DNA of 64,000 bases from Tautonia plasticadhaerens (GTDB lineage Bacteria; Planctomycetota; Planctomycetia; Isosphaerales; Isosphaeraceae): positions 4,588,001-4,652,000 of the forward strand of contig NZ_CP036426.1 in the NCBI RefSeq assembly GCF_007752535.1, in the 5' to 3' direction. Numbering within the stretch: the stretch's first letter is position 1; every line of letters starts with the position of its first letter. The position numbers were made by a program, and so were the translations under genes. This document shows, one piece after another, positions 1 through 64,000 of this stretch. The notes below the pieces were generated by a model. The model was not told the DNA's origin, searched no databases, and saw only the letters and a list, made by a program, of their open reading frames with translations.

Positions 1-954
1 CCGGGCCAGCAGGCAGTTGTTCGCGAAGCTCGCCCCGCCCGGCTCGGCGCCGTACTCGGCGATCGTCGCCTCGGACTCCCGGGAGATGTCCATCACCTCG
101 GGCACCGACATCTGCATCCGGAACGCAAGTTCATATTGCGCGATCCGCGTATTCGTCTCCGGGTGGCCGAACTGCTCGGCCTGCATCGCGTTCAACTCGT
201 TCAGGGCGTCGAGGCTCCGACGCCTCAGGTCCCGGTCCATCCCCGGCGGGTCGGAGACGTACAGCACCGGGTCCCCCTTCGACCGGCACTGCACCCCCTG
301 GAAGACCGACGGCAGGAACCCGCTCCCCCAGGCCCCCTGGCCGGCGCTCGGCTGCACGCCGTTGGAGATGAGCACCACGAACCCCGGCAGGTCCCGGCTC
401 TCCGACCCCAGGCCGTAGGTCACCCAGGAGCCGAACGACGGCCTCCCCTGCCTCGGCGAGCCGGTGAACAGCAGCAGCTCGGCCGGGGCGTGGTTGAACT
501 GGTCGGTGTGCATCGACTTGATGACGCACAGCTCGTCGGCCACCCCGTGGAAGTTCGGGATCGCGTCGGACATCCAGATGCCCGACTCTCCCGCTCGGGA
601 GAAGGTCCGCGGCGTCCCCAGCAGCTTCGGCGTCCCGGAGGTGAAGGCGAAGCGACGGCCCTCCAGGAACTCCTGCGGGCAGTCCTTGCCGCTGTGCTTC
701 ACGAGTTCCGGCTTGTAGTCGAACAGGTCGAGGTGCGGCGGGGCACCGGACATGTGCAGATAGATGACGTTCTTCGCCTTCGGGGCGAAGTGGGGCGGCT
801 TCGGGGCGAGCGGAGCGTCGAGCGAGGCCCGGTCGGCCCCCCGGGCGCCCTCGCCGAGCATCGAGGCGAGCGCGACGGCCCCGAGGCCGACCGGCATCTC
901 CTTCAGGAAGTGCCGGCGGGTGGTGTGCTGCAGGCGTTCGGTGCGGGGGTCCAT
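1..954 (-). CDS. DUF1501 family protein (C-terminus beyond the window)
   Basis: 318 residues are visible and the frame runs off the left edge. The N-terminus has a twin-arginine-like leader (RR at 13-14, motif TRRHFLKE, then a hydrophobic stretch), followed by the DUF1501 core: APHFAPKAKN-type segment, [20 protein letters not shown] and the [10 protein letters not shown] segment. DUF1501 proteins belong to the alkaline phosphatase/sulfatase-like fold. In planctomycetes they are nearly always paired with cytochrome-c/DUF1549/DUF1553 proteins, as here, where the partner ends 60 nt upstream. The function is not established, and an exported role is inferred from the leader. It is a close paralogue of the DUF1501 gene at 3540-5012. 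Confidence 0.9.
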   Translation of the reverse strand, partial: MDPRTERLQHTTRRHFLKEMPVGLGAVALASMLGEGARGADRASLDAPLAPKPPHFAPKAKNVIYLHMSGAPPHLDLFDYKPELVKHSGKDCPQEFLEGRRFAFTSGTPKLLGTPRTFSRAGESGIWMSDAIPNFHGVADELCVIKSMHTDQFNHAPAELLLFTGSPRQGRPSFGSWVTYGLGSESRDLPGFVVLISNGVQPSAGQGAWGSGFLPSVFQGVQCRSKGDPVLYVSDPPGMDRDLRRRSLDALNELNAMQAEQFGHPETNTRIAQYELAFRMQMSVPEVMDISRESEATIAEYGAEPGGASFANNCLLAR

Positions 955-1014
955 CGTCGATTGCCTCCGGGGGGCCTGAGATGCTCCGGTCGATCGATCA
1001 GTCGTCCGGCCAAC

Positions 1015-3543
1015 TCAACGCTTCAGGAACATCTCATCCAGGTTCAGCAGCACGTTCCCGACCACCGTCCACGCCGCCAGCTCCGCCGGATCCATGCCCT
1101 CGGGCAGCGGGCCGAGCGGGTCGGTGGCCATCGCCCGGGCCGCGTCCCCGTCGGCGGAGAAGCCCGACCGGGCGTCCTCGAACAGCGAGAGGATCCGGTC
1201 GAGTTCGTCGGTCGACGGCTCCCGGGCCAGGCAGAGCCGGAACCCGTGCCGGGCCTGATCCTCGGTCGAATCGCCCCCCTCGGCCACCATCCGCCTCGCC
1301 AGGGCCTGGGCCGCCTCGATGTAGACCGGGTCGTTCAGGGTGACGAGGGCCTGGAGCGGGGTATTCGTCCGATCGCGCCGGACGATGCAGATCTCCCGGT
1401 TCGGGGCGTCGAAGGTCGTCATCGAGGGATAGGGGTTGGACCGCCGCCACTCGGTGTAGAGGGCGCGACGGTAGCGGTCCTGGCCCTCGCTCGTCCCCCG
1501 GTCGATCGCGCTGCCGAAGGCGGCCCGCAAGCCGGTCTCGGGCCGGGGAGGATTCACCGGCGGCCCGTACATCCTCGGGCTGAGCAGGCCGGAGACGAAG
1601 AGCGCCTGGTCCCGGATCATCTCGGCCGAGAGGCGGAACCGGGGCCCCCGGGCGAGCAGGGCGTTGTCCGGATCCCGATCCAGCAATCTCGGGCTCACCG
1701 TCGACGATTGCCGATAGGTGCTCGACGTGACGAGCAGCCTGAAGGACGCCTTGAGGTCCCAGCCCGATCGGACCAACTCGGTCGCCAACCAGTCGAGCAG
1801 CTCGGGGTGGGTCGGCGGATCGCCCTGCGAGCCGAACTCCTCGCTCGTCCCCACCAGCCCCCGGCCGAAGACCTGCTCCCAGCACCGGTTCGCGATCACC
1901 CGGCCCGTGAGCGGGTTCTCCCCCGAGACGAGCCACCGGGCCAGCCCGAGCCGGTCGGGTTCCTCCCCGTCCGGGAGCGGGTGGAACGACTCGGGCACGT
2001 CGGGGGCCACCTCCTCCCCCAGGTCCAGGAAATTCCCGCGGCGCTGGATGTGGGTCGTCCGCCGCTCGGCCTCGGGCAGCTCCCGCATGATCGGCACGGT
2101 CGTGTAGGGCGTCAGCTTCCGCTCCAGCTCCGCCAGCCGATCGCGCTCAGACTGGAGGATCGGCGTGATGCTCAGGAAATGATCCGAGAGTTTCTTCGCC
2201 TGTTCCTCGGTGCGGTCGGCCGGGTCGATCGCCAGGATGGTCCGGATCTCCTCCGGCGTCTTCGCGTCCGGCGAGCCAGGTCCCGGCTCCTCGGGGAAGG
2301 AGCGTTCCCAGTCGAGCTGGGCGTAGCGCAGCTCCGGGGTCGGCGTCGAAAGCGTGTTCCTCAGCGCCTCGGCTTCGCGCTCCCAGTCGGCCTTGCGGGC
2401 CTCCTGCTCCTCGGTGAAGAGGGGGAGCGTGGGGGACTCGTCCCGCTGGTCGGCGTCGGCGGTCGAGTTCAGGATGGCGAAGAGGCGGAAGTAGTCGACC
2501 TGGGAGATCGGGTCGTATTTATGCGTGTGGCACTGAGCGCAGGCCATGGACGTGCCCATCCAGACGGTCATCGTCGTGTTCACCCGGTCGACTATCGCCG
2601 CGTTGCGGAACTCCTCGTCGTCGGTGCCCCCCTCGCTGTTCGTCATCGTGTTGCGGTGGAAGGCGGTGGCGATCAATTGCCGCTCGGTGGGCTCGGGCAG
2701 CAGGTCGCCGGCGACCTGCTCGACCGTGAACCGGTCGAAGGGCAGGTTGTCGTTGAAGGCGTCGATCACCCAGTCTCGATAGGCCCAGATGGTCCGGCTC
2801 GGGTCGTCGGCGTACCCGGCCGAGTCGGCATAGCGGGCCAGGTCCAGCCAGAGGCGGGCCTGGTGCTCGCCGTAGGACTGCGACGCCAACAGGCGATCGA
2901 CCAGGTCCTCGTAGGCGTCGGCCGACTCGTCGGCGAGGAAGGCGTCCACCTCCTCCAAGGTCGGCGGCAGCCCGGTCAGGTCGAGCGACACCCGGCGGAT
3001 CAGCGCGGCCCGGTCGGCCTCGGGGGAGGGTGCCAGCCCCTCGGCCTCGATCCGGGAGAGGACGAAGCGGTCGATCGGGTTGGTCGGCCAGGTCTCGTCC
3101 GAGACCTCGGGCAGCGCCGGCCGATCGGGGGGCACGTACGACCAGTGCTCCTGGAACTCGGCCCCCTGCTCGACCCAGCGGCGGAGCAGGGCCCGCTCCT
3201 CGGGGGTGACCGCCTTGCCGACGCCCGGCGGCGGCATCACGTCCAGTCCGTCCTCCGACTCGACCCGGTAGATCAGCTCGCTGGCGTCCGGGTCGCCGGG
3301 GACGACGGCCGCGTACCCGCCCCGGTCGGCCAGGGCGTCGGCCTCTCGGTCCAGGCGGAGGCCCGCCTGGCGCTCGGCCTCGTCCGGGCCGTGGCAGAAG
3401 ACGCACTTGTTCGAGAGGATCGGCCGGATGTCCCGGTTGAAGTCGATCGCCTCGTCGTCGCCGAGGGCGAGGGCCGGGGCCGGGGCGGCCGATGCCAGCA
3501 GCGCCGCCGAGACGACCGCGCCGATCAATGTCCGAACGATCAT
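1015..3543 (-). CDS. PSCyt1/DUF1549/DUF1553 planctomycete cytochrome-c-domain protein
   Basis: 842 residues. A signal peptide (about 1-27, ending AALALG-like) precedes a haem-c type CxxCH at C47-C50-H51 (planctomycete cytochrome C, PSCyt1). The DUF1549 region (about 135-340) carries a second CAQCH at 335-339 followed by THKYDPIS, and DUF1553 fills about 560-810. The ATG at 3543 was chosen because it starts the signal peptide and overlaps the TGA of the upstream DUF1501 gene (ATGA, 3540-3543), which suggests translational coupling. The longer in-frame extension lies inside that upstream gene. The family is abundant in planctomycetes and is thought to sit in the envelope. Its reaction is unknown. 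Confidence 0.92.
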
Positions 3544-5012
3544 GCGAGCAACTCCTTGACGACATGCCCGTGGACGTCGGTCAGGCGGAAGTCCCGGCCC
3601 TGAGCGCGGTAGGTGAGCCGTTCGTGGTCGAGCCCCAGCAGGTGGAGGATCGTGGCCTGGAGGTCGTGCACGTGCACCGGGGCGTCGACGACGTGGAAGC
3701 CCAGGTCGTCGGTCTCCCCCAGGGTCACGCCCGGCCTGATGCCGCCGCCGGCCAGCCACATCGTGAACGCCTGCGGGTGGTGGTCGCGGCCCAGGCTCCG
3801 GCCGAGCGTCGCGTTCGACTCGACCATCGGCGTGCGGCCGAACTCACCCCCCCAGACCACCAGCGTCTCGTCCAGTAGCCCCCGGCGCTTCAGGTCGGCC
3901 ACCAGGGCCGCCGAGGCCCGGTCGGTCTGGCCGCACTGGGCCCTCAGGCCGCCTTCCACGTCGGAGTGGTGGTCCCACCCCTCGTGATAGAGGTTGATGA
4001 ACCGGACGCCCCGCTCCACCATCCGCCTCGCGAGCAGGCAGTTGCTGGCGAACGACGCCTTCCCCGGCTCGGCCCCGTACAGGTCGAGCGTCTCGGGAGA
4101 CTCGTCGGAGAGGTCCATCAACTCCGGGGCGCTCGACTGCATCCGATACGCCATCTCGTACGAGGCGATCCGGGAGGCGATCTCCGGGTCCCCCACCCGC
4201 CCCAGGTGCCGCTCGTTGAGCGACCGGACCAGGTCCAGCGAGTCCCGCTGCAACCGATCGTCATATCCCGGCGGGTTGGTCACGTTCAGGATCGGGTCCC
4301 CCTCCGACCGGAAGACCACCCCCTCGTACGCCGTCGGCAGGAAGCCGCTCGACCAGTTCGCCGCCCCCCCGCTGATCCCGCCTCCCGACGAGAGGACCAC
4401 GAACCCGGGCAGGTCCGCCGCCTCACTCCCCAGGCCGTAGGTGACCCAGGAGCCCATGCCCGGCCTCCCCGGCAGCGGGGAGCCCGTGTTCAGGAAGATC
4501 TGGGCCGGGGCGTGGTTGAACTGGTCCGTGTGCACCGATTTGACGAAGGCCAGGTCGTCGACCACCCCCGCCAGGTGCGGCAGGATCTCCGAGAGCGACG
4601 CGCCGCTCTGCCCGTGCCGGGAGAACCGGAACCGGGGGGCGAGCAGGCTCGCGTCCCGCCGGATGAAGGCGTAACGCTGGTCCTTCACCACCTCGGCCGG
4701 CACCGGCCGTCCGTCGAACCGCGACAGGGTCGGCTTGGGGTCGAACAGGTCGAGCTGGCTCGGGGCCCCGGCCATGAACAGGTAGATCACGTTCTTCGCC
4801 CTCGGGGCGAAGTGGGGCGCCTTCGGGGCCAGGGGGCTCGCCAGGTCCGGTCGGACCGCATCGGAGCCGCGCACCCGCCCGTCGAGCAGCAACGACGCCA
4901 GGGCGATCTTCCCCACGCCGACGCCGCAGTCCCGGAAGAAGTGCCGGCGGGTCGTCGACCGTCGGCATTCCCCCTCGGCAATCGTCCGGAAGCCCGGATT
5001 CGTCGCCCGCAT
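3540..5012 (-). CDS. DUF1501 family protein, full length
   Basis: 490 residues. There is a Tat-like N-terminus (RR at 22-23 in TRRHFFRD, then a hydrophobic segment to about 44). The DUF1501 core follows, with [40 protein letters not shown] and a C-terminal region with GGEFGRTPM and GRDHHPQAF, as seen in alkaline-phosphatase-superfamily relatives. It lies between two DUF1549/DUF1553 genes: 3 nt after the stop of the upstream one, and overlapping the next one by 4 nt. That spacing supports one operon. Substrate and catalysis are unknown. Confidence 0.93.
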
Positions 5013-5015
5013 GGC

Positions 5016-8000
5016 TCACTCCGAGGTGATCGTCTCGTCCAGGTTCAGCAGCGCCCGGCAGGTCGCCGCCCAGGAGGCCCGCTCGGCCAGGTCCGGGGCG
5101 TGCTCGTCCCCGGCGATCGCGGCGGCGTCCAGCTCCCCGGCCTCGACCCGGGCCCGCTGCGCCTCGACGAAGTCCAGGATCGCCGCCACCTCCGACGCCC
5201 CCGGCCTCCTCCCCAGCACGAGGCGGAAGGCGCGGACCGCTCTCGCCTCGTCGTCGCCGTCGGGCAGCTCGGCCAGGACCCGACGGGCCATCGCCTGGGA
5301 CGCCTCGACGAACACCGGGTCATTCAAGAGGGTGAGCGCCTGCAACGGCGTGTTCGACCGCTCCCTCCTCGTGCAGGTCACCTCCGAAGTCGGCGCGTCG
5401 AAGGTGAGGAACGCGGCGTACGGGGCCGTCCGCTTGAGGAAGGTATAGAGCCCGCGCCGGTATCGGTCGGGGCCCGTGCTCGTCGGCCAGGATGGGCCGC
5501 CGTAGGCGATCGAGGTCACCCCCTCCGGCTGCGGCGGGTAGACGCTCGGCCCGCCGATCTCGGGGACGAGCAGGCCGCTCGCCGCCAGGGCCAGGTCGCG
5601 CACCTGCTCGGCCTCCAGCCGCATCCGGGGGCCCCGGGCGAGCAGGACGCTCTCCGGGTCCCGTTCCAGGAGCGTCGGCGGCACGTCGGACGACTGGCGA
5701 TAGGTCGCACTTGTGACGATCAGCCGATGCATCCCCTTCAGGCCCCAGCCCGAATCCTCGAACTCGACGGCCAGCCAGTCGAGCAACTCCGGATGAGACG
5801 GCGGCTCCCCCCTCGTGCCGAAGTCGTCGAGCGTCGGCACGATCCCCCTCACGAAGTGCGCCGCCCAGAGGCGGTTGACCGTCACCCGGGCGACCAGCGG
5901 GTTCTCGTCGCCAACGAGCCAGCGGGCCAGCGTCAGGCGGTCGGGGGCCGGCTCCCCCTCCTCCGAGATCGGGTGCAGGACCGACGGCACGCCGGGCCCG
6001 ACCGGCTCGCCGATCGCCAGGAACTCGCCCCGGGGGTGGATGTGCGTCGTCCGGGAGTGCTCGGGTCGTCGCTCCCGCATCACCATCGTCGTCGGGAATT
6101 CGGGCATCGAGTCGCGGAGCGTCTCGATCCGCTCGTGCTGCTCGACCAGCTCGGGGGCGATCGACAGATAATACTGTGTGATTCGCTCCCGCTGCGCCGC
6201 CGATCGCTCGGCCTCCGGCACCCGGGCGATCGCCTCCACGTCCGCCGGCAGGCCGGAGGCGACCGGCTCGGGGTCGGTCGTGACCGAGATCCGGAAGCGG
6301 CCGATCGTCATCTGGTGGATGTATTCCTGCCGGATCGTCAATACGAGCCGGTTCGTCCCGCCTTCGAGCGGCCGTTCGAAGGCGAAGACGGCCGCGTGGG
6401 GCTCGCCGATTTTCCCCTTCACGTTCCAGCCGGTGTCGGGGACGCCGTCAACCGCCTTCGACGCCGGGTGCCCCTCCTCGGCATGATCCTCGGTCGCGCC
6501 CGAGATCGTCACCGGCCCCAGGTCGCCCCCCGCGGCCCCGGCCTCCGCGAGGAACTCGGTCAGCAGGAAGTCCCCCACCGAGAATAACGGGGCCCGGCCG
6601 GGGCCGCCGTCGGGCAGGCTCTCGTGCGGGAGCACCTCCAGCCTCAGGCCGGTGACCCCTCCCAGGTCGGCCTCCAGTTCGACCGTGTACACGTCCTGGT
6701 TGGGTTTGTCCCCGCTCACCAGCACCGAGCCGTCGTTGAGCAATTCCATCGTCGCGCCGTTCTTCGAGGCGAGGCCGGTCGGCTTGATCGTCGTCCAGTC
6801 GAAGGTGCGTAGGCCGGACTCCCAGCCGGCCCTCGACCCGTCCAGGTGCTGCCGCCGACGCTCGCCCTCGGTCAGGGCGGGGTCGCCGTCGGGGGGCATC
6901 GGGAACTGGTCCGCGAGTTCGGCGACGAGGGCGTCGACCTGCCCTTGAATTTCGGCCCGCCGCCGGGCGATGACCGGGTTGGGGACGGGGATTTCGGGCT
7001 CGTCGGCGTTGTTCAGGAAGGCGAAGAGTCGGAAATACTCGCGCTGGGTGATCGGGTCGAACTTGTGCGTATGGCACTGGGCACAGCCGACGGTCAGCCC
7101 CAGCCAGGTCGACCCCGTGGTCGCCACCCGGTCGACGACCGAGGCGTAGCGGAACTCCTCGACGTCGATCCCCCCCTCCTCGTTGATCATCGTGTTCCGG
7201 TGGAACCCAGTGGCGACCCGCTGATCGGTCGAGGCGCCCGGCAGCAGGTCCCCGGCGACCTGCTCGACCGTGAACCGGTCGAAGGGCATGTCCGCGTTCA
7301 GGGCGTCGATGACCCAGTCCCGGTAGGGCCAGATCGAGCGTTCCCGGTCCTTCTCGTAGCCGTTGGTGTCGGCGAACCGGGCCAGGTCGAGCCACCGCCT
7401 CCCCCACCGCTCGCCGTAGTGCGGGCTGGCGAGCAGGCGGTCGACCAGCCGCTCGTAAGCGTCCGGCCGGTCGTCGCCCAGGAACGCATCCACCTCCTCC
7501 GGGGTCGGCGGCAGGCCGATCAGGTCGAGCGAAAGGCGCCGGATCAGCGTGGCCCGGTCGGCCTCGGGGGAGGGGACCAGCCCCTCGGCCTCCAGCCGGG
7601 ACAGGATGAAGCGGTCGATCGGGTTGGCGGGCCAGGCCGCGTCGAGCACCCCCGGCAGTCCGGGCCGATCGGGGGCCTCGAACGACCAGTGATCGCTCCG
7701 GGCGGCCTCGGCCGGTGCGCCCGGGTCGTCCCACGGTGCCCCCTGGTCGATCCAGGCCTGGAGCAGGCCGACCTGCTCGCCCGACAGCGGCGCGCCGGTG
7801 GGGGGCATGGTCGAGAGCGGGTCCAGCCCGGCGACCTTCTCGATCAGGAAACTCGCCGCGCCGTCCCCCGGCTCGATCGAGGGACCGGAGTCTCCCCCGA
7901 CCATGGCGTCGGCCTCGTTATCCAGCCGGAGGCCCCCCTTCCGGGTCTCGGGGCCGTGGCAGGAGACGCAGCGCGTCTCCAGGATCGGCCGGACCTCCGC

Positions 8001-8144
8001 CTCGAAGTCCACCGGCCGGTCGATCGCCGGGGGCAGGCCCGTCCCGTCGTCCTGCGGCACCGGGGCCGATCGGGCCGTCGACGGCAGGGCGATCAGCGCG
8101 ACGGCAGCTGCGGCTCGGATCAGGAGAGGGCGGGGGCGGGCCAT
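5016..8144 (-). CDS. PSCyt1/DUF1549/DUF1553 protein with discoidin-like insert
   Basis: 1042 residues, about 200 longer than its paralogue at 1015-3543. The signal peptide is about 1-26. PSCyt1 haem-binding CxxCH is at C59-C62-H63, and DUF1549 has a second CAQCH at 354-358. DUF1553 occupies the last third. Between them (about 470-660) is an extra region containing a segment like F5/8-type or discoidin folds (ATEDHAEEGHPASKAVDG, then DTGW and GRFRISVT near its end). The ATG at 8144 was chosen for its signal peptide, as the frame upstream is open only because of base composition. It is the first gene of the leftward four-gene unit, so its upstream gap should hold the promoter. Confidence 0.92.
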   Translation of the reverse strand: MARPRPLLIRAAAAVALIALPSTARSAPVPQDDGTGLPPAIDRPVDFEAEVRPILETRCVSCHGPETRKGGLRLDNEADAMVGGDSGPSIEPGDGAASFLIEKVAGLDPLSTMPPTGAPLSGEQVGLLQAWIDQGAPWDDPGAPAEAARSDHWSFEAPDRPGLPGVLDAAWPANPIDRFILSRLEAEGLVPSPEADRATLIRRLSLDLIGLPPTPEEVDAFLGDDRPDAYERLVDRLLASPHYGERWGRRWLDLARFADTNGYEKDRERSIWPYRDWVIDALNADMPFDRFTVEQVAGDLLPGASTDQRVATGFHRNTMINEEGGIDVEEFRYASVVDRVATTGSTWLGLTVGCAQCHTHKFDPITQREYFRLFAFLNNADEPEIPVPNPVIARRRAEIQGQVDALVAELADQFPMPPDGDPALTEGERRRQHLDGSRAGWESGLRTFDWTTIKPTGLASKNGATMELLNDGSVLVSGDKPNQDVYTVELEADLGGVTGLRLEVLPHESLPDGGPGRAPLFSVGDFLLTEFLAEAGAAGGDLGPVTISGATEDHAEEGHPASKAVDGVPDTGWNVKGKIGEPHAAVFAFERPLEGGTNRLVLTIRQEYIHQMTIGRFRISVTTDPEPVASGLPADVEAIARVPEAERSAAQRERITQYYLSIAPELVEQHERIETLRDSMPEFPTTMVMRERRPEHSRTTHIHPRGEFLAIGEPVGPGVPSVLHPISEEGEPAPDRLTLARWLVGDENPLVARVTVNRLWAAHFVRGIVPTLDDFGTRGEPPSHPELLDWLAVEFEDSGWGLKGMHRLIVTSATYRQSSDVPPTLLERDPESVLLARGPRMRLEAEQVRDLALAASGLLVPEIGGPSVYPPQPEGVTSIAYGGPSWPTSTGPDRYRRGLYTFLKRTAPYAAFLTFDAPTSEVTCTRRERSNTPLQALTLLNDPVFVEASQAMARRVLAELPDGDDEARAVRAFRLVLGRRPGASEVAAILDFVEAQRARVEAGELDAAAIAGDEHAPDLAERASWAATCRALLNLDETITSE

Positions 8145-8509
8145 CGGATCACCATCCGGGTCTTCTGGCGGGCTCGGCGGGGCGAGGAGTCGGGTTCCGT
8201 CGGGGCTGCCGGGGGGTCGTTCGAGGACGACCAGGGGCGGGGGGGACCGGCAACGCCACGCTTCATTGTGCGGGAAGGACCCAAGAGATTCAACCTTGCG
8301 GATTCGACCCCCCTCGTCCCCGTCCCCGGCCCCTCGCCCCCTCCCCCGCGATTTTGTGACTGCCCGGGCCCCCCGCCACGATGATATTGAGGGGGGCCAC
8401 CCGCCTCGGGCCCCGCCCCCCTCGATCCGCTCGTTGACAACCCGCATCACACCGAATGCTCGTCCCCATCATCCACCCGGAGCCTCGGCCCCTTGCGACG
8501 CCTCATTCA

Positions 8510-8567
8510 CCGAAACGAACCGGGGCATCTCCACGCAACATCTTCTCCAGAAATCGATTATGCCAAT
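8510..8567. repeat. degenerate direct repeat, copy 1
   Basis: Begins CCGAAACGAA and ends with CCAGAAATCGATTATGCCA. The copy at 8713-8768 shares the first block and a closely similar end block (CCAGAAAAACGATTATCCCA) at nearly the same spacing, with little conserved between. Function unknown. Possibilities are a regulatory element or a decayed intergenic repeat. Confidence 0.45.
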
Positions 8568-8712
8568 AATGGCCTCGAATTCGTTGCGCACCTTGCCGAT
8601 CTCGACGGGCGAGCGCCCCGGGGCCGACCGCCGGGGGTTCCCGCACCGACCGCTCGCGGGATGCCGCCCCCGCCCTGCCGAGGATGCCGAGTCCCTCGGG
8701 ACCGGCCGTCTC

Positions 8713-8768
8713 CCGAAACGAATGCCGCGCGATTTCCGCAAACCCATGCCAGAAAAACGATTATCCCA
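8713..8768. repeat. degenerate direct repeat, copy 2
   Basis: Second copy of the element at 8510-8567. The start block CCGAAACGAA and end block CGATTATCCCA are conserved. A further CCGAAACGA word lies near 8908 without the second block. Confidence 0.45.
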
Positions 8769-9032
8769 TTTCGACTTTGGCGCACTGCGGCGCACCAGCC
8801 TACATCCCTTCCCCGAACGGGGACGCCGGGGCGATCCTTCGCCTTGGTGCCGCGATGGGCCGTCCGACGACCTCGCCTCCCGGGACGAGGCCCGGCGGAT
8901 CGTCTCCCGAAACGAGGAGTGGCGAATCGACCGAAGTCGAACGCGGGCAGGAGAATTCGGCGACCCGGCCGGAGCGCATCGGGGCGCACCGGGCCGATTC
9001 GGATCCCCGATCCGGGTGACTCGGGGGGGTGG

Positions 9033-10091
9033 TCAGCTCGTCCCGGCGAGGGTGCCGCAGGCGGCCCGGATGTCGGCGCCCCCGGAATACCGGCGGACGA
9101 CCGGCTGGCCGAGGTGGCGGGTCAGGGCGTCCCGGAACGCGGCCAGTTCGGCGGGGGAGGGGGGGCGGAAGCGGCCGGTGGGGTCGGTCACGTCGATCAG
9201 GTCGAACCGGACGGGGGTGTCCCCCACCAGCCGGCCGATCGCCTCGGCGTCCTCCTCGCCCACGTTCTCGCCGCCGATGCAGACGTAGGAGAGGTTCACC
9301 CGCTCCCGGCGGGCCTCGGCGTGGCGGCGGGCGGCGGCCATGACCTCGGCCACGGGGGTCCGGGCGGCGATCGGCACGAGCTTCGCCCGCGTCTCGTCGG
9401 TGGCGGCCCCGAGGCTGATCGACAGCCGTATCGTCCGGCGCTCCCGGGTGAACCGGTCGATCTCGGGGACGAGGCCGACCGTGCTCACCGTCATCGCCTT
9501 GGCCGAGAGGGACCCGCCGAAGGGGCAGCGCAGCAGGTCGCCGGCCCGCATCACCCGGTCGTAGTTCAGGAAGGGTTCCCCCATGCCCATGAACACGGTG
9601 CCCGTCACCCGCCTCCCCTGCGACCGGGCCAGGTCCCGGGCCTGGACCCACTGGTCGACGATCTCCCAGGTCGCCAGGTTCCGCCGGGCCTCCATCCGGG
9701 CGGTGGCACAGAAGGCGCAGGCCATGGGGCAGCCGACCTGCGAGGAGAGGCAGACGCTGACCGCCCCCGGCTTGTGCAGGGGGATCAGGACGGTCTCCAG
9801 GGGCAGCCCGTCCCCGGTCCGGAACAGGAGTTTCTGGAATCCGTCGGCGGGGGAGGTCTCCACCCGCTCCAGGGCCAGGCGGGGCAGGGGGGGCCAGTCC
9901 CCCACCAGCCGGCGGGGGACCTGGAAGCGCCGGGACCAGACGCCCGGGTCGTGCTCGCCGTGCTGGAGGATCGCCGCCAGCAGCCGCCGGGGGGCCTCGG
10001 GGGAGGCGCCGACGGAGGAGGCCAGGGCGACCAGGGCGTCGGGGTGGCGGTCCCTGGGGTCGAACGGCCCGGCGATGTCGCGTCGATCCAT
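9033..10091 (-). CDS. rlmN: RlmN/Cfr-family radical SAM rRNA methyltransferase
   Basis: 352 residues. A radical-SAM cluster motif CxxxCxxC lies at C121-C125-C128 in SSQVGCPMACAFCATA. The upstream catalytic Cys is C114, seven residues before the cluster as in E. coli RlmN. The methyl-carrying Cys near the C-terminus is C345 in ADIRAACGTLAG. FMGMGEPFLNY is the conserved GEP (SAM-binding) segment. RlmN methylates C2 of A2503 in 23S rRNA, and in many bacteria a tRNA adenine too. Length fits RlmN. Cfr resistance enzymes share these residues, so the assignment rests on generality and context. The ATG at 10091 was chosen because the upstream open frame has no family sequence. It is divergent from the HtrA gene. 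Confidence 0.85.
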   Translation of the reverse strand: MDRRDIAGPFDPRDRHPDALVALASSVGASPEAPRRLLAAILQHGEHDPGVWSRRFQVPRRLVGDWPPLPRLALERVETSPADGFQKLLFRTGDGLPLETVLIPLHKPGAVSVCLSSQVGCPMACAFCATARMEARRNLATWEIVDQWVQARDLARSQGRRVTGTVFMGMGEPFLNYDRVMRAGDLLRCPFGGSLSAKAMTVSTVGLVPEIDRFTRERRTIRLSISLGAATDETRAKLVPIAARTPVAEVMAAARRHAEARRERVNLSYVCIGGENVGEEDAEAIGRLVGDTPVRFDLIDVTDPTGRFRPPSPAELAAFRDALTRHLGQPVVRRYSGGADIRAACGTLAGTS

Positions 10092-10407
10092 GGGATCCCG
10101 AGGGCTTGGTTCCGAGTTGCCGAACGACCCGATGCCTCTAAAGTAGGGAGATGCCCGGCCGAAGGACAAGATGGGATCCCGAGGGGCCGCCCCCGGTCCC
10201 CCAGGCCCCGACCGATCAAACCTTTCCCCGTGGACGTTCGTAACGGTAGAGAACTGGCACTCCAGCCCGGCCCGGCCCGTCCCGACCTCGGGGCGGGCCC
10301 CTGCTCCTGTCGAGGACCCGGATCGACGCCGGCCGATCGGGTCGGCAGGGAGGGGCGGGCCCGCGTGCCAGCGATCGACCAGTCGAGACTCAAGGAGTTT
10401 CCCGCAC

Positions 10408-12015
<1,608 letters not shown>

Positions 12016-12076
12016 TCCCCGGGGCCCGGGGCCCGGCGGGATGACCCGCTCCACCCACCCACCGCCCGGGCGGCGG

Positions 12077-12105
12077 CGCCGATCGACCTCCCCGGCCGAT
12101 CGGCG
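12077..12105 (+). terminator. hairpin downstream of htrA
   Basis: A 9-bp stem (12077-12085 with 12097-12105, CGCCGATCG/CGATCGGCG) with an 11-nt loop, 61 nt after the htrA stop. A palindrome CCGCCCGGGCGG occurs on each side (near 12062 and 12110). No U-tract, so it is only a candidate terminator. Confidence 0.4.
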
Positions 12106-12274
12106 TTGACCGCCCGGGCGGTCGGCGTTACCCTCCGGGGCAGTCGACCGGGCCGACGATGCCCGGGTCGGCCGATCCCCCCGCCCCCGACCCGGATCCC
12201 TCCCCGTCGAACGCCTCCCCCCTCGGAATCCCGGATCCGGCATCCCCCAGGACAGGACCAGGAGGGCCCGCCCG

Positions 12275-13039
12275 ATGAGCATGGAAGCCGAGGCCAGCCC
12301 GCGCCGACCCCGGGCGATCCTGGCCGCGACCTGCCTGGTCCTGGCCGGCTCCGCCGGCTGCGGCAGCACCCGGATGAGCCACACGTCCCGGACCGGCACC
12401 GAGCAGCTCCTGCTGACCAACGCCTGGGACCAGGCGCTCGGCCAGGTCGACTTCCGCCCGCTCATCGGCGTCCCCGTCTTCCTGGAGACCAGCTACCTGG
12501 AGGCCATCGACAAGGGCTGGGTCACCTCCAGCCTCCGCCAGGCGATGCTCGCCCAGGGCGTCCTGCTCCGGGAGGAGAAGGAGGACGCCCAGTGGATCGT
12601 CGAGCCCCGCACCGGGGCCTACGGCACCGACGACTCCGAGATGCTCATCGGCATCCCCCAGATGAACGTCCCGGCCACGATCCCCGGCCTCCCCGCCGGA
12701 TCAGTCCCCGAGATCCCCCTGATCAAGAAGAGCGACCAGCACGCCGTCACCAAGCTCGCCCTCTTCGCCTACGACCGGGCCAGCGGCCAGCTCGTCTGGA
12801 ACTCGGGGACCGTGATCGGCGCCTCCAACGACAAGAACCTGCACATCGGCGGCCTCGGGCCGATCCAGTCCGGCTCGATCCGGGGCGGCACCGAATTCGT
12901 CGGCGTCAAGATCCCGATGACCGCCCATGAGGACGAGCAGGCCCCCCACGAGCAGGGCGGCGGCGCCGTCCCGTTCTCCGAGCCCGCCATCCGGGGCCCC
13001 GCCGAGGTCCTGGACCGGGACGACTTCCTGCCCCGCTGA
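12275..13039 (+). CDS. predicted outer-membrane-type lipoprotein (planctomycete family)
   Basis: 254 residues. The N-terminus [20 protein letters not shown] is a lipoprotein signal with Cys29 as the expected acylated residue. The mature part is soluble, with a strand-rich central region ([11 protein letters not shown], a hydrophobic ITSYLE-type segment, [19 protein letters not shown]) and a charged, Glu/His-rich tail. The Cys-proximal [19 protein letters not shown] segment resembles a small uncharacterised planctomycete lipoprotein family. No enzymatic motif is visible. It lies between htrA and apt in the same direction, but the gaps (259 and 119 nt) do not demand co-transcription. Confidence 0.8.
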
Positions 13040-13158
13040 TGGCCGATTTCCGGGGCCGGGGTGACTGCCGGGCCGCCGTCGAACGAGACGATTGGTATCC
13101 TCGACGACGGCCCTGGGCCTCACCCCGATCCGCAACGCCCCCGGAGCATCGCAACCGT

Positions 13159-13689
13159 ATGAGCGCGACCGACGGCATCACCCTCGACGACTACATCCGC
13201 AACATCCCCGACTTCCCCAAGCCGGGCATCCAGTTCAAGGACATCACCCCGCTGCTCTCGCATCCCGAGGCGTTCCGGGCCGCCGTCGAGCGGCTGGCCG
13301 CCCCCTTCGCCGACCGCGGGGTCGACGCGATCGCCGCCGCCGAGGCCCGGGGCTTCCTCTTCGCCGCGCCGATGGCGATGACCCTGGGCGTCGGCCTGGT
13401 GCCGATCCGCAAGCCCGGCAAGCTGCCCTTCACCACCGTCTCCGCCGAGTACGCCCTGGAGTACGGCAACGACCGCCTGGAGATGCATAGCGACGCCCTC
13501 GAGCCCGGCCGCCGGATCCTCGTCGTCGACGACGTGCTCGCCACCGGGGGCACCATGAAGGCCTGCTGCGACCTCGTCCGCAACGCCGGGGCCGAGGTCG
13601 TCGCCTGCGCCTTCCTGATCGAGCTGGGCTTCCTCAAGGGGCGAGAGAAGCTGGAGCCGTACGAGGTGTTCAGCCTGTTGAGCTACTGA
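13159..13689 (+). CDS. apt: adenine phosphoribosyltransferase
   Basis: 176 residues, the usual Apt length. The PRPP-binding loop [11 protein letters not shown] is at about 121-132. Family segments [21 protein letters not shown] at the N-terminus, EARGFLF, and RKPGKLP are present. The enzyme makes AMP from adenine and PRPP in purine salvage in the cytosol. The ATG at 13159 (MSATDG) was chosen since Apt proteins start just before the DYIR segment. The longer frame upstream has no homology and overlaps the preceding lipoprotein gene. The gene is convergent with the BamE-like gene, whose stop is 20 nt away. Confidence 0.95.
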
Positions 13690-13709
13690 CCGGCCGAGAG
13701 GCGGTCGCC

Positions 13710-14087
13710 TCAATCGTGCAAAAGAACCCGCTCGACCTCGCCGCGCCCCTCGAACTCGACTCGGAGCCGGTACAGCCACGGGGTGGAACCGAAGCGGTGC
13801 CCGAGGTCGACCGAGTACGACATCGAGTCCTCGGTCCGATCGTCGGGGGGGCCGAGGAGGTCGAGGACCTGCCCCCGGTCGAGGCCGAGCAGTCGGCCGC
13901 TCGATTCCAGGTCCCTGGTCATCCGCCCCCGATCGAGTCGATCGCCCGCCCGCCACCCCGGGGCGTCAAACTCCCGGGCGGCGAAGAAAGGTTCGTAGAG
14001 CGGCGGGGTGAGCCGGACGATCACCGCCGCCGAGGCGACCAGGAGGCCAACTGCAAAAAGGATCACGTCCAGACGCCGCCGCCTCAT
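13710..14087 (-). CDS. small membrane-anchored protein with BamE/SmpA-like motif
   Basis: 125 residues. One N-terminal transmembrane segment (about 7-27, after RRRR) is followed by a soluble domain. The segment LLGLDRGQVLDLLGPPDDR resembles the GMTREEVLALLGPPD signature of the SmpA/OmlA/BamE fold, followed by predicted strands ending VERVLLHD. It starts 15 nt after the stop of bamA on the same strand, so it is probably co-transcribed. BamE is a lipoprotein partner of BamA in proteobacteria. This protein lacks a lipobox and is anchored by a helix instead. A BamA-accessory role is inference. Confidence 0.7.
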   Translation of the reverse strand: MRRRRLDVILFAVGLLVASAAVIVRLTPPLYEPFFAAREFDAPGWRAGDRLDRGRMTRDLESSGRLLGLDRGQVLDLLGPPDDRTEDSMSYSVDLGHRFGSTPWLYRLRVEFEGRGEVERVLLHD

Positions 14088-14102
14088 GGTGATCCTCGAC
14101 GC

Positions 14103-17018
14103 TCAATAGAATGCCCCGATGAAGAACGTGAAGATCCGCTCGCGGTCGTCCGGGCCCTTCACCACCGGGAAGGCGATGTCGAACGCCAGGGGCAGCGGCC
14201 CGAGGGCCGGCAGGGTGACGCGGAGGCCGGTGCCGACGGCGACCCGGTAGTCGGTGATGCTGTAGCTGTTCTCGACCGTGCCGGTGTCCGTGAAGACGAC
14301 CGCCTGGAACTGGTCGTTGGCCGTCAGCGGGAACTGGTACTCGAGCGAGCCGAGCAGCGTCATGATGCCGCCCACGTTCGACCCCAGGATGTAGGGCCCA
14401 ACGCCGCGGTAGGCGAAGCCCCGGAGGCTGCGGAAGTCGCCGGCGTAGAACCGCTCATACAGCGGGGTGTCCTGGCCGGAGATGCCGAAGAACCCCCTCA
14501 TGCTGAGGATGTGCTTGCCGGTCTGGTCCGGGCGCTCCCGGATGGTGAAGTGCTGGCGACCCTCGACGGTGAACTTCGGGAAGGTGAAATCGCCCCAGCC
14601 CTGCTCATAGGCGAATTCGAGGTAGGAGCCCTCGCTGGGGAGGAACGGGTCGTTCCGGTTGTCGAAGTGGATCGACGGGCGGAGGGTGGCGAGGAAGGTG
14701 GAGCCGGAGGCGGCGTAGAACTCGGCCGGGGCCGGGGTGCGGAAGTCGGAGATGTTCACGTCCTCGACCCTCACGGCGAGGTCGGCGTACGTCTGGGTGC
14801 CGAACTGCTTGCCCAGGGCGAACCGGCCGCCGCCCCGGGCCTCGTTGAAGTCAGGATAGAAGCGCGAGAACGTGTACCCGGAGACATTCAGGCCGATCCG
14901 GCGGTTGAACAGGTCCGGTTCCCGGAAGCTGACCACCGCCCGGTTGATCAGGGTGCCCGGGGACAGCTCGAGCCGGAATTCCTGCCCGGCGCCCCGGAAG
15001 GCCTGGCCGTTGAGCAGCTCCCGGAAGGAGCGGGGGACGTTGAACAGGTCGAAGTTCCGCTCGTGGAGGATGAAGTTGCCGCTCAGGCCGCCGAAGCTCG
15101 TCGCCCCGACGCCCAGCAGGATCCGGCCCGTGGGGGCCTCCTGCACCTCCACGTCCAGGTCGGCGAACGACCGGCCGCCGCCCCGGGGCTCGACCTGCGT
15201 GGCAATGTCGGCCAGCGACCGGTTGGCGTAGGGCTCCTGGCGGTCGGGGCCGACGTCGGAGTAATTCATGCCGGGCATGCTCGGGAACGTGCCCCTCGGG
15301 GTGCCTTCCGGGGACGGCCGGGCCGTCCCCGCGCCGGGGGCCGGCCCCGGGGCGACGATCGGCGGCACGTCGATCGGCGGCAGGGCGCCGGGGGCCGGGT
15401 CGAACGCCCCCCCGGAGCCGAAGGGGACGACCGAGGCCGGCCCGTCGCCCGGCGCCAGCGGCATGGAGCCCGCCGGGGGGAGCGGGGGGAGGTCGGGTAC
15501 GGGGGGGGCGAAGTCGTCGGGGGTCTGGAAGCGGGTCCGGCGGATCGGCTTGGCGTCGTCCGCCTCCGCCCCAGGTTCGGCCTCGGGCCCGGCCGGGTCG
15601 GGCCCCTGCTGGAACCGGGCCTGCTGGATGATCTCGTCCAGCTCGGGCATGGCGATCTCGCCGTAGGGCATGTCGTGCCCCCGGCGGTTGGTGATCATGA
15701 GCTTGATCGGGTCGCCCTGCTGCGGGTCGGTGACGAAGTAGTTCAGGTTCCCGAGCCGCTTGCGGGCCGCCTCGAGGCGTCGGCCGTCGAGCGGCTCGCC
15801 GGGCAGGAGGCCCGAGGCGGTCAGCTCCCGGAGGATGACCTTGGCCCTCGTCCGGTCATTCCCCTTGATGTTGATCCGGCCCAGGAGGTAGCGCTCCCCC
15901 TCGTCGATGTTGTAGACGAGGTCGACCACGCCGGGGGTGTCGGTGAACCGGGGCTCGGGCTGGATGTTGATGTCGATGCAGCCGACCGCCGTGTAGCGCT
16001 CGGTCAGGGTCATCAGGTCGCGCTGGCGGAGGGTATCCTTGAGCGGCTCGCCGGAGTGCAGGACCAGGCCCTCGCGCAACTGGTCCTCGGAGAGCAACTC
16101 CTGCCCGTCGAACGTGACGTCGCGGACGGAATATTCGAGCCCCTCGGAGATGACGAAGCTGAGCCTCAGGTCGCCGACCCGGTCGTCGTGGCGGACGACC
16201 GGGGTGCACTCGCAGTCGAAGTAGCCGATCGACTGGTACAGCTCGATGACCTTGCGGGCGTCCTCCTCGGGCCCCTCGCTGTCGTACCGGCCGCCGATCA
16301 GGCCGAGGATGGGGGGCTTGGTCCGGATCTTGGTCATCAGGCTGGCGTCGGAGAAGACGGTATTCCCCTCGAACTCGACGGCGCCGACCTTGAACTTCGG
16401 CCCTTCGAAGATCTCGAAGACCACGCGGCGGTCCTCAGGCTCTCCCCCCTCGATCAGCCGGACCTCGGCCTGGAGATATCCCTTCTCCTCGTAGAGGCGG
16501 CGGATCTGGGAGACGGCGGAGCGGGTCCGGATCGAGTCGGCCCGGGCCCCGGCCTTCAGGCCGGTGGATTCCTCGAGCTTCGACTCGCTGATGGCCGATC
16601 GGCCGCGGTATTCCACGGCCTCGATGACCGGCATCTCGACCACGTTATAGATGAAGATGATGCCGCCACGCTCCGGATCCTCGAGGAAGGTGGCGCGGAC
16701 GTGGGAGAACCACTGCGTGTTCTTGAGCGACCGGAAGTCGCTGTCGACCACGTCGGGGTCCAGCGGCCGTCCGGGGCGGGTCAGGATCTTGGCCCGGATC
16801 CGGGGCTCGGCGATCGACTCGTTCCCCCGGATGCGGACCTCGGTCACCATCCGGCCGTACTGGTCGTCGGCGGTCGCCGCGCCCAGGGCCAGGAGGCAGA
16901 GGGCGAGGGCCGCGATCGTCGGCCGGGCGGCGTCGGGCACCGGGGACGGCGCGCCGTCCGGGTCCCCCCGGCCCGGGGTCCGTTGCGATCGCGGTCGATG
17001 ACGAAGGCTTGCGCTCAT
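14103..17018 (-). CDS. bamA: outer-membrane assembly factor BamA (Omp85)
   Basis: 971 residues, longer than the usual ~800. A hydrophobic signal segment (about 32-50, ending GAATADDQ) follows a charged, Pro-rich N-region. Five POTRA repeats cover about 55-430 (for example VTEVRIRGNESI, VGAVEFEGNTVF, GRINIKGNDRTRAKVI). The fifth is interrupted by about 180 residues of Pro/Gly/Ala-rich sequence (about 430-612) before resuming at FADLDVEVQEAPTGR. The C-terminal beta-barrel is about 616-971, with the loop-6 type VRGF equivalent (LRGFAYRGVGP) and a final aromatic residue (FFIGAFY). It inserts beta-barrel proteins into the outer membrane. The ATG at 17018 was chosen ahead of the signal, though a start further downstream is possible. 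Confidence 0.93.
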   Translation of the reverse strand: MSASLRHRPRSQRTPGRGDPDGAPSPVPDAARPTIAALALCLLALGAATADDQYGRMVTEVRIRGNESIAEPRIRAKILTRPGRPLDPDVVDSDFRSLKNTQWFSHVRATFLEDPERGGIIFIYNVVEMPVIEAVEYRGRSAISESKLEESTGLKAGARADSIRTRSAVSQIRRLYEEKGYLQAEVRLIEGGEPEDRRVVFEIFEGPKFKVGAVEFEGNTVFSDASLMTKIRTKPPILGLIGGRYDSEGPEEDARKVIELYQSIGYFDCECTPVVRHDDRVGDLRLSFVISEGLEYSVRDVTFDGQELLSEDQLREGLVLHSGEPLKDTLRQRDLMTLTERYTAVGCIDINIQPEPRFTDTPGVVDLVYNIDEGERYLLGRINIKGNDRTRAKVILRELTASGLLPGEPLDGRRLEAARKRLGNLNYFVTDPQQGDPIKLMITNRRGHDMPYGEIAMPELDEIIQQARFQQGPDPAGPEAEPGAEADDAKPIRRTRFQTPDDFAPPVPDLPPLPPAGSMPLAPGDGPASVVPFGSGGAFDPAPGALPPIDVPPIVAPGPAPGAGTARPSPEGTPRGTFPSMPGMNYSDVGPDRQEPYANRSLADIATQVEPRGGGRSFADLDVEVQEAPTGRILLGVGATSFGGLSGNFILHERNFDLFNVPRSFRELLNGQAFRGAGQEFRLELSPGTLINRAVVSFREPDLFNRRIGLNVSGYTFSRFYPDFNEARGGGRFALGKQFGTQTYADLAVRVEDVNISDFRTPAPAEFYAASGSTFLATLRPSIHFDNRNDPFLPSEGSYLEFAYEQGWGDFTFPKFTVEGRQHFTIRERPDQTGKHILSMRGFFGISGQDTPLYERFYAGDFRSLRGFAYRGVGPYILGSNVGGIMTLLGSLEYQFPLTANDQFQAVVFTDTGTVENSYSITDYRVAVGTGLRVTLPALGPLPLAFDIAFPVVKGPDDRERIFTFFIGAFY

Positions 17019-17320
17019 GGGCTCTCGATCCCGAGCGTTCCCGACGGCGCCGGGCCGACCCCACCGGGTCGACTGGCGCCGTCGGCCTGTTCCTGCCGAT
17101 TGTCCTTCCGACCGGGCTCGACGCGAAGGCGGGGGCAAGCCCCCGGGGCTTCGAGAGGTGGGCGCGAGGAGGGGATTCGCGTCGGGCGCCGATCGGATGC
17201 GCGAGCCGGGACCATCCGTGGCCCGACCCGCTCGATGTCGTTGCGAGCTTTTACCGCAGACCGCCCGGCCTGGCAAGGTCGGTCAGGCCGCCCGCGTCTC
17301 GGCCCGCGACGGCGCTCATC

Positions 17321-17362
17321 AACAAAAAGACCCCGCGACCGGGAAAGTTCCCGGACGCGGGG
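17321..17362 (-). terminator. rho-independent terminator of the pseudopilin cluster
   Basis: A stem of 7 bp (CCCCGCG/CGCGGGG, 17331-17337 with 17356-17362), one A/A mismatch, then 6 bp (CCGGGA/TCCCGG) and a 4-nt loop. On the minus strand it is followed by TCTTTTTGTT. It lies 61 nt after the stop of the DUF1559 gene and ends the leftward cluster. It is the clearest U-tract terminator in the window. Confidence 0.88.
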
Positions 17363-17422
17363 CCGTCGATCGATCGATTTCGGAGTGAGGAGGGCCGGTC
17401 CCGGCCGACGAGATTTCCCGGA

Positions 17423-18664
17423 TCAGTCGCCGGTGATCTCGGCCTGGCCGACCGGGAGCTGCTTGTAGGCGGGCTGCAGGCTCTGGCCGCCGGGGGTGAG
17501 GATCTTGGCGAAGACCGCGCCGTCGATCGTCTCGCTGACGACCTTGGACGAGCCGTCGCACATGACAACCACCATCACGCCGGGATGGCGGCTGTTCGGG
17601 AACGGGTGGGCGCCCTCGGTCAGCACCGTCCGGCCGTAGCCGATGTTCTCGAAGGTCTGGAGCTGGTTCGCCCGGAGCCAGCCCGGCCCATCGACCACCT
17701 TGCCGTCGGTGGTGGTCGTGGGCACGAACGGGGCGAGGTCGCCAACGGTCGTGCACGTCGCGGACCCGGCGGGCCCGGAGCAGACGTCGTCGGAGGCCGT
17801 GAAGGCGACGAAGTTGGGGTGGGCGGCGGCCCAGTTCGTGATCGGTGTCCCGCCCGTGGCCGTGGCCCCCTGGGCGAACGGGCTGGCGACCGAGGCACCC
17901 GCGAGGATGTTCTCCGTGATCAGCAGCGTGGTGCTCAGGCCGTCGGCGACGGCGGCGATCGTCGTCTTGTAGTCGTTGGTCGTGCCGCCGTCCAGGGTGC
18001 CCGGCCACATCAGGCCGGTCTTCTTGGCATCCCCCTGGCTCCAATCCATGTGCGCCGTGGTGCTGGTGTTACCGCCGCCGCTATCCGCGGTCCAGCCGAG
18101 CTGGGTCCACCAGGCCCGATTGAACCCCGAGTTGCAGACGTAGGTCAGGTTCCCCTGATTGGCCAGGGTCGTGTCGTCGTTCGGGCAGGTGAGGATCCCG
18201 ATGTCCGTCGAGGAGAGGGTGAGGTTGTTCGACGTGCCGCCGTCCGTATCGGTGGCGTAGTAGACGCGGTTGCGGTTGTACTCGTTGTAGAGACTCTGCT
18301 GCTCAATGTAAGGCAGGATGTCGACGACCCAGCTGTAGAGCGGCCCCACGTCGTGATTCAGGCCGGACGTCGGGTCGGCCGGGGTCACGCGTGCGAGGTT
18401 GTTGCTCAGGAAGTTCGCCATCTCTGTCCCCTGGGCGTCGGTGGTGCCCCAGGTGACGGAGTTCGGGAACGTGTTCTTGGCGTTGATGAAACCGCTGATC
18501 GCCAGGCCGAGCTGACGCTGGTTGTTCAGGCACTGGGTGCGCCGGCCGGCCTCTCGGGCGGCGTTGACGGCCGGCAGCAGCAGGCCGACGAGCACGCCGA
18601 TGATCGCGATGACCACCAGCAGCTCGATCAGGGTGAAGCCGGGACGGCGGCGACGGGTCGACAT
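17423..18664 (-). CDS. DUF1559 prepilin-type N-terminal domain protein
   Basis: 413 residues. A type III prepilin leader MSTRRRRPG is followed by [20 protein letters not shown], with cleavage expected after Gly9 and Glu at +5. [20 protein letters not shown] and the C-terminal [14 protein letters not shown] (H...DG motif) are DUF1559 signatures. This family is hugely expanded in planctomycetes and probably forms pilus-like or surface structures. The ATG at 18664 has a GGGAGA Shine-Dalgarno 4-9 nt upstream. It is the last gene before the strong terminator at 17321-17362, with 135 nt separating it from the GspK-like giant, so it may be the major pilin of the cluster. That is inference. Confidence 0.93.
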
Positions 18665-18799
18665 GGGGTTCTCCCTCACTCCGAAAGGGTCGATGGGATC
18701 TCGTACAAGTCTATCGGCCGGAGAGGCTTCGGGGCAAGCCGATCGGCCTCGATCGGCCCGCCCCGGTCGCCTCGCCCGGCCCACGAGAGGGCCGGCCGA

Positions 18800-21700
18800 T
18801 CACTCGATCCGCCGGCTCCAGAGGACGACGTCGCGGTACTGGCCCGGGTTCCTCGGGTCGTAGCCCGTGGCCCGGGACCGGTCGAGGATGAAGAACATCC
18901 GGTGACGCGCGATGTTGCCCGAGGCCGAGCCCAGCTCCGGCCCCAGTTCGTCGGGGACCAACTGTGCCCGGTCCCCCGGCCGGACCACTTCGAAGAACCC
19001 GACCGTCACCCAGACGGCGAACTGGTGGGTCCTCGGGGTCGTCAGGTTGGTCATCTTCTGGATCAGCTCGGTCCGGTAGTACGGGTGCCGACGCATGTCC
19101 AGGAAGGGGCCGATGGGATCGGGGCCCGAGGCCGAGGGCGGCGTCGGCACGAAGGTCCCCCCCAGGTACGACACTCCCACCGCGGGTGGCCCCTCGGACG
19201 TGGTCGTCGTCTGGGGCGGGAAGAGGGTCGTTGGGGTGGCGCCGCCGCTCATGCCGATCGAGGGCAGCGGCCGGGCCGTGTTCGCCGCGTTCACGTCGGC
19301 GATCGGCACGTAGTGGGTCGGGTTACTGTCGTTCGCGATCGTGCCGACCGCGGCGTTCGAGCCCGAGAACCGGCCGACGACTGCGGTCGCCGCGTTCTGA
19401 TCGTGGTCGAGCCCGTAATCGAAATTCGGGGCGGTGCTGGTTTCGTTGCTGATCCCGTAGTCGGGCACCTGGAAGAGGCGCCTCGGCGGGACGGGCGGGA
19501 CGATCGGGAAGCCGATCGGCGGGATCCTGGGGAAGGTCGAGACCACCTGGGTCCTGAGGGCGGGGTAGTAGCTCCTCGGGTTCGCCGCGACGGGGCGGTA
19601 GAGGAACCCGGGGTCGAGGTGCCGGTTCCTCAGGCCCGGATCGAAGGCGTAGGGATTGACATCGAGAACCGGGTTCGTGAAGGCCGATGGCTCCATCGTC
19701 GCCGGCCGCAGCAGGGTGGATTGGATGTAGGGGTAGGCCAGCGAACGATACGGCCGGTCCCTCGAGACCTTTTGGTCGTCGTTGCCGGCGATCGCCCCCG
19801 GGTAGGGCGCCCCGGTGGCACCGTCGCCATAGGCGAAGAGGAATCCGGAGCCGCCGTGACGCTGCTTCAGGAAGTCGGCGAACGGCAGCTTCATCCCGCC
19901 TTGGGGATAGTTCAGCGAGGTCGGCTCGGTGCTCAGGAATTGCCCCGCGGCGTCGGTGGTGAAGACCGTGACGCCTCGATTCGCCATCGGGTACGATGCG
20001 GTCGGGGTGCCGTTGAGGTCGACCTGGGTGACGACCCGCGGCATCGAGGTGTTATTCGAGTTCTGGATGCGGCCGATCACGTTCCCCGCGTCCAGCAGCC
20101 GAGGGTCGTCGAGCAGGCCGAAGAAGACCTCCTCGTCGACGATCAGGTTCGGGTTGAGCAGGCCCGGTCGGAGGTCCTGGCGGTACCAGTCGAAGTTGAC
20201 ACCCTGGGCCACCGGGCCGATCGCGTCGAGGACCGGCGACGGCACCTCGAAGAATTCGAGCATCCGGTGCCAGCCGGCCGAGGTCGGCCCGCCGACGCGG
20301 TGCCCGTCGCCTGCGACACTCGGGTCGATCACGGTCCTCGGGTCGGACGTGTAGAAGAACTTGTCGACGAGGTAGGGATAGCTCCTCACCTCGGTGTGCT
20401 CGATCGCCGGCGAGACGCCATTGGTCGGTGCGTTTCCCGGATCGGCCGCATCCTCGGCCCAATGCCCGGGGACGAAATCGAAGTCGATCGATCCCCCCGA
20501 ACGCGACGTGGGGGGGAGCCGGTAGAAGGCGCCTCTCGTGGTGATGGTGTCGCTGGTGGCCGGGGTGTACGCCGGTGCCGCCGCGATGCGCCTGGCGAAC
20601 TGCTGCGGAATCGTCAGGGCCGGCGACCCCGGCTGGAGTCGATCCGGCGGCGGAGGCTGCGAGGCGAATTGCTTGGTGAACAGCCCCGGCGGGCTGCCGG
20701 GCACGAGCATCAGCTCGGCGACGCTCATGAAGTCCCGGTCGTTGAAGACGACGTAGTCCCAGGCCTCCTGGAAGTCCTCGTCGTTGGTCCCGTCATCCAG
20801 TTCGTAGCGACCGGCGCGGTTAGGATCTTCCAGGGTGTGCCTGATGTCCTCGGTCGTCGCGACCTGGTTCATCCCGCCGAGGTTGTAGTAGGTCTCGTCG
20901 CCGCCCCCCGAGCGGATCGCCCTGGCCTGCTCGGAGGTCCCATAGATGTACAGCGGGCTCAAGCGATCATCCGGGTCGGGGACGATCTGGCCGCCCCGGA
21001 AGGGCTGCGGCCGTTCGATCGCGTAGATCGGCTGAGTTGGCGAGTTCAGCACGACAGCCGTGCCGGAGCTCTCCTGTCCTCGGCCATCCGACGCGCTGAA
21101 GGGGAAGCGGATCGAGTCGACGACTACCAGCGGGTTGGTGTTCGGGTCCGGCGGCAGGAGCGGGTTGGCCGGCCGTCGGAGGTAGAGCCAGTGGTAGAGC
21201 CCCTCCTTCCGGTCGGTGCCGTCGGGCTTCTTGAAGGGGGAGGCGTCGGAAGTCGCCGCCGCGTCGACGTACGAATCGGGGATCAGGTCCCAATCGTCGG
21301 GATCGAAGAACTTGCCGTCGTTGTCGTCCCGGAGTTCATCCTCGAGCAGGTCATCGAGGGGAGGGGGGGTGCCGGTGCCGCCGAAGCGGGTGCCGCCGAT
21401 GACGAAGTAACTGGCCGGATCCCCGATCTCGTCGGGATCCATCGCCGGAACGCGCTTGTCGAGGCCGCCGCCGGTGCCGTCGAAGGGGGAAACGGTCGCG
21501 AAGTCGATGTAGCTGCGCCTCCGCTCGTCGAAGCTGGTGCCGGTGTCATTGGGCTCGACCGCCTTGCCCGTGCCGACGACGACCGGCCGGGCCTGTTCCG
21601 GGGGCAGGGCGGTAATCTCGGCGGCGGTCCCGGCGAAGTCATCCGGCAGGACCGGAGGCGCGACCCCGGCGACCTGGGGGACCTGCCCGGTGATCGGGTC

Positions 21701-24700
21701 CGGCCGGACGTAGACCGGGTGGTAGTAGGGCGTGCCCGGCGTCGGGGCGCCGACCGTGGGGTCTTCCCGGACCAGCACGAAGTCCCAGTACTGGAGGTCG
21801 AGGTCGGCCGGGTCGTGGCCATCCGGCTGGTCGGCATCGTCGATGCCGTCCTTGGTCAGCATGTTGACCAGCTCGATGTAGAACCGGACCGCCGGGGAGT
21901 TCGTGGCGGGCCCGCCCGGGTCGAAGTAGTTGAACCGGAACGCGAGCACCTCGTTGAGGGCGACCGGCTGGTATTCCATGCCGTAGGTCGTCAGGCGACG
22001 GGCCAGGGGGTTCTCGTAGGCGCCGAGCCCCGCCTCTCCGGCGTCGAGCGTGGGATCGTAATCGACCACGCCGTCGCCGTCACTGTCGACGTTCAGGTCG
22101 GGAGCCCCGGTGTCGAGGTAGGGGAGGTGGATCGACGGCGGGTAGTTGTTGGAGCCGTCTCGACGCGCCGGCAGGTGGAGGAGGTCGGGGTTCTCCCAGA
22201 TGGTGATCGTGTTGTCCGGGTCGCGGAAGTCGATGATGTTGACCACGAACTGCCCGAGCTGGGCCAGCTCGTGCGGCGTGTCGATCGACTGGGGCGGCAG
22301 GATGAGCTTGAGCGTCTCGTAGGTCTCGCTGATCCACTTCTGCCGGACCGGCTCGTACGGGTCGTACGAGTGCGGCAGCGGGTGGTTCAGGTTGATCCGC
22401 CGCCCGCGGTGGTGGATGTTGGGCGTCTGCAGCCCGAGGAGGTCGATCGACGCCGACGCTCCCGCCGCGAACCGGGCGTTGACCTGGGCAAGTTGCTGGC
22501 GGGCGGACGGGGCGCGGGCCGGGTCGCCGGCCGACAGATAGGGGGCGGACAGCGAGGTGTCGAAGACGTTGCCGACGCCGTCCGGGTTGTCGTGGGCGAA
22601 CGTGGCGTCGATCCGGTCCCAGGTCTCGACGCTGAACAGGCGGCGGCGGGTGAGGCTGTCCGCGGCCTCGACGAAGCTGATGGGCGCGAGCTGCGCGAGG
22701 CGGCTGTCCAGCTCGTCGCCGTCGACGTCGTGGCTGCGGTAGAGCCACTCCAGGTCCGTCAGCCCGAACGGGGCGTCGGTGCCGTCGGGCTGGTAGAGGT
22801 TCATTTCGTTCGGGTCATTGTAGAGCAGGCTCCCCGTCAGCGGGTAATTGTGCACCGGGGTGGCTGGAACGGCGGCGGGGGCACCGGCGGGGATTGGACC
22901 CAGGAGGCGAGAGTTCTGCCTGCTGTTCACGGCATCGGTGAAGGTCCCGACATAGGCACCGTTGGCCGTGTCGAACAGGTTGTCCGGGGGCAGCGGAAGG
23001 TTCGGGTTGGCCGGATCGCGCGGCGCATAGCCGCGATTTGAGGCGGGATTGCCTGCCGCATCGGGGGCGGTGCTGCGGTCGTAGGGCATGGCGGCCATGT
23101 GGGACGCGTTCGTGCCGCCCGGGGCCCGGAACGACTCGAAGCCGCGGTATTCGTTATGACGCGATCGGGCCAGCGGGTAGGACGGCCGATTGGGGGCCGA
23201 GGTCCGATTCTCGTTCGGGATCAGCCGGGCGGGGGCCCCTCCGCCATCGGCGTTGTGGATGCTCCGGCCGGCGGCGCCGAACACATCGTAGTCATCGACA
23301 TCGAGCGGCACGCCCGGTGGTCGGAAGTAGTGGAAGAAGCCGACACGTCCCTTGGAATCGGGGCCGATGTCCGGCGGGAGGAGCGATGCCGGGTCGTTCG
23401 GGACGCGGTTGAAGCGGTACACCTGGCCGACGCCGGTCGGGTCGATTGGAGTGACAAACCGCTGGTAACGCTCGGAGGCCAGCAACGGCATCCCCTGTGG
23501 CCCGGGGATCAACCCCGCCGACAGGTCAAGGTAAAGATTACGCCGGATCGCCGGATCAAAGGTTTGGTCCGCATAGTATTGGCCGGCCTCGGGGCCATAA
23601 AGCTGCGGATCAGACGGGTCAGGGCGGGGAGGCGCGAAGTCGTACGTGTCGTAATTGTCGTCGATGCCGTCGACTCGATACTGTGAGTCCGAGAACGGCG
23701 AGTAGCCCGGCTGGACCGGGTTGCGGTCGGAGAAATTCAGCGCCCGGTGAAGGGGGCCGGCAACGATGTCGCCGCCCGTGTTGGCCGCGTTCAGCTGGGG
23801 CGGCACGGCGTTGGGTTCACCCCAGCGGCCGGGCACGACTGGGGAGCCCGAGCGTTCGACGGGATCGGTGGGATCCTCGTCATTCACGTTGTTCGCAAAT
23901 CCGATCCTCCTGCCTTGCACCAGGACCGAATTCGCATCCGCGTTGTTCTCGTCGAACGGCCGGGTGCCGGTCAGCAGGCTGCGGAGTTGGGTCAGGCTGA
24001 CGGGGATGTGCCGATACGAGGCGCCGGGGTAGACGGCGTCGTCGAACTGCTGGTGGAGCGGCTTCTGCTCGTCCGGCACGTTCACGCCGCCGACCAGCGT
24101 GCTGTCGAGGGTGTTCTGGAGCCCGTAGCTCGGGTTGATCTCGCTCGGCGAATAGCCCAGGTGCGAGGCGTGGCTGAACAGCGGCATGCCCGCCTCGTCG
24201 ACGTTCGGCGTGGCCGGGTCGTCGACCGCGAAGCGGTTGTTGAGGTTACCCGCGGTGTTCAGCGGCATCCGGCCGTTGAGCCCGAGGACCATGAACGAGA
24301 AGAGCGGCTTGTAGAGTGTGCCGTCGTCGGCCCGCTGGGCCGGGTAGCCGAGGTCCAGCCAGACCGAGTCCGGCTGGCCGTCGCCGTCGTTGTCGACGTC
24401 GTAGGTGATCGTCCCGTCGGCGTTCGGGCTCAGCGCGCTGAAGCCGGCCGTGGGGTGGTCGACCGGCCGGGGCCGCAGGATCTTGGAGACGGCCCGGACC
24501 GACCGGAATCGATCGGCCGTATTCACTGCGTAGTTCTGCGGCCCCGGGAATGTCATGTCCGTGAGCACGCCGGGGTTGGCCGGGTCGTGATCGACGAGGA
24601 TGCCGGGCCGGTGGAACGACGGGATCACGGTCCGGCCGTCGGCGCTCTGCACCGCGAGGAACCAGTTCTCCAGGTCGGGCGCGTCGTAGTCCTCGTCGAC

Positions 24701-25528
24701 GCCGATGCCGGAGGCGTTCAGGTCGAAGGGCGCGACCGCATCACGGTTGCCGTTGAGGAGACCGCCGCTGAGGCGGAAATTGCCGAACTGCGCGGCCTGG
24801 GCGTTCCCCGCGCCGACGACGGAACTCTGGGATGTGACGCTGTTCAGTGCCGCCATGCCCGTGCCGTTGAACGCGTGGCGGAAGCGGCTATCGAGCTCGA
24901 ACTGCATATTGGCGAGCGGCCGGGTCAGCAGGGGGTTGCCGCCGGAGTCCCTGGGCATGACATGGACGCCGGACAGGTCGAACTGATAGACACCCCCAAC
25001 CTCGCGCTGATTGGTGACCTGGAGGGTGTGCGAGGCGCTCGCCGGACTGACGTTCGGTATGGCGTCCAGTTGCGGCAAGCGGAGGTACCAGGAGATGTAA
25101 TTGAAGCCATTGAAGGGGAGGTTCGTCGTGACGGTCCAGCGGATGGTGTTGCCGCTGGTCGCGGGAGTCCCCGTGGGGGCCGGGTTGCCGGCGATCTGGA
25201 GCGGTTGGCCGGTCGGAGTTTGATCGAGGAAGCCGTTGGCGTCCCCGTCGCTGCCGTACATGTCGCGCTTCAGGCCGTGACCATAGAGCGCGGACATGGG
25301 GTTGGAGGTGTCGTTGATGAGCTGGCCGATGGCGTAGTTGAACAGGGCGTCGACGCGGGGGCGATTGAGCTTCTTGCTATAGCTGCGGGCGGCGCTGCGG
25401 GCCTGGCCGCTGAAGGTGGCGAAGGAGACGCCGATGACCGCCAGCAGGCCCATCATCGCGAGCACGAGGATGAGGACCACGCCGCGGCGGCGGCCGGCGG
25501 GGCTTCGGGTTCTGCTGCGGGCGTACAT
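18800..25528 (-). CDS. giant GspK/PilX-like minor pseudopilin
   Basis: 2242 residues. The N-terminus RRRG-VVLILVLAMMGLLAVIG is GspK-like: a basic leader, a hydrophobic helix at about 16-39, and no Glu at +5, which is a known peculiarity of GspK. The downstream SARSYSKKLNRPRVDALFNYAIGQL fits the helical spine. The remaining ~2150 residues are soluble and rich in Asp, Pro and Asn, with DxDxDG-type loops such as DNDGDGQPD and DSDGDGVVD. GspK of model systems is about 320 residues and caps the pseudopilus. It follows a GspJ-like gene by 74 nt. No enzymatic domain is recognisable, and a tip adhesin or substrate-binding role is only inferred. Confidence 0.88.
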   Translation of the reverse strand: MYARSRTRSPAGRRRGVVLILVLAMMGLLAVIGVSFATFSGQARSAARSYSKKLNRPRVDALFNYAIGQLINDTSNPMSALYGHGLKRDMYGSDGDANGFLDQTPTGQPLQIAGNPAPTGTPATSGNTIRWTVTTNLPFNGFNYISWYLRLPQLDAIPNVSPASASHTLQVTNQREVGGVYQFDLSGVHVMPRDSGGNPLLTRPLANMQFELDSRFRHAFNGTGMAALNSVTSQSSVVGAGNAQAAQFGNFRLSGGLLNGNRDAVAPFDLNASGIGVDEDYDAPDLENWFLAVQSADGRTVIPSFHRPGILVDHDPANPGVLTDMTFPGPQNYAVNTADRFRSVRAVSKILRPRPVDHPTAGFSALSPNADGTITYDVDNDGDGQPDSVWLDLGYPAQRADDGTLYKPLFSFMVLGLNGRMPLNTAGNLNNRFAVDDPATPNVDEAGMPLFSHASHLGYSPSEINPSYGLQNTLDSTLVGGVNVPDEQKPLHQQFDDAVYPGASYRHIPVSLTQLRSLLTGTRPFDENNADANSVLVQGRRIGFANNVNDEDPTDPVERSGSPVVPGRWGEPNAVPPQLNAANTGGDIVAGPLHRALNFSDRNPVQPGYSPFSDSQYRVDGIDDNYDTYDFAPPRPDPSDPQLYGPEAGQYYADQTFDPAIRRNLYLDLSAGLIPGPQGMPLLASERYQRFVTPIDPTGVGQVYRFNRVPNDPASLLPPDIGPDSKGRVGFFHYFRPPGVPLDVDDYDVFGAAGRSIHNADGGGAPARLIPNENRTSAPNRPSYPLARSRHNEYRGFESFRAPGGTNASHMAAMPYDRSTAPDAAGNPASNRGYAPRDPANPNLPLPPDNLFDTANGAYVGTFTDAVNSRQNSRLLGPIPAGAPAAVPATPVHNYPLTGSLLYNDPNEMNLYQPDGTDAPFGLTDLEWLYRSHDVDGDELDSRLAQLAPISFVEAADSLTRRRLFSVETWDRIDATFAHDNPDGVGNVFDTSLSAPYLSAGDPARAPSARQQLAQVNARFAAGASASIDLLGLQTPNIHHRGRRINLNHPLPHSYDPYEPVRQKWISETYETLKLILPPQSIDTPHELAQLGQFVVNIIDFRDPDNTITIWENPDLLHLPARRDGSNNYPPSIHLPYLDTGAPDLNVDSDGDGVVDYDPTLDAGEAGLGAYENPLARRLTTYGMEYQPVALNEVLAFRFNYFDPGGPATNSPAVRFYIELVNMLTKDGIDDADQPDGHDPADLDLQYWDFVLVREDPTVGAPTPGTPYYHPVYVRPDPITGQVPQVAGVAPPVLPDDFAGTAAEITALPPEQARPVVVGTGKAVEPNDTGTSFDERRRSYIDFATVSPFDGTGGGLDKRVPAMDPDEIGDPASYFVIGGTRFGGTGTPPPLDDLLEDELRDDNDGKFFDPDDWDLIPDSYVDAAATSDASPFKKPDGTDRKEGLYHWLYLRRPANPLLPPDPNTNPLVVVDSIRFPFSASDGRGQESSGTAVVLNSPTQPIYAIERPQPFRGGQIVPDPDDRLSPLYIYGTSEQARAIRSGGGDETYYNLGGMNQVATTEDIRHTLEDPNRAGRYELDDGTNDEDFQEAWDYVVFNDRDFMSVAELMLVPGSPPGLFTKQFASQPPPPDRLQPGSPALTIPQQFARRIAAAPAYTPATSDTITTRGAFYRLPPTSRSGGSIDFDFVPGHWAEDAADPGNAPTNGVSPAIEHTEVRSYPYLVDKFFYTSDPRTVIDPSVAGDGHRVGGPTSAGWHRMLEFFEVPSPVLDAIGPVAQGVNFDWYRQDLRPGLLNPNLIVDEEVFFGLLDDPRLLDAGNVIGRIQNSNNTSMPRVVTQVDLNGTPTASYPMANRGVTVFTTDAAGQFLSTEPTSLNYPQGGMKLPFADFLKQRHGGSGFLFAYGDGATGAPYPGAIAGNDDQKVSRDRPYRSLAYPYIQSTLLRPATMEPSAFTNPVLDVNPYAFDPGLRNRHLDPGFLYRPVAANPRSYYPALRTQVVSTFPRIPPIGFPIVPPVPPRRLFQVPDYGISNETSTAPNFDYGLDHDQNAATAVVGRFSGSNAAVGTIANDSNPTHYVPIADVNAANTARPLPSIGMSGGATPTTLFPPQTTTTSEGPPAVGVSYLGGTFVPTPPSASGPDPIGPFLDMRRHPYYRTELIQKMTNLTTPRTHQFAVWVTVGFFEVVRPGDRAQLVPDELGPELGSASGNIARHRMFFILDRSRATGYDPRNPGQYRDVVLWSRRIE

Positions 25529-25602
25529 CGCTGGGTTCCTTTCGACGGATCCTTCGGGCCCCGGCGCGGCTCACCGAGGGGAGGGGGAGGAGGTTGCCGC
25601 GG

Positions 25603-27624
25603 TCAGAGCTTGTCCGTGAAGTCCTGGCGGATCGTCAGCACCTTGGCCCGCGAGTCGTCGGGCGCGGCCAGCCGGATCTGGATCTGGATGCCGAACAGCG
25701 GCGACGGATAAGGCGGCGGGTATGACGGGTACAGCGGCCGCTCCGGGGGATCGGCGTAGGGACCGGCCTCTAGGGGGTTGATCCCATGGAGCGGGGCGAA
25801 CGCGTAGTCGGTCGACCAGCTATCCCAGGTCCGCCGCATGCGGACGGTCGCCGTGGAATTCTCCCCCAGCAGTGAGTTCGCTCGCAGCAGATAGGTGATC
25901 GCCTGGGGGTCGACTCGATTATCGATGGTGAGCGGCGGAATGCGGCCCTCGTGGCCGAACGTCACTTCCTCGCCGACGGCGGTCCCGAAGGTCCGCTCGC
26001 CGCCGAAGGTCGCGGAATTGGTATTGGTCTGGCGCTTGAACCTGGCCGCGTAGCCGAGGTCGTCGTAGCGAGGGGGCTCGTTCCTGCCGTTCGCGGGTTG
26101 AGGAGTTATTTGAGCGGTTGTCGAATTCTCCTCGCCGAAGTTCGCATGGGGGCCGTAGAGGAAGTAGTTCGGATCCAGGGCCTTGACGTCGAAGCTGCGG
26201 ACGTTGGTCGCGAGCAGGTCGTCCTGCAACGCGGCGAAGCCCGGGACGTCATCACCGATCGAGGGGGCAGGATTGGGCGGAGTCATCCTCCCTACCCTGT
26301 CGGAGTACCAGTGGTCCTGCGGGGGGAGCCATTCGAGATTGTTCGCGGCCTGGAGCCGGGAGAGGCCGTAGGCCTGGATCCCGATGCCACGGGTGAGGTC
26401 ATTGAATCCGATTCGCTTGGTCGCGGCGTGCCAGTCGGGATCGCGCGTCTCGGCCCAGGTCGGGAAGCCCCACCAGGTCCACCGCTCGGCGGCCACGTCC
26501 GGGACGGGCAGGTTGTCGCCCAGGTCGAGCGGCGCGTGGTTCGAATTCACCGGCCGCAGCGGATTCGTCGCGTTCGGCATGCCCAGGTAGGGGCCGAGGT
26601 TGATCGAGGCCGGAGTGACGAACGAGTTCGGCTTCGAGTACGCGCCGGGGAAGAGGAAGGGGAAGGCCCACCGGTCGGGGACTCGAATCGAGGCGATGGA
26701 AAGCTGATGGGTCGGATCGTTGATGTACCCCGCGTCCCATGCCCCGATCGTCAAGGTCGGGTAGTAGTCAGCGACCCCGTTCTCGTTCCGGTCGTCGAAT
26801 TGACCGTCGGGCACCCCGCCGACGAGCGTCCCGACGGGGTTCCTCGTGAAATAATCGTCGGCGAAGCGAGGCCGGAAGGCCCGGTTGTGGCGGTTGGTTA
26901 GGTCGCCGAGCGTGTTCGGGACGGGGACACCCGTGTCCGTGATCGGGTTCCCGTTGGCGGCTAGCGTGATGCTCGACGGGGGGCGGACCGAGACATCATT
27001 GGCGCCCTGCCAGCTGACGAGGGTCCCGTCGATGTTGAAGGCGCCGCCGCGGTAGAAATATTGGCCGGTGGCAGGATCCAGATCGACCACCAACGAGTCC
27101 TTCCGATCCGGCACGACGAGCAGGACGCGGCGATAGAGGTTGCCGTTGCGGAGGAAGTAGATGATCTCGGCGTGGTCGCTGGTGATCGTAGTCGGGGCGT
27201 AGCGGGCCTGGTTGGCTCGCGGGTGGCCGGCGGGATAGACGCCGCGCTGGAGCATGATCCGGCCGGTGAAGGGCTGGCCGGGGGGGGCCTTGGCGGTGAA
27301 GCAGAGGATGTCGTCGGTGTCCTCGCCCTGGGCGTCGGCGAAGGAGTTCTCGATGTACTCGAAGTAGCCGAGGTTGTGGTTGGGGTCGAGCGGCGGGGTG
27401 AACCGGGCGGTGACGCCTCGGAGATCCTGGCGGATCACGGCGTCGACCCGTCGTGTGACCGAGGCCATCTCCTGGTCGGTCCGCGCGATCGTCATGCCCT
27501 CGGTCGCCGCCGTGAACAGGGCGACGATGATCGACATGATGAGCAGCATCAGGGCGATCGTCACCATGAGTTCGACCAGCGTCAGGCCCCTTCGGGCCGT
27601 CGGCCGGGCTGTCGGGCGTCGCAT
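25603..27624 (-). CDS. GspJ/PilW-like pseudopilin, oversized
   Basis: 673 residues. The prepilin leader MRRPTARPTARRG is followed by LTLVELMVTIALMLLIMSI, with cleavage expected after Gly13 and Glu at +5. The next segment, TRTDQEMASVTRRVDAVIRQDLRG, matches the spine of GspJ/PulJ-type minor pseudopilins. Classical GspJ is about 200 residues, so this protein carries roughly 450 extra, including a DRNENGVADYYPTL loop of Ca-site type. Position fits GspJ: after the GspI-like and before the GspK-like gene. The exact subclass is inferred from order and leader. Confidence 0.87.
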   Translation of the reverse strand: MRRPTARPTARRGLTLVELMVTIALMLLIMSIIVALFTAATEGMTIARTDQEMASVTRRVDAVIRQDLRGVTARFTPPLDPNHNLGYFEYIENSFADAQGEDTDDILCFTAKAPPGQPFTGRIMLQRGVYPAGHPRANQARYAPTTITSDHAEIIYFLRNGNLYRRVLLVVPDRKDSLVVDLDPATGQYFYRGGAFNIDGTLVSWQGANDVSVRPPSSITLAANGNPITDTGVPVPNTLGDLTNRHNRAFRPRFADDYFTRNPVGTLVGGVPDGQFDDRNENGVADYYPTLTIGAWDAGYINDPTHQLSIASIRVPDRWAFPFLFPGAYSKPNSFVTPASINLGPYLGMPNATNPLRPVNSNHAPLDLGDNLPVPDVAAERWTWWGFPTWAETRDPDWHAATKRIGFNDLTRGIGIQAYGLSRLQAANNLEWLPPQDHWYSDRVGRMTPPNPAPSIGDDVPGFAALQDDLLATNVRSFDVKALDPNYFLYGPHANFGEENSTTAQITPQPANGRNEPPRYDDLGYAARFKRQTNTNSATFGGERTFGTAVGEEVTFGHEGRIPPLTIDNRVDPQAITYLLRANSLLGENSTATVRMRRTWDSWSTDYAFAPLHGINPLEAGPYADPPERPLYPSYPPPYPSPLFGIQIQIRLAAPDDSRAKVLTIRQDFTDKL

Positions 27625-27707
27625 CGAGGATCCCTCGCTTTGATTCGAGTACGCGTCACGTCGCGGGAGGCCGGCCCTTCCCGGGCCGGCCGGGGGCCGA
27701 CGGGAGG

Positions 27708-29162
27708 CTATCGGCTATAGAGCAGGGTCGAGTGGACGTTGACCACATACGGGTTGATCAGGGCCGCCTCGTGGATGACGGGGACGACCTGCCCGCCGGC
27801 GACCGTGAGCCTCGTCTTGGCCTTCACGGGTGAGTCGATGCGGATGATCATCCGGCGGTGGTTCGGGTAGGCCTGGTCGATCTCGGGCTCGCCGACCCGG
27901 ACGACGCGGTACCAGTTGCAGCGCTGGCCGGGGTAGCGAGTCCCCCCGCCGCCGGGCACGAACGGGTAGTTGGCGACGGAACGTGCCTGGTAACGTTCAT
28001 AGGTGACGTCGGCGATCCAGCCGCCCACCCGGACCCTGGGGTCGGGCGTCGCCACGTCCCAGCGGAGCAGGACGGTCCGATCGTCCCCCTGGCTGTAGCC
28101 GTTCGCGTCGATCGCGCTGGGGGAGCCGGTGTGGCCCCAGACGGCCTCCACGACGCGCTCGTCCAGGGGGACGCTGGCCCGGCGGCTGGGGTCCCGGTCG
28201 CCGGCGCCGTCGTAGGGGGCCGCGACGGAGCCGAACCCGATGGGACGCTTGTGGAAGATGACGATGTCGGCCTCGTAGGCCGAGGCGTCCCCGGCCGACG
28301 CCTGCCGGGCGGTCAGCATCCAGGTGAACTCCCAGGTGCGCTGGGACTCGTACAAGCCAGTCTCGCTGAACGGGCCGGCGAAGTTCGTCGGGACGAGCGG
28401 GCTATTGGCAGAGACGTTGCCCGAAACATCGACACCGACATCGGCCCCAGCCTCGTCGAAGACGACGTCGTCGAGCGAGGCGAGGGCGTTCCCGGCCTGC
28501 TCGGAGGTCTCGGCGATGCCCGCGCTGGTCGGCAGCGAGTAGGTCAGCGGCCAGCCGAAGGGACTCGCGTCATACGGCAGGAAATTGGTGATGCGCTGCA
28601 GCCCATGGGAGGCCGGCTGGGCGCCCTGGATCTGGCTGATCCCCGACCCGAAGCGGGCCTCGATGGTCCCCGGGGTCTGGGGGGGAGTGTCGCTCGCCGT
28701 GTCGTAGTGGACGGCCGACCAGAACAGCGGGTCGTAGGCCACCGGCAGGCCCCGCTGGAACGCATCGACGTAGACGCCCGGCGTGTTCGCCTCGTCGGCG
28801 ACGTTGAAGTCCTTGTTGAAGGGGGTCGGCAGGTAGGCCGACCGGGAAACCGGCCAGCTGTTGTTCGGCGTATTCGCGGCCGACAGCGGTCCGGCCCCGC
28901 CGTAGCCGTAGCGGGCGCCGTACCAGCTGTTCGTCGGCTCGACGAACAACCGGAGGTCCAGCAGGTTGCGGGCGTTGGCCTCGGAGACCGCCGACTCGGC
29001 CAGCAGGGTCGAGCGCGAGTCCCGGGTGGCGTCCCGCATCCGGAGGATGGAGATCGGGAACAGGGCAGCGATCGACACGAAGCCGATGCCCATGATCATG
29101 ATGGAGATCAGGATCTCGGTCAGGGTAATCCCCGACCTCGCGGCGTTCCGGCGGTTCTGCAT
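27708..29162 (-). CDS. GspI/PilV-like pseudopilin, oversized
   Basis: 484 residues. MQNRRNAARSG then ITLTEILISIMIMGIGFVSI is a prepilin leader with cleavage after Gly11 and Glu at +5. The following AALFPISILRMRDATRDSRSTLLAESAVSEAN resembles PilV/GspI proteins. The ATG at 29162 is preferred because GAGG lies 7 nt upstream. A GTG at 29174 overlapping the previous TGA is an alternative that adds four residues. Typical GspI is about 120 residues. It lies between GspH-like and GspJ-like genes on the same strand. Confidence 0.87.
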   Translation of the reverse strand: MQNRRNAARSGITLTEILISIMIMGIGFVSIAALFPISILRMRDATRDSRSTLLAESAVSEANARNLLDLRLFVEPTNSWYGARYGYGGAGPLSAANTPNNSWPVSRSAYLPTPFNKDFNVADEANTPGVYVDAFQRGLPVAYDPLFWSAVHYDTASDTPPQTPGTIEARFGSGISQIQGAQPASHGLQRITNFLPYDASPFGWPLTYSLPTSAGIAETSEQAGNALASLDDVVFDEAGADVGVDVSGNVSANSPLVPTNFAGPFSETGLYESQRTWEFTWMLTARQASAGDASAYEADIVIFHKRPIGFGSVAAPYDGAGDRDPSRRASVPLDERVVEAVWGHTGSPSAIDANGYSQGDDRTVLLRWDVATPDPRVRVGGWIADVTYERYQARSVANYPFVPGGGGTRYPGQRCNWYRVVRVGEPEIDQAYPNHRRMIIRIDSPVKAKTRLTVAGGQVVPVIHEAALINPYVVNVHSTLLYSR

Positions 29163-29170
29163 CACGTCCC

Positions 29171-30781
29171 TCACTCCCCCCGTTGCTGCCGGATGGCCTC
29201 GACGTACGGGACGTCCTGCGCCGGCACGGCGCCGAATCCCGGATAGGCCACGGCCGTCGTGCTGAACTCGGCGATCGGGCTGACCGAGGCGTTCCCGGTC
29301 TTCGCCGAGATCGTCACCATCCGCCGTTCGCCTTCGAGGACCCGCGTCGTGACCGCCGGCGACGCCTCCCTCGGCACAGGCAAATAAGGATAGGCGGTCC
29401 TGTTGATGAGATCCGGCTCGAAGAGGTTGTCCCGCTCGGCGATCCAGAGGTGGTAGAACGAGAACTGGCCCACCCTGTTGAGCTGGTAGGGGGTCGCCGG
29501 GACCACCCTCCCGTCCGGATAGAACAGCAGGTCGACGTACCCCGTGGCCGGGTCGATCGGCACCCGAGACCGCTCGGGCGCGCCCGGGGCGACAGGACTC
29601 ACCCCCCAGGCGGCAGTCGTCAGGTCGATCACGGCCGCCCCGGTCAGGCCGACCTCCCGCGCCCCGGAGGACACGAACGGACGCCGGGTGATCGAGTACG
29701 AGGTCGGAGTGCCGGTCCCGCCGTGGAGGAAGAAGGTGTCCGCCCCCTGGAACGAGAACGTGACGGTGGGGGTGGTGTTGTAGCTGCTCTGCCCGACGAA
29801 CGAATCGAGCTCGTATTCGACGAGCAGCAGGTTGCTGCCCGGGGAGCTCGTCGGTCCCGCGGGGTTGAGCGGTGCCCCGGCGTCGGCATTCCAGAACAGC
29901 TCGTCGGCCTCGTCGACCCAGCTGTCCCCGTCGTCATCGATCCCGTTGAACCCCGGGTCGATCACGCCGTCGCCGTTGTTGTCGACCCCGTCGAAGGCCT
30001 CGTCGATGTAGCCGTTGGATGAGGCGTAATTGACGGGCGGGGGATCGTCCCGGCCGTTGACCACGTAGAGGAACTCGCGCCCCGCGAAATTCGAGATCCC
30101 CGTGCTCGACGGATTGAACACGTACTGGTTCGTTCCCGGCGTGCCGGAGGCGCCGGGGGCCAGGGGGGCATCGCGGTTGACGAACCGCTCCGGGTTGACG
30201 ATGTTGCCCCCGGTATCCTGGAACGACCACATCGGGCCGGCCACGCGGTACTCGATGCTGGAATTCGCGAGGCGGACGGCATCGCCCTGCCGGATGTTGT
30301 AATGCCAGGCCGTGGGCGGCGCGGGGATGGCCCCGAGGCCTAACGCAACACTCGCAAGCTCTTCCTCCCTCATGCGAGCCATGAGGACCGGGCGGGCGAC
30401 CTGGATGGTCGCGTTTGGATTGACCACCGCGACCTGCGACACGAGGAAGCCGGGGATGACCTCGCCCTCCGCGTAGTTCGGCAGGACTTCCAGCGGGACC
30501 ATCCGGTTCGAGGCGATGATTCCAGTCCCGGTCGTGTCGTTCAGCGTCGGGTCCGGCAGCAGCCGGATGCCGGCGGGCTGGCCGCTGCCGGCGGCGCGGT
30601 CCTGGGTCGCGGTGAGGACGGCCTGGACGGTGCTGGCCGCCTCGCTCACGTCGCGCTCCGAGAGCGACGCGAGCACCGTCGGCAACGTCGCCGCGCTGAC
30701 GAGCAGGATGATCGCCATGACGACGAGCAGTTCGGTAAGCGTCAGCCCCGACGGGCGGGGGCGTCGAGAGGCGAGGGCCAT
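29171..30781 (-). CDS. GspH-like pseudopilin, oversized
   Basis: 536 residues. The leader MALASRRPRPSG then LTLTELLVVMAIILLVSAATLP has the cleavage Gly at 12 and Glu at +5. The spine SEAASTVQAVLTATQDRAAGSGQPAGIRL is GspH/FimT-like, where a helix is followed by a strand starting GIRL. The body has a clear pair of DxDxDG-like loops (DNNGDGVIDPGFNGIDDDGD). The ATG at 30781 overlaps the stop of the preceding gene by one base (TGATG), so translation is probably coupled. Classical GspH is about 170 residues. Confidence 0.87.
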   Translation of the reverse strand: MALASRRPRPSGLTLTELLVVMAIILLVSAATLPTVLASLSERDVSEAASTVQAVLTATQDRAAGSGQPAGIRLLPDPTLNDTTGTGIIASNRMVPLEVLPNYAEGEVIPGFLVSQVAVVNPNATIQVARPVLMARMREEELASVALGLGAIPAPPTAWHYNIRQGDAVRLANSSIEYRVAGPMWSFQDTGGNIVNPERFVNRDAPLAPGASGTPGTNQYVFNPSSTGISNFAGREFLYVVNGRDDPPPVNYASSNGYIDEAFDGVDNNGDGVIDPGFNGIDDDGDSWVDEADELFWNADAGAPLNPAGPTSSPGSNLLLVEYELDSFVGQSSYNTTPTVTFSFQGADTFFLHGGTGTPTSYSITRRPFVSSGAREVGLTGAAVIDLTTAAWGVSPVAPGAPERSRVPIDPATGYVDLLFYPDGRVVPATPYQLNRVGQFSFYHLWIAERDNLFEPDLINRTAYPYLPVPREASPAVTTRVLEGERRMVTISAKTGNASVSPIAEFSTTAVAYPGFGAVPAQDVPYVEAIRQQRGE

Positions 30782-32463
30782 CAGCGTGCTCCCGTTCCGG
30801 TCGTGGTGAGGTTGTGGTTCGTGATGTCGTCGGCGCCCCATTCGTCCCGCATGAGGATCGAGTAGATCTCACCGCTCGGCTGGAGTTGGTAGAGCCCCAG
30901 CCGGCCTGCCTGCCCGGCCTCGTCGATCGTGAGCGGGCCGGCAGCCCCCTTGACGATCCGAGCGAAGGGGTTGGAACGGGCGGCCTGGTTCTCAAGCAGG
31001 ATCATGCGTGCCGTGAATGCGTCGGGATCCGAGATGATCGCCGGCGGCTGGAGGCTCGTGCCCGAGTCATCGTAGAGGACCCCGAAGCTCCCGGTGCCGA
31101 GGCGGCCATCCGGCCCTGCCGAGGTGATGAGGAACTTCGTGAAGTAGGCCCGCCGCTTGTAGTAGTCGGTCCGGTCCCAGAGGCGTCCGGGGACGGCCTG
31201 GGGGACGTCGGCCTGAGGGTCGACGAGGCTGAAGAAGTGCTGCTGGAAGAGATTGGCCCGGCTGCTCATCTGTTCTGAACTGGGCGGGAGTCCGCCGCCC
31301 GCCTGCTCGACCATGTCCGCCCACCAGCCCGGCGCGACCAGGGACTGGTTCGGATCGATCGTATTCTGCTGGCGGGGCTCGACCCGATTCTGATACTCGC
31401 CCGCGCCCTTCTGGAAGCTCCGGTTGGAACCGAGGTCGGTGGTGTAGTAGGTCGGCCAGCGATAGAACTGGAGCGGCCGGCCCCAGGCGTCGACGAACTC
31501 CATCAGGCCGTCGTTGTCGGTGTCGCGGACCTCGCGATCGGTGAAGTCGTCGGGGCTGAATGCACTGCCCAGCGGGCCCGCCCCGCCGACGAGGATCGCG
31601 TAGAGCATCTCGGCCCGCGCCGTGACGTGGCTGTGGTTCTGGAGGCGGGCGTTGATCCGGGCGTTGAGGGCGGCGAAGTCGCCGCTGTCCATCTGGAATT
31701 CCGACGCCGTCTTCTCGTCGACCAGGCCGTTGCCGTCGTCGTCGCTGCCGTTGGAGCCGGCCTCCGGATAGCCGAGCTGCCGGGTCAGCGCCGCCATCAC
31801 CGAGTAGGACCCGCCGAAGATGCCCTCGCCGGCGGGGGCGTTCGAAGTCCCCCCGAGCCCGTAGCGTAGGACGTGATTCTGAATGGGGGTCTGCGGTCTC
31901 GGGAGGGTAGGTTCGTCGTCGAACAGCCCGGCCGGCCGGCTCGACTGGACCCCATGCCCCAGGGGGAGCAGGTACCGGGCATAGGGGGAGGCAGCCGTCC
32001 CGAGGAACGAGGCCGAGGTCGATCGCGCGACCGGGAGGGCCGTCTCGGGGAAGAACGCCAGGCCGGCGAAGTTCAGCGGGTAGCGGTCGTCCGCCTGGAC
32101 GAAGAACACGTCGGGCAGCTCCCGCCGCAGGTAGTCGATCTTGGCGATCAGCCGGGCCCGGTTGGGGGATTGCCGGTAGACCCTGGCCGTCCCCGAGGGC
32201 AGCTCCGTCATCGCCAGGTAGCGGTGGGCGACGTTGGCCGGCGGCCGTTGCAGGGAGAGGGCCTCGACGCGGTCGGCCATGGCGGCATCGAGCTTGAGGA
32301 TCAGGGACTGCGTGCCCCGCTCCTCGGCCCGTCGCAAGCCCTCCCAGGAGGCGGCGAGCAGGAAGCTCATCAGGATGCCGATGATCACGATCACGACGCC
32401 CAGCTCGATGAGCGTGAAGCCGCGGTCCCGTCGCATCGTTCCCGTTCTCTGGGACGCTCGCAT
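30781..32463 (-). CDS. GspG-like pseudopilin with Ca-site motif, oversized
   Basis: 560 residues. The leader ends RRDRG (Gly15), then FTLIELGVVIVIIGILMSFLL with Glu at +5. Near residues 320-340, DTDNDGLMEFVDAWGRPLQF corresponds to the DPWGNPY region of GspG, and ITSAGPDGRLG corresponds to its SyGaDG calcium-site segment. GSDDDGNGLVDE is another Asp-rich loop. It therefore looks like an inflated GspG-type protein (classical length about 140). The start could also be the internal ATG at 32436 (MRRDRG), which would give a shorter leader. It overlaps the next gene by one base. Confidence 0.85.
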   Translation of the reverse strand: MRASQRTGTMRRDRGFTLIELGVVIVIIGILMSFLLAASWEGLRRAEERGTQSLILKLDAAMADRVEALSLQRPPANVAHRYLAMTELPSGTARVYRQSPNRARLIAKIDYLRRELPDVFFVQADDRYPLNFAGLAFFPETALPVARSTSASFLGTAASPYARYLLPLGHGVQSSRPAGLFDDEPTLPRPQTPIQNHVLRYGLGGTSNAPAGEGIFGGSYSVMAALTRQLGYPEAGSNGSDDDGNGLVDEKTASEFQMDSGDFAALNARINARLQNHSHVTARAEMLYAILVGGAGPLGSAFSPDDFTDREVRDTDNDGLMEFVDAWGRPLQFYRWPTYYTTDLGSNRSFQKGAGEYQNRVEPRQQNTIDPNQSLVAPGWWADMVEQAGGGLPPSSEQMSSRANLFQQHFFSLVDPQADVPQAVPGRLWDRTDYYKRRAYFTKFLITSAGPDGRLGTGSFGVLYDDSGTSLQPPAIISDPDAFTARMILLENQAARSNPFARIVKGAAGPLTIDEAGQAGRLGLYQLQPSGEIYSILMRDEWGADDITNHNLTTTGTGAR

Positions 32464-32522
32464 GGCCGGTTCATCCCCCGTCGGAAATGGGTGAGGCGGA
32501 TGGCGTTCTGGATTCGGTCATC

Positions 32523-33665
32523 TCACCGCATCCCGACGTTGTCATCTTCCACCGCCCGGCCGCCGCTGCCAGAGACCTCCGGGAACGTCATCGAGCCGTC
32601 CTGGACGACGACCTGGCCCCCCGGCCCGTAATCGCGATCCGAGCCCGGCGAGACGAGCTGGAACGACTGCGGCCGGAGCCATCGGGGCGCCTCGGTGCCG
32701 AACGACGGCCCGTTGGTCCACGGGTTCGGACCCGGCACCTGGATCGCGGCGGTCGGGTCTGTCGTGTACGAGTCCGGGTAGCCGGTCAGGGTGAACGGGG
32801 CGGTCGGCTCGTCCTCGAACTTCACGTCACGCGGGTCGTAGCCGCCGAACGTGGAGGAGAAGTAGGCGACGTACCGCGCATCGCTGCTGGCTCCGATCGG
32901 GTCGACGATGCCGGGGATGAAATCCCTGTCGTCGTCGTACAGTTGGGACGGGTCCGTGATCTCGAAGAACGGAGTGGTCCGGCTCGAGTCCGGCCCGGAG
33001 GCCGGGACCGCCTGGAACGGGTTCCTCGGGCTGACGGAGAACCCTCCAGCACCCCGGAGCGAGGCCGGGGTCCCGGGGCTCCAGTCCGGGATGCCGCAAA
33101 GGAACAGGTACAGGCACTCCTGCCCGTCGAGCAGGATCGGTTCCGCCTCACCGACACCATTGCCGTTGATGTCGTGGATGGCCGAATCCCCCGCGCCGGC
33201 GACGGAGTTGCTGACGCTCAGCTTCGGGAAGATCGACCGGAGGGCGAGCAGGGACCGGGTGACCAACTCCGAGTGCTCCTGGCTGCCCGCCGCCGGCCCG
33301 ACCGGGCCGAGGGTCGCGCCGCCGAGGTTGAGGCGTTGGGATTCAGGCACATTGTCCTGGCTCGGGTAGTCGGCCTGGAAGTAGAGCCCGGAGCCGGCGG
33401 TCGGCCCGGCTGCCGGCGGGGTGGCAAGCCTTCCCGACTCGTGGAAGACCAGCCTGCTGGGGGGGAACTCGCCGTACTTGGCCTTGAAGCTCGCCAGGGC
33501 GCCGGCCAGGGTGTTGATCTGGGCCTCGGCCTGGGACTGCCTGGCCCGCCTGACGGCCCCCGTGATGGCCGGCACGAGCAGGGCGACCAGAACCCCCAGG
33601 ATCGTGATCACGACCAGGAGTTCGACCAGGGTGAAGCCGGTCCGACGGCGTGAGGCGGGGGTCAT
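32523..33665 (-). CDS. GspG-like major pseudopilin
   Basis: 380 residues. MTPASRRRTG then FTLVELLVVITILGVLVALLVP is a prepilin leader, with cleavage after Gly10 and Glu at +5. The spine ARQSQAEAQINTLAGALASFKAKYGEFPPSRL is very GspG-like, and FQLVSPGSDRDYGPGGQ near the C-terminus matches the GspG S-G-x-D-G region. DINGNGVGEAEPILLDGQE is an Asp-rich loop. The ATG at 33665 has GGAGGA 7-12 nt upstream. It is the first pilin gene of the cluster after the gspF-associated hairpin, so it probably starts a separate transcription unit. Confidence 0.9.
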   Translation of the reverse strand: MTPASRRRTGFTLVELLVVITILGVLVALLVPAITGAVRRARQSQAEAQINTLAGALASFKAKYGEFPPSRLVFHESGRLATPPAAGPTAGSGLYFQADYPSQDNVPESQRLNLGGATLGPVGPAAGSQEHSELVTRSLLALRSIFPKLSVSNSVAGAGDSAIHDINGNGVGEAEPILLDGQECLYLFLCGIPDWSPGTPASLRGAGGFSVSPRNPFQAVPASGPDSSRTTPFFEITDPSQLYDDDRDFIPGIVDPIGASSDARYVAYFSSTFGGYDPRDVKFEDEPTAPFTLTGYPDSYTTDPTAAIQVPGPNPWTNGPSFGTEAPRWLRPQSFQLVSPGSDRDYGPGGQVVVQDGSMTFPEVSGSGGRAVEDDNVGMR

Positions 33666-33902
33666 CGTCGCATCCTCCGAGTGCGGGGGTCCGGTGCGGC
33701 GGGGGCCGGAGGGCCCTGAAGAAGCTACGGCCGTGGGGTTCAAGATGTGACAGCGGCTATCATGAAAATTCTTGTCGATCGATCCGTCTCCACCCGGGCT
33801 GGTCGTGGAGCGTGCCCGGCCGGCGAGGCGGGAGGCGGCACGCGTGCAGTTGTGCGGGGAGGATTCGGATCGAGCGGCGTGCATCCATGCGGGGGCTGGC
33901 GT

Positions 33903-33932
33903 CCCGCCGCCCCGCGCCGGCGGGGCGGCGGG
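33903..33932 (-). terminator. GC hairpin directly after gspF
   Basis: A perfect 13-bp stem (33903-33915 with 33920-33932) and a 4-nt GCCG loop, starting 15 nt after the gspF stop on the minus strand. No U-tract follows. It separates the ATPase/platform genes from the pseudopilin genes. The spacer to its left, around 33765-33785, has the most AT-rich bases of the interval and may hold the pilin promoter. Confidence 0.6.
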
Positions 33933-33946
33933 AGGGCCGCCGGGGA

Positions 33947-35209
33947 TCAGCCCGAGAGCTCGCTGATGAGCTTGATCAGCGGCATGAACAGGGCGATGAC
34001 GATGAAGCCGATGATGCCGCCGAGGGAGACGATCATGATCGGCTCGAGCAGGCTGACCAGCGAGTCGACGGCCGCCTCCACTTCCTCGTCGTAGTTGTCG
34101 GCGATCTTCATGAGCATGGTGTCGAGCTCGCCGGTCTCCTCGCCGACGTCGATCATGTTCACGACGATGTCGTCGACGATCCGGGCCTCCCGCAGGGGCT
34201 GGGCGATCGTCTCGCCCTCCCGGATCGAGTCGTAGATGCGGGTGAAGGCCCGCTCGAAGACGGCGTTGCCGGCGGTGTCGCGGACGATGTTCAGCGACTC
34301 CAGGATCGGCACGCCCGACTGCACCAGGGTGCCGAGCGTCCTCATGGTCCGGCTGACGACCGACTTCTCCAGGATCGTCCCCATGACGGGGATGAGCAGC
34401 TGCACGCGGTCGCCGATGTAGGCGCCGGTCTTGCTGCGGTAGAGCAGTTTCATGAAGACCCACCAGATCGCCGGGATCAGGGGGGCGAGGTACCAGTACT
34501 CGACGACGATGTGGCTGGCGTCGATCAGGATCACGGTCATCCGGGGCAGGTCGACGCCGAAGTCGATGAAGATGGCCTCGAACTGCGGCACGATCCAGTA
34601 CATGATGAAGCCGACGATCAGGATGGCGACGAAGATGACCACCACCGGGTAGACCATCGCCGACTTGATCCGCCGCTTCAGCGACTGGCTCTTCTCCTTG
34701 AAGTCGGCCAGGCGCTGGAGGATCGCCTCCAGGGCGCCGCCGGCCTCGCCCGCCTTGACCATGTTGCAGTAGAGGCGGTCGAAGCACTTGGGGTGCTTGG
34801 CCATCGCCTCGGAGAGCGTGGAGCCGCTCTCGATGTCCTCGATCACGTCGGCCAGGGAGTTCTTCAGCACGCCCGGCTTGGCCTGGCCCTCCAGGATCTT
34901 CAGGCTCCGGAGGATCGGCAGGCCGGCGTCCTGCAGGGTGGAGAGCTGCCGGGTGAAGGTGGTCAGCTGCTTGGCCGAGACCCTGCCGATGGTGAACGAC
35001 TTCTTCTTCTTGCGGCGCCCGGCGGTGGGGCGCTTGGAGGCCGCCCCGCCCTTCTTGCCCGCCTTCTTGGCGGCCCGCTCGGAGATCTTGGTGACGAAGA
35101 AGCCCTTCTGGCGGATCAGCTGCTGCGCCTCTTCCTGGGTCGAGGCGTCGATGGTGTCCTTCACCTCCTTGCCGGTGTGGTCCATCGCCTCGTATGAGAA
35201 GGTCGGCAT
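33947..35209 (-). CDS. gspF: GspF/PilC inner-membrane platform protein
   Basis: 420 residues, normal length for the family. There is an N-terminal MPTFSYEAMDHTGKEVKDTI segment, a Lys/Arg-rich linker (about 55-75, GKKGGAASKRPTAGRRKKKKS) and two T2SSF domains. The first has FTRQLSTLQDAGLPILRSL and GEAGGALEAIL, and the second has LGTLVQSGVPILESL and GEETGELDTML. Three membrane helices lie near 190-215, 240-260 and 385-410. It anchors the assembly ATPase to the membrane and drives pilin polymerisation. The ATG at 35209 was chosen for the family N-terminus. It is 89 nt downstream of the second gspE. Confidence 0.95.
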   Translation of the reverse strand: MPTFSYEAMDHTGKEVKDTIDASTQEEAQQLIRQKGFFVTKISERAAKKAGKKGGAASKRPTAGRRKKKKSFTIGRVSAKQLTTFTRQLSTLQDAGLPILRSLKILEGQAKPGVLKNSLADVIEDIESGSTLSEAMAKHPKCFDRLYCNMVKAGEAGGALEAILQRLADFKEKSQSLKRRIKSAMVYPVVVIFVAILIVGFIMYWIVPQFEAIFIDFGVDLPRMTVILIDASHIVVEYWYLAPLIPAIWWVFMKLLYRSKTGAYIGDRVQLLIPVMGTILEKSVVSRTMRTLGTLVQSGVPILESLNIVRDTAGNAVFERAFTRIYDSIREGETIAQPLREARIVDDIVVNMIDVGEETGELDTMLMKIADNYDEEVEAAVDSLVSLLEPIMIVSLGGIIGFIVIALFMPLIKLISELSG

Positions 35210-35298
35210 GGCCTGGGTCTCCCTGGGTGGTCCGGGCGGTCTCGTCTTCGTCTTCGGGTGATCGGGGAGGGGAGGGGTGGGTCGGGGTCGCGCGGGCC

Positions 35299-37017
35299 TC
35301 AATCCTCGGTGATCGTCGCCTTGAGCACTTCCTCGACGGTGGTCAGGCCGTCGTTGAGGGCCTCCAGGCCCGACTCCCGGAGGGTCTGCATGCCGGCCTT
35401 GCGGCAGGACTCCCGGAAGTCGTCGAGCGAGGTCTCCTTGACGATCAGCTCCCGGAGGTGGTCGTTGACGACGACCAGCTCGTAGAGGCCCATGCGTCCC
35501 TTGTAGCCGGTGTTGTTGCAGCGGTCGCAGCCCCGGCCGTAGTAGAACTTCTGGGCGGCCCCCTGCTCGGCGCTCAGGCCCAGCTCCATGAGGATCTCCT
35601 CGCTGGGCCGGAACTCGGTCCGGCAGCTCGCGCAGATCTTGCGGACCAGCCGCTGGGCGAGCACCCCCTCGACGGTCGCCGTGATCAGGAACGGGGGGAC
35701 GCCCATGTCCCGCAACCGGGTGACGGCCGAGGGGGCGTCGTTGGTGTGCAGGGTGGTGAAGACGATGTGCCCGGTGAGCGAGGCCTGGATGGAGATCTCG
35801 GCCGTCTCCAGGTCTCGGGTCTCGCCGATGAGGATCTTGTCCGGGTCCTGCCGCAGGATGGCGCGGAGGCAGGAGGCGAAGGTGACGCCGATCTCGGCGT
35901 TGATCGGCACCTGGATCAGCCCGTCGATGTCGTACTCGACGGGCTCCTCGGTGGTGATGATCTTGTCCTCGACCGTGTTCAGCTCGTTGAGGGTGGCGTA
36001 GAGCGTGGTCGTCTTGCCCGAGGAGGTGGGGCCGGTGACCAGGATGATACCGTTGGGCTTGTGCACCACCTCCCGCCAGCGCCGGAGCGTCTCGGCGGTC
36101 ATGCCGATCTTCTCCAGGTCCAGCTGCACCACCGTCCGGTCGAGGATCCGCAGCACGACCGACTCGCCGAACATCGTCGGCAGGGTCGAGACGCGGATGT
36201 CGACCGAATTGCCGCCGATGTTCAGCTCGATCCGGCCATCCTGGGGCAGCCGACGCTCGGCGATGTCCAGGTTCGACATGACCTTGATGCGGCTGGCGAT
36301 CGCCGGGGCCAGGTGGCGGGGCGGCGGGACGAGCTCGTAGAGCACGCCGTCGACCCGGTACCGCATCTTGTATTCATCCTCGAACGGCTCGAAGTGGATG
36401 TCAGACGCCTTGTCCTTGATCGAGAGCAGCAGCACCATGTTCAGCAGCTTGCGGACGGGCGCCGCCTCGGCCATCTCCTCGATCGCCTCGAGGTCGATGG
36501 TGCTCTCGTTGCGGTTCTGGAAGCGGGAGAGGTCCTTGTCCGATTCGATCTGGCGGATGACGTCGTTGAGCGACTCGGCGGAGCTGCCGGCGTAGAGCTC
36601 CTCGATCTTGGCGAGCACCTCGCCCTCGGCGGCGATGACCCCCTTGACCTCGACGCCCAGGAAGGACCGGAGGCTGTCCAGCGTCGCCGGGTTCTGCGGC
36701 TCGGCCATCGCCACGGTGATCGCCTTGTCCTTGCGGCCGATGGCCACCGGCACCACCTTGAACGCCTCGGCCATCGACTGGTTGACCGCCTCCGCCACCT
36801 CGGGCGGGATGGTCGTGTCGGCCAGCTTGATCACCTTCATGCTGAGCTGCTCGCCCAGGGCGCGCAGCACCTGCTCCTCCCGGACCAGGCCGAGGCGGAC
36901 GGCCACCTTGCCGATCGGCTCGTTCTCGGAGCCCTTCTGGGCCTCCAGCACCTTCCAGAGGGCGTCCTCGTCGAGGTAGCCCATGTCGACCAGGATCGTT
37001 CCGAGGCGTCGGGCCAT
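35299..37017 (-). CDS. gspE: GspE/PilB-type assembly ATPase (second copy)
   Basis: 572 residues. The N-terminal GspE_N domain begins MARRLGTILVDMGYL, and the C-terminal ATPase has a Walker A of the variant form GPTSSGKTTT (about 327-334), an Asp-box TTEEPVE, Walker B-region ILIGETRDLETAE and the His-box TLHTNDAPSA. The zinc tetracysteine is CASC...CDRC. The variant Ser in Walker A and Glu in place of Asp in the EDP motif distinguish it from the copy at 38554-40263. It powers pseudopilus extension. The ATG at 37017 fits the family start. The longer frame upstream overlaps pilT and is not real. Confidence 0.94.
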   Translation of the reverse strand: MARRLGTILVDMGYLDEDALWKVLEAQKGSENEPIGKVAVRLGLVREEQVLRALGEQLSMKVIKLADTTIPPEVAEAVNQSMAEAFKVVPVAIGRKDKAITVAMAEPQNPATLDSLRSFLGVEVKGVIAAEGEVLAKIEELYAGSSAESLNDVIRQIESDKDLSRFQNRNESTIDLEAIEEMAEAAPVRKLLNMVLLLSIKDKASDIHFEPFEDEYKMRYRVDGVLYELVPPPRHLAPAIASRIKVMSNLDIAERRLPQDGRIELNIGGNSVDIRVSTLPTMFGESVVLRILDRTVVQLDLEKIGMTAETLRRWREVVHKPNGIILVTGPTSSGKTTTLYATLNELNTVEDKIITTEEPVEYDIDGLIQVPINAEIGVTFASCLRAILRQDPDKILIGETRDLETAEISIQASLTGHIVFTTLHTNDAPSAVTRLRDMGVPPFLITATVEGVLAQRLVRKICASCRTEFRPSEEILMELGLSAEQGAAQKFYYGRGCDRCNNTGYKGRMGLYELVVVNDHLRELIVKETSLDDFRESCRKAGMQTLRESGLEALNDGLTTVEEVLKATITED

Positions 37018-37046
37018 GATTGGGGTCACCTTCAGGCTGGGGCGGG

Positions 37047-37066
37047 GGGACGGGACGGGACGGGAC
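37047..37066. repeat. GGGAC tandem repeat (4 units)
   Basis: Four consecutive GGGAC units in the 71-bp spacer between the second gspE start and the pilT stop. The repeat is short and may be variable in copy number. No function can be read from it. Confidence 0.7.
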
Positions 37067-37088
37067 GGGGATGAGATGGGGAGGACGC

Positions 37089-38216
37089 TCAGCGCTTCTT
37101 GGCCGGCTCCTCCTCCTCTTCCTCCTCGCCCGCCTCGTCGAAGATGCCCTTCTTGGCCAGCTCGATCCGTTCCCGCAGCTCCTGGGACTTGCGGGCCTTG
37201 TAGATAATCTCGTTCTCCTCGACGAGCCCCTGGCGCCAGAGGTTGAACAGCGAGTCGTCCATCAGGATCATGCCGTGCTTGCGGCCGGTCTGGATCGACG
37301 AGTCGATCCGGTACGTCTTGTTCTCCCGGATCAGGTTGGCGATGGCCGGCGTGACCACCAGGCACTCGTAGGCCGCCACCAGCCCCTTGGGCTTGCGCGG
37401 CAGCAGCGACTGGGCGAGGATGCCGATGATCGCCACCGAGAGCTGGGTGCGGATCTGGTCCTGCTGCTCCTTCGGGAACACGTCGATGATCCGGTTGACC
37501 GTCCCCTCGGCCGAGTTGGTGTGCAGCGTGCCGAAGACGATGTGCCCGGTCTCGGCCGCGGTGATCGCCGCGGAGATCGTCGCCAGGTCGCGCATCTCGC
37601 CCACGAGGATGATGTCCGGGTCCATCCGCAGGGCCCGCTTGATCGCCTCGGGGAAGTCCGGCACGTCGATGCCGATCTCGCGCTGGTTGACCAGCGACTT
37701 GTTGTGCTTGTGGAAGTACTCGATCGGGTCCTCGATCGTGATGATGTGGCGGTCCATGTTGTTGTTGATCCAGTTGATCATGGACGCCAGGCTCGTCGTC
37801 TTGCCCGAGCCGGTCGGACCCGTGACCAGGATCAGCCCCCGGGGGCGCTGGATCAATTCCTCGATGATCCAGGGCAGCCCGAGCTGCTCGAAGGTCAGGA
37901 ACTCGTTCGGGATCCGCCGCAGCACCAGGCCGATGTTGCCGCGCTGCTTGAAGACCGCCACCCGGAATCGGGCCATCTCGCCGAAGGCGAAGCCGAAGTC
38001 CGTCCCCCCGACCTCCTGCAGCTCCTGCTGGCAGCGCTCGGGGGTGATGCTCTTCATCAGGGCGACCGTGTCCGGCGCCTCGAGCACCTTGGTCGCCAGG
38101 GGCCTCATGTGACCATGCAGGCGGAGCATCGGCGGGCTGCCGACGGTCAGGTGCAGGTCGCTGGCCTTCTGGGTGCAGACCGTCTGGAGCAGCTTGTCGA
38201 TCAGCAGCGTGCCCAT
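37089..38216 (-). CDS. pilT: PilT retraction ATPase
   Basis: 375 residues, normal for PilT. Family segments: SDLHLTVGSPPMLRL, Walker A GPTGSGKTTS (about 131-140), Asp-box TIEDPIEY, Walker B IILVGEMRDL, His-box TLHTNSAEGTV and the C-terminal AIRENK-like region (NLIRENKTYRID). The tail is a Glu-rich run followed by AKKR, ending EEEEEEPAKKR. PilT depolymerises type IV pili. It is not part of classical type II secretion, so its place between two gspE genes marks this cluster as pilus-like. The ATG at 38216 was chosen as the family start, and 71 nt separates its stop from the next gene. Confidence 0.95.
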   Translation of the reverse strand: MGTLLIDKLLQTVCTQKASDLHLTVGSPPMLRLHGHMRPLATKVLEAPDTVALMKSITPERCQQELQEVGGTDFGFAFGEMARFRVAVFKQRGNIGLVLRRIPNEFLTFEQLGLPWIIEELIQRPRGLILVTGPTGSGKTTSLASMINWINNNMDRHIITIEDPIEYFHKHNKSLVNQREIGIDVPDFPEAIKRALRMDPDIILVGEMRDLATISAAITAAETGHIVFGTLHTNSAEGTVNRIIDVFPKEQQDQIRTQLSVAIIGILAQSLLPRKPKGLVAAYECLVVTPAIANLIRENKTYRIDSSIQTGRKHGMILMDDSLFNLWRQGLVEENEIIYKARKSQELRERIELAKKGIFDEAGEEEEEEEPAKKR

Positions 38217-38452
38217 GGTCGCGTGGTCCCTCCCGCCCGGAGAAAATGGGACGAGCCCCGGGCCTTCTGGCCGGGGCTTGACTCTGTCTCGAAACCCAGC
38301 TGTCTGGATGAAGACTGACGACTGACGGAGACTTGCGACGGGAGGACCCTCGAACCGGGCCACCCCGATTATTCGCGACTTCGCTCCCGAGGATCAAGCG
38401 TCCGCCGGATCCGTTCGGCAGCCGGAACACGCCGGATCCCCGGGAGTTGAAT

Positions 38453-38484
38453 CCGGCAGCGGGGGCCGAGGCCCCCGCTGCCGG
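38453..38484 (-). terminator. GC hairpin between first gspE and pilT
   Basis: A perfect 15-bp stem (38453-38467 with 38470-38484) with a 2-nt loop, 69 nt downstream of the gspE stop at 38554. There is no U-tract. It is a likely terminator or transcript-end structure between gspE and pilT. The rest of the 337-bp gap has no gene. Confidence 0.6.
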
Positions 38485-38553
38485 CCTCGTCGGGGCTGGG
38501 CATGCCGGCCCCCTCGCCCGGGGGGACGAGGAGGCGGCCCGGGGGCCCGGGGC

Positions 38554-40263
38554 TCAGCCCGCGGCCTCGTGGTGGGTGATCCGGAGCACCTCGTCGATGG
38601 TGGTGATCCCCTTGAGGGCCTTGATCATCCCGTCCTCGAACAGCGTGCGCATCCCCTGCTTCCGGGCCACCTTGCGGATCGCCTGCGTCGACTCCCCCTT
38701 GAACGTCATCTCGCGGATCTGGCTGGACATCATCATCAGCTCGTAGATCGCCAGGCGGCCCCGGTATCCGGTCTTGTTGCAATTCCCGCAGCCCTTGCCG
38801 CGCGTGAAATTGGCCTTCGCGGCGATCTCCGGTCGGATGCCGAGGCTCTGGAGCAGGTGCGCCGGCGGCTCGTACTTCGCCTTGCACTTGGGACAGACCT
38901 TGCGGACGAGCCGCTGCCCCATGATCCCGATGATGGAGCTGGCCACCAGGAACGGCTGAACACCGATATCGACCAGGCGTGTCAAGGCACTGGGCGCATC
39001 GTTCGTATGCAGCGTACTGAAAACCAGGTGTCCGGTCAGTGAGGCCTGGATGGCGGTATTCGCCGTCTCCTCGTCCCGAATTTCCCCCACGAGCAGGATG
39101 TTCGGATTCTGCCGGAGCATGGCCCGGATGATCCGCGCGAAGGTCATCCCGATCCGGGCCTTGACCTCGCACTGGTTGATCCCGGGCAGGTAGTACTCGA
39201 CCGGATCCTCGGCCGTGATGATCTTCACGTCCGGCCGGTTCAGTTCGTTGAGCGAGGCGTACAGGGTGGTCGTCTTGCCCGACCCGGTCGGCCCGGTCAC
39301 CAGGAGGATGCCGTTGGGCCGCTTGATGAGGTTCTGGTAGCGCTTGAAGTCCTCCTCGCCGAAGCCGAGGTCGCGGAGGCTGACCTTGATGTTGTCCCGG
39401 TCCAGGATCCGCATGACGATCGACTGGCCGTGGTTGGTCGGCAGGACGCTGACCCGGAGGTCGATGTCCTTGCCCGCCACGTGGACCTTGATCCGGCCGT
39501 CCTGGGGACGCCGCTTCTCGGCGATGTCGATCGACCCCATGATCTTCAGCCGGCTGATGATCGGGCCGAGCAGCCGCCGGGGGGGGTTCTCGATCTCCTG
39601 GCAGACGCCGTCGATCCGGTACCGGATCCGGATCCGGTCGGCGAAGGGCTCGATGTGGATGTCCGAGGCCCGCATCTGGACGGCCTTCTCCAGCAGCAGG
39701 TTCACCAGGCGGATGACCGGGGCGCTGTCGTCCTCCTCGGATCCCCCCACCCCCTTGCCGGACATCACGTCGTCGGCGTAGTCGATCGCCGTGTCGGTGA
39801 ACTCCTGGAGCATCGAGTCGACCGACTCCGACTCCGACGTGGCGCTGCCGTAGTAGCGGTTGATCGCCTCGACGATCGCCTCCCGCGGCGCCAGGGCGAT
39901 GCTGATCTCCCGGTTGAGCACGAACCGGAGCTTGTCGAGCGTCTCGAAATCCATGGGGTCATGCATGATGACCTTGATGGCGCCCCCCTCCTGGGCGAGC
40001 GGCATGACGACATTCTCGCGCGCGAGGGACTCGGGGACGAGCTCGACGATTTGCGGGGGGATTTCGATTTCGTGCAGGTCGACGTAGTCCAGGCCGTTCT
40101 GCTCGGCCTTGGCCCTGGTGATGTCCTCGATCTCGGCGTAGCCGAGCCGGACGAGCGACTCCTCGACGGTGCCGCTCATGCCCCGGGCTTCGACGATCTG
40201 ATCGGCGCCGACGATGCCTCGCTTGACGAGGATGTCGGTCCAGTCCTTGGTCTGCTTGGCCAT
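38554..40263 (-). CDS. gspE: GspE/PilB-type assembly ATPase (first copy)
   Basis: 569 residues. The GspE_N-like N-terminus begins MAKQTKDWTDILVKRGIV. The ATPase domain has canonical Walker A GPTGSGKTTT (about 322-331), Asp-box TAEDPVEY, Walker B LLVGEIRDEETA and His-box TLHTNDAPSA. Zinc tetracysteine CPKC...CGNC is present. It hydrolyses ATP to drive pseudopilus or pilus assembly at the inner membrane. It is the most upstream gene of the leftward cluster. The second copy at 35299-37017 is clearly divergent, so the two may drive different pilin sets or act as a heteromeric motor. That is inference. Confidence 0.95.
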   Translation of the reverse strand: MAKQTKDWTDILVKRGIVGADQIVEARGMSGTVEESLVRLGYAEIEDITRAKAEQNGLDYVDLHEIEIPPQIVELVPESLARENVVMPLAQEGGAIKVIMHDPMDFETLDKLRFVLNREISIALAPREAIVEAINRYYGSATSESESVDSMLQEFTDTAIDYADDVMSGKGVGGSEEDDSAPVIRLVNLLLEKAVQMRASDIHIEPFADRIRIRYRIDGVCQEIENPPRRLLGPIISRLKIMGSIDIAEKRRPQDGRIKVHVAGKDIDLRVSVLPTNHGQSIVMRILDRDNIKVSLRDLGFGEEDFKRYQNLIKRPNGILLVTGPTGSGKTTTLYASLNELNRPDVKIITAEDPVEYYLPGINQCEVKARIGMTFARIIRAMLRQNPNILLVGEIRDEETANTAIQASLTGHLVFSTLHTNDAPSALTRLVDIGVQPFLVASSIIGIMGQRLVRKVCPKCKAKYEPPAHLLQSLGIRPEIAAKANFTRGKGCGNCNKTGYRGRLAIYELMMMSSQIREMTFKGESTQAIRKVARKQGMRTLFEDGMIKALKGITTIDEVLRITHHEAAG

Positions 40264-40739
40264 GTCGTAGGGACTCCGGACGGCAGGGCGTCCGGCCGGG
40301 ACGCGGTCGGGGGAGACGGCGCGATCCCGCCGGGCGCACGGCGACGTGCGATCGGGACGGGGCCCGAGGGGGCCGGGACATCAGTTCCGGGAATCGGCCG
40401 GAGGGGCCCCGGCCATGATTGAGGAGGATCGGGAACAAGGCAATGTCGAGCGATTCCCGGGCGTCGATCGGAAGACCGAAATGAGCAGAATGGATCGGCA
40501 TGAAGCTAGCATGCCGGGGGGCGCGACGCAAGCGTCCACCAGGCATCGCCGGCCCCTCGCCCCGGGACGATGCCCGGAAACGACACCGCCCCCGGGCGGC
40601 CGGTGGCCGACGACGGGGGCGGTGCTTGGACGTGCCTGGCGGGACGATGGTTCCCGGGAATCGATCGGCGAATCGGGGCGACTTCGGGGCCCGGTCGGGC
40701 CGATCCCCGGGAGGAGGCGGCCCGACGGGCCCGAACCGG
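40264..40739. other. interval between gspE and ppdK
   Basis: About 476 bp with no supported gene. It should contain the promoter of the pilus cluster (right to left) and the 3' end of the ppdK transcript. A hairpin of 9 bp (40694-40702 with 40718-40726) lies 14-46 nt after the ppdK stop. No other structure is evident. Confidence 0.55.
40694..40726 (-). terminator. hairpin after ppdK
   Basis: A 9-bp stem GTCGGGCCG/CGGCCCGAC with a 15-nt loop, starting 14 nt downstream of the ppdK stop. No U-tract, and weaker than the other hairpins of the window. Confidence 0.4.
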
Positions 40740-43415
40740 TCAGCGGTCTCGGGAGACGGTCGCGCCCATGTTGATGGCGGCCTGGGCGGCGGCGAGCCGG
40801 GCGATCGGGACCCGGAAGGGAGAGCAGGAGACGTAGTCGAGCCCGACCTTGTGGCAGAAGGCCACGCTGGCCGGGTCGCCGCCGTGCTCGCCGCAGATGC
40901 CGATCTTCAGGTGGTCGCCGGTCGCGGCCTTGCGGGAGGCCCGGCCCTTCTCGACCCCCATGGACACGAGCTGGCCGACGCCGCTCTCGTCCAGCGAGGC
41001 GAAGGGATCCTCGGGTAGGATCTTCTTCTCCAGGTAGCTGCCCATGAACGACTTGATGTCGTCCCGGCTGTAGCCGAAGGTCATCTGGGTCAGGTCGTTG
41101 GTGCCGAAGGAGAAGAACTCGGCGTGCTCGGCGATCTTGTCGGCGGTGAGCGCGGCCCGGGGGACCTCGATCATGGTGCCGATGAGGTAGGCGACCTCGG
41201 TGCCCGCCTTGGCGATCGTCTCCTTGCAGACCCGCTCCGTCTCGGCCTTGAGCAGGGCCATCTCCTCGACGGTGCCGACCAGCGGGATCATGATCTCGGG
41301 CAGGACTTCGATCCCCTTCTTCTTGACGGCGATGGCGGCGTCGATGATCGCGCGGACCTGCATCTCCAGGATCTCGGGGTAGCGGACCGCGAGCCGGCAG
41401 CCCCGGAAGCCGAGCATGGGGTTGGATTCGTGCAGCGACTCCACGCGGTCCCTGACCTTCTGCACGTCGAGGCCGAGCTGCTTGGCGACCTCGTTCTGCC
41501 CGGTCTCGTCATGCGGCAGGAACTCGTGGAGCGGCGGATCGAGCAGGCGGATGGTGACGGGCAGGCCGGCCATCGCCTCGAAGATGCCGATGAAGTCGTC
41601 GCGCTGATAGGGCTCCAGGCCGTCGAGGGCCTTGCGGCGGTCGGCCTCTGTGTCGGCGAGGATCATCTTGCGCATGTCGACGATGCGCTGGCCCTCGAAG
41701 AACATGTGCTCGGTCCGGCAGAGGCCGATCCCCTCGGCGCCGAACTCCCGGGCCTTGGCCGAGTCCTTGGGGTTGTCGGCGTTGGTCCGGATCTTCAGGG
41801 TGCGGTACTTGTCGGCCCACTCCATCAGGACGGCGAAGTCGCCGGCCATCTTCGGCGGGATGGTGGGGACCTCGCCGATCATGACGTCGCCGGTGGTGCC
41901 GTTGATCGTCAGGAAGTCGCCCGCCTTGACGGCGGTGCCGTTGACGCTGATCTCGCCGGCCTTCTCGTTGATCCGGACGGCCTCGCAGCCGACGATGCAG
42001 GGCTTGCCCCAGCCGCGGGCGACGACGGCGGCATGGCTGGCCTTGCCGCCGGTGGAGGTGAGGATGCCGACGGCCGCGTCCATGCCGGCGACGTCCTCGG
42101 GGCTGGTCTCCTTGCGGACCAGCATCAGCGGGACCTTGGGGTTGGCCTCGCGCTGCCGGACGGCCTCCTCGGCGGTGAGCACCACCTTGCCGCAGGCGGC
42201 GCCCGGGCTTGCGGCGATCCCCCGGGCGGCGGGCTTGGCGTCGGCCTTGGGGTCGAGCTGGGGCAGCAGCAGGTGGTTGAGGCTGTCGGGGTTGACCCGT
42301 TGCACGGCGGTCTTCTCGTCGATCAGGCCCTCCTTGGCCATGTCGACGGCGATCTTGACGGCGGCCGTCCCGGTCCGCTTGCCGGTCCGGGTCTGGAGCA
42401 TGTAGAGGGTGCCGTCCTGGATCGTGAACTCGATGTCCTGCATCTCCTTGTAGTGGGTCTCCAGCGTCTGCCGGATCTCCAGGAGCTGCGTGTAGACCGC
42501 CGGCATCTCCTTCTCGAGGTCGGCGATGTGCTCCGGGGTGCGGATGCCGGCGACGACGTCCTCGCCCTGGGCGTTGATCAGGAAGTCGCCGTAGAATTCG
42601 TTCTCGCCGGTGTTCGGGTCCCGGGTGAAGGCGACGCCGGTGCCGGAGGTGGTGCCGGTGTTGCCGAAGACCATCGCCTGGACGTTGACGGCGGTCCCCT
42701 TCAGGCCGGAGATCTTCTCGATCCGGCGGTAGTCGATCGCCTTCTTGCCCATCCAGGAGCGGAAGACGGCCTCGACGGCCTTCCAGAGCTGCTCCATCGG
42801 GTCCTGCGGGAAGCCGGTGCCGACGGCCTTCTCGTAGACGGCCTTGTAGCGCCTGACCAGCTCCTTCAGGTCGTCGGCCTTCAGCTCGGTGTCGAGCTTG
42901 ACGCCCTTCTGGTCCTTGAGCGATTGCAGCTCGTGCTCGAAGTGCTCGTGGTCGACCCCCATGACGACGGAGCCGAACATGTCGATCAGCCGGCGGTAGC
43001 CGTCGTAGGCGAATCGGGGGTTGTCGGTCTTCCTGGCCAGGCCCTCGGTCGAGGCGTCGGAGAGGCCGAGGTTGAGGATCGTGTTCATCATGCCCGGCAT
43101 CGACATGGCGGCGCCGGATCGGACCGAGACGAGCAGCGGGTTGGACGGATCCCCGAGCTTCGAGCCGTACTCGGCCTCCATCCGGGCCAGGGCCTTCTCG
43201 ACCTGGGAGGTGAGGCCCTCGGGCAGCGTCTTCTCGTTCTTGTAGTAGAGGTCGCAGACCTCGGTCGTGATCGTGAAGCCGGGAGGCACGGGGATGCCGA
43301 TCGAGCTCATCTCGGCGAGGTTGGCCCCCTTGCCGCCGAGCAGTTCCTTCATCTTGGCCGTGCCCTCGGCCTCACCGCCGCCGAAGGAGTAGACGTACTT
43401 CTGGGGGTCGGACAT
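40740..43415 (-). CDS. ppdK: pyruvate, phosphate dikinase
   Basis: 891 residues, typical length. The ATP-binding N-domain begins with VYSFGGGEAEG and includes GGKGANLAEM. The phospho-His domain has the catalytic His461 in TGGKASHAAVV. The C-terminal PEP/pyruvate barrel carries the catalytic Cys near 841 in GICGEHGGDP. The enzyme interconverts pyruvate, ATP and phosphate with PEP, AMP and pyrophosphate in central carbon metabolism. The ATG at 43415 (MSDPQKYV) was chosen as the family start. Frames extending upstream run into a Pro/Arg-rich spacer. It appears monocistronic, with 265 nt to the next gene. Confidence 0.97.
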   Translation of the reverse strand: MSDPQKYVYSFGGGEAEGTAKMKELLGGKGANLAEMSSIGIPVPPGFTITTEVCDLYYKNEKTLPEGLTSQVEKALARMEAEYGSKLGDPSNPLLVSVRSGAAMSMPGMMNTILNLGLSDASTEGLARKTDNPRFAYDGYRRLIDMFGSVVMGVDHEHFEHELQSLKDQKGVKLDTELKADDLKELVRRYKAVYEKAVGTGFPQDPMEQLWKAVEAVFRSWMGKKAIDYRRIEKISGLKGTAVNVQAMVFGNTGTTSGTGVAFTRDPNTGENEFYGDFLINAQGEDVVAGIRTPEHIADLEKEMPAVYTQLLEIRQTLETHYKEMQDIEFTIQDGTLYMLQTRTGKRTGTAAVKIAVDMAKEGLIDEKTAVQRVNPDSLNHLLLPQLDPKADAKPAARGIAASPGAACGKVVLTAEEAVRQREANPKVPLMLVRKETSPEDVAGMDAAVGILTSTGGKASHAAVVARGWGKPCIVGCEAVRINEKAGEISVNGTAVKAGDFLTINGTTGDVMIGEVPTIPPKMAGDFAVLMEWADKYRTLKIRTNADNPKDSAKAREFGAEGIGLCRTEHMFFEGQRIVDMRKMILADTEADRRKALDGLEPYQRDDFIGIFEAMAGLPVTIRLLDPPLHEFLPHDETGQNEVAKQLGLDVQKVRDRVESLHESNPMLGFRGCRLAVRYPEILEMQVRAIIDAAIAVKKKGIEVLPEIMIPLVGTVEEMALLKAETERVCKETIAKAGTEVAYLIGTMIEVPRAALTADKIAEHAEFFSFGTNDLTQMTFGYSRDDIKSFMGSYLEKKILPEDPFASLDESGVGQLVSMGVEKGRASRKAATGDHLKIGICGEHGGDPASVAFCHKVGLDYVSCSPFRVPIARLAAAQAAINMGATVSRDR

Positions 43416-43680
43416 CGGATGCGGTCGCTCCCGGTTCACCCTGGGTCGCCGACGCGAGGGCCTCCTGGTCCGCACGCGAGGACCGAGCCGCCCGGGATCG
43501 GCGAGTTCGAAGCGTAAGCCCATGAAGCGGCATAGCTTAACGAGCAGGGGCCGGCCCGTCAAGGTGCCGGCGGGTTGCGTCGCCCCCGGGGGCGATCGGG
43601 GGGGGCCCCGGTGCCCGTCGGGGTGACGCCGCCCGCCCGATCGGCGAGGACCGGGAGGGCGGCGGGGCGGCCTTTGGTGC

Positions 43681-44532
43681 TCAGAGTGCCGTGGCCTCGG
43701 GGGATCGGTCGGCCCCGACGAGGACCCGGGTCTGCTGGTGTCGTCGGGACCAGTCCCGCCAGCTCATCCGATCCAGGCGGCCGACCCGCCGGAGGACCCG
43801 CCCTCGGTCGGGGCCGGACAGGGAGACGATCCCCTGCTCCCGCTCGATCCAGAGCCCCTCGTGCTCCCGGTCGTAGAGCAGGGGGAGCCCCTCGTAGCGG
43901 TAGCCGCTGAAGCCGAGGACCATGCGACGGCCGTCGACGGTGGCCTCGAAGACGGGAGAGCCGCCGCCGCCCGGACTCCGGGTAAAGAGGATCAGGAGCG
44001 GCACCCCGTCGACCTCGTCGTTGACCACCAGGACCTTGTCCAGGACCAGGACCGGGTAGGCGCACGGCCGGCCGTGATAGACCATCCCGTCGACGTCGTG
44101 GCCGTCGGGGATCCGGCCCGAGATCGGCCCGCCGTCGGTCTCCACCACCGGGACGTCGACCCCCTGGAACAGGTCCCGGCCGATCGACTTGTCGATCTTC
44201 GAGCGGTCCAGGTCGCCGACCTGGGCCAGGAACCACCGGTGACCCTGCACGGGGTGCCAACCGCCCCAGAGCCTGAGCCGCTCCCCCTCGACCCGGAACC
44301 ACTCGCCCGGGGGCTGCGCGGCCGAGGGGTTGGGGCTGATCCCCACATAGCCGACGACGGCATTGTCCCGGCTGGAGGAGACCTCTTGCTTCAGGGCGGA
44401 GACCTCGTCCCAGAGCGACGGGCCCTGGTAGAGGACGAACCCGGACATGGCCATGATGCCGCAGAGCAAGGCACCCCTCGGGACGGCGGACGGGCCGGTC
44501 GGATCGACGGGGTTCTGGCGTTCGCTCGACAT
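43681..44532 (-). CDS. DUF3179-like membrane-anchored protein
   Basis: 283 residues. One N-terminal helix (about 22-41, GALLCGIMAMSGFVLYQG) anchors an extracytoplasmic domain. The C-terminal half follows the DUF3179 pattern: GRPCAYPVLVLDKVLVVNDEVDGVPLLI, then FEATVDGRRMVLGFSG, LLYDREHEGLWIE, GPDRGRVL and TWxxW-type MSWRDWSRRHQQTRVL. The usual Cys-containing CPLCG segment is replaced by FTRSPGGGG, so any metal or thiol function tied to it is absent. The family has no known activity. The ATG at 44532 was chosen before the membrane helix. A possible stem of 8 bp (43627-43634 with 43657-43664) lies just downstream. Confidence 0.8.
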   Translation of the reverse strand: MSSERQNPVDPTGPSAVPRGALLCGIMAMSGFVLYQGPSLWDEVSALKQEVSSSRDNAVVGYVGISPNPSAAQPPGEWFRVEGERLRLWGGWHPVQGHRWFLAQVGDLDRSKIDKSIGRDLFQGVDVPVVETDGGPISGRIPDGHDVDGMVYHGRPCAYPVLVLDKVLVVNDEVDGVPLLILFTRSPGGGGSPVFEATVDGRRMVLGFSGYRYEGLPLLYDREHEGLWIEREQGIVSLSGPDRGRVLRRVGRLDRMSWRDWSRRHQQTRVLVGADRSPEATAL

Positions 44533-44801
44533 GGTGCGTCTCCGAGATCGGGTAGAGGACAGGCTATACGCCGGACGCGCGGGCACGAGACCGCGGGGCG
44601 GCACCGATCGATCCGGAAGGGTACGCGAGAGGAGGCTACGGGCACTCGGCGACGCGATCCGATCGCGCCGGCCGGGAGGCGGCCCGGACGTGGAGGCCGC
44701 CGAGGGGCCTTCAGATTGGAGCCCCCGTTATCCCCGCGGGGCCGATGCCTGTCAATGGCCCGGGGGAAACACCAACCCATGACAAAGATGCGTGCGTGCG
44801 T

Positions 44802-45371
44802 TTATCGCGGCGCCGGGTCGGCGGGCAGCCGGACGATCTCCGAGCCCTCGCAGACGAACGAGATCCCCTGGTTGCCCGCCGAGCCGATCATCACCGACTG
44901 GACCACCGGGCGGCTGACCGGCCCGTCGGCGGCCCAGTCGACGACGAAGTTCGCCCCCGACCCGCCGGAAAGGTCCCGCTCCCGGACCACCACCTCCGCC
45001 GTCGCCAGCGGGGCGAGCCTCAGCGTCCGGGAGAGGTAGTCGCGGACCTCCGATCCGTCGGTGTCGATGTAACGGATCGACGCCAGGAACAGCGGCCGAT
45101 CCGGGTCGGTGTTCCGGATGCTCAGGGTCGACGCCAGCGGGTAGGCCTGCTCGGGGTCGTCGAGGTAGATGTGGGAATAGATCGGCACGTAAACGGATCG
45201 GGAGATGACGGGTTCGGGGACCTCCCCGTCGGCGACCGGCGAGGCCCCCCCGGAGAGCAGCAGGCCCTCCGGCTCCCCGGTCCGGCCGCGACCGGCCGGA
45301 TCCCCCCCGCAGGAGGCGAGCAGGACGGCGGCCAGCAACAGGGCCGGCGTCGGGGCGGGTCGTCGGCGCAT
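44802..45371 (-). CDS. DUF3124 family lipoprotein
   Basis: 189 residues. A lipoprotein signal (PALLLAAVLLASC) gives a modified Cys near residue 21. The mature domain matches DUF3124 throughout: VYVPIYSHIYLDD, LASTLSIRNTDPDRPLFLASIRYIDTDG, LAPLATAEVVV, SGGSGANFVVDW and VMIGSAGNQGISFV. The family is a beta-sandwich-like secreted domain of unknown role. The ATG at 45371 was chosen because it opens the lipoprotein signal. It is 269 nt upstream of the DUF3179-like gene and 160 nt downstream of fusA, separated from fusA by a hairpin, so it probably has its own promoter. Confidence 0.88.
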   Translation of the reverse strand: MRRRPAPTPALLLAAVLLASCGGDPAGRGRTGEPEGLLLSGGASPVADGEVPEPVISRSVYVPIYSHIYLDDPEQAYPLASTLSIRNTDPDRPLFLASIRYIDTDGSEVRDYLSRTLRLAPLATAEVVVRERDLSGGSGANFVVDWAADGPVSRPVVQSVMIGSAGNQGISFVCEGSEIVRLPADPAPR

Positions 45372-45460
45372 GGGAGGCTCCCGGGTCCGGGGCGGCGGAT
45401 CGACGGGATCATCGGGCACGGGCCCCTCCCGGTCAAGCGGCCCCCCCGGGGGGACGGAAA

Positions 45461-45493
45461 CGCCCGGGGCGGTCGGGGCGACCGGCCCGGGCG
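45461..45493 (-). terminator. terminator hairpin after fusA
   Basis: An 8-bp outer stem (45461-45468 with 45486-45493), one G/G mismatch and a 6-bp inner stem with a GGG loop, 38 nt after the fusA stop. On the minus strand it is followed by TTTCCGTC, a short U-run. Confidence 0.65.
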
Positions 45494-45531
45494 TCGAGTC
45501 CATCAACACAGGGGAATTCCGGGAGCGGACG

Positions 45532-47628
45532 TCAGGCCTTGGCGGCCTCCCTGGCGTCCTCCTGGGCCTTCTTGATGATCTCGTCCTGGAGGCTGGAAGG
45601 CACGCGCTGGTACTTGTAGAACTCCATGCTGAAGGTGCCCTTGCCCTGGGTCATGGAGCGGAGGTCGTTGGAGTAGCCGAACATGGCCGAGAGGGGCACC
45701 TCGGCGTAGATCACCACGAAGCCCTCGCGGGCCTCGGTGTTGGTGATGATGCCGCGCTTCGAGGAGACCTGGCCGGAGACGGGGCCCTGGAACTCGATCG
45801 GGCACTCGACCTCGACCTTCATGATCGGCTCCAGCAGCACCGGGTCGGCCTTGCGGAAGGTCTCCCGGAAGGCGTCGAAGGCGCAGATCTCGAAGGCCAT
45901 GGCCGAGGAGTCGACGTCGTGATAGGCGCCGTCGTCCAGGGCCATCTTCACGCCGATGACCTCGTAGCCGGCCAGCGGGCCCTTGACCAGGCCGCGGCGG
46001 AAGCCCTTCTCGATGGCCGGGATGTACTCGCCGGGGATCCGGCCGCCGGTGACGTTGTTCTCGAACTCGAAGGGGTCCTCGAAGGGCTCCTCCAGGGGGA
46101 TCAGCTTGCCGACGACCTTGCCGTACTGGCCCGAGCCCCCGGTCTGCTTCTTGTGGGTGTAGTTGTACGGCGTCTCCTTGGTGGGCGCCTCGCGGTAGCT
46201 GACCTTCGGCTGGCCGATGGTGCAGTCGACCTTGTACTCGCGGCGGATGCGCTCGACGTAGATCTCCAGGTGCAGCTCGCCCATGCCGGAGATGATCGTC
46301 TCGCTGGTCTCATGGTCGACGTGCACGCGGAAGGTCGGGTCCTCGCGCATGAAGCGATTCAGGGCCTTGGAGAGCTTGTCGTAGTCCGCCCGCTTGTTGG
46401 GGATGATCGACAGGTCGATCACCGGCTCGGCGGCGTAGATGCTCTCCAGCGAGTAGTTGATCCCCTCGGAGCAGAACGTGTCGCCGGTGGCGCAATCGAT
46501 GCCCATCACGGCGACGATATCGCCGGCCCCGGCCGCCTCGATGTCCTCCCGCTCGTCCGAGTGGACCCGGAGGATCCGGCTGATCCGGGCCCGCTTGCCG
46601 GACCGCGTGTTGTAATAGAACTCGCCCTTCTTGAGCATCCCCTGGTAGATCCGCATGTAGGTGACCTGGCCGAAGGGCTCCTCCACGAGCTTGAAGGCCA
46701 TGGCGACCATCGGCTCGTCGTCCTTCGGCTGGAGGACGACCTCGGCCTGCTCGTCGAGGTTGTCCCGGGCCTTCACGTCGCGGTCCAGCGGGCTGGGGAG
46801 GAAGTTGACGATCGCGTCCAGCAGCGGCTGGATGCCCTTGTTCTTGTAGGCGGTGCCCATCAGGACCGGGGCGATCTGCTGCGCGACGGTGGCCTCCCGG
46901 AGGATCTTGAGGATGAGGTCCATCGGCGGCTCCTCCTCCTCGAGCAGGATCGTCATCAGCTCGTCGGAGTAGAGCGACAGCGCCTCGAGCATCCCCTGGC
47001 GGCGCTGCCTGGCCACCTCGACCAGGGCCTCGGGGATCGGCTCCCGGCGGACCGTCTCGCCCTTCTCGCCGTCGAAGTAGACGGCCTCCATGCTCAGCAG
47101 GTCGACGATCCCCTCGAAGTTCATCTCCAGGCCGATCGGCAGCTGGAGCGGCACGGCCGTCAGCCCGAGCTTCTGCTCGACGGTCTCGATGACCTTCTGC
47201 GGGTTGGCCCCGGTGCGGTCCATCTTGTTGATGAAGACCAGCCGGGGGACGCCGTACCGCTTCATCTGCCGGTCGACGGTCAGCGTCTGCGACTGCACCC
47301 CCTCCACCGCGGTGACGACCAGCACGGCGCCGTCGAGCACCCGGAGCGACCGCTCCACCTCGACGGTGAAGTCGACGTGGCCGGGGGTGTCGATGATGTT
47401 GATCTTGTGATCCTTCCAGGCCACCGTGGTGGCGGCCGAGGTGATCGTGATGCCCCGCTCCTTCTCCAGCTCCATGTGGTCCATCTTGGCGCCGTCGCCG
47501 CCGCCGCGGACGTCCTCGATCTTGTGGATCTTTCCGGCGTAGTAGAGGACCCGCTCGGTCAGGGTGGTCTTCCCGGAGTCGATGTGCGCCGAGATGCCGA
47601 TATTTCGGAGGTCGCGGAGATTATCCAT
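45532..47628 (-). CDS. fusA: elongation factor G, spd/mitochondrial EFG1-like type
   Basis: 698 residues, normal EF-G length. The G1 motif reads AHIDSGKTT (Ser where common bacterial EF-G has Ala), followed by VLYYAGKIHKIEDVRGGGDGAKMDHMELEKERGIT. The canonical form is HDGAATMDWMEQEQERGIT. This variant matches the spirochaete/planctomycete/deltaproteobacterial and mitochondrial EFG1 lineage. Also present are DTPGHVDF (G3), NKMDRTG (G4) and the C-terminal domains IV-V (GGSGQYGKVVG). It catalyses ribosomal translocation. The ATG at 47628 (MDNLRDLRN) was chosen. No rpsL, rpsG or tuf gene is adjacent. Confidence 0.95.
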   Translation of the reverse strand: MDNLRDLRNIGISAHIDSGKTTLTERVLYYAGKIHKIEDVRGGGDGAKMDHMELEKERGITITSAATTVAWKDHKINIIDTPGHVDFTVEVERSLRVLDGAVLVVTAVEGVQSQTLTVDRQMKRYGVPRLVFINKMDRTGANPQKVIETVEQKLGLTAVPLQLPIGLEMNFEGIVDLLSMEAVYFDGEKGETVRREPIPEALVEVARQRRQGMLEALSLYSDELMTILLEEEEPPMDLILKILREATVAQQIAPVLMGTAYKNKGIQPLLDAIVNFLPSPLDRDVKARDNLDEQAEVVLQPKDDEPMVAMAFKLVEEPFGQVTYMRIYQGMLKKGEFYYNTRSGKRARISRILRVHSDEREDIEAAGAGDIVAVMGIDCATGDTFCSEGINYSLESIYAAEPVIDLSIIPNKRADYDKLSKALNRFMREDPTFRVHVDHETSETIISGMGELHLEIYVERIRREYKVDCTIGQPKVSYREAPTKETPYNYTHKKQTGGSGQYGKVVGKLIPLEEPFEDPFEFENNVTGGRIPGEYIPAIEKGFRRGLVKGPLAGYEVIGVKMALDDGAYHDVDSSAMAFEICAFDAFRETFRKADPVLLEPIMKVEVECPIEFQGPVSGQVSSKRGIITNTEAREGFVVIYAEVPLSAMFGYSNDLRSMTQGKGTFSMEFYKYQRVPSSLQDEIIKKAQEDAREAAKA

Positions 47629-48150
47629 GGGCCGATGGAGCCTCAGCATCGAGGGGCGGGGCCCCTCAACAGGAAGATGGGGGAAGGTCAAGCCGGGGCG
47701 ATCGGGAGCGACCGCAACCCCGTGCACCTCCTCGGGGGTGCGGGAACGATGGCACGACGCCTCGCGAGGTCGGAGTGCGACCCATCCATTCTAAGGATCG
47801 CGCGTGTAAGGCGTGTGAATCAGGCGTGCGGGTCCGGTGAGTCCAGGTCTACCATCTTAGCGATAGGCTCCGCACCGTCAAGGACTTCCATCGGACTCGC
47901 CCGGCGCGGTCGATCCGCGTCTCGCCGCGGCCCCCGGCCGAGCCCGGGATCCGGGAGCCAGGCCCACCCGCGGACCGACCCGGACGTCCTGACGCGGTCG
48001 TCGTCGCGGCCGTCTTCGCGTGGACTCGGCACGGCCGGGCCACGTCCCAACGGATCGCGGCCCCCGGGGGGGCTCGGTGCGCCCAGGGCGACCCCCGAGT
48101 AAGACGCCACAAACCTTTTGAAGAACATCCGTTCTGGCAAGTCGACCCCT

Positions 48151-48173
48151 AGGGAAATGGGTTCGTTCCGTCG
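48151..48173. repeat. direct repeat word, copy 1
   Basis: Contains GGAAATGGGTTCGTTCCGT. A near-identical word GGAAATGGGTTCGCTCCGT lies about 200 bp to the right at 48354-48372, in otherwise unrelated flanks. It may be an intergenic repeat element. Confidence 0.5.
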
Positions 48174-48353
48174 AACGCCCTGACCGATTCGGGTTCGTCT
48201 CGCGGAGGGGAAATGCGTTATCCATCCGATGCGTCGCGGTCCCTCGGCTCGGCCATGGATCCGGGACCGGTGCGGCCGGTGCGCCAGGGACTGCCCGGAT
48301 GCCCGATCTACAACCCCTTTGGAGTTCGAGGGATGTGGCGATCATGGCGGGAG

Positions 48354-48372
48354 GAAATGGGTTCGCTCCGTA
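48354..48372. repeat. direct repeat word, copy 2
   Basis: Second copy of the word at 48151-48173, one mismatch. It is followed 19 nt later by the inverted repeat at 48391-48433. Confidence 0.5.
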
Positions 48373-48390
48373 AACCCGGCGGGTCGAAAT

Positions 48391-48433
48391 CGGGGCGGCC
48401 CGGTGTTCGATGCGAAGCCGAGGGGCCGCCCCG
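48391..48433. repeat. 11-bp inverted repeat
   Basis: CGGGGCGGCCC (48391-48401) pairs perfectly with GGGCCGCCCCG (48423-48433), loop 21 nt. It is far from any stop codon, so it may be part of the repeat element starting at 48354 rather than a terminator. Confidence 0.55.
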
Positions 48434-48892
48434 GGATGACCGAAGTTGTGGTCGAGCCGGGAGGATAGCGAGTGGGAGTGAGGGCAGCAATTCATGGTAG
48501 CACTCAGTACGACGAATTCAGATGGAAGGCTCAATCAATTCGCAAATGCGTGCGATGGCTGTCCCTTTGGGGTGGCGGTCGGCGGGTCTCGCAGACCAAC
48601 GGTCGATTTCGTTCAGCACGCGGCGGCGAAGGGAGCCCGGCGGGGTCGGAGTTCTCGTTGACTCCTATATGATCGAGACGAGGGCCGATTCCAGTCATCA
48701 ATTCCGGTCGCGGGTCGGCTGGCGAGGTTGGGATGAATCCCGGCCGTCGGGCGTCGAATAACCGGTCGGGGGGCCCGAGGGCTGCCCCTCACCTCCGGTC
48801 GCCCTTTGACAGGGGAGCGGGGCGGCGTTACTTTCCCGGACAAGTGTCGGACTCGTCCGGCGGGTCGAAGGTGCGAGCACGCGGGGGTGGTC

Positions 48893-49693
48893 ATGATCGC
48901 CAGGCGAGCCGGGGAGATCGGCGGGGGGGGGATCGGGGGCGGACCCGGATCCGGGTCCGCCCCCGGCTCGACCCTGGGCCGCTGGCGGGTGGTGATCCCG
49001 GGCTGGCCGCAGTGGAGGAGGGGGGATCGGGTCCGAGCAATGGTGCTGGCGGGTTCGTACGCCTCGGCCATGATGGTGGGGCTTTTCGCCTGGGGGACGG
49101 GACCGGGGGCGGCGCTGCTGGGGTTCGCGGCGCTCACGCACTCGGCCTCGGTGGCCGACGCGATCCGACAGGCGGCCTTCCCCGGTTTCGGGGCCTGGGC
49201 CCCCTGGTTCTCGGCCGCGGCGGGGCTGGGGGGGGCCGGCTACGCCCCGGCCCTGGCGGTCGCGCTGCAGTTCGCCTGCCCGGCCTGGACCGAAGGGGGG
49301 GGGTACCTGATCAACCGCTCGGCGTTCGAAGGCCGGGGGCCCGAGGCCGGACACTGGGTCTGGTTGGACCGGGAGCGACCCGATCGGCCCCGGCGGGTGG
49401 CGTTGGTGGTGGCCATCGGGGGGCAGCGGGTCTCCTGGTCCGAGGGGGTGCTCCGGGTCGACGGCATGCCGGCGTCGATCCCCCGGGGGGTGATCGACGA
49501 GGGGCGCCGATCCCGGGGCGAGTTCGACGTGCCGGCGGGGGCGTTGCTGGTCTTCGCGGATGAGCGTGACCTCCCGGGCCCGGCCCCCGGGGAGGCCGGC
49601 GACGGCCTCCTGACCCTGGTCGCCTCCGACCTGGCCCTCGGCCAGGCCTGGGCCCGCTACTTCCCAATCTGGCGTCGGGGCCTGCTCGGCTGA
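48893..49693 (+). CDS. membrane protein with degenerate signal-peptidase-like C-terminal domain
   Basis: 266 residues. A Gly-rich N-terminus is followed by LGRWRVVIPGWPQWRRGDRV and two or three membrane helices (about 52-80, 95-125), containing ASVADAIRQAAFPGFG. The C-terminal part resembles the S26 signal-peptidase beta fold: YLINRSAFEGRGPEAGHWVWL, a KRVVG-like strand VALVVAIGGQRVSW, then GVLRVDGMP and GQAWARYFPIW. The catalytic Ser-Met-x-Pro and Lys are not present where expected (CPAW instead), so peptidase activity is unlikely. The gene is not recognised by name. The ATG at 48893 is the best start, but no strong Shine-Dalgarno decides it. Confidence 0.7.
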   Translation: MIARRAGEIGGGGIGGGPGSGSAPGSTLGRWRVVIPGWPQWRRGDRVRAMVLAGSYASAMMVGLFAWGTGPGAALLGFAALTHSASVADAIRQAAFPGFGAWAPWFSAAAGLGGAGYAPALAVALQFACPAWTEGGGYLINRSAFEGRGPEAGHWVWLDRERPDRPRRVALVVAIGGQRVSWSEGVLRVDGMPASIPRGVIDEGRRSRGEFDVPAGALLVFADERDLPGPAPGEAGDGLLTLVASDLALGQAWARYFPIWRRGLLG

Positions 49694-49729
49694 CCACGGG
49701 CGGGCCGGGGACGCCCCGCGACCCGCCGA

Positions 49730-49749
49730 CCGGGGGCGAATCGCCCCGG
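49730..49749 (+). terminator. short hairpin after the 48893-49693 gene
   Basis: Stem of 6 bp plus 2 bp around a bulged G (49730-49738 with 49742-49749) and a 3-nt loop, 37 nt after the stop. No U-tract. Candidate only. Confidence 0.4.
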
Positions 49750-49906
49750 CCCGGCGGGGCGAGCCGGGGGAGGGCCCCCGACTCCGGAAAAATTCGGGGG
49801 GCGCATCGGGGTCTGATCGCCGGTTACTATGGGTGAGAGACTCGTCTCGATCGGCCGCAGTCGAGCCGGCGGATGGGACCGAAGTCGCCGGCCGGATCGA
49901 GTCACG

Positions 49907-50434
49907 ATGGATCACCTCTGGGCCCCCTGGCGGGCGCAATATGTCGAGCAGGGGGACCGCCCCTCCGGGGGGGCGGCGGCCTGCTTCCTCTGCCGGGGCC
50001 TGGCCGAGGGGGACGATCGGGGGAATCTGCTGGCCTGGCGCCGACCCCGCTCGGCCGTTTACTTGAACCGATACCCCTACAATAATGGTCACCTCCTGAT
50101 CGCCCCGAAGGCTCATCAGGCTCGGCTCGGGGACCTCGACGCCGGGGAGCTGGCCGAGCCGGTCGAGACGATCCGGCTGCTGGTCGGGGTGCTCGACCGG
50201 CTCTTGAAGCCGGACGGGTATAATGTCGGGTTGAACCTCGGCCGGTCGGCGGGGGCGGGCTTGCCGGGCCACCTGCACTGGCACGTCGTCCCCAGGTGGG
50301 ATGGGGATACGAACTTCATGCCCGTGCTCGGCCAGACGAAGGTGATCGTCCAGGGGCTGGCGGACTTCTACGATCGCCTCGTCTCGGAACTCGACCGGGA
50401 GGGGATGCGCGAGGTCGGGGGCGGGTCGGGGTGA
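49907..50434 (+). CDS. HIT-family nucleotide hydrolase/phosphorylase
   Basis: 175 residues. The N-terminus MDHLWAPWRAQYVEQ and the CFLC dyad are typical of the bacterial diadenosine-tetraphosphate-type HIT branch. The histidine triad HLHWHVVPRW lies at about 124-133. LNRYPYNNGHLLIAPKAH is the conserved strand region. The predicted activity is hydrolysis or phosphorolysis of dinucleoside polyphosphates in the cytosol. The ATG at 49907 was chosen because the family begins DHLWAPWR. It is 84 nt upstream of the PIN/TRAM gene on the same strand, possibly one operon. Confidence 0.9.
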   Translation: MDHLWAPWRAQYVEQGDRPSGGAAACFLCRGLAEGDDRGNLLAWRRPRSAVYLNRYPYNNGHLLIAPKAHQARLGDLDAGELAEPVETIRLLVGVLDRLLKPDGYNVGLNLGRSAGAGLPGHLHWHVVPRWDGDTNFMPVLGQTKVIVQGLADFYDRLVSELDREGMREVGGGSG

Positions 50435-50517
50435 TCGAGCCGATCGATCCGCCCCGGGGCGCGACCCCCAGGCAAGGGAAGGCATCGGGCGACCGATGAC
50501 CTCGGAGTCACCGGACC

Positions 50518-51573
50518 ATGCTGCTGGTCGCGATTCGAGCGGTATTCATCCTGGTCGCCGGCGGCCTGGCCGCGCGGCTGGCCACCATCACGGGAGGCCC
50601 GCCCTGGGCCCCCGCCGTCATCTTCCCCATCGTCATGGGCCTGGCCGCGCTGGTCGTGGTCATCGACGTGCTGACGCCCCGCAAGCGGATCCAGACGATC
50701 TCCGCGGTGTACTTCGGGCTGATCGTCGGGCTGATCCTCAGCTTCTTCCTGCAGCTCGCCCTGCAGCCGACGGTCGACATGTTCGGCGGGGGGACCGCCA
50801 CGGGGGTCGTCCAGGCGATCTTCGCGCTGGTCACGGTGGGGATCTGTTATTACACCGTCAGCACGCTCCTGCAGACCAAGGACGACTTCCGGTTCATCAT
50901 CCCCTACATGGAGTTCTCCAAGGAGGTCAAGGGGGCCAAGCCGCTGGTGCTGGACACGTCGGTCATCATCGACGGCCGGGTGGCCGACGTGGCCGAGGCG
51001 AGGGTGCTGGACCAGCCGCTGGTGGTCCCCCAGTTCGTCCTCCAGGAGTTGCAGGGGATCGCCGACAGCTCGGACAAGCTGAGGCGCAACCGGGGACGCC
51101 GGGGGCTGGACATCCTGAACCGGCTGCAGAAGTCGCCCGACGTCGAGATCCGGATCTTCGACTCTGAGCTTCCCGAGCTGGCCGGCATCCGGGAGGTCGA
51201 CCAGCGCCTGGTGATCCTGGCCAAGCACCTCGACGGCAAGGTCGTGACCAACGACTACAACCTGAACAAGATCGCCCGGCTCCAGGGGGTCGAGGTCATC
51301 AACCTCAACGACCTGGCCAACGCGCTGAAGCCGGTGGTGCTGCCCGGCGAGGCGCTCCAGGTGAAGCTCATCAAGCGCGGCGAGGAGCCCGGGCAGGGGG
51401 TGGGCTACCTCGACGACGGCACGATGGTCGTGGCCGAGCAGGGGGCCGGGCACCTGGGCGACATCGTCCGGATCACCGTCACCAGCGTGCTCCAGACCAG
51501 CGCCGGCCGGATGATCTTCGGCCGGATGGAAGGGGTGACCTCGGGCCACGGGGCCCATCGTGGGGGGCACTGA
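50518..51573 (+). CDS. PIN/TRAM-domain integral membrane protein (YacL-like)
   Basis: 351 residues. Four N-terminal helices (about 4-24, 30-52, 64-84 and 95-118) are followed by a PIN nuclease domain (about 142-275) with acidic residues in LVLDTSVIIDGRV, ELQGIAD and VTNDYNL. A C-terminal TRAM domain follows (about 285-340, GQGVGYLDDGTMVVAEQG). This matches the PIN/TRAM ATPase-less family that includes YacL. PIN domains cleave RNA, and the substrate of this family is uncertain. The start ATG at 50518 opens the first helix. Transcription converges on the foldase gene at 51810, with a large hairpin between. Confidence 0.92.
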   Translation: MLLVAIRAVFILVAGGLAARLATITGGPPWAPAVIFPIVMGLAALVVVIDVLTPRKRIQTISAVYFGLIVGLILSFFLQLALQPTVDMFGGGTATGVVQAIFALVTVGICYYTVSTLLQTKDDFRFIIPYMEFSKEVKGAKPLVLDTSVIIDGRVADVAEARVLDQPLVVPQFVLQELQGIADSSDKLRRNRGRRGLDILNRLQKSPDVEIRIFDSELPELAGIREVDQRLVILAKHLDGKVVTNDYNLNKIARLQGVEVINLNDLANALKPVVLPGEALQVKLIKRGEEPGQGVGYLDDGTMVVAEQGAGHLGDIVRITVTSVLQTSAGRMIFGRMEGVTSGHGAHRGGH

Positions 51574-51730
51574 TCGGTCGGTGACAGGCGACCGCCGGGT
51601 GCCCTGGCCCGGCGGGCTGCCCCCGGGCATCGGTCACCTGACCGGGCGTCGGAGGCGGCCGCCATCGGGCTCCGGGCCGCCACGCTCGGCGCCCGGGGCC
51701 GGCCGGGCCCGGCGGGACCCGGGAAGCAGG

Positions 51731-51765
51731 AGGGCCGCCCGACCGTGGAACGGTCGGGCGGCCCT
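51731..51765. terminator. bidirectional terminator-type hairpin
   Basis: A perfect 16-bp stem (51731-51746 with 51750-51765) and a 3-nt GGA loop between convergent genes: 157 nt after the PIN/TRAM stop and 45 nt after the foldase stop. No U-tract on either strand, but the stem is among the most stable structures of the window. Confidence 0.75.
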
Positions 51766-51809
51766 CGATCGATTCGGGCATGACGAGAGGTGGGCCGGGA
51801 TGGGCCGCC

Positions 51810-53066
51810 TCACTCGGGAGCCGGGGAGGAGCCGGGGAGGCCTGGGGTCTCGGGGGCGCCGACGGGACGCTCGATCTCGGCGTCCGGGTCTCCCTTTTGC
51901 TGCTCGTAGGCGCGGAGCTGCTCGACGGCCTTGGAGTCGGGGATCTCCTGGTCGGGCCTGGACATCCGGGCCCGGGAGACCTCCTCGTCGCGAACCGACG
52001 TCTCGGCCTGCTTGGAGCCGGAGTGCTTGACCTGGCCGGTGAGGTGGTTCTCGACGGACGACTGGAGGAACAGCTCCTCCATGACCGTCTGCATCTCGGC
52101 CTGGACCTTGGCCTCGTGGATCTGGGCCTTCATCTGGGCGACGATGGTCGGGTCGGCGCGGTCGACCTCCTGAGAGGGCTTGACCTCCTCGCGCTGGAAG
52201 ATCACCCAGGCGGCCTCGCTCACCTGGATCGGGCCCGTGAAGTCGCCGTCCTTGGGCTTGTGGGTGGGGTCGGAGTCGTTGGGGTCGCCGTCGACGAGCT
52301 GGGCGAAGGCGGCATCGGAGACCTGGAGCGGCTCGGCGTGTCGGCCGATCGGCTGGGCGAGCAGGCCGCCGATGGGGGCGGAGTCGGTGTCCATCGAGAG
52401 TTCCTGGGCGAGCTTGGCGAAGCCGCCGGGGTTCTCCCGGACCTTGTTCCAGACGTCCTTGGCCTTGGCCAGGGTGTCGACCAGGATCATCCGGACGACC
52501 AGCTTCTCGCCGAAGTAGGCCTCGAAGGCCTTGGAGACGTCCTCGTCGGTGACCTGCACGCGGGGCTCGGCCAGCTTGCGGAGGGCGACGCCGGGGAAGG
52601 CGATGTACTCGGCGTATTGCCGGGGGCTGAGGTTGCGCTCCTTGGCCAGGGCGCGGAGGAAGGCCTCGCGGTCGATGCCGGACCGGGCGGCGTTGCGGTC
52701 GATCTCGGCGTCGACCTCGGCGGCGGTGACGGAGAGGTCCTTGGCCTTGATCGCCTGGTCGAGCAGCGACCGCATGATCAGGGTCTCGAGCACCTCCAGG
52801 CCGTGCCGGGAGACGCACTCGTCGGCCAGCTTCCCCCGGGAGATGACCTGGCCGTTGACCACGGCGATCGGGTCGCCCGGGTTGGCCGGCACGGCCCGGA
52901 TGGAGAGCTGCGGGATCGGCCCGGCCGGCCCCTGGGCATTGCCCGGGACGCCGTCGTTGGCCTGCGTCTGCTGCTGCTGGGGGCGGGCCCGGGCCGTGCC
53001 CATCCCGAGCCCGACGACCACCGCGGCCAGCGCAACGAGGCGGCCGGTTCGGATCAGTTCGCCCAT
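51810..53066 (-). CDS. PpiC/SurA-type periplasmic peptidylprolyl isomerase
   Basis: 418 residues. A signal peptide (about 1-27, ending TARARPQ) precedes a Gln-rich mature start. The SurA/PrsA-like N-domain carries IAVVNGQVISRGKLADEC and LETLIMRSLLDQAIKAK. A rotamase region follows (about 190-310), with VRMILVDTLAKAKDVWNKV, FAKLAQELSMDTDSAPIGG and GDFTGPIQVSEAAWVIF. The charged C-terminus is low in complexity. The protein is predicted to chaperone or isomerise envelope proteins, possibly BamA substrates. The ATG at 53066 has an excellent AAGGAGGG Shine-Dalgarno. It is divergent from ggt, with 143 bp between the two starts. Confidence 0.88.
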   Translation of the reverse strand: MGELIRTGRLVALAAVVVGLGMGTARARPQQQQTQANDGVPGNAQGPAGPIPQLSIRAVPANPGDPIAVVNGQVISRGKLADECVSRHGLEVLETLIMRSLLDQAIKAKDLSVTAAEVDAEIDRNAARSGIDREAFLRALAKERNLSPRQYAEYIAFPGVALRKLAEPRVQVTDEDVSKAFEAYFGEKLVVRMILVDTLAKAKDVWNKVRENPGGFAKLAQELSMDTDSAPIGGLLAQPIGRHAEPLQVSDAAFAQLVDGDPNDSDPTHKPKDGDFTGPIQVSEAAWVIFQREEVKPSQEVDRADPTIVAQMKAQIHEAKVQAEMQTVMEELFLQSSVENHLTGQVKHSGSKQAETSVRDEEVSRARMSRPDQEIPDSKAVEQLRAYEQQKGDPDAEIERPVGAPETPGLPGSSPAPE

Positions 53067-53209
53067 TGTCGTCCCTCCTTGAACTCGTCGCGCCGGGGAA
53101 CTCCGATGGCGATCCGGCACGTTCCGGCCGATACCATAACGTTCGGGCCCGCGCGGTCAACGCCGATTCGGCGATCCTCGGGACCCGATCGCGTCCGGCC
53201 TCGGATCGA

Positions 53210-55051
53210 ATGGCCCTCATCTCGGAGACGATCGACGTGAGCAACCCTGCGGTGTCGGCGCCCCGCCCCTCCTCGCCCCCCCCCGGACCGGACGCTCCTC
53301 CCGCGCGACGACGGCCGATGCCACCCTGGTTCGCCCCGTCTGTCGCCTTGCTGGCGGTGGCCACCGGCCCGTCCTCGGCCGAGGAGTTCGCGACTTACGC
53401 GGTCGTCTCCCAGGAGTCCCACGCCTCGGACGTGGGCCGGGAGGTGCTCCGCAAGGGGGGCAACGCGATCGACTCGGCCGTGGCCACGGCCTTCGCCCTG
53501 GCGGTGACGCACCCGGCGGCGGGGAACATCGGCGGCGGGGGGTTCATCGTGGCCTTCGTCGCCGATCGGGGCGAGGTCGTCACCTATGACTTCCGGGAGC
53601 GGGCCCCCCGGGCCGCCACCGAGCGGACGTACCTGTCTCCCGAGGGCAGGCTCCTGCCCCGGTACCGCGCGGGCCTCTGGGCCGGGGGCGTGCCGGGGAC
53701 GGTGAGGGGGCTCGCCCTGGCCCACGAGCAGCTCGGGACGCTCGACTGGGCCGAGCTGGTCCGGCCGGCCGTCGATCTGGCCGAGCGGGGGTTCCCCGTC
53801 TCCGACACGCTGGCCCGGTCGCTCAATGCGCAATTGTTCGTGGACGACGGCGCCGCCGACCTGCTCGACGGCAGCGGCCGGGGCGCCCGGCTGGCCGACT
53901 TCCCCGCCTCCGTCGCCGCCTTCCGGAAGCCCGACGGCACCCCCTGGGTGGAAGGGGACGTCCTCCGGCAGCCGGACCTGGCCGCCACCCTCTCCCGGGT
54001 CGCCGAGGACGGCCCCGACGCCTTCTACGCCGGGGAGATCGCCGACCGGATCGCCGAGGCCATGCGGGCCGGGGGCGGCCTGATCTCGGAGGAGGACCTG
54101 GAGTCCTACGAGGCCGTCCGCCGGGCGCCGGTCCACGGCACCTTCCGGGGGTTCGACGTCTTCGGCATGGGCCCGCCCTCCTCGGGGGGGATCGTCACCG
54201 TGCTGATGCTCAACCTCCTGGAACGCTTCGACCTCGCCGCCGACGGCCCGGAGGACCCCGAGACCCTGCACCGGATCACCGAGGCCATGCGCCGGGCCTT
54301 CTTCGTCCGGGCCACCGAGATCGCCGACCCGGACTTCGTCGACGTGCCGGTCGACGAATTGACCTCGAAGGATTTCGCCGACGAGCTGGCCGGGTCGATC
54401 GGCCCGATCGCCACGCCGAGCGAGGACCTGGCCGACTTCCCGATCGCCGGGCTGGTGGCCGAGGGGACCGACACGACGCACCTCTCGGTCCTCGACGGCG
54501 ACGGCAACGCCGTGGCCCTGACCTACACGCTGGAGCAGGGCTACGGCTCCAAGGCGGTCGTCCCCGGGCTCGGATTCCTGCTCAACAATGAGATGGGGGA
54601 CTTCAACCTCGTGCCGGGCGTGACCAGCACCTCGGGCCTGATCGGCACGAGGCCGAACGTGATCGCCCCGGGCAAGCGGATGCTCAGCTCCATGTCGCCG
54701 ACGATCGTGCTGGAGGACGGCAAGGTCCGGCTCGTCACCGGCTCCCCCGGCGGCCGGACGATCCCGAACACGGTGCTCTGGGTCGTGCTCAACGTGCTGG
54801 AGTTCGGCCGGTCGCCCCGGGAGGCCGTCGACGCCCCCCGGTCGCACCACTCCTGGTTCCCCGACCGGCTGACCCTCGAAGGCGACTCCTGGCCCGAGGC
54901 CGCCATCCAGGGGCTCCGAGACCGGGGCCATCGCGTGCGATCGACCCCCCTGCAGGGGGACGCGCACTCGATCGTCGTCGACCCGGGGACGGGGATCATC
55001 CACGGGGTGAACGACCGCCGACGCAGCACGTCGAAGGCGTCCGGAGGCTGA
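53210..55051 (+). CDS. ggt: gamma-glutamyltranspeptidase
   Basis: 613 residues. An N-terminal signal region (hydrophobic FAPSVALLAVATGPSSA) lies after an RRR. The catalytic nucleophile is Thr422 (the first Thr of TTHLSV), where the precursor is cleaved. Conserved segments are GFLLNNEMGDF, LSSMSPTIV and GSPGG. Family markers NIGGGGFIV and FRERAP occur in the large subunit. The enzyme cleaves glutathione and gamma-glutamyl compounds outside the cytoplasm. The start is uncertain: ATG 53210 keeps the RRR, while ATG 53318 would begin just before the signal and give Thr386. The foldase gene is divergent. Confidence 0.93.
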   Translation: MALISETIDVSNPAVSAPRPSSPPPGPDAPPARRRPMPPWFAPSVALLAVATGPSSAEEFATYAVVSQESHASDVGREVLRKGGNAIDSAVATAFALAVTHPAAGNIGGGGFIVAFVADRGEVVTYDFRERAPRAATERTYLSPEGRLLPRYRAGLWAGGVPGTVRGLALAHEQLGTLDWAELVRPAVDLAERGFPVSDTLARSLNAQLFVDDGAADLLDGSGRGARLADFPASVAAFRKPDGTPWVEGDVLRQPDLAATLSRVAEDGPDAFYAGEIADRIAEAMRAGGGLISEEDLESYEAVRRAPVHGTFRGFDVFGMGPPSSGGIVTVLMLNLLERFDLAADGPEDPETLHRITEAMRRAFFVRATEIADPDFVDVPVDELTSKDFADELAGSIGPIATPSEDLADFPIAGLVAEGTDTTHLSVLDGDGNAVALTYTLEQGYGSKAVVPGLGFLLNNEMGDFNLVPGVTSTSGLIGTRPNVIAPGKRMLSSMSPTIVLEDGKVRLVTGSPGGRTIPNTVLWVVLNVLEFGRSPREAVDAPRSHHSWFPDRLTLEGDSWPEAAIQGLRDRGHRVRSTPLQGDAHSIVVDPGTGIIHGVNDRRRSTSKASGG

Positions 55052-55075
55052 TCGGGGCCCCCCCGGGGGCCCCGA
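55052..55075 (+). terminator. hairpin at the ggt stop
   Basis: An 11-bp stem (55052-55062 with 55065-55075) and a 2-nt loop, beginning at the base after the TGA. No U-tract. Likely the transcript end. Confidence 0.6.
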
Positions 55076-55103
55076 GGGCGAGATTCCCGCGAAAAACGCT
55101 GCC

Positions 55104-55138
55104 TTGGCGCTGTCTTTCGGCGATATTTCCTGTATATT
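55104..55138 (+). promoter_or_regulatory. possible promoter of the HU-like gene
   Basis: The AT-rich stretch at 55111-55140 contains TGTCTT, GATATTTCC and TATATT (55133-55138), about 120 nt before the start codon. TTGGCG at 55104-55109 is too far from TATATT for standard spacing. The AT-rich block is real, but the exact -35/-10 pair is uncertain. Confidence 0.3.
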
Positions 55139-55258
55139 TCGGGCCGGAGCGTCGATCTGGTTCCGCAGGAGCTACGTTCGAGCCTCCCCGCCGCGGGCCG
55201 AGGCCGAAGGGTGAGCTCTCGAGGACCGTCGATCATCGATCAGGAGGGGACGAGATCC

Positions 55259-55645
55259 ATGGCCGCGAAGAAAGCCGCCCCGAAGGCCGCCGCCGCCGCG
55301 AAGCCCGAGGCCAAGACCGCCAAGGTCCGGCCGATGACCAAGAACGAGCTCTACTCCACGCTCTCCGAGAAGACCGGCGTGGCCAAGAAGGACGTCGCCA
55401 GCCTCTTCGAGAACCTCGACGAGCTGGTCCGCACCTCGCTCACCAAGCGGGGCGGCCCCAAGCAGTTCGTCCTGCCGGGCCTCCTGAAGATCCGGCTCGC
55501 CGAGAAGAAGGCCACCCCCGCCAAGAAGGGGCGCAATCCCCAGACCGGCGAGATCATCAACATCCCGGCCAAGCCGAAGCGGAACACCGTCAAGGTCACC
55601 CCGCTGAAGGCCCTCAAGGACTCGGTCCTGACGGGCTCGAAGTAA
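55259..55645 (+). CDS. HU-like histone family DNA-binding protein
   Basis: 128 residues. An Ala/Lys-rich N-terminal extension (about 2-24, [21 protein letters not shown]) resembles histone-like tails and precedes the HU/IHF fold. That fold shows [27 protein letters not shown], then LPGLLKIRL and the DNA-binding-arm-like [15 protein letters not shown], ending [13 protein letters not shown]. The ATG at 55259 has AGGAGGGG at 55240-55247, so the longer frame from 55211 is not used. HU proteins bend and compact DNA. The basic tail suggests nucleoid condensation, as in other planctomycetes (inference). It is monocistronic and followed by a hairpin. Confidence 0.93.
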
Positions 55646-55656
55646 CGCAACCTCCG

Positions 55657-55691
55657 GCGGAGGAGGCGCCCCAGCGGCCCGCCTCCTCCGC
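55657..55691 (+). terminator. hairpin after the HU-like gene
   Basis: A perfect 12-bp stem (55657-55668 with 55680-55691) and an 11-nt loop, 11 nt after the stop codon. No U-tract. Confidence 0.7.
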
Positions 55692-55715
55692 GTCCCCGGC
55701 CGACGGACGCCCCCG

Positions 55716-56144
55716 ATGGACACCCCCGGATCCGCCACCGCCCCCGGCCTCACCGCCCGGCCCGGCCCCGGCGATCTCGTCCGACCCCGGGCCGAGGCCC
55801 CGACGGTCCCTCGCCCCTGCGGCCAGGGCACCCGACTGTTCACCTCCGAGGACGGCCCGCCGGCCAATCCCCACGTCACCTTCATCACCGACTCGGTCGG
55901 GCACGACCACGCCCGCCGCGCCGGGATGTACTCCATCCTCGAAGGGACCGGCGAGCCGGGGCTGAACGACAACGTCGTCGCCGTCGAGCCCGGCATGCTC
56001 GCGGTCATCGAGCCCGACACCGCCCATCGCCTCCGCCGCGAGCAGGGCGTCCGCACCCTCGTCCTCGGCAAACCCGCCTGGCACCCCGACGACGAGTCCT
56101 TCGACGATGACCGTGCCCCGGCCCGATCCCCCGACGCCTCCTGA
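55716..56144 (+). CDS. cupin-domain protein
   Basis: 142 residues. The central cupin fold carries [28 protein letters not shown], then [19 protein letters not shown]. The His residues in GHDH and TAHR and the Glu in the strand match cupin metal ligands. The flanks are Pro/Ala-rich. No close functional family can be named: cupins range from isomerases to binding proteins. The ATG at 55716 lies right after the HU hairpin. Codon use is like its neighbours. The 63 bp between its stop and tRNA-Leu carry no gene. Confidence 0.8.
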
Positions 56145-56207
56145 TCCCGATCCGTCCGGCCGATCGATCGATCGCCCTCGATCCGCCGAGACGCCCCGCA
56201 ACCACTC

Positions 56208-56292
56208 GCCGGCGTGGCGGAACGGCAGACGCAGGGGACTTAAAATCCCCCGGGGGGGAACCCCCGTGTGGGTTCGACTCCCACCGCCGGCA
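56208..56292 (+). tRNA. tRNA-Leu(UAA)
   Basis: An 85-nt cloverleaf. The 7-bp acceptor stem GCCGGCG/CGCCGGC (56208-56214 with 56285-56291) has discriminator A at 56292. The anticodon stem GGGGA/TCCCC surrounds loop CTTAAAA, with anticodon TAA at 56241-56243. The long variable arm is CGGGGGGGAACCCCCG, and the T-arm is GTGGGTTCGACTCCCAC. The long variable arm confirms a type II tRNA. CCA is not encoded. A decayed relative lies at 62956-63041 in the same orientation. Confidence 0.95.
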
Positions 56293-56779
56293 TTGCGACC
56301 CAGCCCGATAAAGAGACACCAAAGGCCGCCCGGCCAAGAGGTTTGCGTCGAGGCCTTTCGTCCGGGTGAGACGAAGCACCTCGCCAGCATCCGCCCCCGT
56401 ACGCCCTCTCACGTCTCCCGACTGCGACCCGCTTGCCGTCGGACGTTCGTGAACGTGTCGTTGCTTGGTCGACGCTGCCCGAGGCGGTGGAGGCCGACAT
56501 CCTGGCGATGGCCCGGGCCGCTCGCGGGTCGTGAGCCGCAGCACAGGACTGCCGGGGAACTGCACGACTCCGCTCGGTCCGATGTAAAATCATCGCCCTG
56601 GTGCACTTCCGGGGATGATCTTCCGGGATTTGCGGCGGCTCGTCATCATCGGCCAGGGGCCCTCCGGGGGCGATCGCTGGGCCGATATGGTAACCTGGCA
56701 CCCGACATCCAGGGCCGCGGTCTCTCTCCGATCCCGTCCCCCGGAGCGTGTCCCGCCGAGCCACACGGGACGAGGGTTG
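56293..56779. other. interval between tRNA-Leu and the GT4 gene
   Basis: About 487 bp containing the tRNA 3' flank, the possible decayed frame at 56370-56534 and the upstream region of the glycosyltransferase gene. No intact gene is seen. AT content rises near 56580-56620. Confidence 0.55.
56370..56534 (+). pseudogene. possible remnant of a small integrase-associated protein
   Basis: An open frame without start codon, 78 nt after the tRNA, encoding a tail RERVVAWSTLPEAVEADILA then MARAARGS and a stop. This ending resembles short planctomycete proteins of the DPxLAxVVxAWPxLPxxVRAxILAMVxAA type that often follow site-specific recombinase genes. An in-frame stop at 56367 and loss of the start suggest decay. 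The resemblance is from memory and unverified, so this is weak evidence of a former mobile element. Confidence 0.35.
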
Positions 56780-59053
56780 ATGGGCAACTCCGAGATCAAC
56801 AAGATCGCATTCGTCGGCGACTACCTGCCCCGCAAGTGCGGGATCGCCACCTTCACGCACGACATGTACGCCTCGGTCGCGGCCCATAACCCGGACGCCG
56901 AGTGCTTCGTCGTGCCGGTCAACGACCGCCCCGAGGGATACGACTACCCGCCGGAAGTCCGATTCGAGATCGACGAGCAGGACCTGGAGAGCTATCTCCG
57001 GGCGGCCGACTTCCTGAATTTCGCGAACACCGACATCGTCTGCCTCCAGCACGAGTACGGGATCTATGGCGGCCCGGCCGGCAGCCACGTCCTCGGCCTG
57101 CTGCGGGACCTGCGGATGCCGGTCGTCACGACCTTCCACACCGTCCTGCGCGAGCCGGACGCCGACCAGCGTCGGGTCCTGATGCAACTGGCCGACCTCT
57201 CGGCCCGCGTCGTGGTCATGACCCGCCGCGCCCGTGCATTCCTGCGGGAGATCTACGGCGTCCCCGTTGACAAGGTCGACCTGATCGCGCACGGCATCCC
57301 CGACACGCCATTCGTCGAGCCGGATCTGTTCAAGGTGCAGTTCGGCGTCGAGGGACGGCCGGTGGCGCTGACGTTCGGCCTGCTCTCGCCCAACAAGGGC
57401 GTCGAGCACATGCTCCGGGCCATGCCTGCGCTGCTGGGAGAGTTCCCGGATCTCGTCTACATCATCCTGGGGGCGACCCACCCGGACCTGGTCCGCCAGC
57501 AGGGCGAACGCTATCGACTCGGCCTGGAGCGGCTGGCGAGGTCGCTGGGGATCGAGAAGAACGTCACCTTCTACAACCGGTTCGTCGAGCTGGACCAGCT
57601 GACCGAGTTCATCCGGGCGGCCGACGTCTACGTGACCCCGTACCTCAACCCGGCGCAGATCACCTCGGGGACGCTGGCCTACTCGTTCGGCTGCGGCAAG
57701 GCGATCGTCTCGACGCCGTACTGGCATGCCGAGGAACTCCTCGCCGACGGCCTCGGGATCCTGGTGCCGTTCGCCGACCCGCAGGCCCTGGCCCGGGAGA
57801 TCGGCGGGCTGCTGCGCGACGCGGGGCGGCGGCGGGCGATGAGTCATACGGCCTACGGGCTCGGCCGCGAGATGGTCTGGGGGCGGTCCGCCCACCATTA
57901 CACGGAGTCGTTCCAGCGGGCACGCCTCGGTCGCCAGGCCCAACCGCCCCGGCCGCTGGCGGTCCGGACCCTGGCCGAGCAGCGGGCCGAGCTGCCCGAC
58001 TGGCGGCTCGACCACCTCGCGCGGCTGACCGACTCGACGGGCATCTTCCAGCACGCCACCTACACGATCCCGAGCTTCGCGGACGGCTACTGCACGGACG
58101 ACAACGCCCGCGCCCTGTTGCTGACCGTGCTCCTGGGGGAGGTGGGCCAGGATGGGCCGGTAGTCCGGCGCGTCGCCACGGCCTCGGCGGCGTTCCTCCA
58201 GGCGGCCTTCGATCGCGACCGGGGGCGATTCCGGAACTTCATGGGCATCGACCGCCGCTGGCTGGAGGAGGTCGGGTCGGAGGATTGCCAGGGGCGTGCC
58301 ATCTGGGCGCTGGGGACGTGCGTGGGCCGGTCCCATCGGACCGACATGCCGTCCTGGGCCGCGTCCTACTTCGAGCTGGCCCTGCCGTGCGTCCCGGAGA
58401 TGTCCTCGCCCCGGGCCTGGGCGTTCGGCCTGCTCGGCGTCCAGGAATACCTCCGCCGGTTCGGCGGGGACCGGGCCACCGGGCAGGCCCGCGACGCGTT
58501 GACGGGGCTGCTGGTCGGGCTCCATGAGCGGACTGCCACGCCCGACTGGCCCTGGTTCGAGGAGGTCCTGGCCTACGACAACGCCCGGCTGCCGCACGCC
58601 CTCATCGCCGTCGGGCGGGACGGGGGGGACGCGCGGGCGATGGAGATCGGCCTGGAGGCACTGGGATGGCTGGTCGGGGTGCAACGTGCGCCCCAGGGCC
58701 ACTTCCGGGCGATCGGCTGCCATGGGTTCTACCCCAAGGGCCGGGAGCCGGCCCGGTTCGACCAGCAACCGATCGAGGCCAATGCGACGGTGGCCGCCTG
58801 CCTCGAGGCGTACCGGGCGACGCAGGACCCCCGCTGGCTGGACGAGGCCCGATCCGCCTTCGAGTGGTTCCTCGGCCGCAACGACCTCGGCCAGGATCTC
58901 TACGACCCCGCAACCGGGGGCTGCTGCGACGGGCTCCAGGAGGACCGGGTCAACCGGAACCAGGGGGCCGAGTCGACCCTCGCGTTCCTGCTCTCGCTCG
59001 CCGAGATGAACCGGCTGGAAAGTTCCCTGGTCGCGTTCCGCCAGGTGCGGTAG
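56780..59053 (+). CDS. GT4-type glycosyltransferase fused to an alpha/alpha-barrel domain
   Basis: 757 residues. The N-terminal half (about 1-385) is a GT-B, GT4-like glycosyltransferase: KCGIATFTHDMY near the start, LQHEYGIYGG, TFHTVL, HGIPD, LLSPNKGVEHML, ILGATHPD and TSGTLAYSFGCGKAIVSTPYWHAEELL (nucleotide-sugar site). The C-terminal half (about 400-757) is a helix-rich domain of (alpha/alpha)6 type with YCTDDNARALL and CQGRAIWALGTCVG repeats, resembling glycoside-processing barrels. The donor and acceptor are unknown. It stands 59 nt ahead of a GH130 gene, so they may act on the same oligosaccharide. The ATG at 56780 was chosen for the family start. Confidence 0.9.
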   Translation: MGNSEINKIAFVGDYLPRKCGIATFTHDMYASVAAHNPDAECFVVPVNDRPEGYDYPPEVRFEIDEQDLESYLRAADFLNFANTDIVCLQHEYGIYGGPAGSHVLGLLRDLRMPVVTTFHTVLREPDADQRRVLMQLADLSARVVVMTRRARAFLREIYGVPVDKVDLIAHGIPDTPFVEPDLFKVQFGVEGRPVALTFGLLSPNKGVEHMLRAMPALLGEFPDLVYIILGATHPDLVRQQGERYRLGLERLARSLGIEKNVTFYNRFVELDQLTEFIRAADVYVTPYLNPAQITSGTLAYSFGCGKAIVSTPYWHAEELLADGLGILVPFADPQALAREIGGLLRDAGRRRAMSHTAYGLGREMVWGRSAHHYTESFQRARLGRQAQPPRPLAVRTLAEQRAELPDWRLDHLARLTDSTGIFQHATYTIPSFADGYCTDDNARALLLTVLLGEVGQDGPVVRRVATASAAFLQAAFDRDRGRFRNFMGIDRRWLEEVGSEDCQGRAIWALGTCVGRSHRTDMPSWAASYFELALPCVPEMSSPRAWAFGLLGVQEYLRRFGGDRATGQARDALTGLLVGLHERTATPDWPWFEEVLAYDNARLPHALIAVGRDGGDARAMEIGLEALGWLVGVQRAPQGHFRAIGCHGFYPKGREPARFDQQPIEANATVAACLEAYRATQDPRWLDEARSAFEWFLGRNDLGQDLYDPATGGCCDGLQEDRVNRNQGAESTLAFLLSLAEMNRLESSLVAFRQVR

Positions 59054-59111
59054 TGTCGGGCCTCCCAGGGACGGGTCGCTCCCCCTCGCAGCGAGGTCGC
59101 TAGTCTCCCCC

Positions 59112-60563
59112 ATGGATGTTCATCGCACCGGGATCGTCCTCAAGCCGACCAATTCGCGGGTCGTCATGAGGCCGTTCGAACCCACGAGCGAGCACCGGTT
59201 CGAGAAGATCATCGCCCGCGTCTCGTCCCTGTCCGAGCCGGAGGTCGACTCCCTGCTCGAGGGCGTGATGCGGGAGTTCCGCGGGCGGCACCAGCGGACC
59301 CGCGAATTCTTCCTGCATCGCTTCGACCAGGTGCGGCATCACCTGCACACCGACCGGTCGATCGGCGAGGCCCGTCGCCTGCTGATTGGCTCCTATTTCA
59401 GCCAGGAGTACGCGCTGGAATCGGCCGCCCTGTTCAACCCGTCGATGATCTGGCACCCCGACCAGTCGGGCCTGCCCGACGGGTCCCGCCGGTTCATCCT
59501 CAGCCTGCGGGCCACCGGCGAGGGGCATATCTCCTCGATCACCTTCCGCTCCGGCGTGATCGACGCCGGGAACCGGATCCGCATGGACGAGCCGACCCGG
59601 TTCGTCACGGCCCCGGACCTCGTGCCCAACGCCCTCTACGACACGCACCTTTTCGACCTCAAGCTGACCGAGCTGGGCATCAACGGCACGCTGACCGGAC
59701 AGGTGATCGCCGCCCTGGGCGACCGGTTTACGCTCGCCGAGCTGGAGCAGACGATCCGCAACGTCCTGCGGCACAATCGGGCCCGCCAGCGCGAGTTCGA
59801 GCCGATCGCCCACACCATGGTGACGCTGGCGAAGGCCAACTACGAGATCCGCTTCGAGGCGGAGATGGACGTCTCGGAACGGATCATCTTCCCGTCGTCT
59901 CCCGCCGAGACCAACGGGATCGAGGACGCCCGCTTCGTCCATTTCACCCACGACGACGGCAGGACCTGCTACTACGCCACCTATACCGCGTATGACGGCC
60001 GGGTCGTCCTGCCCCAGATGCTCGAGACCGAGGACTTCCTCCACTTCAAGGTGAGCACCCTGAACGGGCCGGAGGTCCGGAACAAGGGGTTCGCCCTCTT
60101 CCCGCGGCGCGTCAACGGCCAGTTCGCGATGCTCTCGAGGCAGGACAACGAGAACATCTACCTGATGTACTCCGACATGCCGCACTTCTGGTTCACCAAG
60201 GAGCTGATCGCCAGGCCGACGTACCCCTGGGAGTTCGTCCAGCTGGGCAACTGCGGCTCGCCGATCGAGACCGAGGCCGGCTGGCTCGTGCTGACCCACG
60301 GGGTCGGGGCGATGCGGAAGTATGCCATGGGCGCCTTCCTCCTCGACCTCGACGACCCCTCCCGCGTGATCGGGCGGCTGGAGGCACCCCTGCTGGAGCC
60401 GAACGAGAACGAGCGCGAGGGCTACGTCCCGAACGTCGTCTACAGCTGCGGGGCCGCCCTGCACGGCCGCGAACTCATCATCCCCTACGCCATGTCCGAC
60501 TACGCGAGCACGTTCGCCACCGTCCCGCTCGACGACGTGCTGGGGGCGATGACCCGCGCCTGA
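59112..60563 (+). CDS. GH130 family protein, long form
   Basis: 483 residues. An N-terminal region of about 200 residues (KPTNSRVVMRPFEP, helical) precedes a five-bladed propeller typical of GH130. The GIEDARFVHF segment matches the family's conserved ED-P/A-R motif around the proposed catalytic acid. Other blades carry YYATYTAYDGR, NKGFALFPRRVNGQFAML and WLVLTHGVGAMRKYAMGAFLLDL. GH130 enzymes are mannoside phosphorylases or beta-1,2-mannosidases, and the substrate here cannot be told. It follows the GT gene by 58 nt, suggesting an operon, and converges on a second GH130 gene only 9 nt away. Confidence 0.9.
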   Translation: MDVHRTGIVLKPTNSRVVMRPFEPTSEHRFEKIIARVSSLSEPEVDSLLEGVMREFRGRHQRTREFFLHRFDQVRHHLHTDRSIGEARRLLIGSYFSQEYALESAALFNPSMIWHPDQSGLPDGSRRFILSLRATGEGHISSITFRSGVIDAGNRIRMDEPTRFVTAPDLVPNALYDTHLFDLKLTELGINGTLTGQVIAALGDRFTLAELEQTIRNVLRHNRARQREFEPIAHTMVTLAKANYEIRFEAEMDVSERIIFPSSPAETNGIEDARFVHFTHDDGRTCYYATYTAYDGRVVLPQMLETEDFLHFKVSTLNGPEVRNKGFALFPRRVNGQFAMLSRQDNENIYLMYSDMPHFWFTKELIARPTYPWEFVQLGNCGSPIETEAGWLVLTHGVGAMRKYAMGAFLLDLDDPSRVIGRLEAPLLEPNENEREGYVPNVVYSCGAALHGRELIIPYAMSDYASTFATVPLDDVLGAMTRA

Positions 60564-60572
60564 CTCGATCGA

Positions 60573-61643
60573 TCACCCCGGGGCGACCATCGCCCAGAGC
60601 AGCTCCTCCAGCGAGAATTCCGCGACCGCCGAACAGGTGTCGGCGGCACCGTAATAGACGAGCAGGCGGTCGTCGTCCCGGACCACTCCGGTCGGGAAGA
60701 CGACCTCCGGCACGAAGCCGAGGACCTCGAACTCGGCCTCGGGCTCGAAGAACGGCCACGCCGTCCGACGGATCACCCGGGTCGGGTCGTCCAGGTCCAA
60801 CAGGGCCGCGCCCCCGCAATAGGCACCGACCTCCCCCGGCCGGACGGGACGGCGGTTGCCGTGGTAGATCTCCAGCCAGCCCCCTTCGACCCGGATCGGC
60901 GGCGCCCCCGCCCCGACCCGTCCCGCCTGCCAGTCGCCCCCCGAAAGATCCAGCGGGGCGTGCCCTCCCCAGTGGATCAGGTCGGGCGACCGCGCGACCC
61001 ACATCTCGGGCCTTGTGAACGGGGTCCCGCAGACCGGCCGGTGCAGTGCCGCGAACGAGCCGGCGACTTGCTCCGGGAAGAGGACCACGTCCTTGTTCTC
61101 GGGACAGAAGACGATCCCGTGCCGCTCGAACGACCGGAAATCGGCCGTCGAGGCCAGGGCCGTCGCCGGCCCGTGCCGCGAGACGGCCACGTAGGTCACG
61201 TAGAATCGGCCCGCGATCGGGGTGATCCGGGGGTCCTCGACCCCGTACTCCTCCGCCTCCCCCTCCGGACGGAACGTGACGTCGAGGACAGTCCTCGCGG
61301 TGCGACCGCTCCGGCCGCAGAGGACGACCCGCAAGTGGGACGTGAACGTGAGCCGGACGACCCCGTCGGCCTTGCGCCGGACCACCCTCGGGTCGATCGG
61401 CTCCCAGTCCGAGTCGGGGACCCAGTCGATCCTCAGCCCTTCGGCCGGCTCCCACCTCGGCAGGCCGATGAACCCCGGACGCCGCTCCCGAGGGCGCTCG
61501 GCCACCCGAGCGAGCATCACGACCTCGTCGCCGACCCGGCATGCGCCGGGGTTGAAGGCGCCGACGACCTCGAAGTCGTCTCGGGTCGCGGGCACGTCGC
61601 CGGGTTCGAGCAGGATCCGGGTCGACCGCCGACGGGTATTCAT
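60573..61643 (-). CDS. GH130 family protein, short form
   Basis: 356 residues, the usual length of the family. Blade motifs: FNPGACRVGDEVVMLARVAER, EEYGVEDPRITPIAGRFYVTYVAVS (catalytic-acid segment), KDVVLFPEQVAGSFAALHRP, GAGAPPIRVEGGWLEIYHGN and CGGAALLDLDDPTRVI. Activity is predicted on beta-mannosides by phosphorolysis or hydrolysis. The ATG at 61643 overlaps the stop of the oxidoreductase gene (ATGA, 61640-61643), so these two are translationally coupled. It differs strongly from the plus-strand GH130 and so is not a recent duplicate. Confidence 0.92.
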   Translation of the reverse strand: MNTRRRSTRILLEPGDVPATRDDFEVVGAFNPGACRVGDEVVMLARVAERPRERRPGFIGLPRWEPAEGLRIDWVPDSDWEPIDPRVVRRKADGVVRLTFTSHLRVVLCGRSGRTARTVLDVTFRPEGEAEEYGVEDPRITPIAGRFYVTYVAVSRHGPATALASTADFRSFERHGIVFCPENKDVVLFPEQVAGSFAALHRPVCGTPFTRPEMWVARSPDLIHWGGHAPLDLSGGDWQAGRVGAGAPPIRVEGGWLEIYHGNRRPVRPGEVGAYCGGAALLDLDDPTRVIRRTAWPFFEPEAEFEVLGFVPEVVFPTGVVRDDDRLLVYYGAADTCSAVAEFSLEELLWAMVAPG

Positions 61644-62767
61644 CGGTGGACCCCATTCTGATGGGCCATCGCGTCGGCCTCGCAGGCGACCGCGAGCGAT
61701 TCCCGGCCGTTCGACTCGGTGACCACGCGGCGGTGAGTCCGGTCCCGGAGCCAGGCCACCTGGTCTCCCATCATCGCGCGGAGCAGCCGGCAGTAGAGGG
61801 GAGACTTCGACTGGCCGTCCCCGGACGCGAGCTCGATCACCTGTGAGGCGTCGATCGCCTTGCCCCGGCCCCGACATTCGCGGTCCTTGCCGCCGAAAGA
61901 GGCGTCGACGTCGATCCTGGCCCCGGGGAAGAGGCCGCAGAGGTCGCGCGTCTGCCGCTCATCCACGAGCGCCCGGATCCGGACTCGCGTCGGCACCCAG
62001 TCGTAAAGGGTCAGGTCGCCGCGCTCGAAGACGAGCCGGAGTTCCTGGCGATCCATCCGCCCGACCTGGTGGAAGCCGTGGTAGAAGTCGACCAGGGCCG
62101 AGTCGCCGTAGCGGACCGTGCAGTGGACGTGCTCCTCGATCGCGGTCCCGGGCCGGACCCCGACCTGCGCCGACTCGAGTCGGCCGGCCCCGAGCCATCC
62201 CTCGAAGAGGTCGAAGAAGTGGACGCCATGCTCCACGAAGATGCCGCCGCTCCTGGTCCGGTCCCAGAACCAGTGCCCCTCCGGCAGGTTCTCGTCCGAG
62301 GCATAATTCTCGAACGACCCGCGCAGCACCTCGCCGAGCACCCGGCCCTCGACCAGCCGCCTCACGGCGTCGAAGAGGGGGTTGTACCGCTGCATCAGGT
62401 TGGTGACGAGCAGGAGATCGCGCGACCGGGCGACGGCGATCAGCTCGTCGGCCTGGCCGACGGTCATGGCCAGCGGCTTCTCGACGATCACGTGCTTGCC
62501 GGCCTCCAGCGCGGCCAGCGCCTGATCGTGGTGGAGGAATGGCGGGGTGGCGATGTAGACGACGTCGAGGTCGCCCCGGCCGAGGAACGCGCCGAGGTCA
62601 TCGGTGTTCTCGACCCCGAAGCGGGAGGCCGCGGCGAGCGAAGCGGGCCGGTGAGTGGCCGCCATGCCGACGAGCCCGACCCCGGGCACCTGCGTGAATT
62701 GCTGGAGCGCGAACAGGCCGAAACCGCCGCAGCCGATCACCCCCAATCCGATGCGATCATCGTCCAC
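61640..62767 (-). CDS. Gfo/Idh/MocA-family oxidoreductase
   Basis: 375 residues from the GTG at 62767. The Rossmann motif GVIGCGGFGLFALQQF is near the N-terminus, followed by DVVYIATPPFLHHDQALAALEAGKHVIVEKPLAM with the family EKP lysine, and the C-terminal sheet domain (GHWFWDRTRSGGIFVEHGVHFFDLF). It is probably an NAD(P)-dependent sugar dehydrogenase/epimerase or an NAD-dependent glycoside-processing enzyme. The GTG start has GGA 5-7 nt upstream. An ATG at 62863 would add 32 residues that look non-conserved. It is coupled to the GH130 gene by a 4-nt overlap, which suggests action on the same sugar. Confidence 0.88.
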   Translation of the reverse strand: MDDDRIGLGVIGCGGFGLFALQQFTQVPGVGLVGMAATHRPASLAAASRFGVENTDDLGAFLGRGDLDVVYIATPPFLHHDQALAALEAGKHVIVEKPLAMTVGQADELIAVARSRDLLLVTNLMQRYNPLFDAVRRLVEGRVLGEVLRGSFENYASDENLPEGHWFWDRTRSGGIFVEHGVHFFDLFEGWLGAGRLESAQVGVRPGTAIEEHVHCTVRYGDSALVDFYHGFHQVGRMDRQELRLVFERGDLTLYDWVPTRVRIRALVDERQTRDLCGLFPGARIDVDASFGGKDRECRGRGKAIDASQVIELASGDGQSKSPLYCRLLRAMMGDQVAWLRDRTHRRVVTESNGRESLAVACEADAMAHQNGVHR

Positions 62768-62955
62768 GGGCTTCCGTCCTCGGGGCTGGGGGGTTCGGGC
62801 GGCCGCGGGACTTCCTGCATCCGCCTCGCTCCGGGAGATGCCGGACCGCTGCCCATTATACATGGGGAGGAGGTGAAGGGCTCGAATCCGAAGTGCAAGC
62901 GACTTTTCGGCTCGAGCCGCGTCGGCGGGCTCGATCTCCCGGGCGATTGAACCAC

Positions 62956-63041
62956 CCAAGAGTGGACTTGGTCAGACGCTTTCACTACTTAATATCCCCC
63001 GGGGTCGAACCCCGATGTGGGTTCGACCCCCACCTCCGGCA
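62956..63041 (+). pseudogene. decayed tRNA-Leu
   Basis: Relative of the tRNA-Leu at 56208-56292. The anticodon-loop word ACTTAATATCCCC, the long variable arm CGGGGTCGAACCCCG, the T-arm GTGGGTTCGACCCCCAC and the acceptor 3' end CTCCGGCA are kept. D-arm remnants TGG and CAGACGC are also visible. The 5' acceptor strand (CCAAGAG) no longer pairs with CTCCGGC, and the anticodon stem is lost. It is therefore not a functional tRNA. It may be the 3' tRNA fragment of an old attachment site. Confidence 0.75.
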
Positions 63042-63089
63042 CTCCCCCCAGCTCATCTCGGACCTCCCGTGGGAGCGGGGTGGGTCGGC

Positions 63090-63479
63090 CTACGGAGGCG
63101 GGGAGGCGGCGGCGGCGGGGTGGGGTTGGCCCTCCTGATCCCAGGCGGCGAGCACGACGCTGTCGCCGCCCTCGATCGAGAACCATTCCCGGTGGAGCAA
63201 CCGGCCGCCCCGGCTCATGGTCAGCTCGTGTCGCCCGGCGGGCAGCTCGAAGACGAGGGGTTCGTAGCGACGTTCCCGGACGTCGAGTGAGATGCCGCCG
63301 ACGCTCAGCTCGACGCCGGGCTCCGTGACGTGGACCACCACCTCACCGGTCCTCGGGCCGCTGTGCTCCGCGACGAAGCCCAGGACGACCACCCCCAGCG
63401 CCCCCCCTCCGGCCGCCCGGGACGCCCAGACGACTAGCGACGGGGGCATCAGCGCCGCGAACATCCCCAGAGTTACCAT
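63090..63479 (-). CDS. small membrane-anchored PEGA-like protein
   Basis: 129 residues. The N-terminal hydrophobic stretch (MFAALMPPSLVVWASRAAGGGALGVVVLGF) anchors a beta-rich domain of PEGA type: GEVVVHVTEPGVELSVGGI, then YEPLVFELPAGRHELTM and EWFSIEGGDSVVL. PEGA domains are small surface-associated repeats found in planctomycete envelope and kinase proteins. The tail is Pro/Ala-rich. The ATG at 63479 has GGGAGGTGA just upstream, which decides the start against the longer frame. The role is unknown. It lies 212 nt downstream of the partial gene at the window edge. Confidence 0.75.
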   Translation of the reverse strand: MVTLGMFAALMPPSLVVWASRAAGGGALGVVVLGFVAEHSGPRTGEVVVHVTEPGVELSVGGISLDVRERRYEPLVFELPAGRHELTMSRGGRLLHREWFSIEGGDSVVLAAWDQEGQPHPAAAASPPP

Positions 63480-63690
63480 CACGTCACCTCCCGATTCTCG
63501 GGTTAAAGCCCGGCGATCCCGGGCGTCCCCCTGACCCGGGACGCCCGGCCGGCCGATTGGGGCCAGTCGCGGGGCGCGCAGGGAGATCGCCCCGGGCGAG
63601 ACGGGGGCCCCATCTTCCCGTCCCGGTCCATCCATCCGGAGCAGGGCCCGCCAGGGGCGGCCTCGGTGGCCGTCCCGGCGCCGGCCCATT

Positions 63691-64000
63691 TCAGTCGTCG
63701 ACGGCCTCGCCCGAGGGTGGGGGTCGGCCGACGAGGCGGAGTTCCCCGAGGTTCGAGGCGTCCAGGTATCTCAGCCCGTGGTACTCCGGGAACCACGAGA
63801 GCCAGGCGGAGCGTTCGGCCACCGGCTCGGACTGGGGGGCGTCGGTGGTGGCGGGGGCGTCCTTGTCGGCGACGGCCACGTCGAGGCCGATGCGGACGCC
63901 GGGGACGAGGTCGGTCGGCCGGTCGGGATAGCGGTCGTAGGGCCGGACCGCCCACTCGTAGGTGGTCAGCCCGCCGGAGCGACGGGACGCCATCCGGGAG
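63691..64000 (-). CDS. carbohydrate-binding (CBM9-like) domain, N-terminus beyond the window
   Basis: The last ~102 residues of a leftward gene. TTYEWAVRPYDRYPDRPTD, then PGVRIGLDVAVADKDAP and a final LGELRLVGRPP are a typical CBM9/DOMON-type beta-sandwich ending. An ATG at 63993 exists, but the frame stays open to the window edge and the domain is incomplete at its start, so the true start is probably outside. Such domains usually sit at the end of larger secreted proteins. Confidence 0.6.
   Translation of the reverse strand, partial: SRMASRRSGGLTTYEWAVRPYDRYPDRPTDLVPGVRIGLDVAVADKDAPATTDAPQSEPVAERSAWLSWFPEYHGLRYLDASNLGELRLVGRPPPSGEAVDD

Follow-up and report, generated by a model that had tools for sequence, protein, structure and literature searches.

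The locus and its genes

The window, that is, the whole stretch of 64,000 nucleotides that was analysed, holds a single tRNA gene according to both ARAGORN and Rfam: an intact tRNA-Leu(UAA) on the forward strand at 56208-56292 (RF00005, 56.3 bits), which an earlier note on this DNA had correctly read. The interval of interest runs from this gene to position 63041, where a partial copy of it ends, and contains a cassette of four genes.

The first of these (56780-59053, forward strand) encodes a GT4 protein of 757 amino acids with a C-terminal extension; its start at 56780 is our choice, the open frame beginning at 56615. GT4 domains (PF13692, 1.2e-18; PF00534, 1.3e-17; PF13439, 1e-8) cover residues 57-359. 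The second gene (59112-60563, forward strand; PF04041, 2e-30) encodes a GH130 protein of 483 amino acids, and the third (60573-61643, reverse strand; PF04041, 8.4e-49), convergent with it, a GH130 protein of 356 amino acids: with 106.3 and 166.7 bits, both are above the curated cut-off of 26 bits for PF04041. The best solved relative of the third gene's product is Lin0857 (5b0p, E 2.4e-71). Both proteins stay below the equivalog cut-offs for beta-1,2-mannobiose phosphorylase, the first scoring 137.2 of 550 for NF050092 and 137.8 of 450 for NF052550, the second 322.6 and 179.9. The last gene (61640-62767, reverse strand; PF01408, 2e-26) encodes a Gfo/Idh/MocA oxidoreductase of 375 amino acids, counted from a GTG at 62767. 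The earlier note had listed these four genes, which are indeed there, but had made the first one a fusion of GT4 with a barrel: this part could not be confirmed, as residues 360-757 are covered by no Pfam family, and the protein has only weak matches to PDB sequences, the best with E 2.1e-6 over 85 residues.

The Thermoanaerobacter cluster Teth514_1785-1796 also combines, in the portion of PMC4264767 used here, a GT4 glycosyltransferase gene with a pair of GH130 genes, next to an ABC transporter, a GH5 and a mannose-1-phosphate guanylyltransferase, all in one transcription direction. The window cassette shares the two GH130 genes and the GT4 gene with the cluster thus described; it differs in its Gfo/Idh/MocA gene, in the large C-terminal extension of its GT4 protein and in its convergent layout. 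Four genomes of Isosphaeraceae have 2, 4, 0 and 2 GH130 genes in the portion of PMC5352709 used here: two per genome is usual, as in the window, and that portion describes neither a GT4/GH130/GH130/Gfo cassette nor a tRNA site.

The codon-score percentiles of the four genes are 0.74, 0.86, 0.36 and 0.52 among 90 ORFs, and the GC content and codon usage of the block are ordinary for the genome; a check of codon usage, suggested as a way to recognize an atypical island, thus turned out the other way. No PF00589 match at E <= 1e-5 was found in 56208-63041, in agreement with the earlier claim that no integrase is present.

Upstream of the tRNA gene, at 53066-56144 on the forward strand, lies a conserved neighbourhood of three genes: the first we take to be gamma-glutamyltransferase-like, and the others are an HU-like DNA-binding gene and a cupin gene, both with matches to their domains, that of the cupin below its curated cut-off. 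In the following, the genome under study is labelled G000 and its congeners G001, G002 and G003. Homologues of the three genes precede tRNA-Leu(UAA) in the same order in G002, G003 and G022, and those of the first two do so in G001 and G017 as well. Downstream, synteny to G002 and G003 is lacking from 63042 on, through the end of the window at 64000 and up to C1:4660247, 9.2 kb past the partial tRNA copy; there it resumes with both, on contigs other than the one that carries their tRNA-Leu. Single genes of this stretch have relatives elsewhere in the congeners.

A truncated copy of the tRNA gene

The segment 62987-63041, on the forward strand, aligns without gaps to nucleotides 31-85 of tRNA-Leu(UAA), with 48 identities in 55 positions (87%, E 1.4e-12); the best match to the same nucleotides in 60 kb of other DNA of the genome has 30 of 55. 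When the complete genome was searched with tRNA-Leu(UAA) at E <= 1, eight matches were obtained: the gene itself, tRNA-Leu(CAA) at C1:6429732, the segment 62987-63041, and five matches of 20-22 nucleotides. Apart from the tRNA-Leu(CAA) gene, the partial copy is thus unique in the genome under this search.

The earlier note had described a tRNA-Leu relic with a ruined 5' half. The 3'-half copy stands, but the ruined 5' half does not: the 45 nucleotides just 5' of the anticodon-loop sequence of the relic resemble the 5' half of this tRNA no more than chance DNA does, 75% of 2000 random 45-mers of the genome scoring as high. We thus rejected the reading as a complete gene whose 5' half has decayed, and the segment is best read, from its alignment, as a truncated 3'-half copy of tRNA-Leu(UAA). 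A motif common to the 5' flanks of the relic and of similar partial copies in G003, G009, G011 and G016 was judged weak: of 2000 random 45-mers, fractions of 0.96, 0.016, 0.69 and 0.066 reach scores as high, without correction.

The same tRNA gene in relatives

Among 24 other genomes from the genus and the family, five (G003, G009, G011, G016 and G023) have partial 3' copies of tRNA-Leu(UAA), and the alignment gives the relic of the window the same form as these copies. In four of the 24, namely G009, G011, G016 and G023, a tyrosine recombinase of one family starts about 100 nucleotides behind tRNA-Leu(UAA); these proteins match PF00589, the one of G016 is a phrog_1 integrase, and the one of G009 is broken by stops. 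The congener G003 has an insert of 3.9 kb between its tRNA and its partial copy that is absent from G002, and G023 has tandem copies at tRNA-Leu(UAA). This gene is a recurrent integration site in the planctomycete family.

A proposed end module behind tRNA genes

Directly behind the intact tRNA, at 56293-56534 on the forward strand, lies a stretch that we call a class 1 end module: an arm of about 150 nucleotides with decayed repeats, followed by the tail of a short ORF. A profile built from nine other copies, that of the window being left out, matches 56299-56524 with E 4e-25, the next match in the window having E 0.27. The best part of the ORF tail match is 56436-56522 (E 7.0e-13), and the stop is at 56532-56534. 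Copies recur, in related bacteria and in the same genome, behind tRNA-Leu, -Arg, -Ser, -Met and -Cys genes; nine of 35 cases lie 143-178 nucleotides behind an intact tRNA, and the consensus of a tRNA T-arm is found upstream of 26 of the 35, against 315 of 20000 random windows. Better preserved copies have paired direct repeats of about 7-10 nucleotides in the arm, and the consensus of the ORF tail is DPDLAEVxxAWPxLPEAVRAGILAMVRA.

Following the intact tRNA in G000 and G001, and the partial copy in G003, the stretch was first favoured as ordinary host flank; this was dropped when further tRNA genes in this genome proved to be followed by homologous stretches. We also rejected the short ORF as the C-terminus of a neighbouring recombinase, as a PF00589 match lies within 3 kb in only 2 of 35 tail matches, both in G023. 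A comparison of 21 members of the ORF tail with Pfam gave nothing significant (best E 0.019), and one member compared with PHROGs and one with NCBIfam gave no match.

A parallel in the same genome is at C1:5432019-5448210: a region of 16 kb is flanked there by tRNA-Arg and a partial copy of it (58 nucleotides, 93%), each end carries a module that reads inward, and a search for PF00589 at E <= 1e-5 had no match between them. The window is alike in its intact tRNA followed by a class 1 module, in its truncated copy downstream and in having no PF00589 match; two features of the tRNA-Arg region are lacking in the window, a class 2 module that closes the far end and, behind the near module, a terminase-small-subunit-like gene. 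On the 5' side of the truncated copy 62987-63041 the class 2 module is absent, the class 2 profile matching by its tRNA part only, with E 1.1.

No description of such a module was found in the literature on integrative elements and attachment sites of Planctomycetes, as judged by titles and the starts of abstracts among the matches listed, with subscription journals and preprints outside the scope. There is an even chance, in our estimate, that the stretch behind the tRNA of the window belongs to a kind of end module, carried by integrative elements of planctomycetes, that is apparently undescribed. Equally balanced is its proposed description: an arm of about 150 nucleotides and a conserved ORF tail of about 30 residues, located downstream of tRNA genes for several amino acids and next to truncated tRNA copies.

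Distribution of the cassette

The GT4/GH130/GH130/Gfo cassette is common in the family, and a search for its GH130 and Gfo genes found none in G001, G002 or G003. In 14 cassette loci of other genomes, the stretches fetched contain no tRNA and no end module, and the module, the relic and the cassette were seen together in no other genome examined. In two quick trees without bootstrap, with rpoB sequences chosen for comparison with a motif check, the cassette genes are closer between families than rpoB is. The cassette is patchy in its occurrence and looks horizontally transferred.

Origin of the interval

Genomic islands, prophages and integrative elements use the 3' ends of tRNA genes as attachment sites, and integration of this kind is an ordinary event. 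The window resembles such elements in having an intact tRNA at one end and a truncated 3' copy in the same orientation at the other, and in the tyrosine-family recombinases behind the same tRNA in relatives; it differs by its lack of a recombinase, by its native composition, by the fact that no empty site was found, and by an end module whose short ORF has no significant Pfam model. A foreign composition is frequent in such elements, though none need have it.

With a probability of roughly 0.6, we read 56208-63041 as the decayed remnant of a tRNA-targeted integrative element. The truncated copy, the module directly behind the intact tRNA and the recombinases behind the orthologous tRNA of relatives are directly seen. 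An element with a 3' half of tRNA-Leu(UAA) of its own would have recombined with the chromosomal gene by means of a tyrosine recombinase, leaving the whole gene at the left junction, the proposed attL, and a second 3' half at the right junction, the proposed attR. The module and the relic would be the two ends of this single element, whose recombinase and right end module would have been lost later; it is plausible that the cassette is its cargo, the part that would have survived.

Speaking for a decayed element are the relic, the reuse of the tRNA site, the module, the insert of G003, the parallel at tRNA-Arg and the patchy cassette. An old, stripped island had been proposed in the earlier note, and it keeps in its favour the form of the relic, shared with five of 24 genomes, the module at the intact tRNA, and the search that found no GH130 or Gfo genes of the cassette in the congeners; on the other side are the native codon usage, the lack of an empty site, and a cassette present in many relatives without tRNA or module. 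Also against a decayed element count the distance of 9.2 kb before synteny with G002 and G003 resumes, the absence of a recombinase and of a class 2 module at the relic, the module of G001, and a trio of module, relic and cassette seen nowhere else. Comparison with relatives, as the note had suggested, did not give the confirming empty site: in G001 and G002 the tRNA-Leu(UAA) gene is single and the block is absent, but the right flank is joined to tRNA-Leu in neither G002 nor G003, and the contig of G001 ends there.

The 3' side of tRNA-Leu may also have held successive elements, the module and the relic stemming from different insertions, so that the tidy bracket would be partly accidental and the cassette would have come separately, by horizontal transfer or rearrangement. 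Layers do pile up at this gene, as the tandem copies of G023 and the module behind the partial copy of G003 indicate; in G001 a module is present without relic and without GH130 or Gfo genes of the cassette, and at its other loci the cassette is accompanied by neither a tRNA nor a module. However, little room is left around the cassette: only about 250 nucleotides separate it from the module and about 220 from the relic. Moreover, relic and tRNA have diverged by 13%, in the range expected for a relic of the same age as the module, whose copies in G000 and G001 differ by 32%; this argument is rough. We consider such an accumulation rather unlikely.

It is quite improbable that the relic is the by-product of a chromosomal rearrangement at tRNA-Leu in which no element took part: the tRNA is a synteny breakpoint, left synteny stopping at it and right synteny setting in after 16 kb, in the congeners on other contigs, but in relatives with recombinases the copies are 3' halves too, and an end module lies behind the tRNA. 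An ancestral gene order in which a second tRNA-Leu gene has decayed fits the wide occurrence of the cassette in the family, but is highly improbable, as none of the 14 fetched cassette loci has a tRNA, let alone the block with both copies that such an order would leave in distant relatives, the 5' side of the relic is not tRNA-like, and the only second partial copy among congeners, in G003, bounds a different insert.

Significance

The comparison identifies one tRNA-Leu gene as a recurrent integration site in this planctomycete family, and the decayed-element reading adds that a stripped element is still recognizable by its end module after its recombinase is lost. If the module is what we propose, such modules would mark both dead and living elements that have no recognizable recombinase, and islands anchored at tRNA genes, the glycan cassette among them, would be traceable across the class. 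Should it hold up, the module would help to follow mobile DNA in the large genomes of planctomycetes, and the way in which a patchy cassette, predicted to be of mannoside type, moves between lineages.

tRNA-Leu(UAA) and its truncated copy

The window, G000:C1:4588001-4652000 in a genome of 9.4 Mb and 6 contigs, resembles in its content a planctomycete, probably of the Isosphaeraceae. It contains a single tRNA, tRNA-Leu(UAA) at 56208-56292, found by both ARAGORN and Rfam. A search of the whole genome with this tRNA as query returns the tRNA itself, tRNA-Leu(CAA), five matches of 20-22 nt, and the segment 62987-63041 (+), which corresponds to nucleotides 31-85 of the tRNA with 87% identity (E 1.4e-12). 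Without gaps, 48 of 55 positions are identical, against a best score of 30 in 60 kb of other DNA from the same genome: the pair described in the earlier note is real. The second member was said to have a ruined 5' half, but its 5' flank is no closer to that half of the tRNA than random DNA of the genome; the relic is indeed a tRNA-Leu copy, and a truncated one.

The same tRNA in related genomes

The tRNA-Leu(UAA) is matched in 39 of 40 genomes, our own included (E <= 1e-6). Among the 24 other genomes of the genus and family, five (G003, G009, G011, G016 and G023) hold both a full-length and a partial copy, the latter beginning, in the alignment, at nucleotides 11-25 and extending to the 3' end. 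The partial copy is on the contig and strand of the full copy in G003 and G011, respectively 3.9 and 121 kb downstream, and on a different contig in G009 and G016; of the three in G023, two are in line downstream of the full copy, at 25.5 and 49 kb, and the last is in another place. Four of the five have a recombinase of one family (PF00589) whose gene begins about 100 nt past the tRNA: G009, with a gene interrupted by stops, G011, G016, where the protein is a phrog_1 integrase, and G023; the same family occurs behind tRNA-Leu of other anticodons in G010, G017 and G023. Given these partial copies and recombinases, tRNA-Leu(UAA) is a repeated integration site.

Three other loci can be described here. 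In G023 (C1:1212838-1261859, loci L033-L035), segments of 25.5 and 23 kb lie in line behind the tRNA, each closed by a partial copy; positions 1260388, 1235423 and 1213321 hold recombinase genes or pieces of them. In G011 (C5:3003706-3125297), about 121 kb, possibly a large integrative element, separate the tRNA and the recombinase behind it from the partial copy. Our own genome encodes, at C1:1993683-1994984 (L114), a recombinase 58% identical to this family; by eye, the DNA directly upstream resembles a partial tRNA-Leu(CAG), and ARAGORN finds no tRNA there.

A proposed end module behind tRNA genes

The 230 nt behind the tRNA of the window match at 67% their counterpart behind the tRNA of the congener G001, and the stretch is closed by a short ORF tail. 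With the tail of G007, a related genome, as query, 35 matches appear in nine genomes, the window copy being the third weakest (E 0.002). Nine of them follow an intact tRNA of the same orientation at a distance of 143-178 nt (three Leu, three Arg, and Ser, Met and Cys), and two more come behind an oppositely oriented tRNA. A T-arm consensus is found 85-215 nt upstream of the tail in 26 of the 35 (9 sense, 17 antisense) and is absent from the other 9, compared with 315 of 20000 random windows, drawn from fetched loci that are themselves rich in tRNAs. A profile of this class 1 module, built from the nine sense copies with the window copy left out, matches the window at 56299-56524 with an E-value of 4e-25, the next match having 0.27. 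At E <= 0.001, a 21-row alignment of the tail finds it in 31 of 59 genomes, our own included; a Pfam search gives no significant match. From its repeated placement we infer that the module would be the end of integrative elements, and it is the more novel point.

Modules at both ends can be seen at another tRNA of the genome. Behind tRNA-Arg at C1:5448136 stands a class 1 module and, 16.1 kb downstream, a partial tRNA-Arg of 58 nt (93%) with a module of a second class that reads inward. Within this 16 kb structure (L088 2019-18210, where L088 is C1:5430001-5450000), a PF00589 search gives nothing at E <= 1e-5. Both here and at tRNA-Met, the next gene after the module resembles phage terminase small subunits. 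Behind the latter and its module (L086 5902-7264, C1:3273902-3275264), three consecutive small genes are terminase small subunit-like (phrog_4102, E 4.2e-27 to 9.2e-6).

The glycan gene cassette

Between the tRNA and the relic lie a GT4 gene with a C-terminal extension (56780-59053 +), two GH130 genes, GH130a (59112-60563 +) and GH130b (60573-61643 -), and a Gfo/Idh/MocA gene (61640-62767 -). Counting our own genome, GH130a has a full-length relative in 16 of 40 genomes, and Gfo in 9 of 40 (E <= 1e-40). All four genes occur together, convergent as in the window, in G007, G009, G011, G012, G016, G017 and G039, with additional DNA between genes in G007 and G011. In 14 fetched cassette loci (L049-L062, 6 to 20 kb), we found neither a tRNA nor, at E <= 0.01, an end module. 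Neither GH130a (E <= 0.001) nor Gfo (E <= 1e-40) was found in the congeners G001, G002 and G003.

With G039, which belongs to another family, rpoB is 71.4% identical, and the cassette proteins more so: 80.7% for GH130a, 76.0% for GT4, 78.9% for Gfo and 73.7% for GH130b. In quick trees, GH130a groups G036 and G039 with G005, G017 and G024 (SH-aLRT 96), and rpoB sets the former two apart with support 100. In view of these identities and of this conflict, we take the cassette as probably horizontally transferred.

The closest relatives of solved structure are, for the most part, phosphorylases or synthases of beta-1,2-mannosides, and no NCBIfam equivalog cut-off was reached. Our guess, by analogy with Thermoanaerobacter (PMC4264767), is that the cassette may make or salvage a mannose-containing glycan.

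A probable decayed element in a rearranged region

On its left side, the tRNA is preceded by a gene order that our genome shares with G002 and G003 for at least 42 kb, gaps included, and with G001 for about 4 kb; this synteny stops at the tRNA or slightly beyond. In G002, homology to G003 restarts 187 nt past the tRNA; the genes thus shared come, in G003, only after an insert of 3.9 kb, a partial copy of the tRNA and a further 1.5 kb. The insert, in which a PF00589 search finds nothing (E <= 1e-5) and four ORFs have no PHROGs integrase match, is a nearby example of the type of event proposed, likewise without a recombinase.

To the right, synteny with G002 and G003 starts only at C1:4660247, 9.2 kb beyond the relic, on contigs other than that of tRNA-Leu, and G001 also aligns from this position, where its contig begins. 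This leaves 16 kb unshared, in a neighbourhood that has been rearranged. Some individual genes within the 9.2 kb are related to genes at other places in the congener genomes. From 63691-64000 on into L029 11691-14411, the reverse strand encodes a protein of 906 aa whose start, by eye, resembles a sigma factor and whose C-terminal part is repeated; similar stretches are found at C1:2463055 and C1:2472164.

The earlier note had proposed an old, stripped island, to be checked in close relatives and by codon usage. Both checks speak against a clean insertion: the first because of the displaced right synteny, the second because the codon scores of the four cassette genes fall at percentiles 0.74, 0.86, 0.36 and 0.52 within a set of 90 ORFs picked mechanically from the genome. 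A class 2 profile search finds no module beside the relic, and G001, where the GH130a and Gfo genes were not found, has the module and no relic. The structure described in the note stands, short of a demonstrated insertion of the block. We give a probability of about 0.6 to a single decayed element bounded by tRNA-Leu(UAA) and the relic; whether the cassette was its original cargo is close to a coin toss. An old element, decayed within a rearranged region, is the best reading available.
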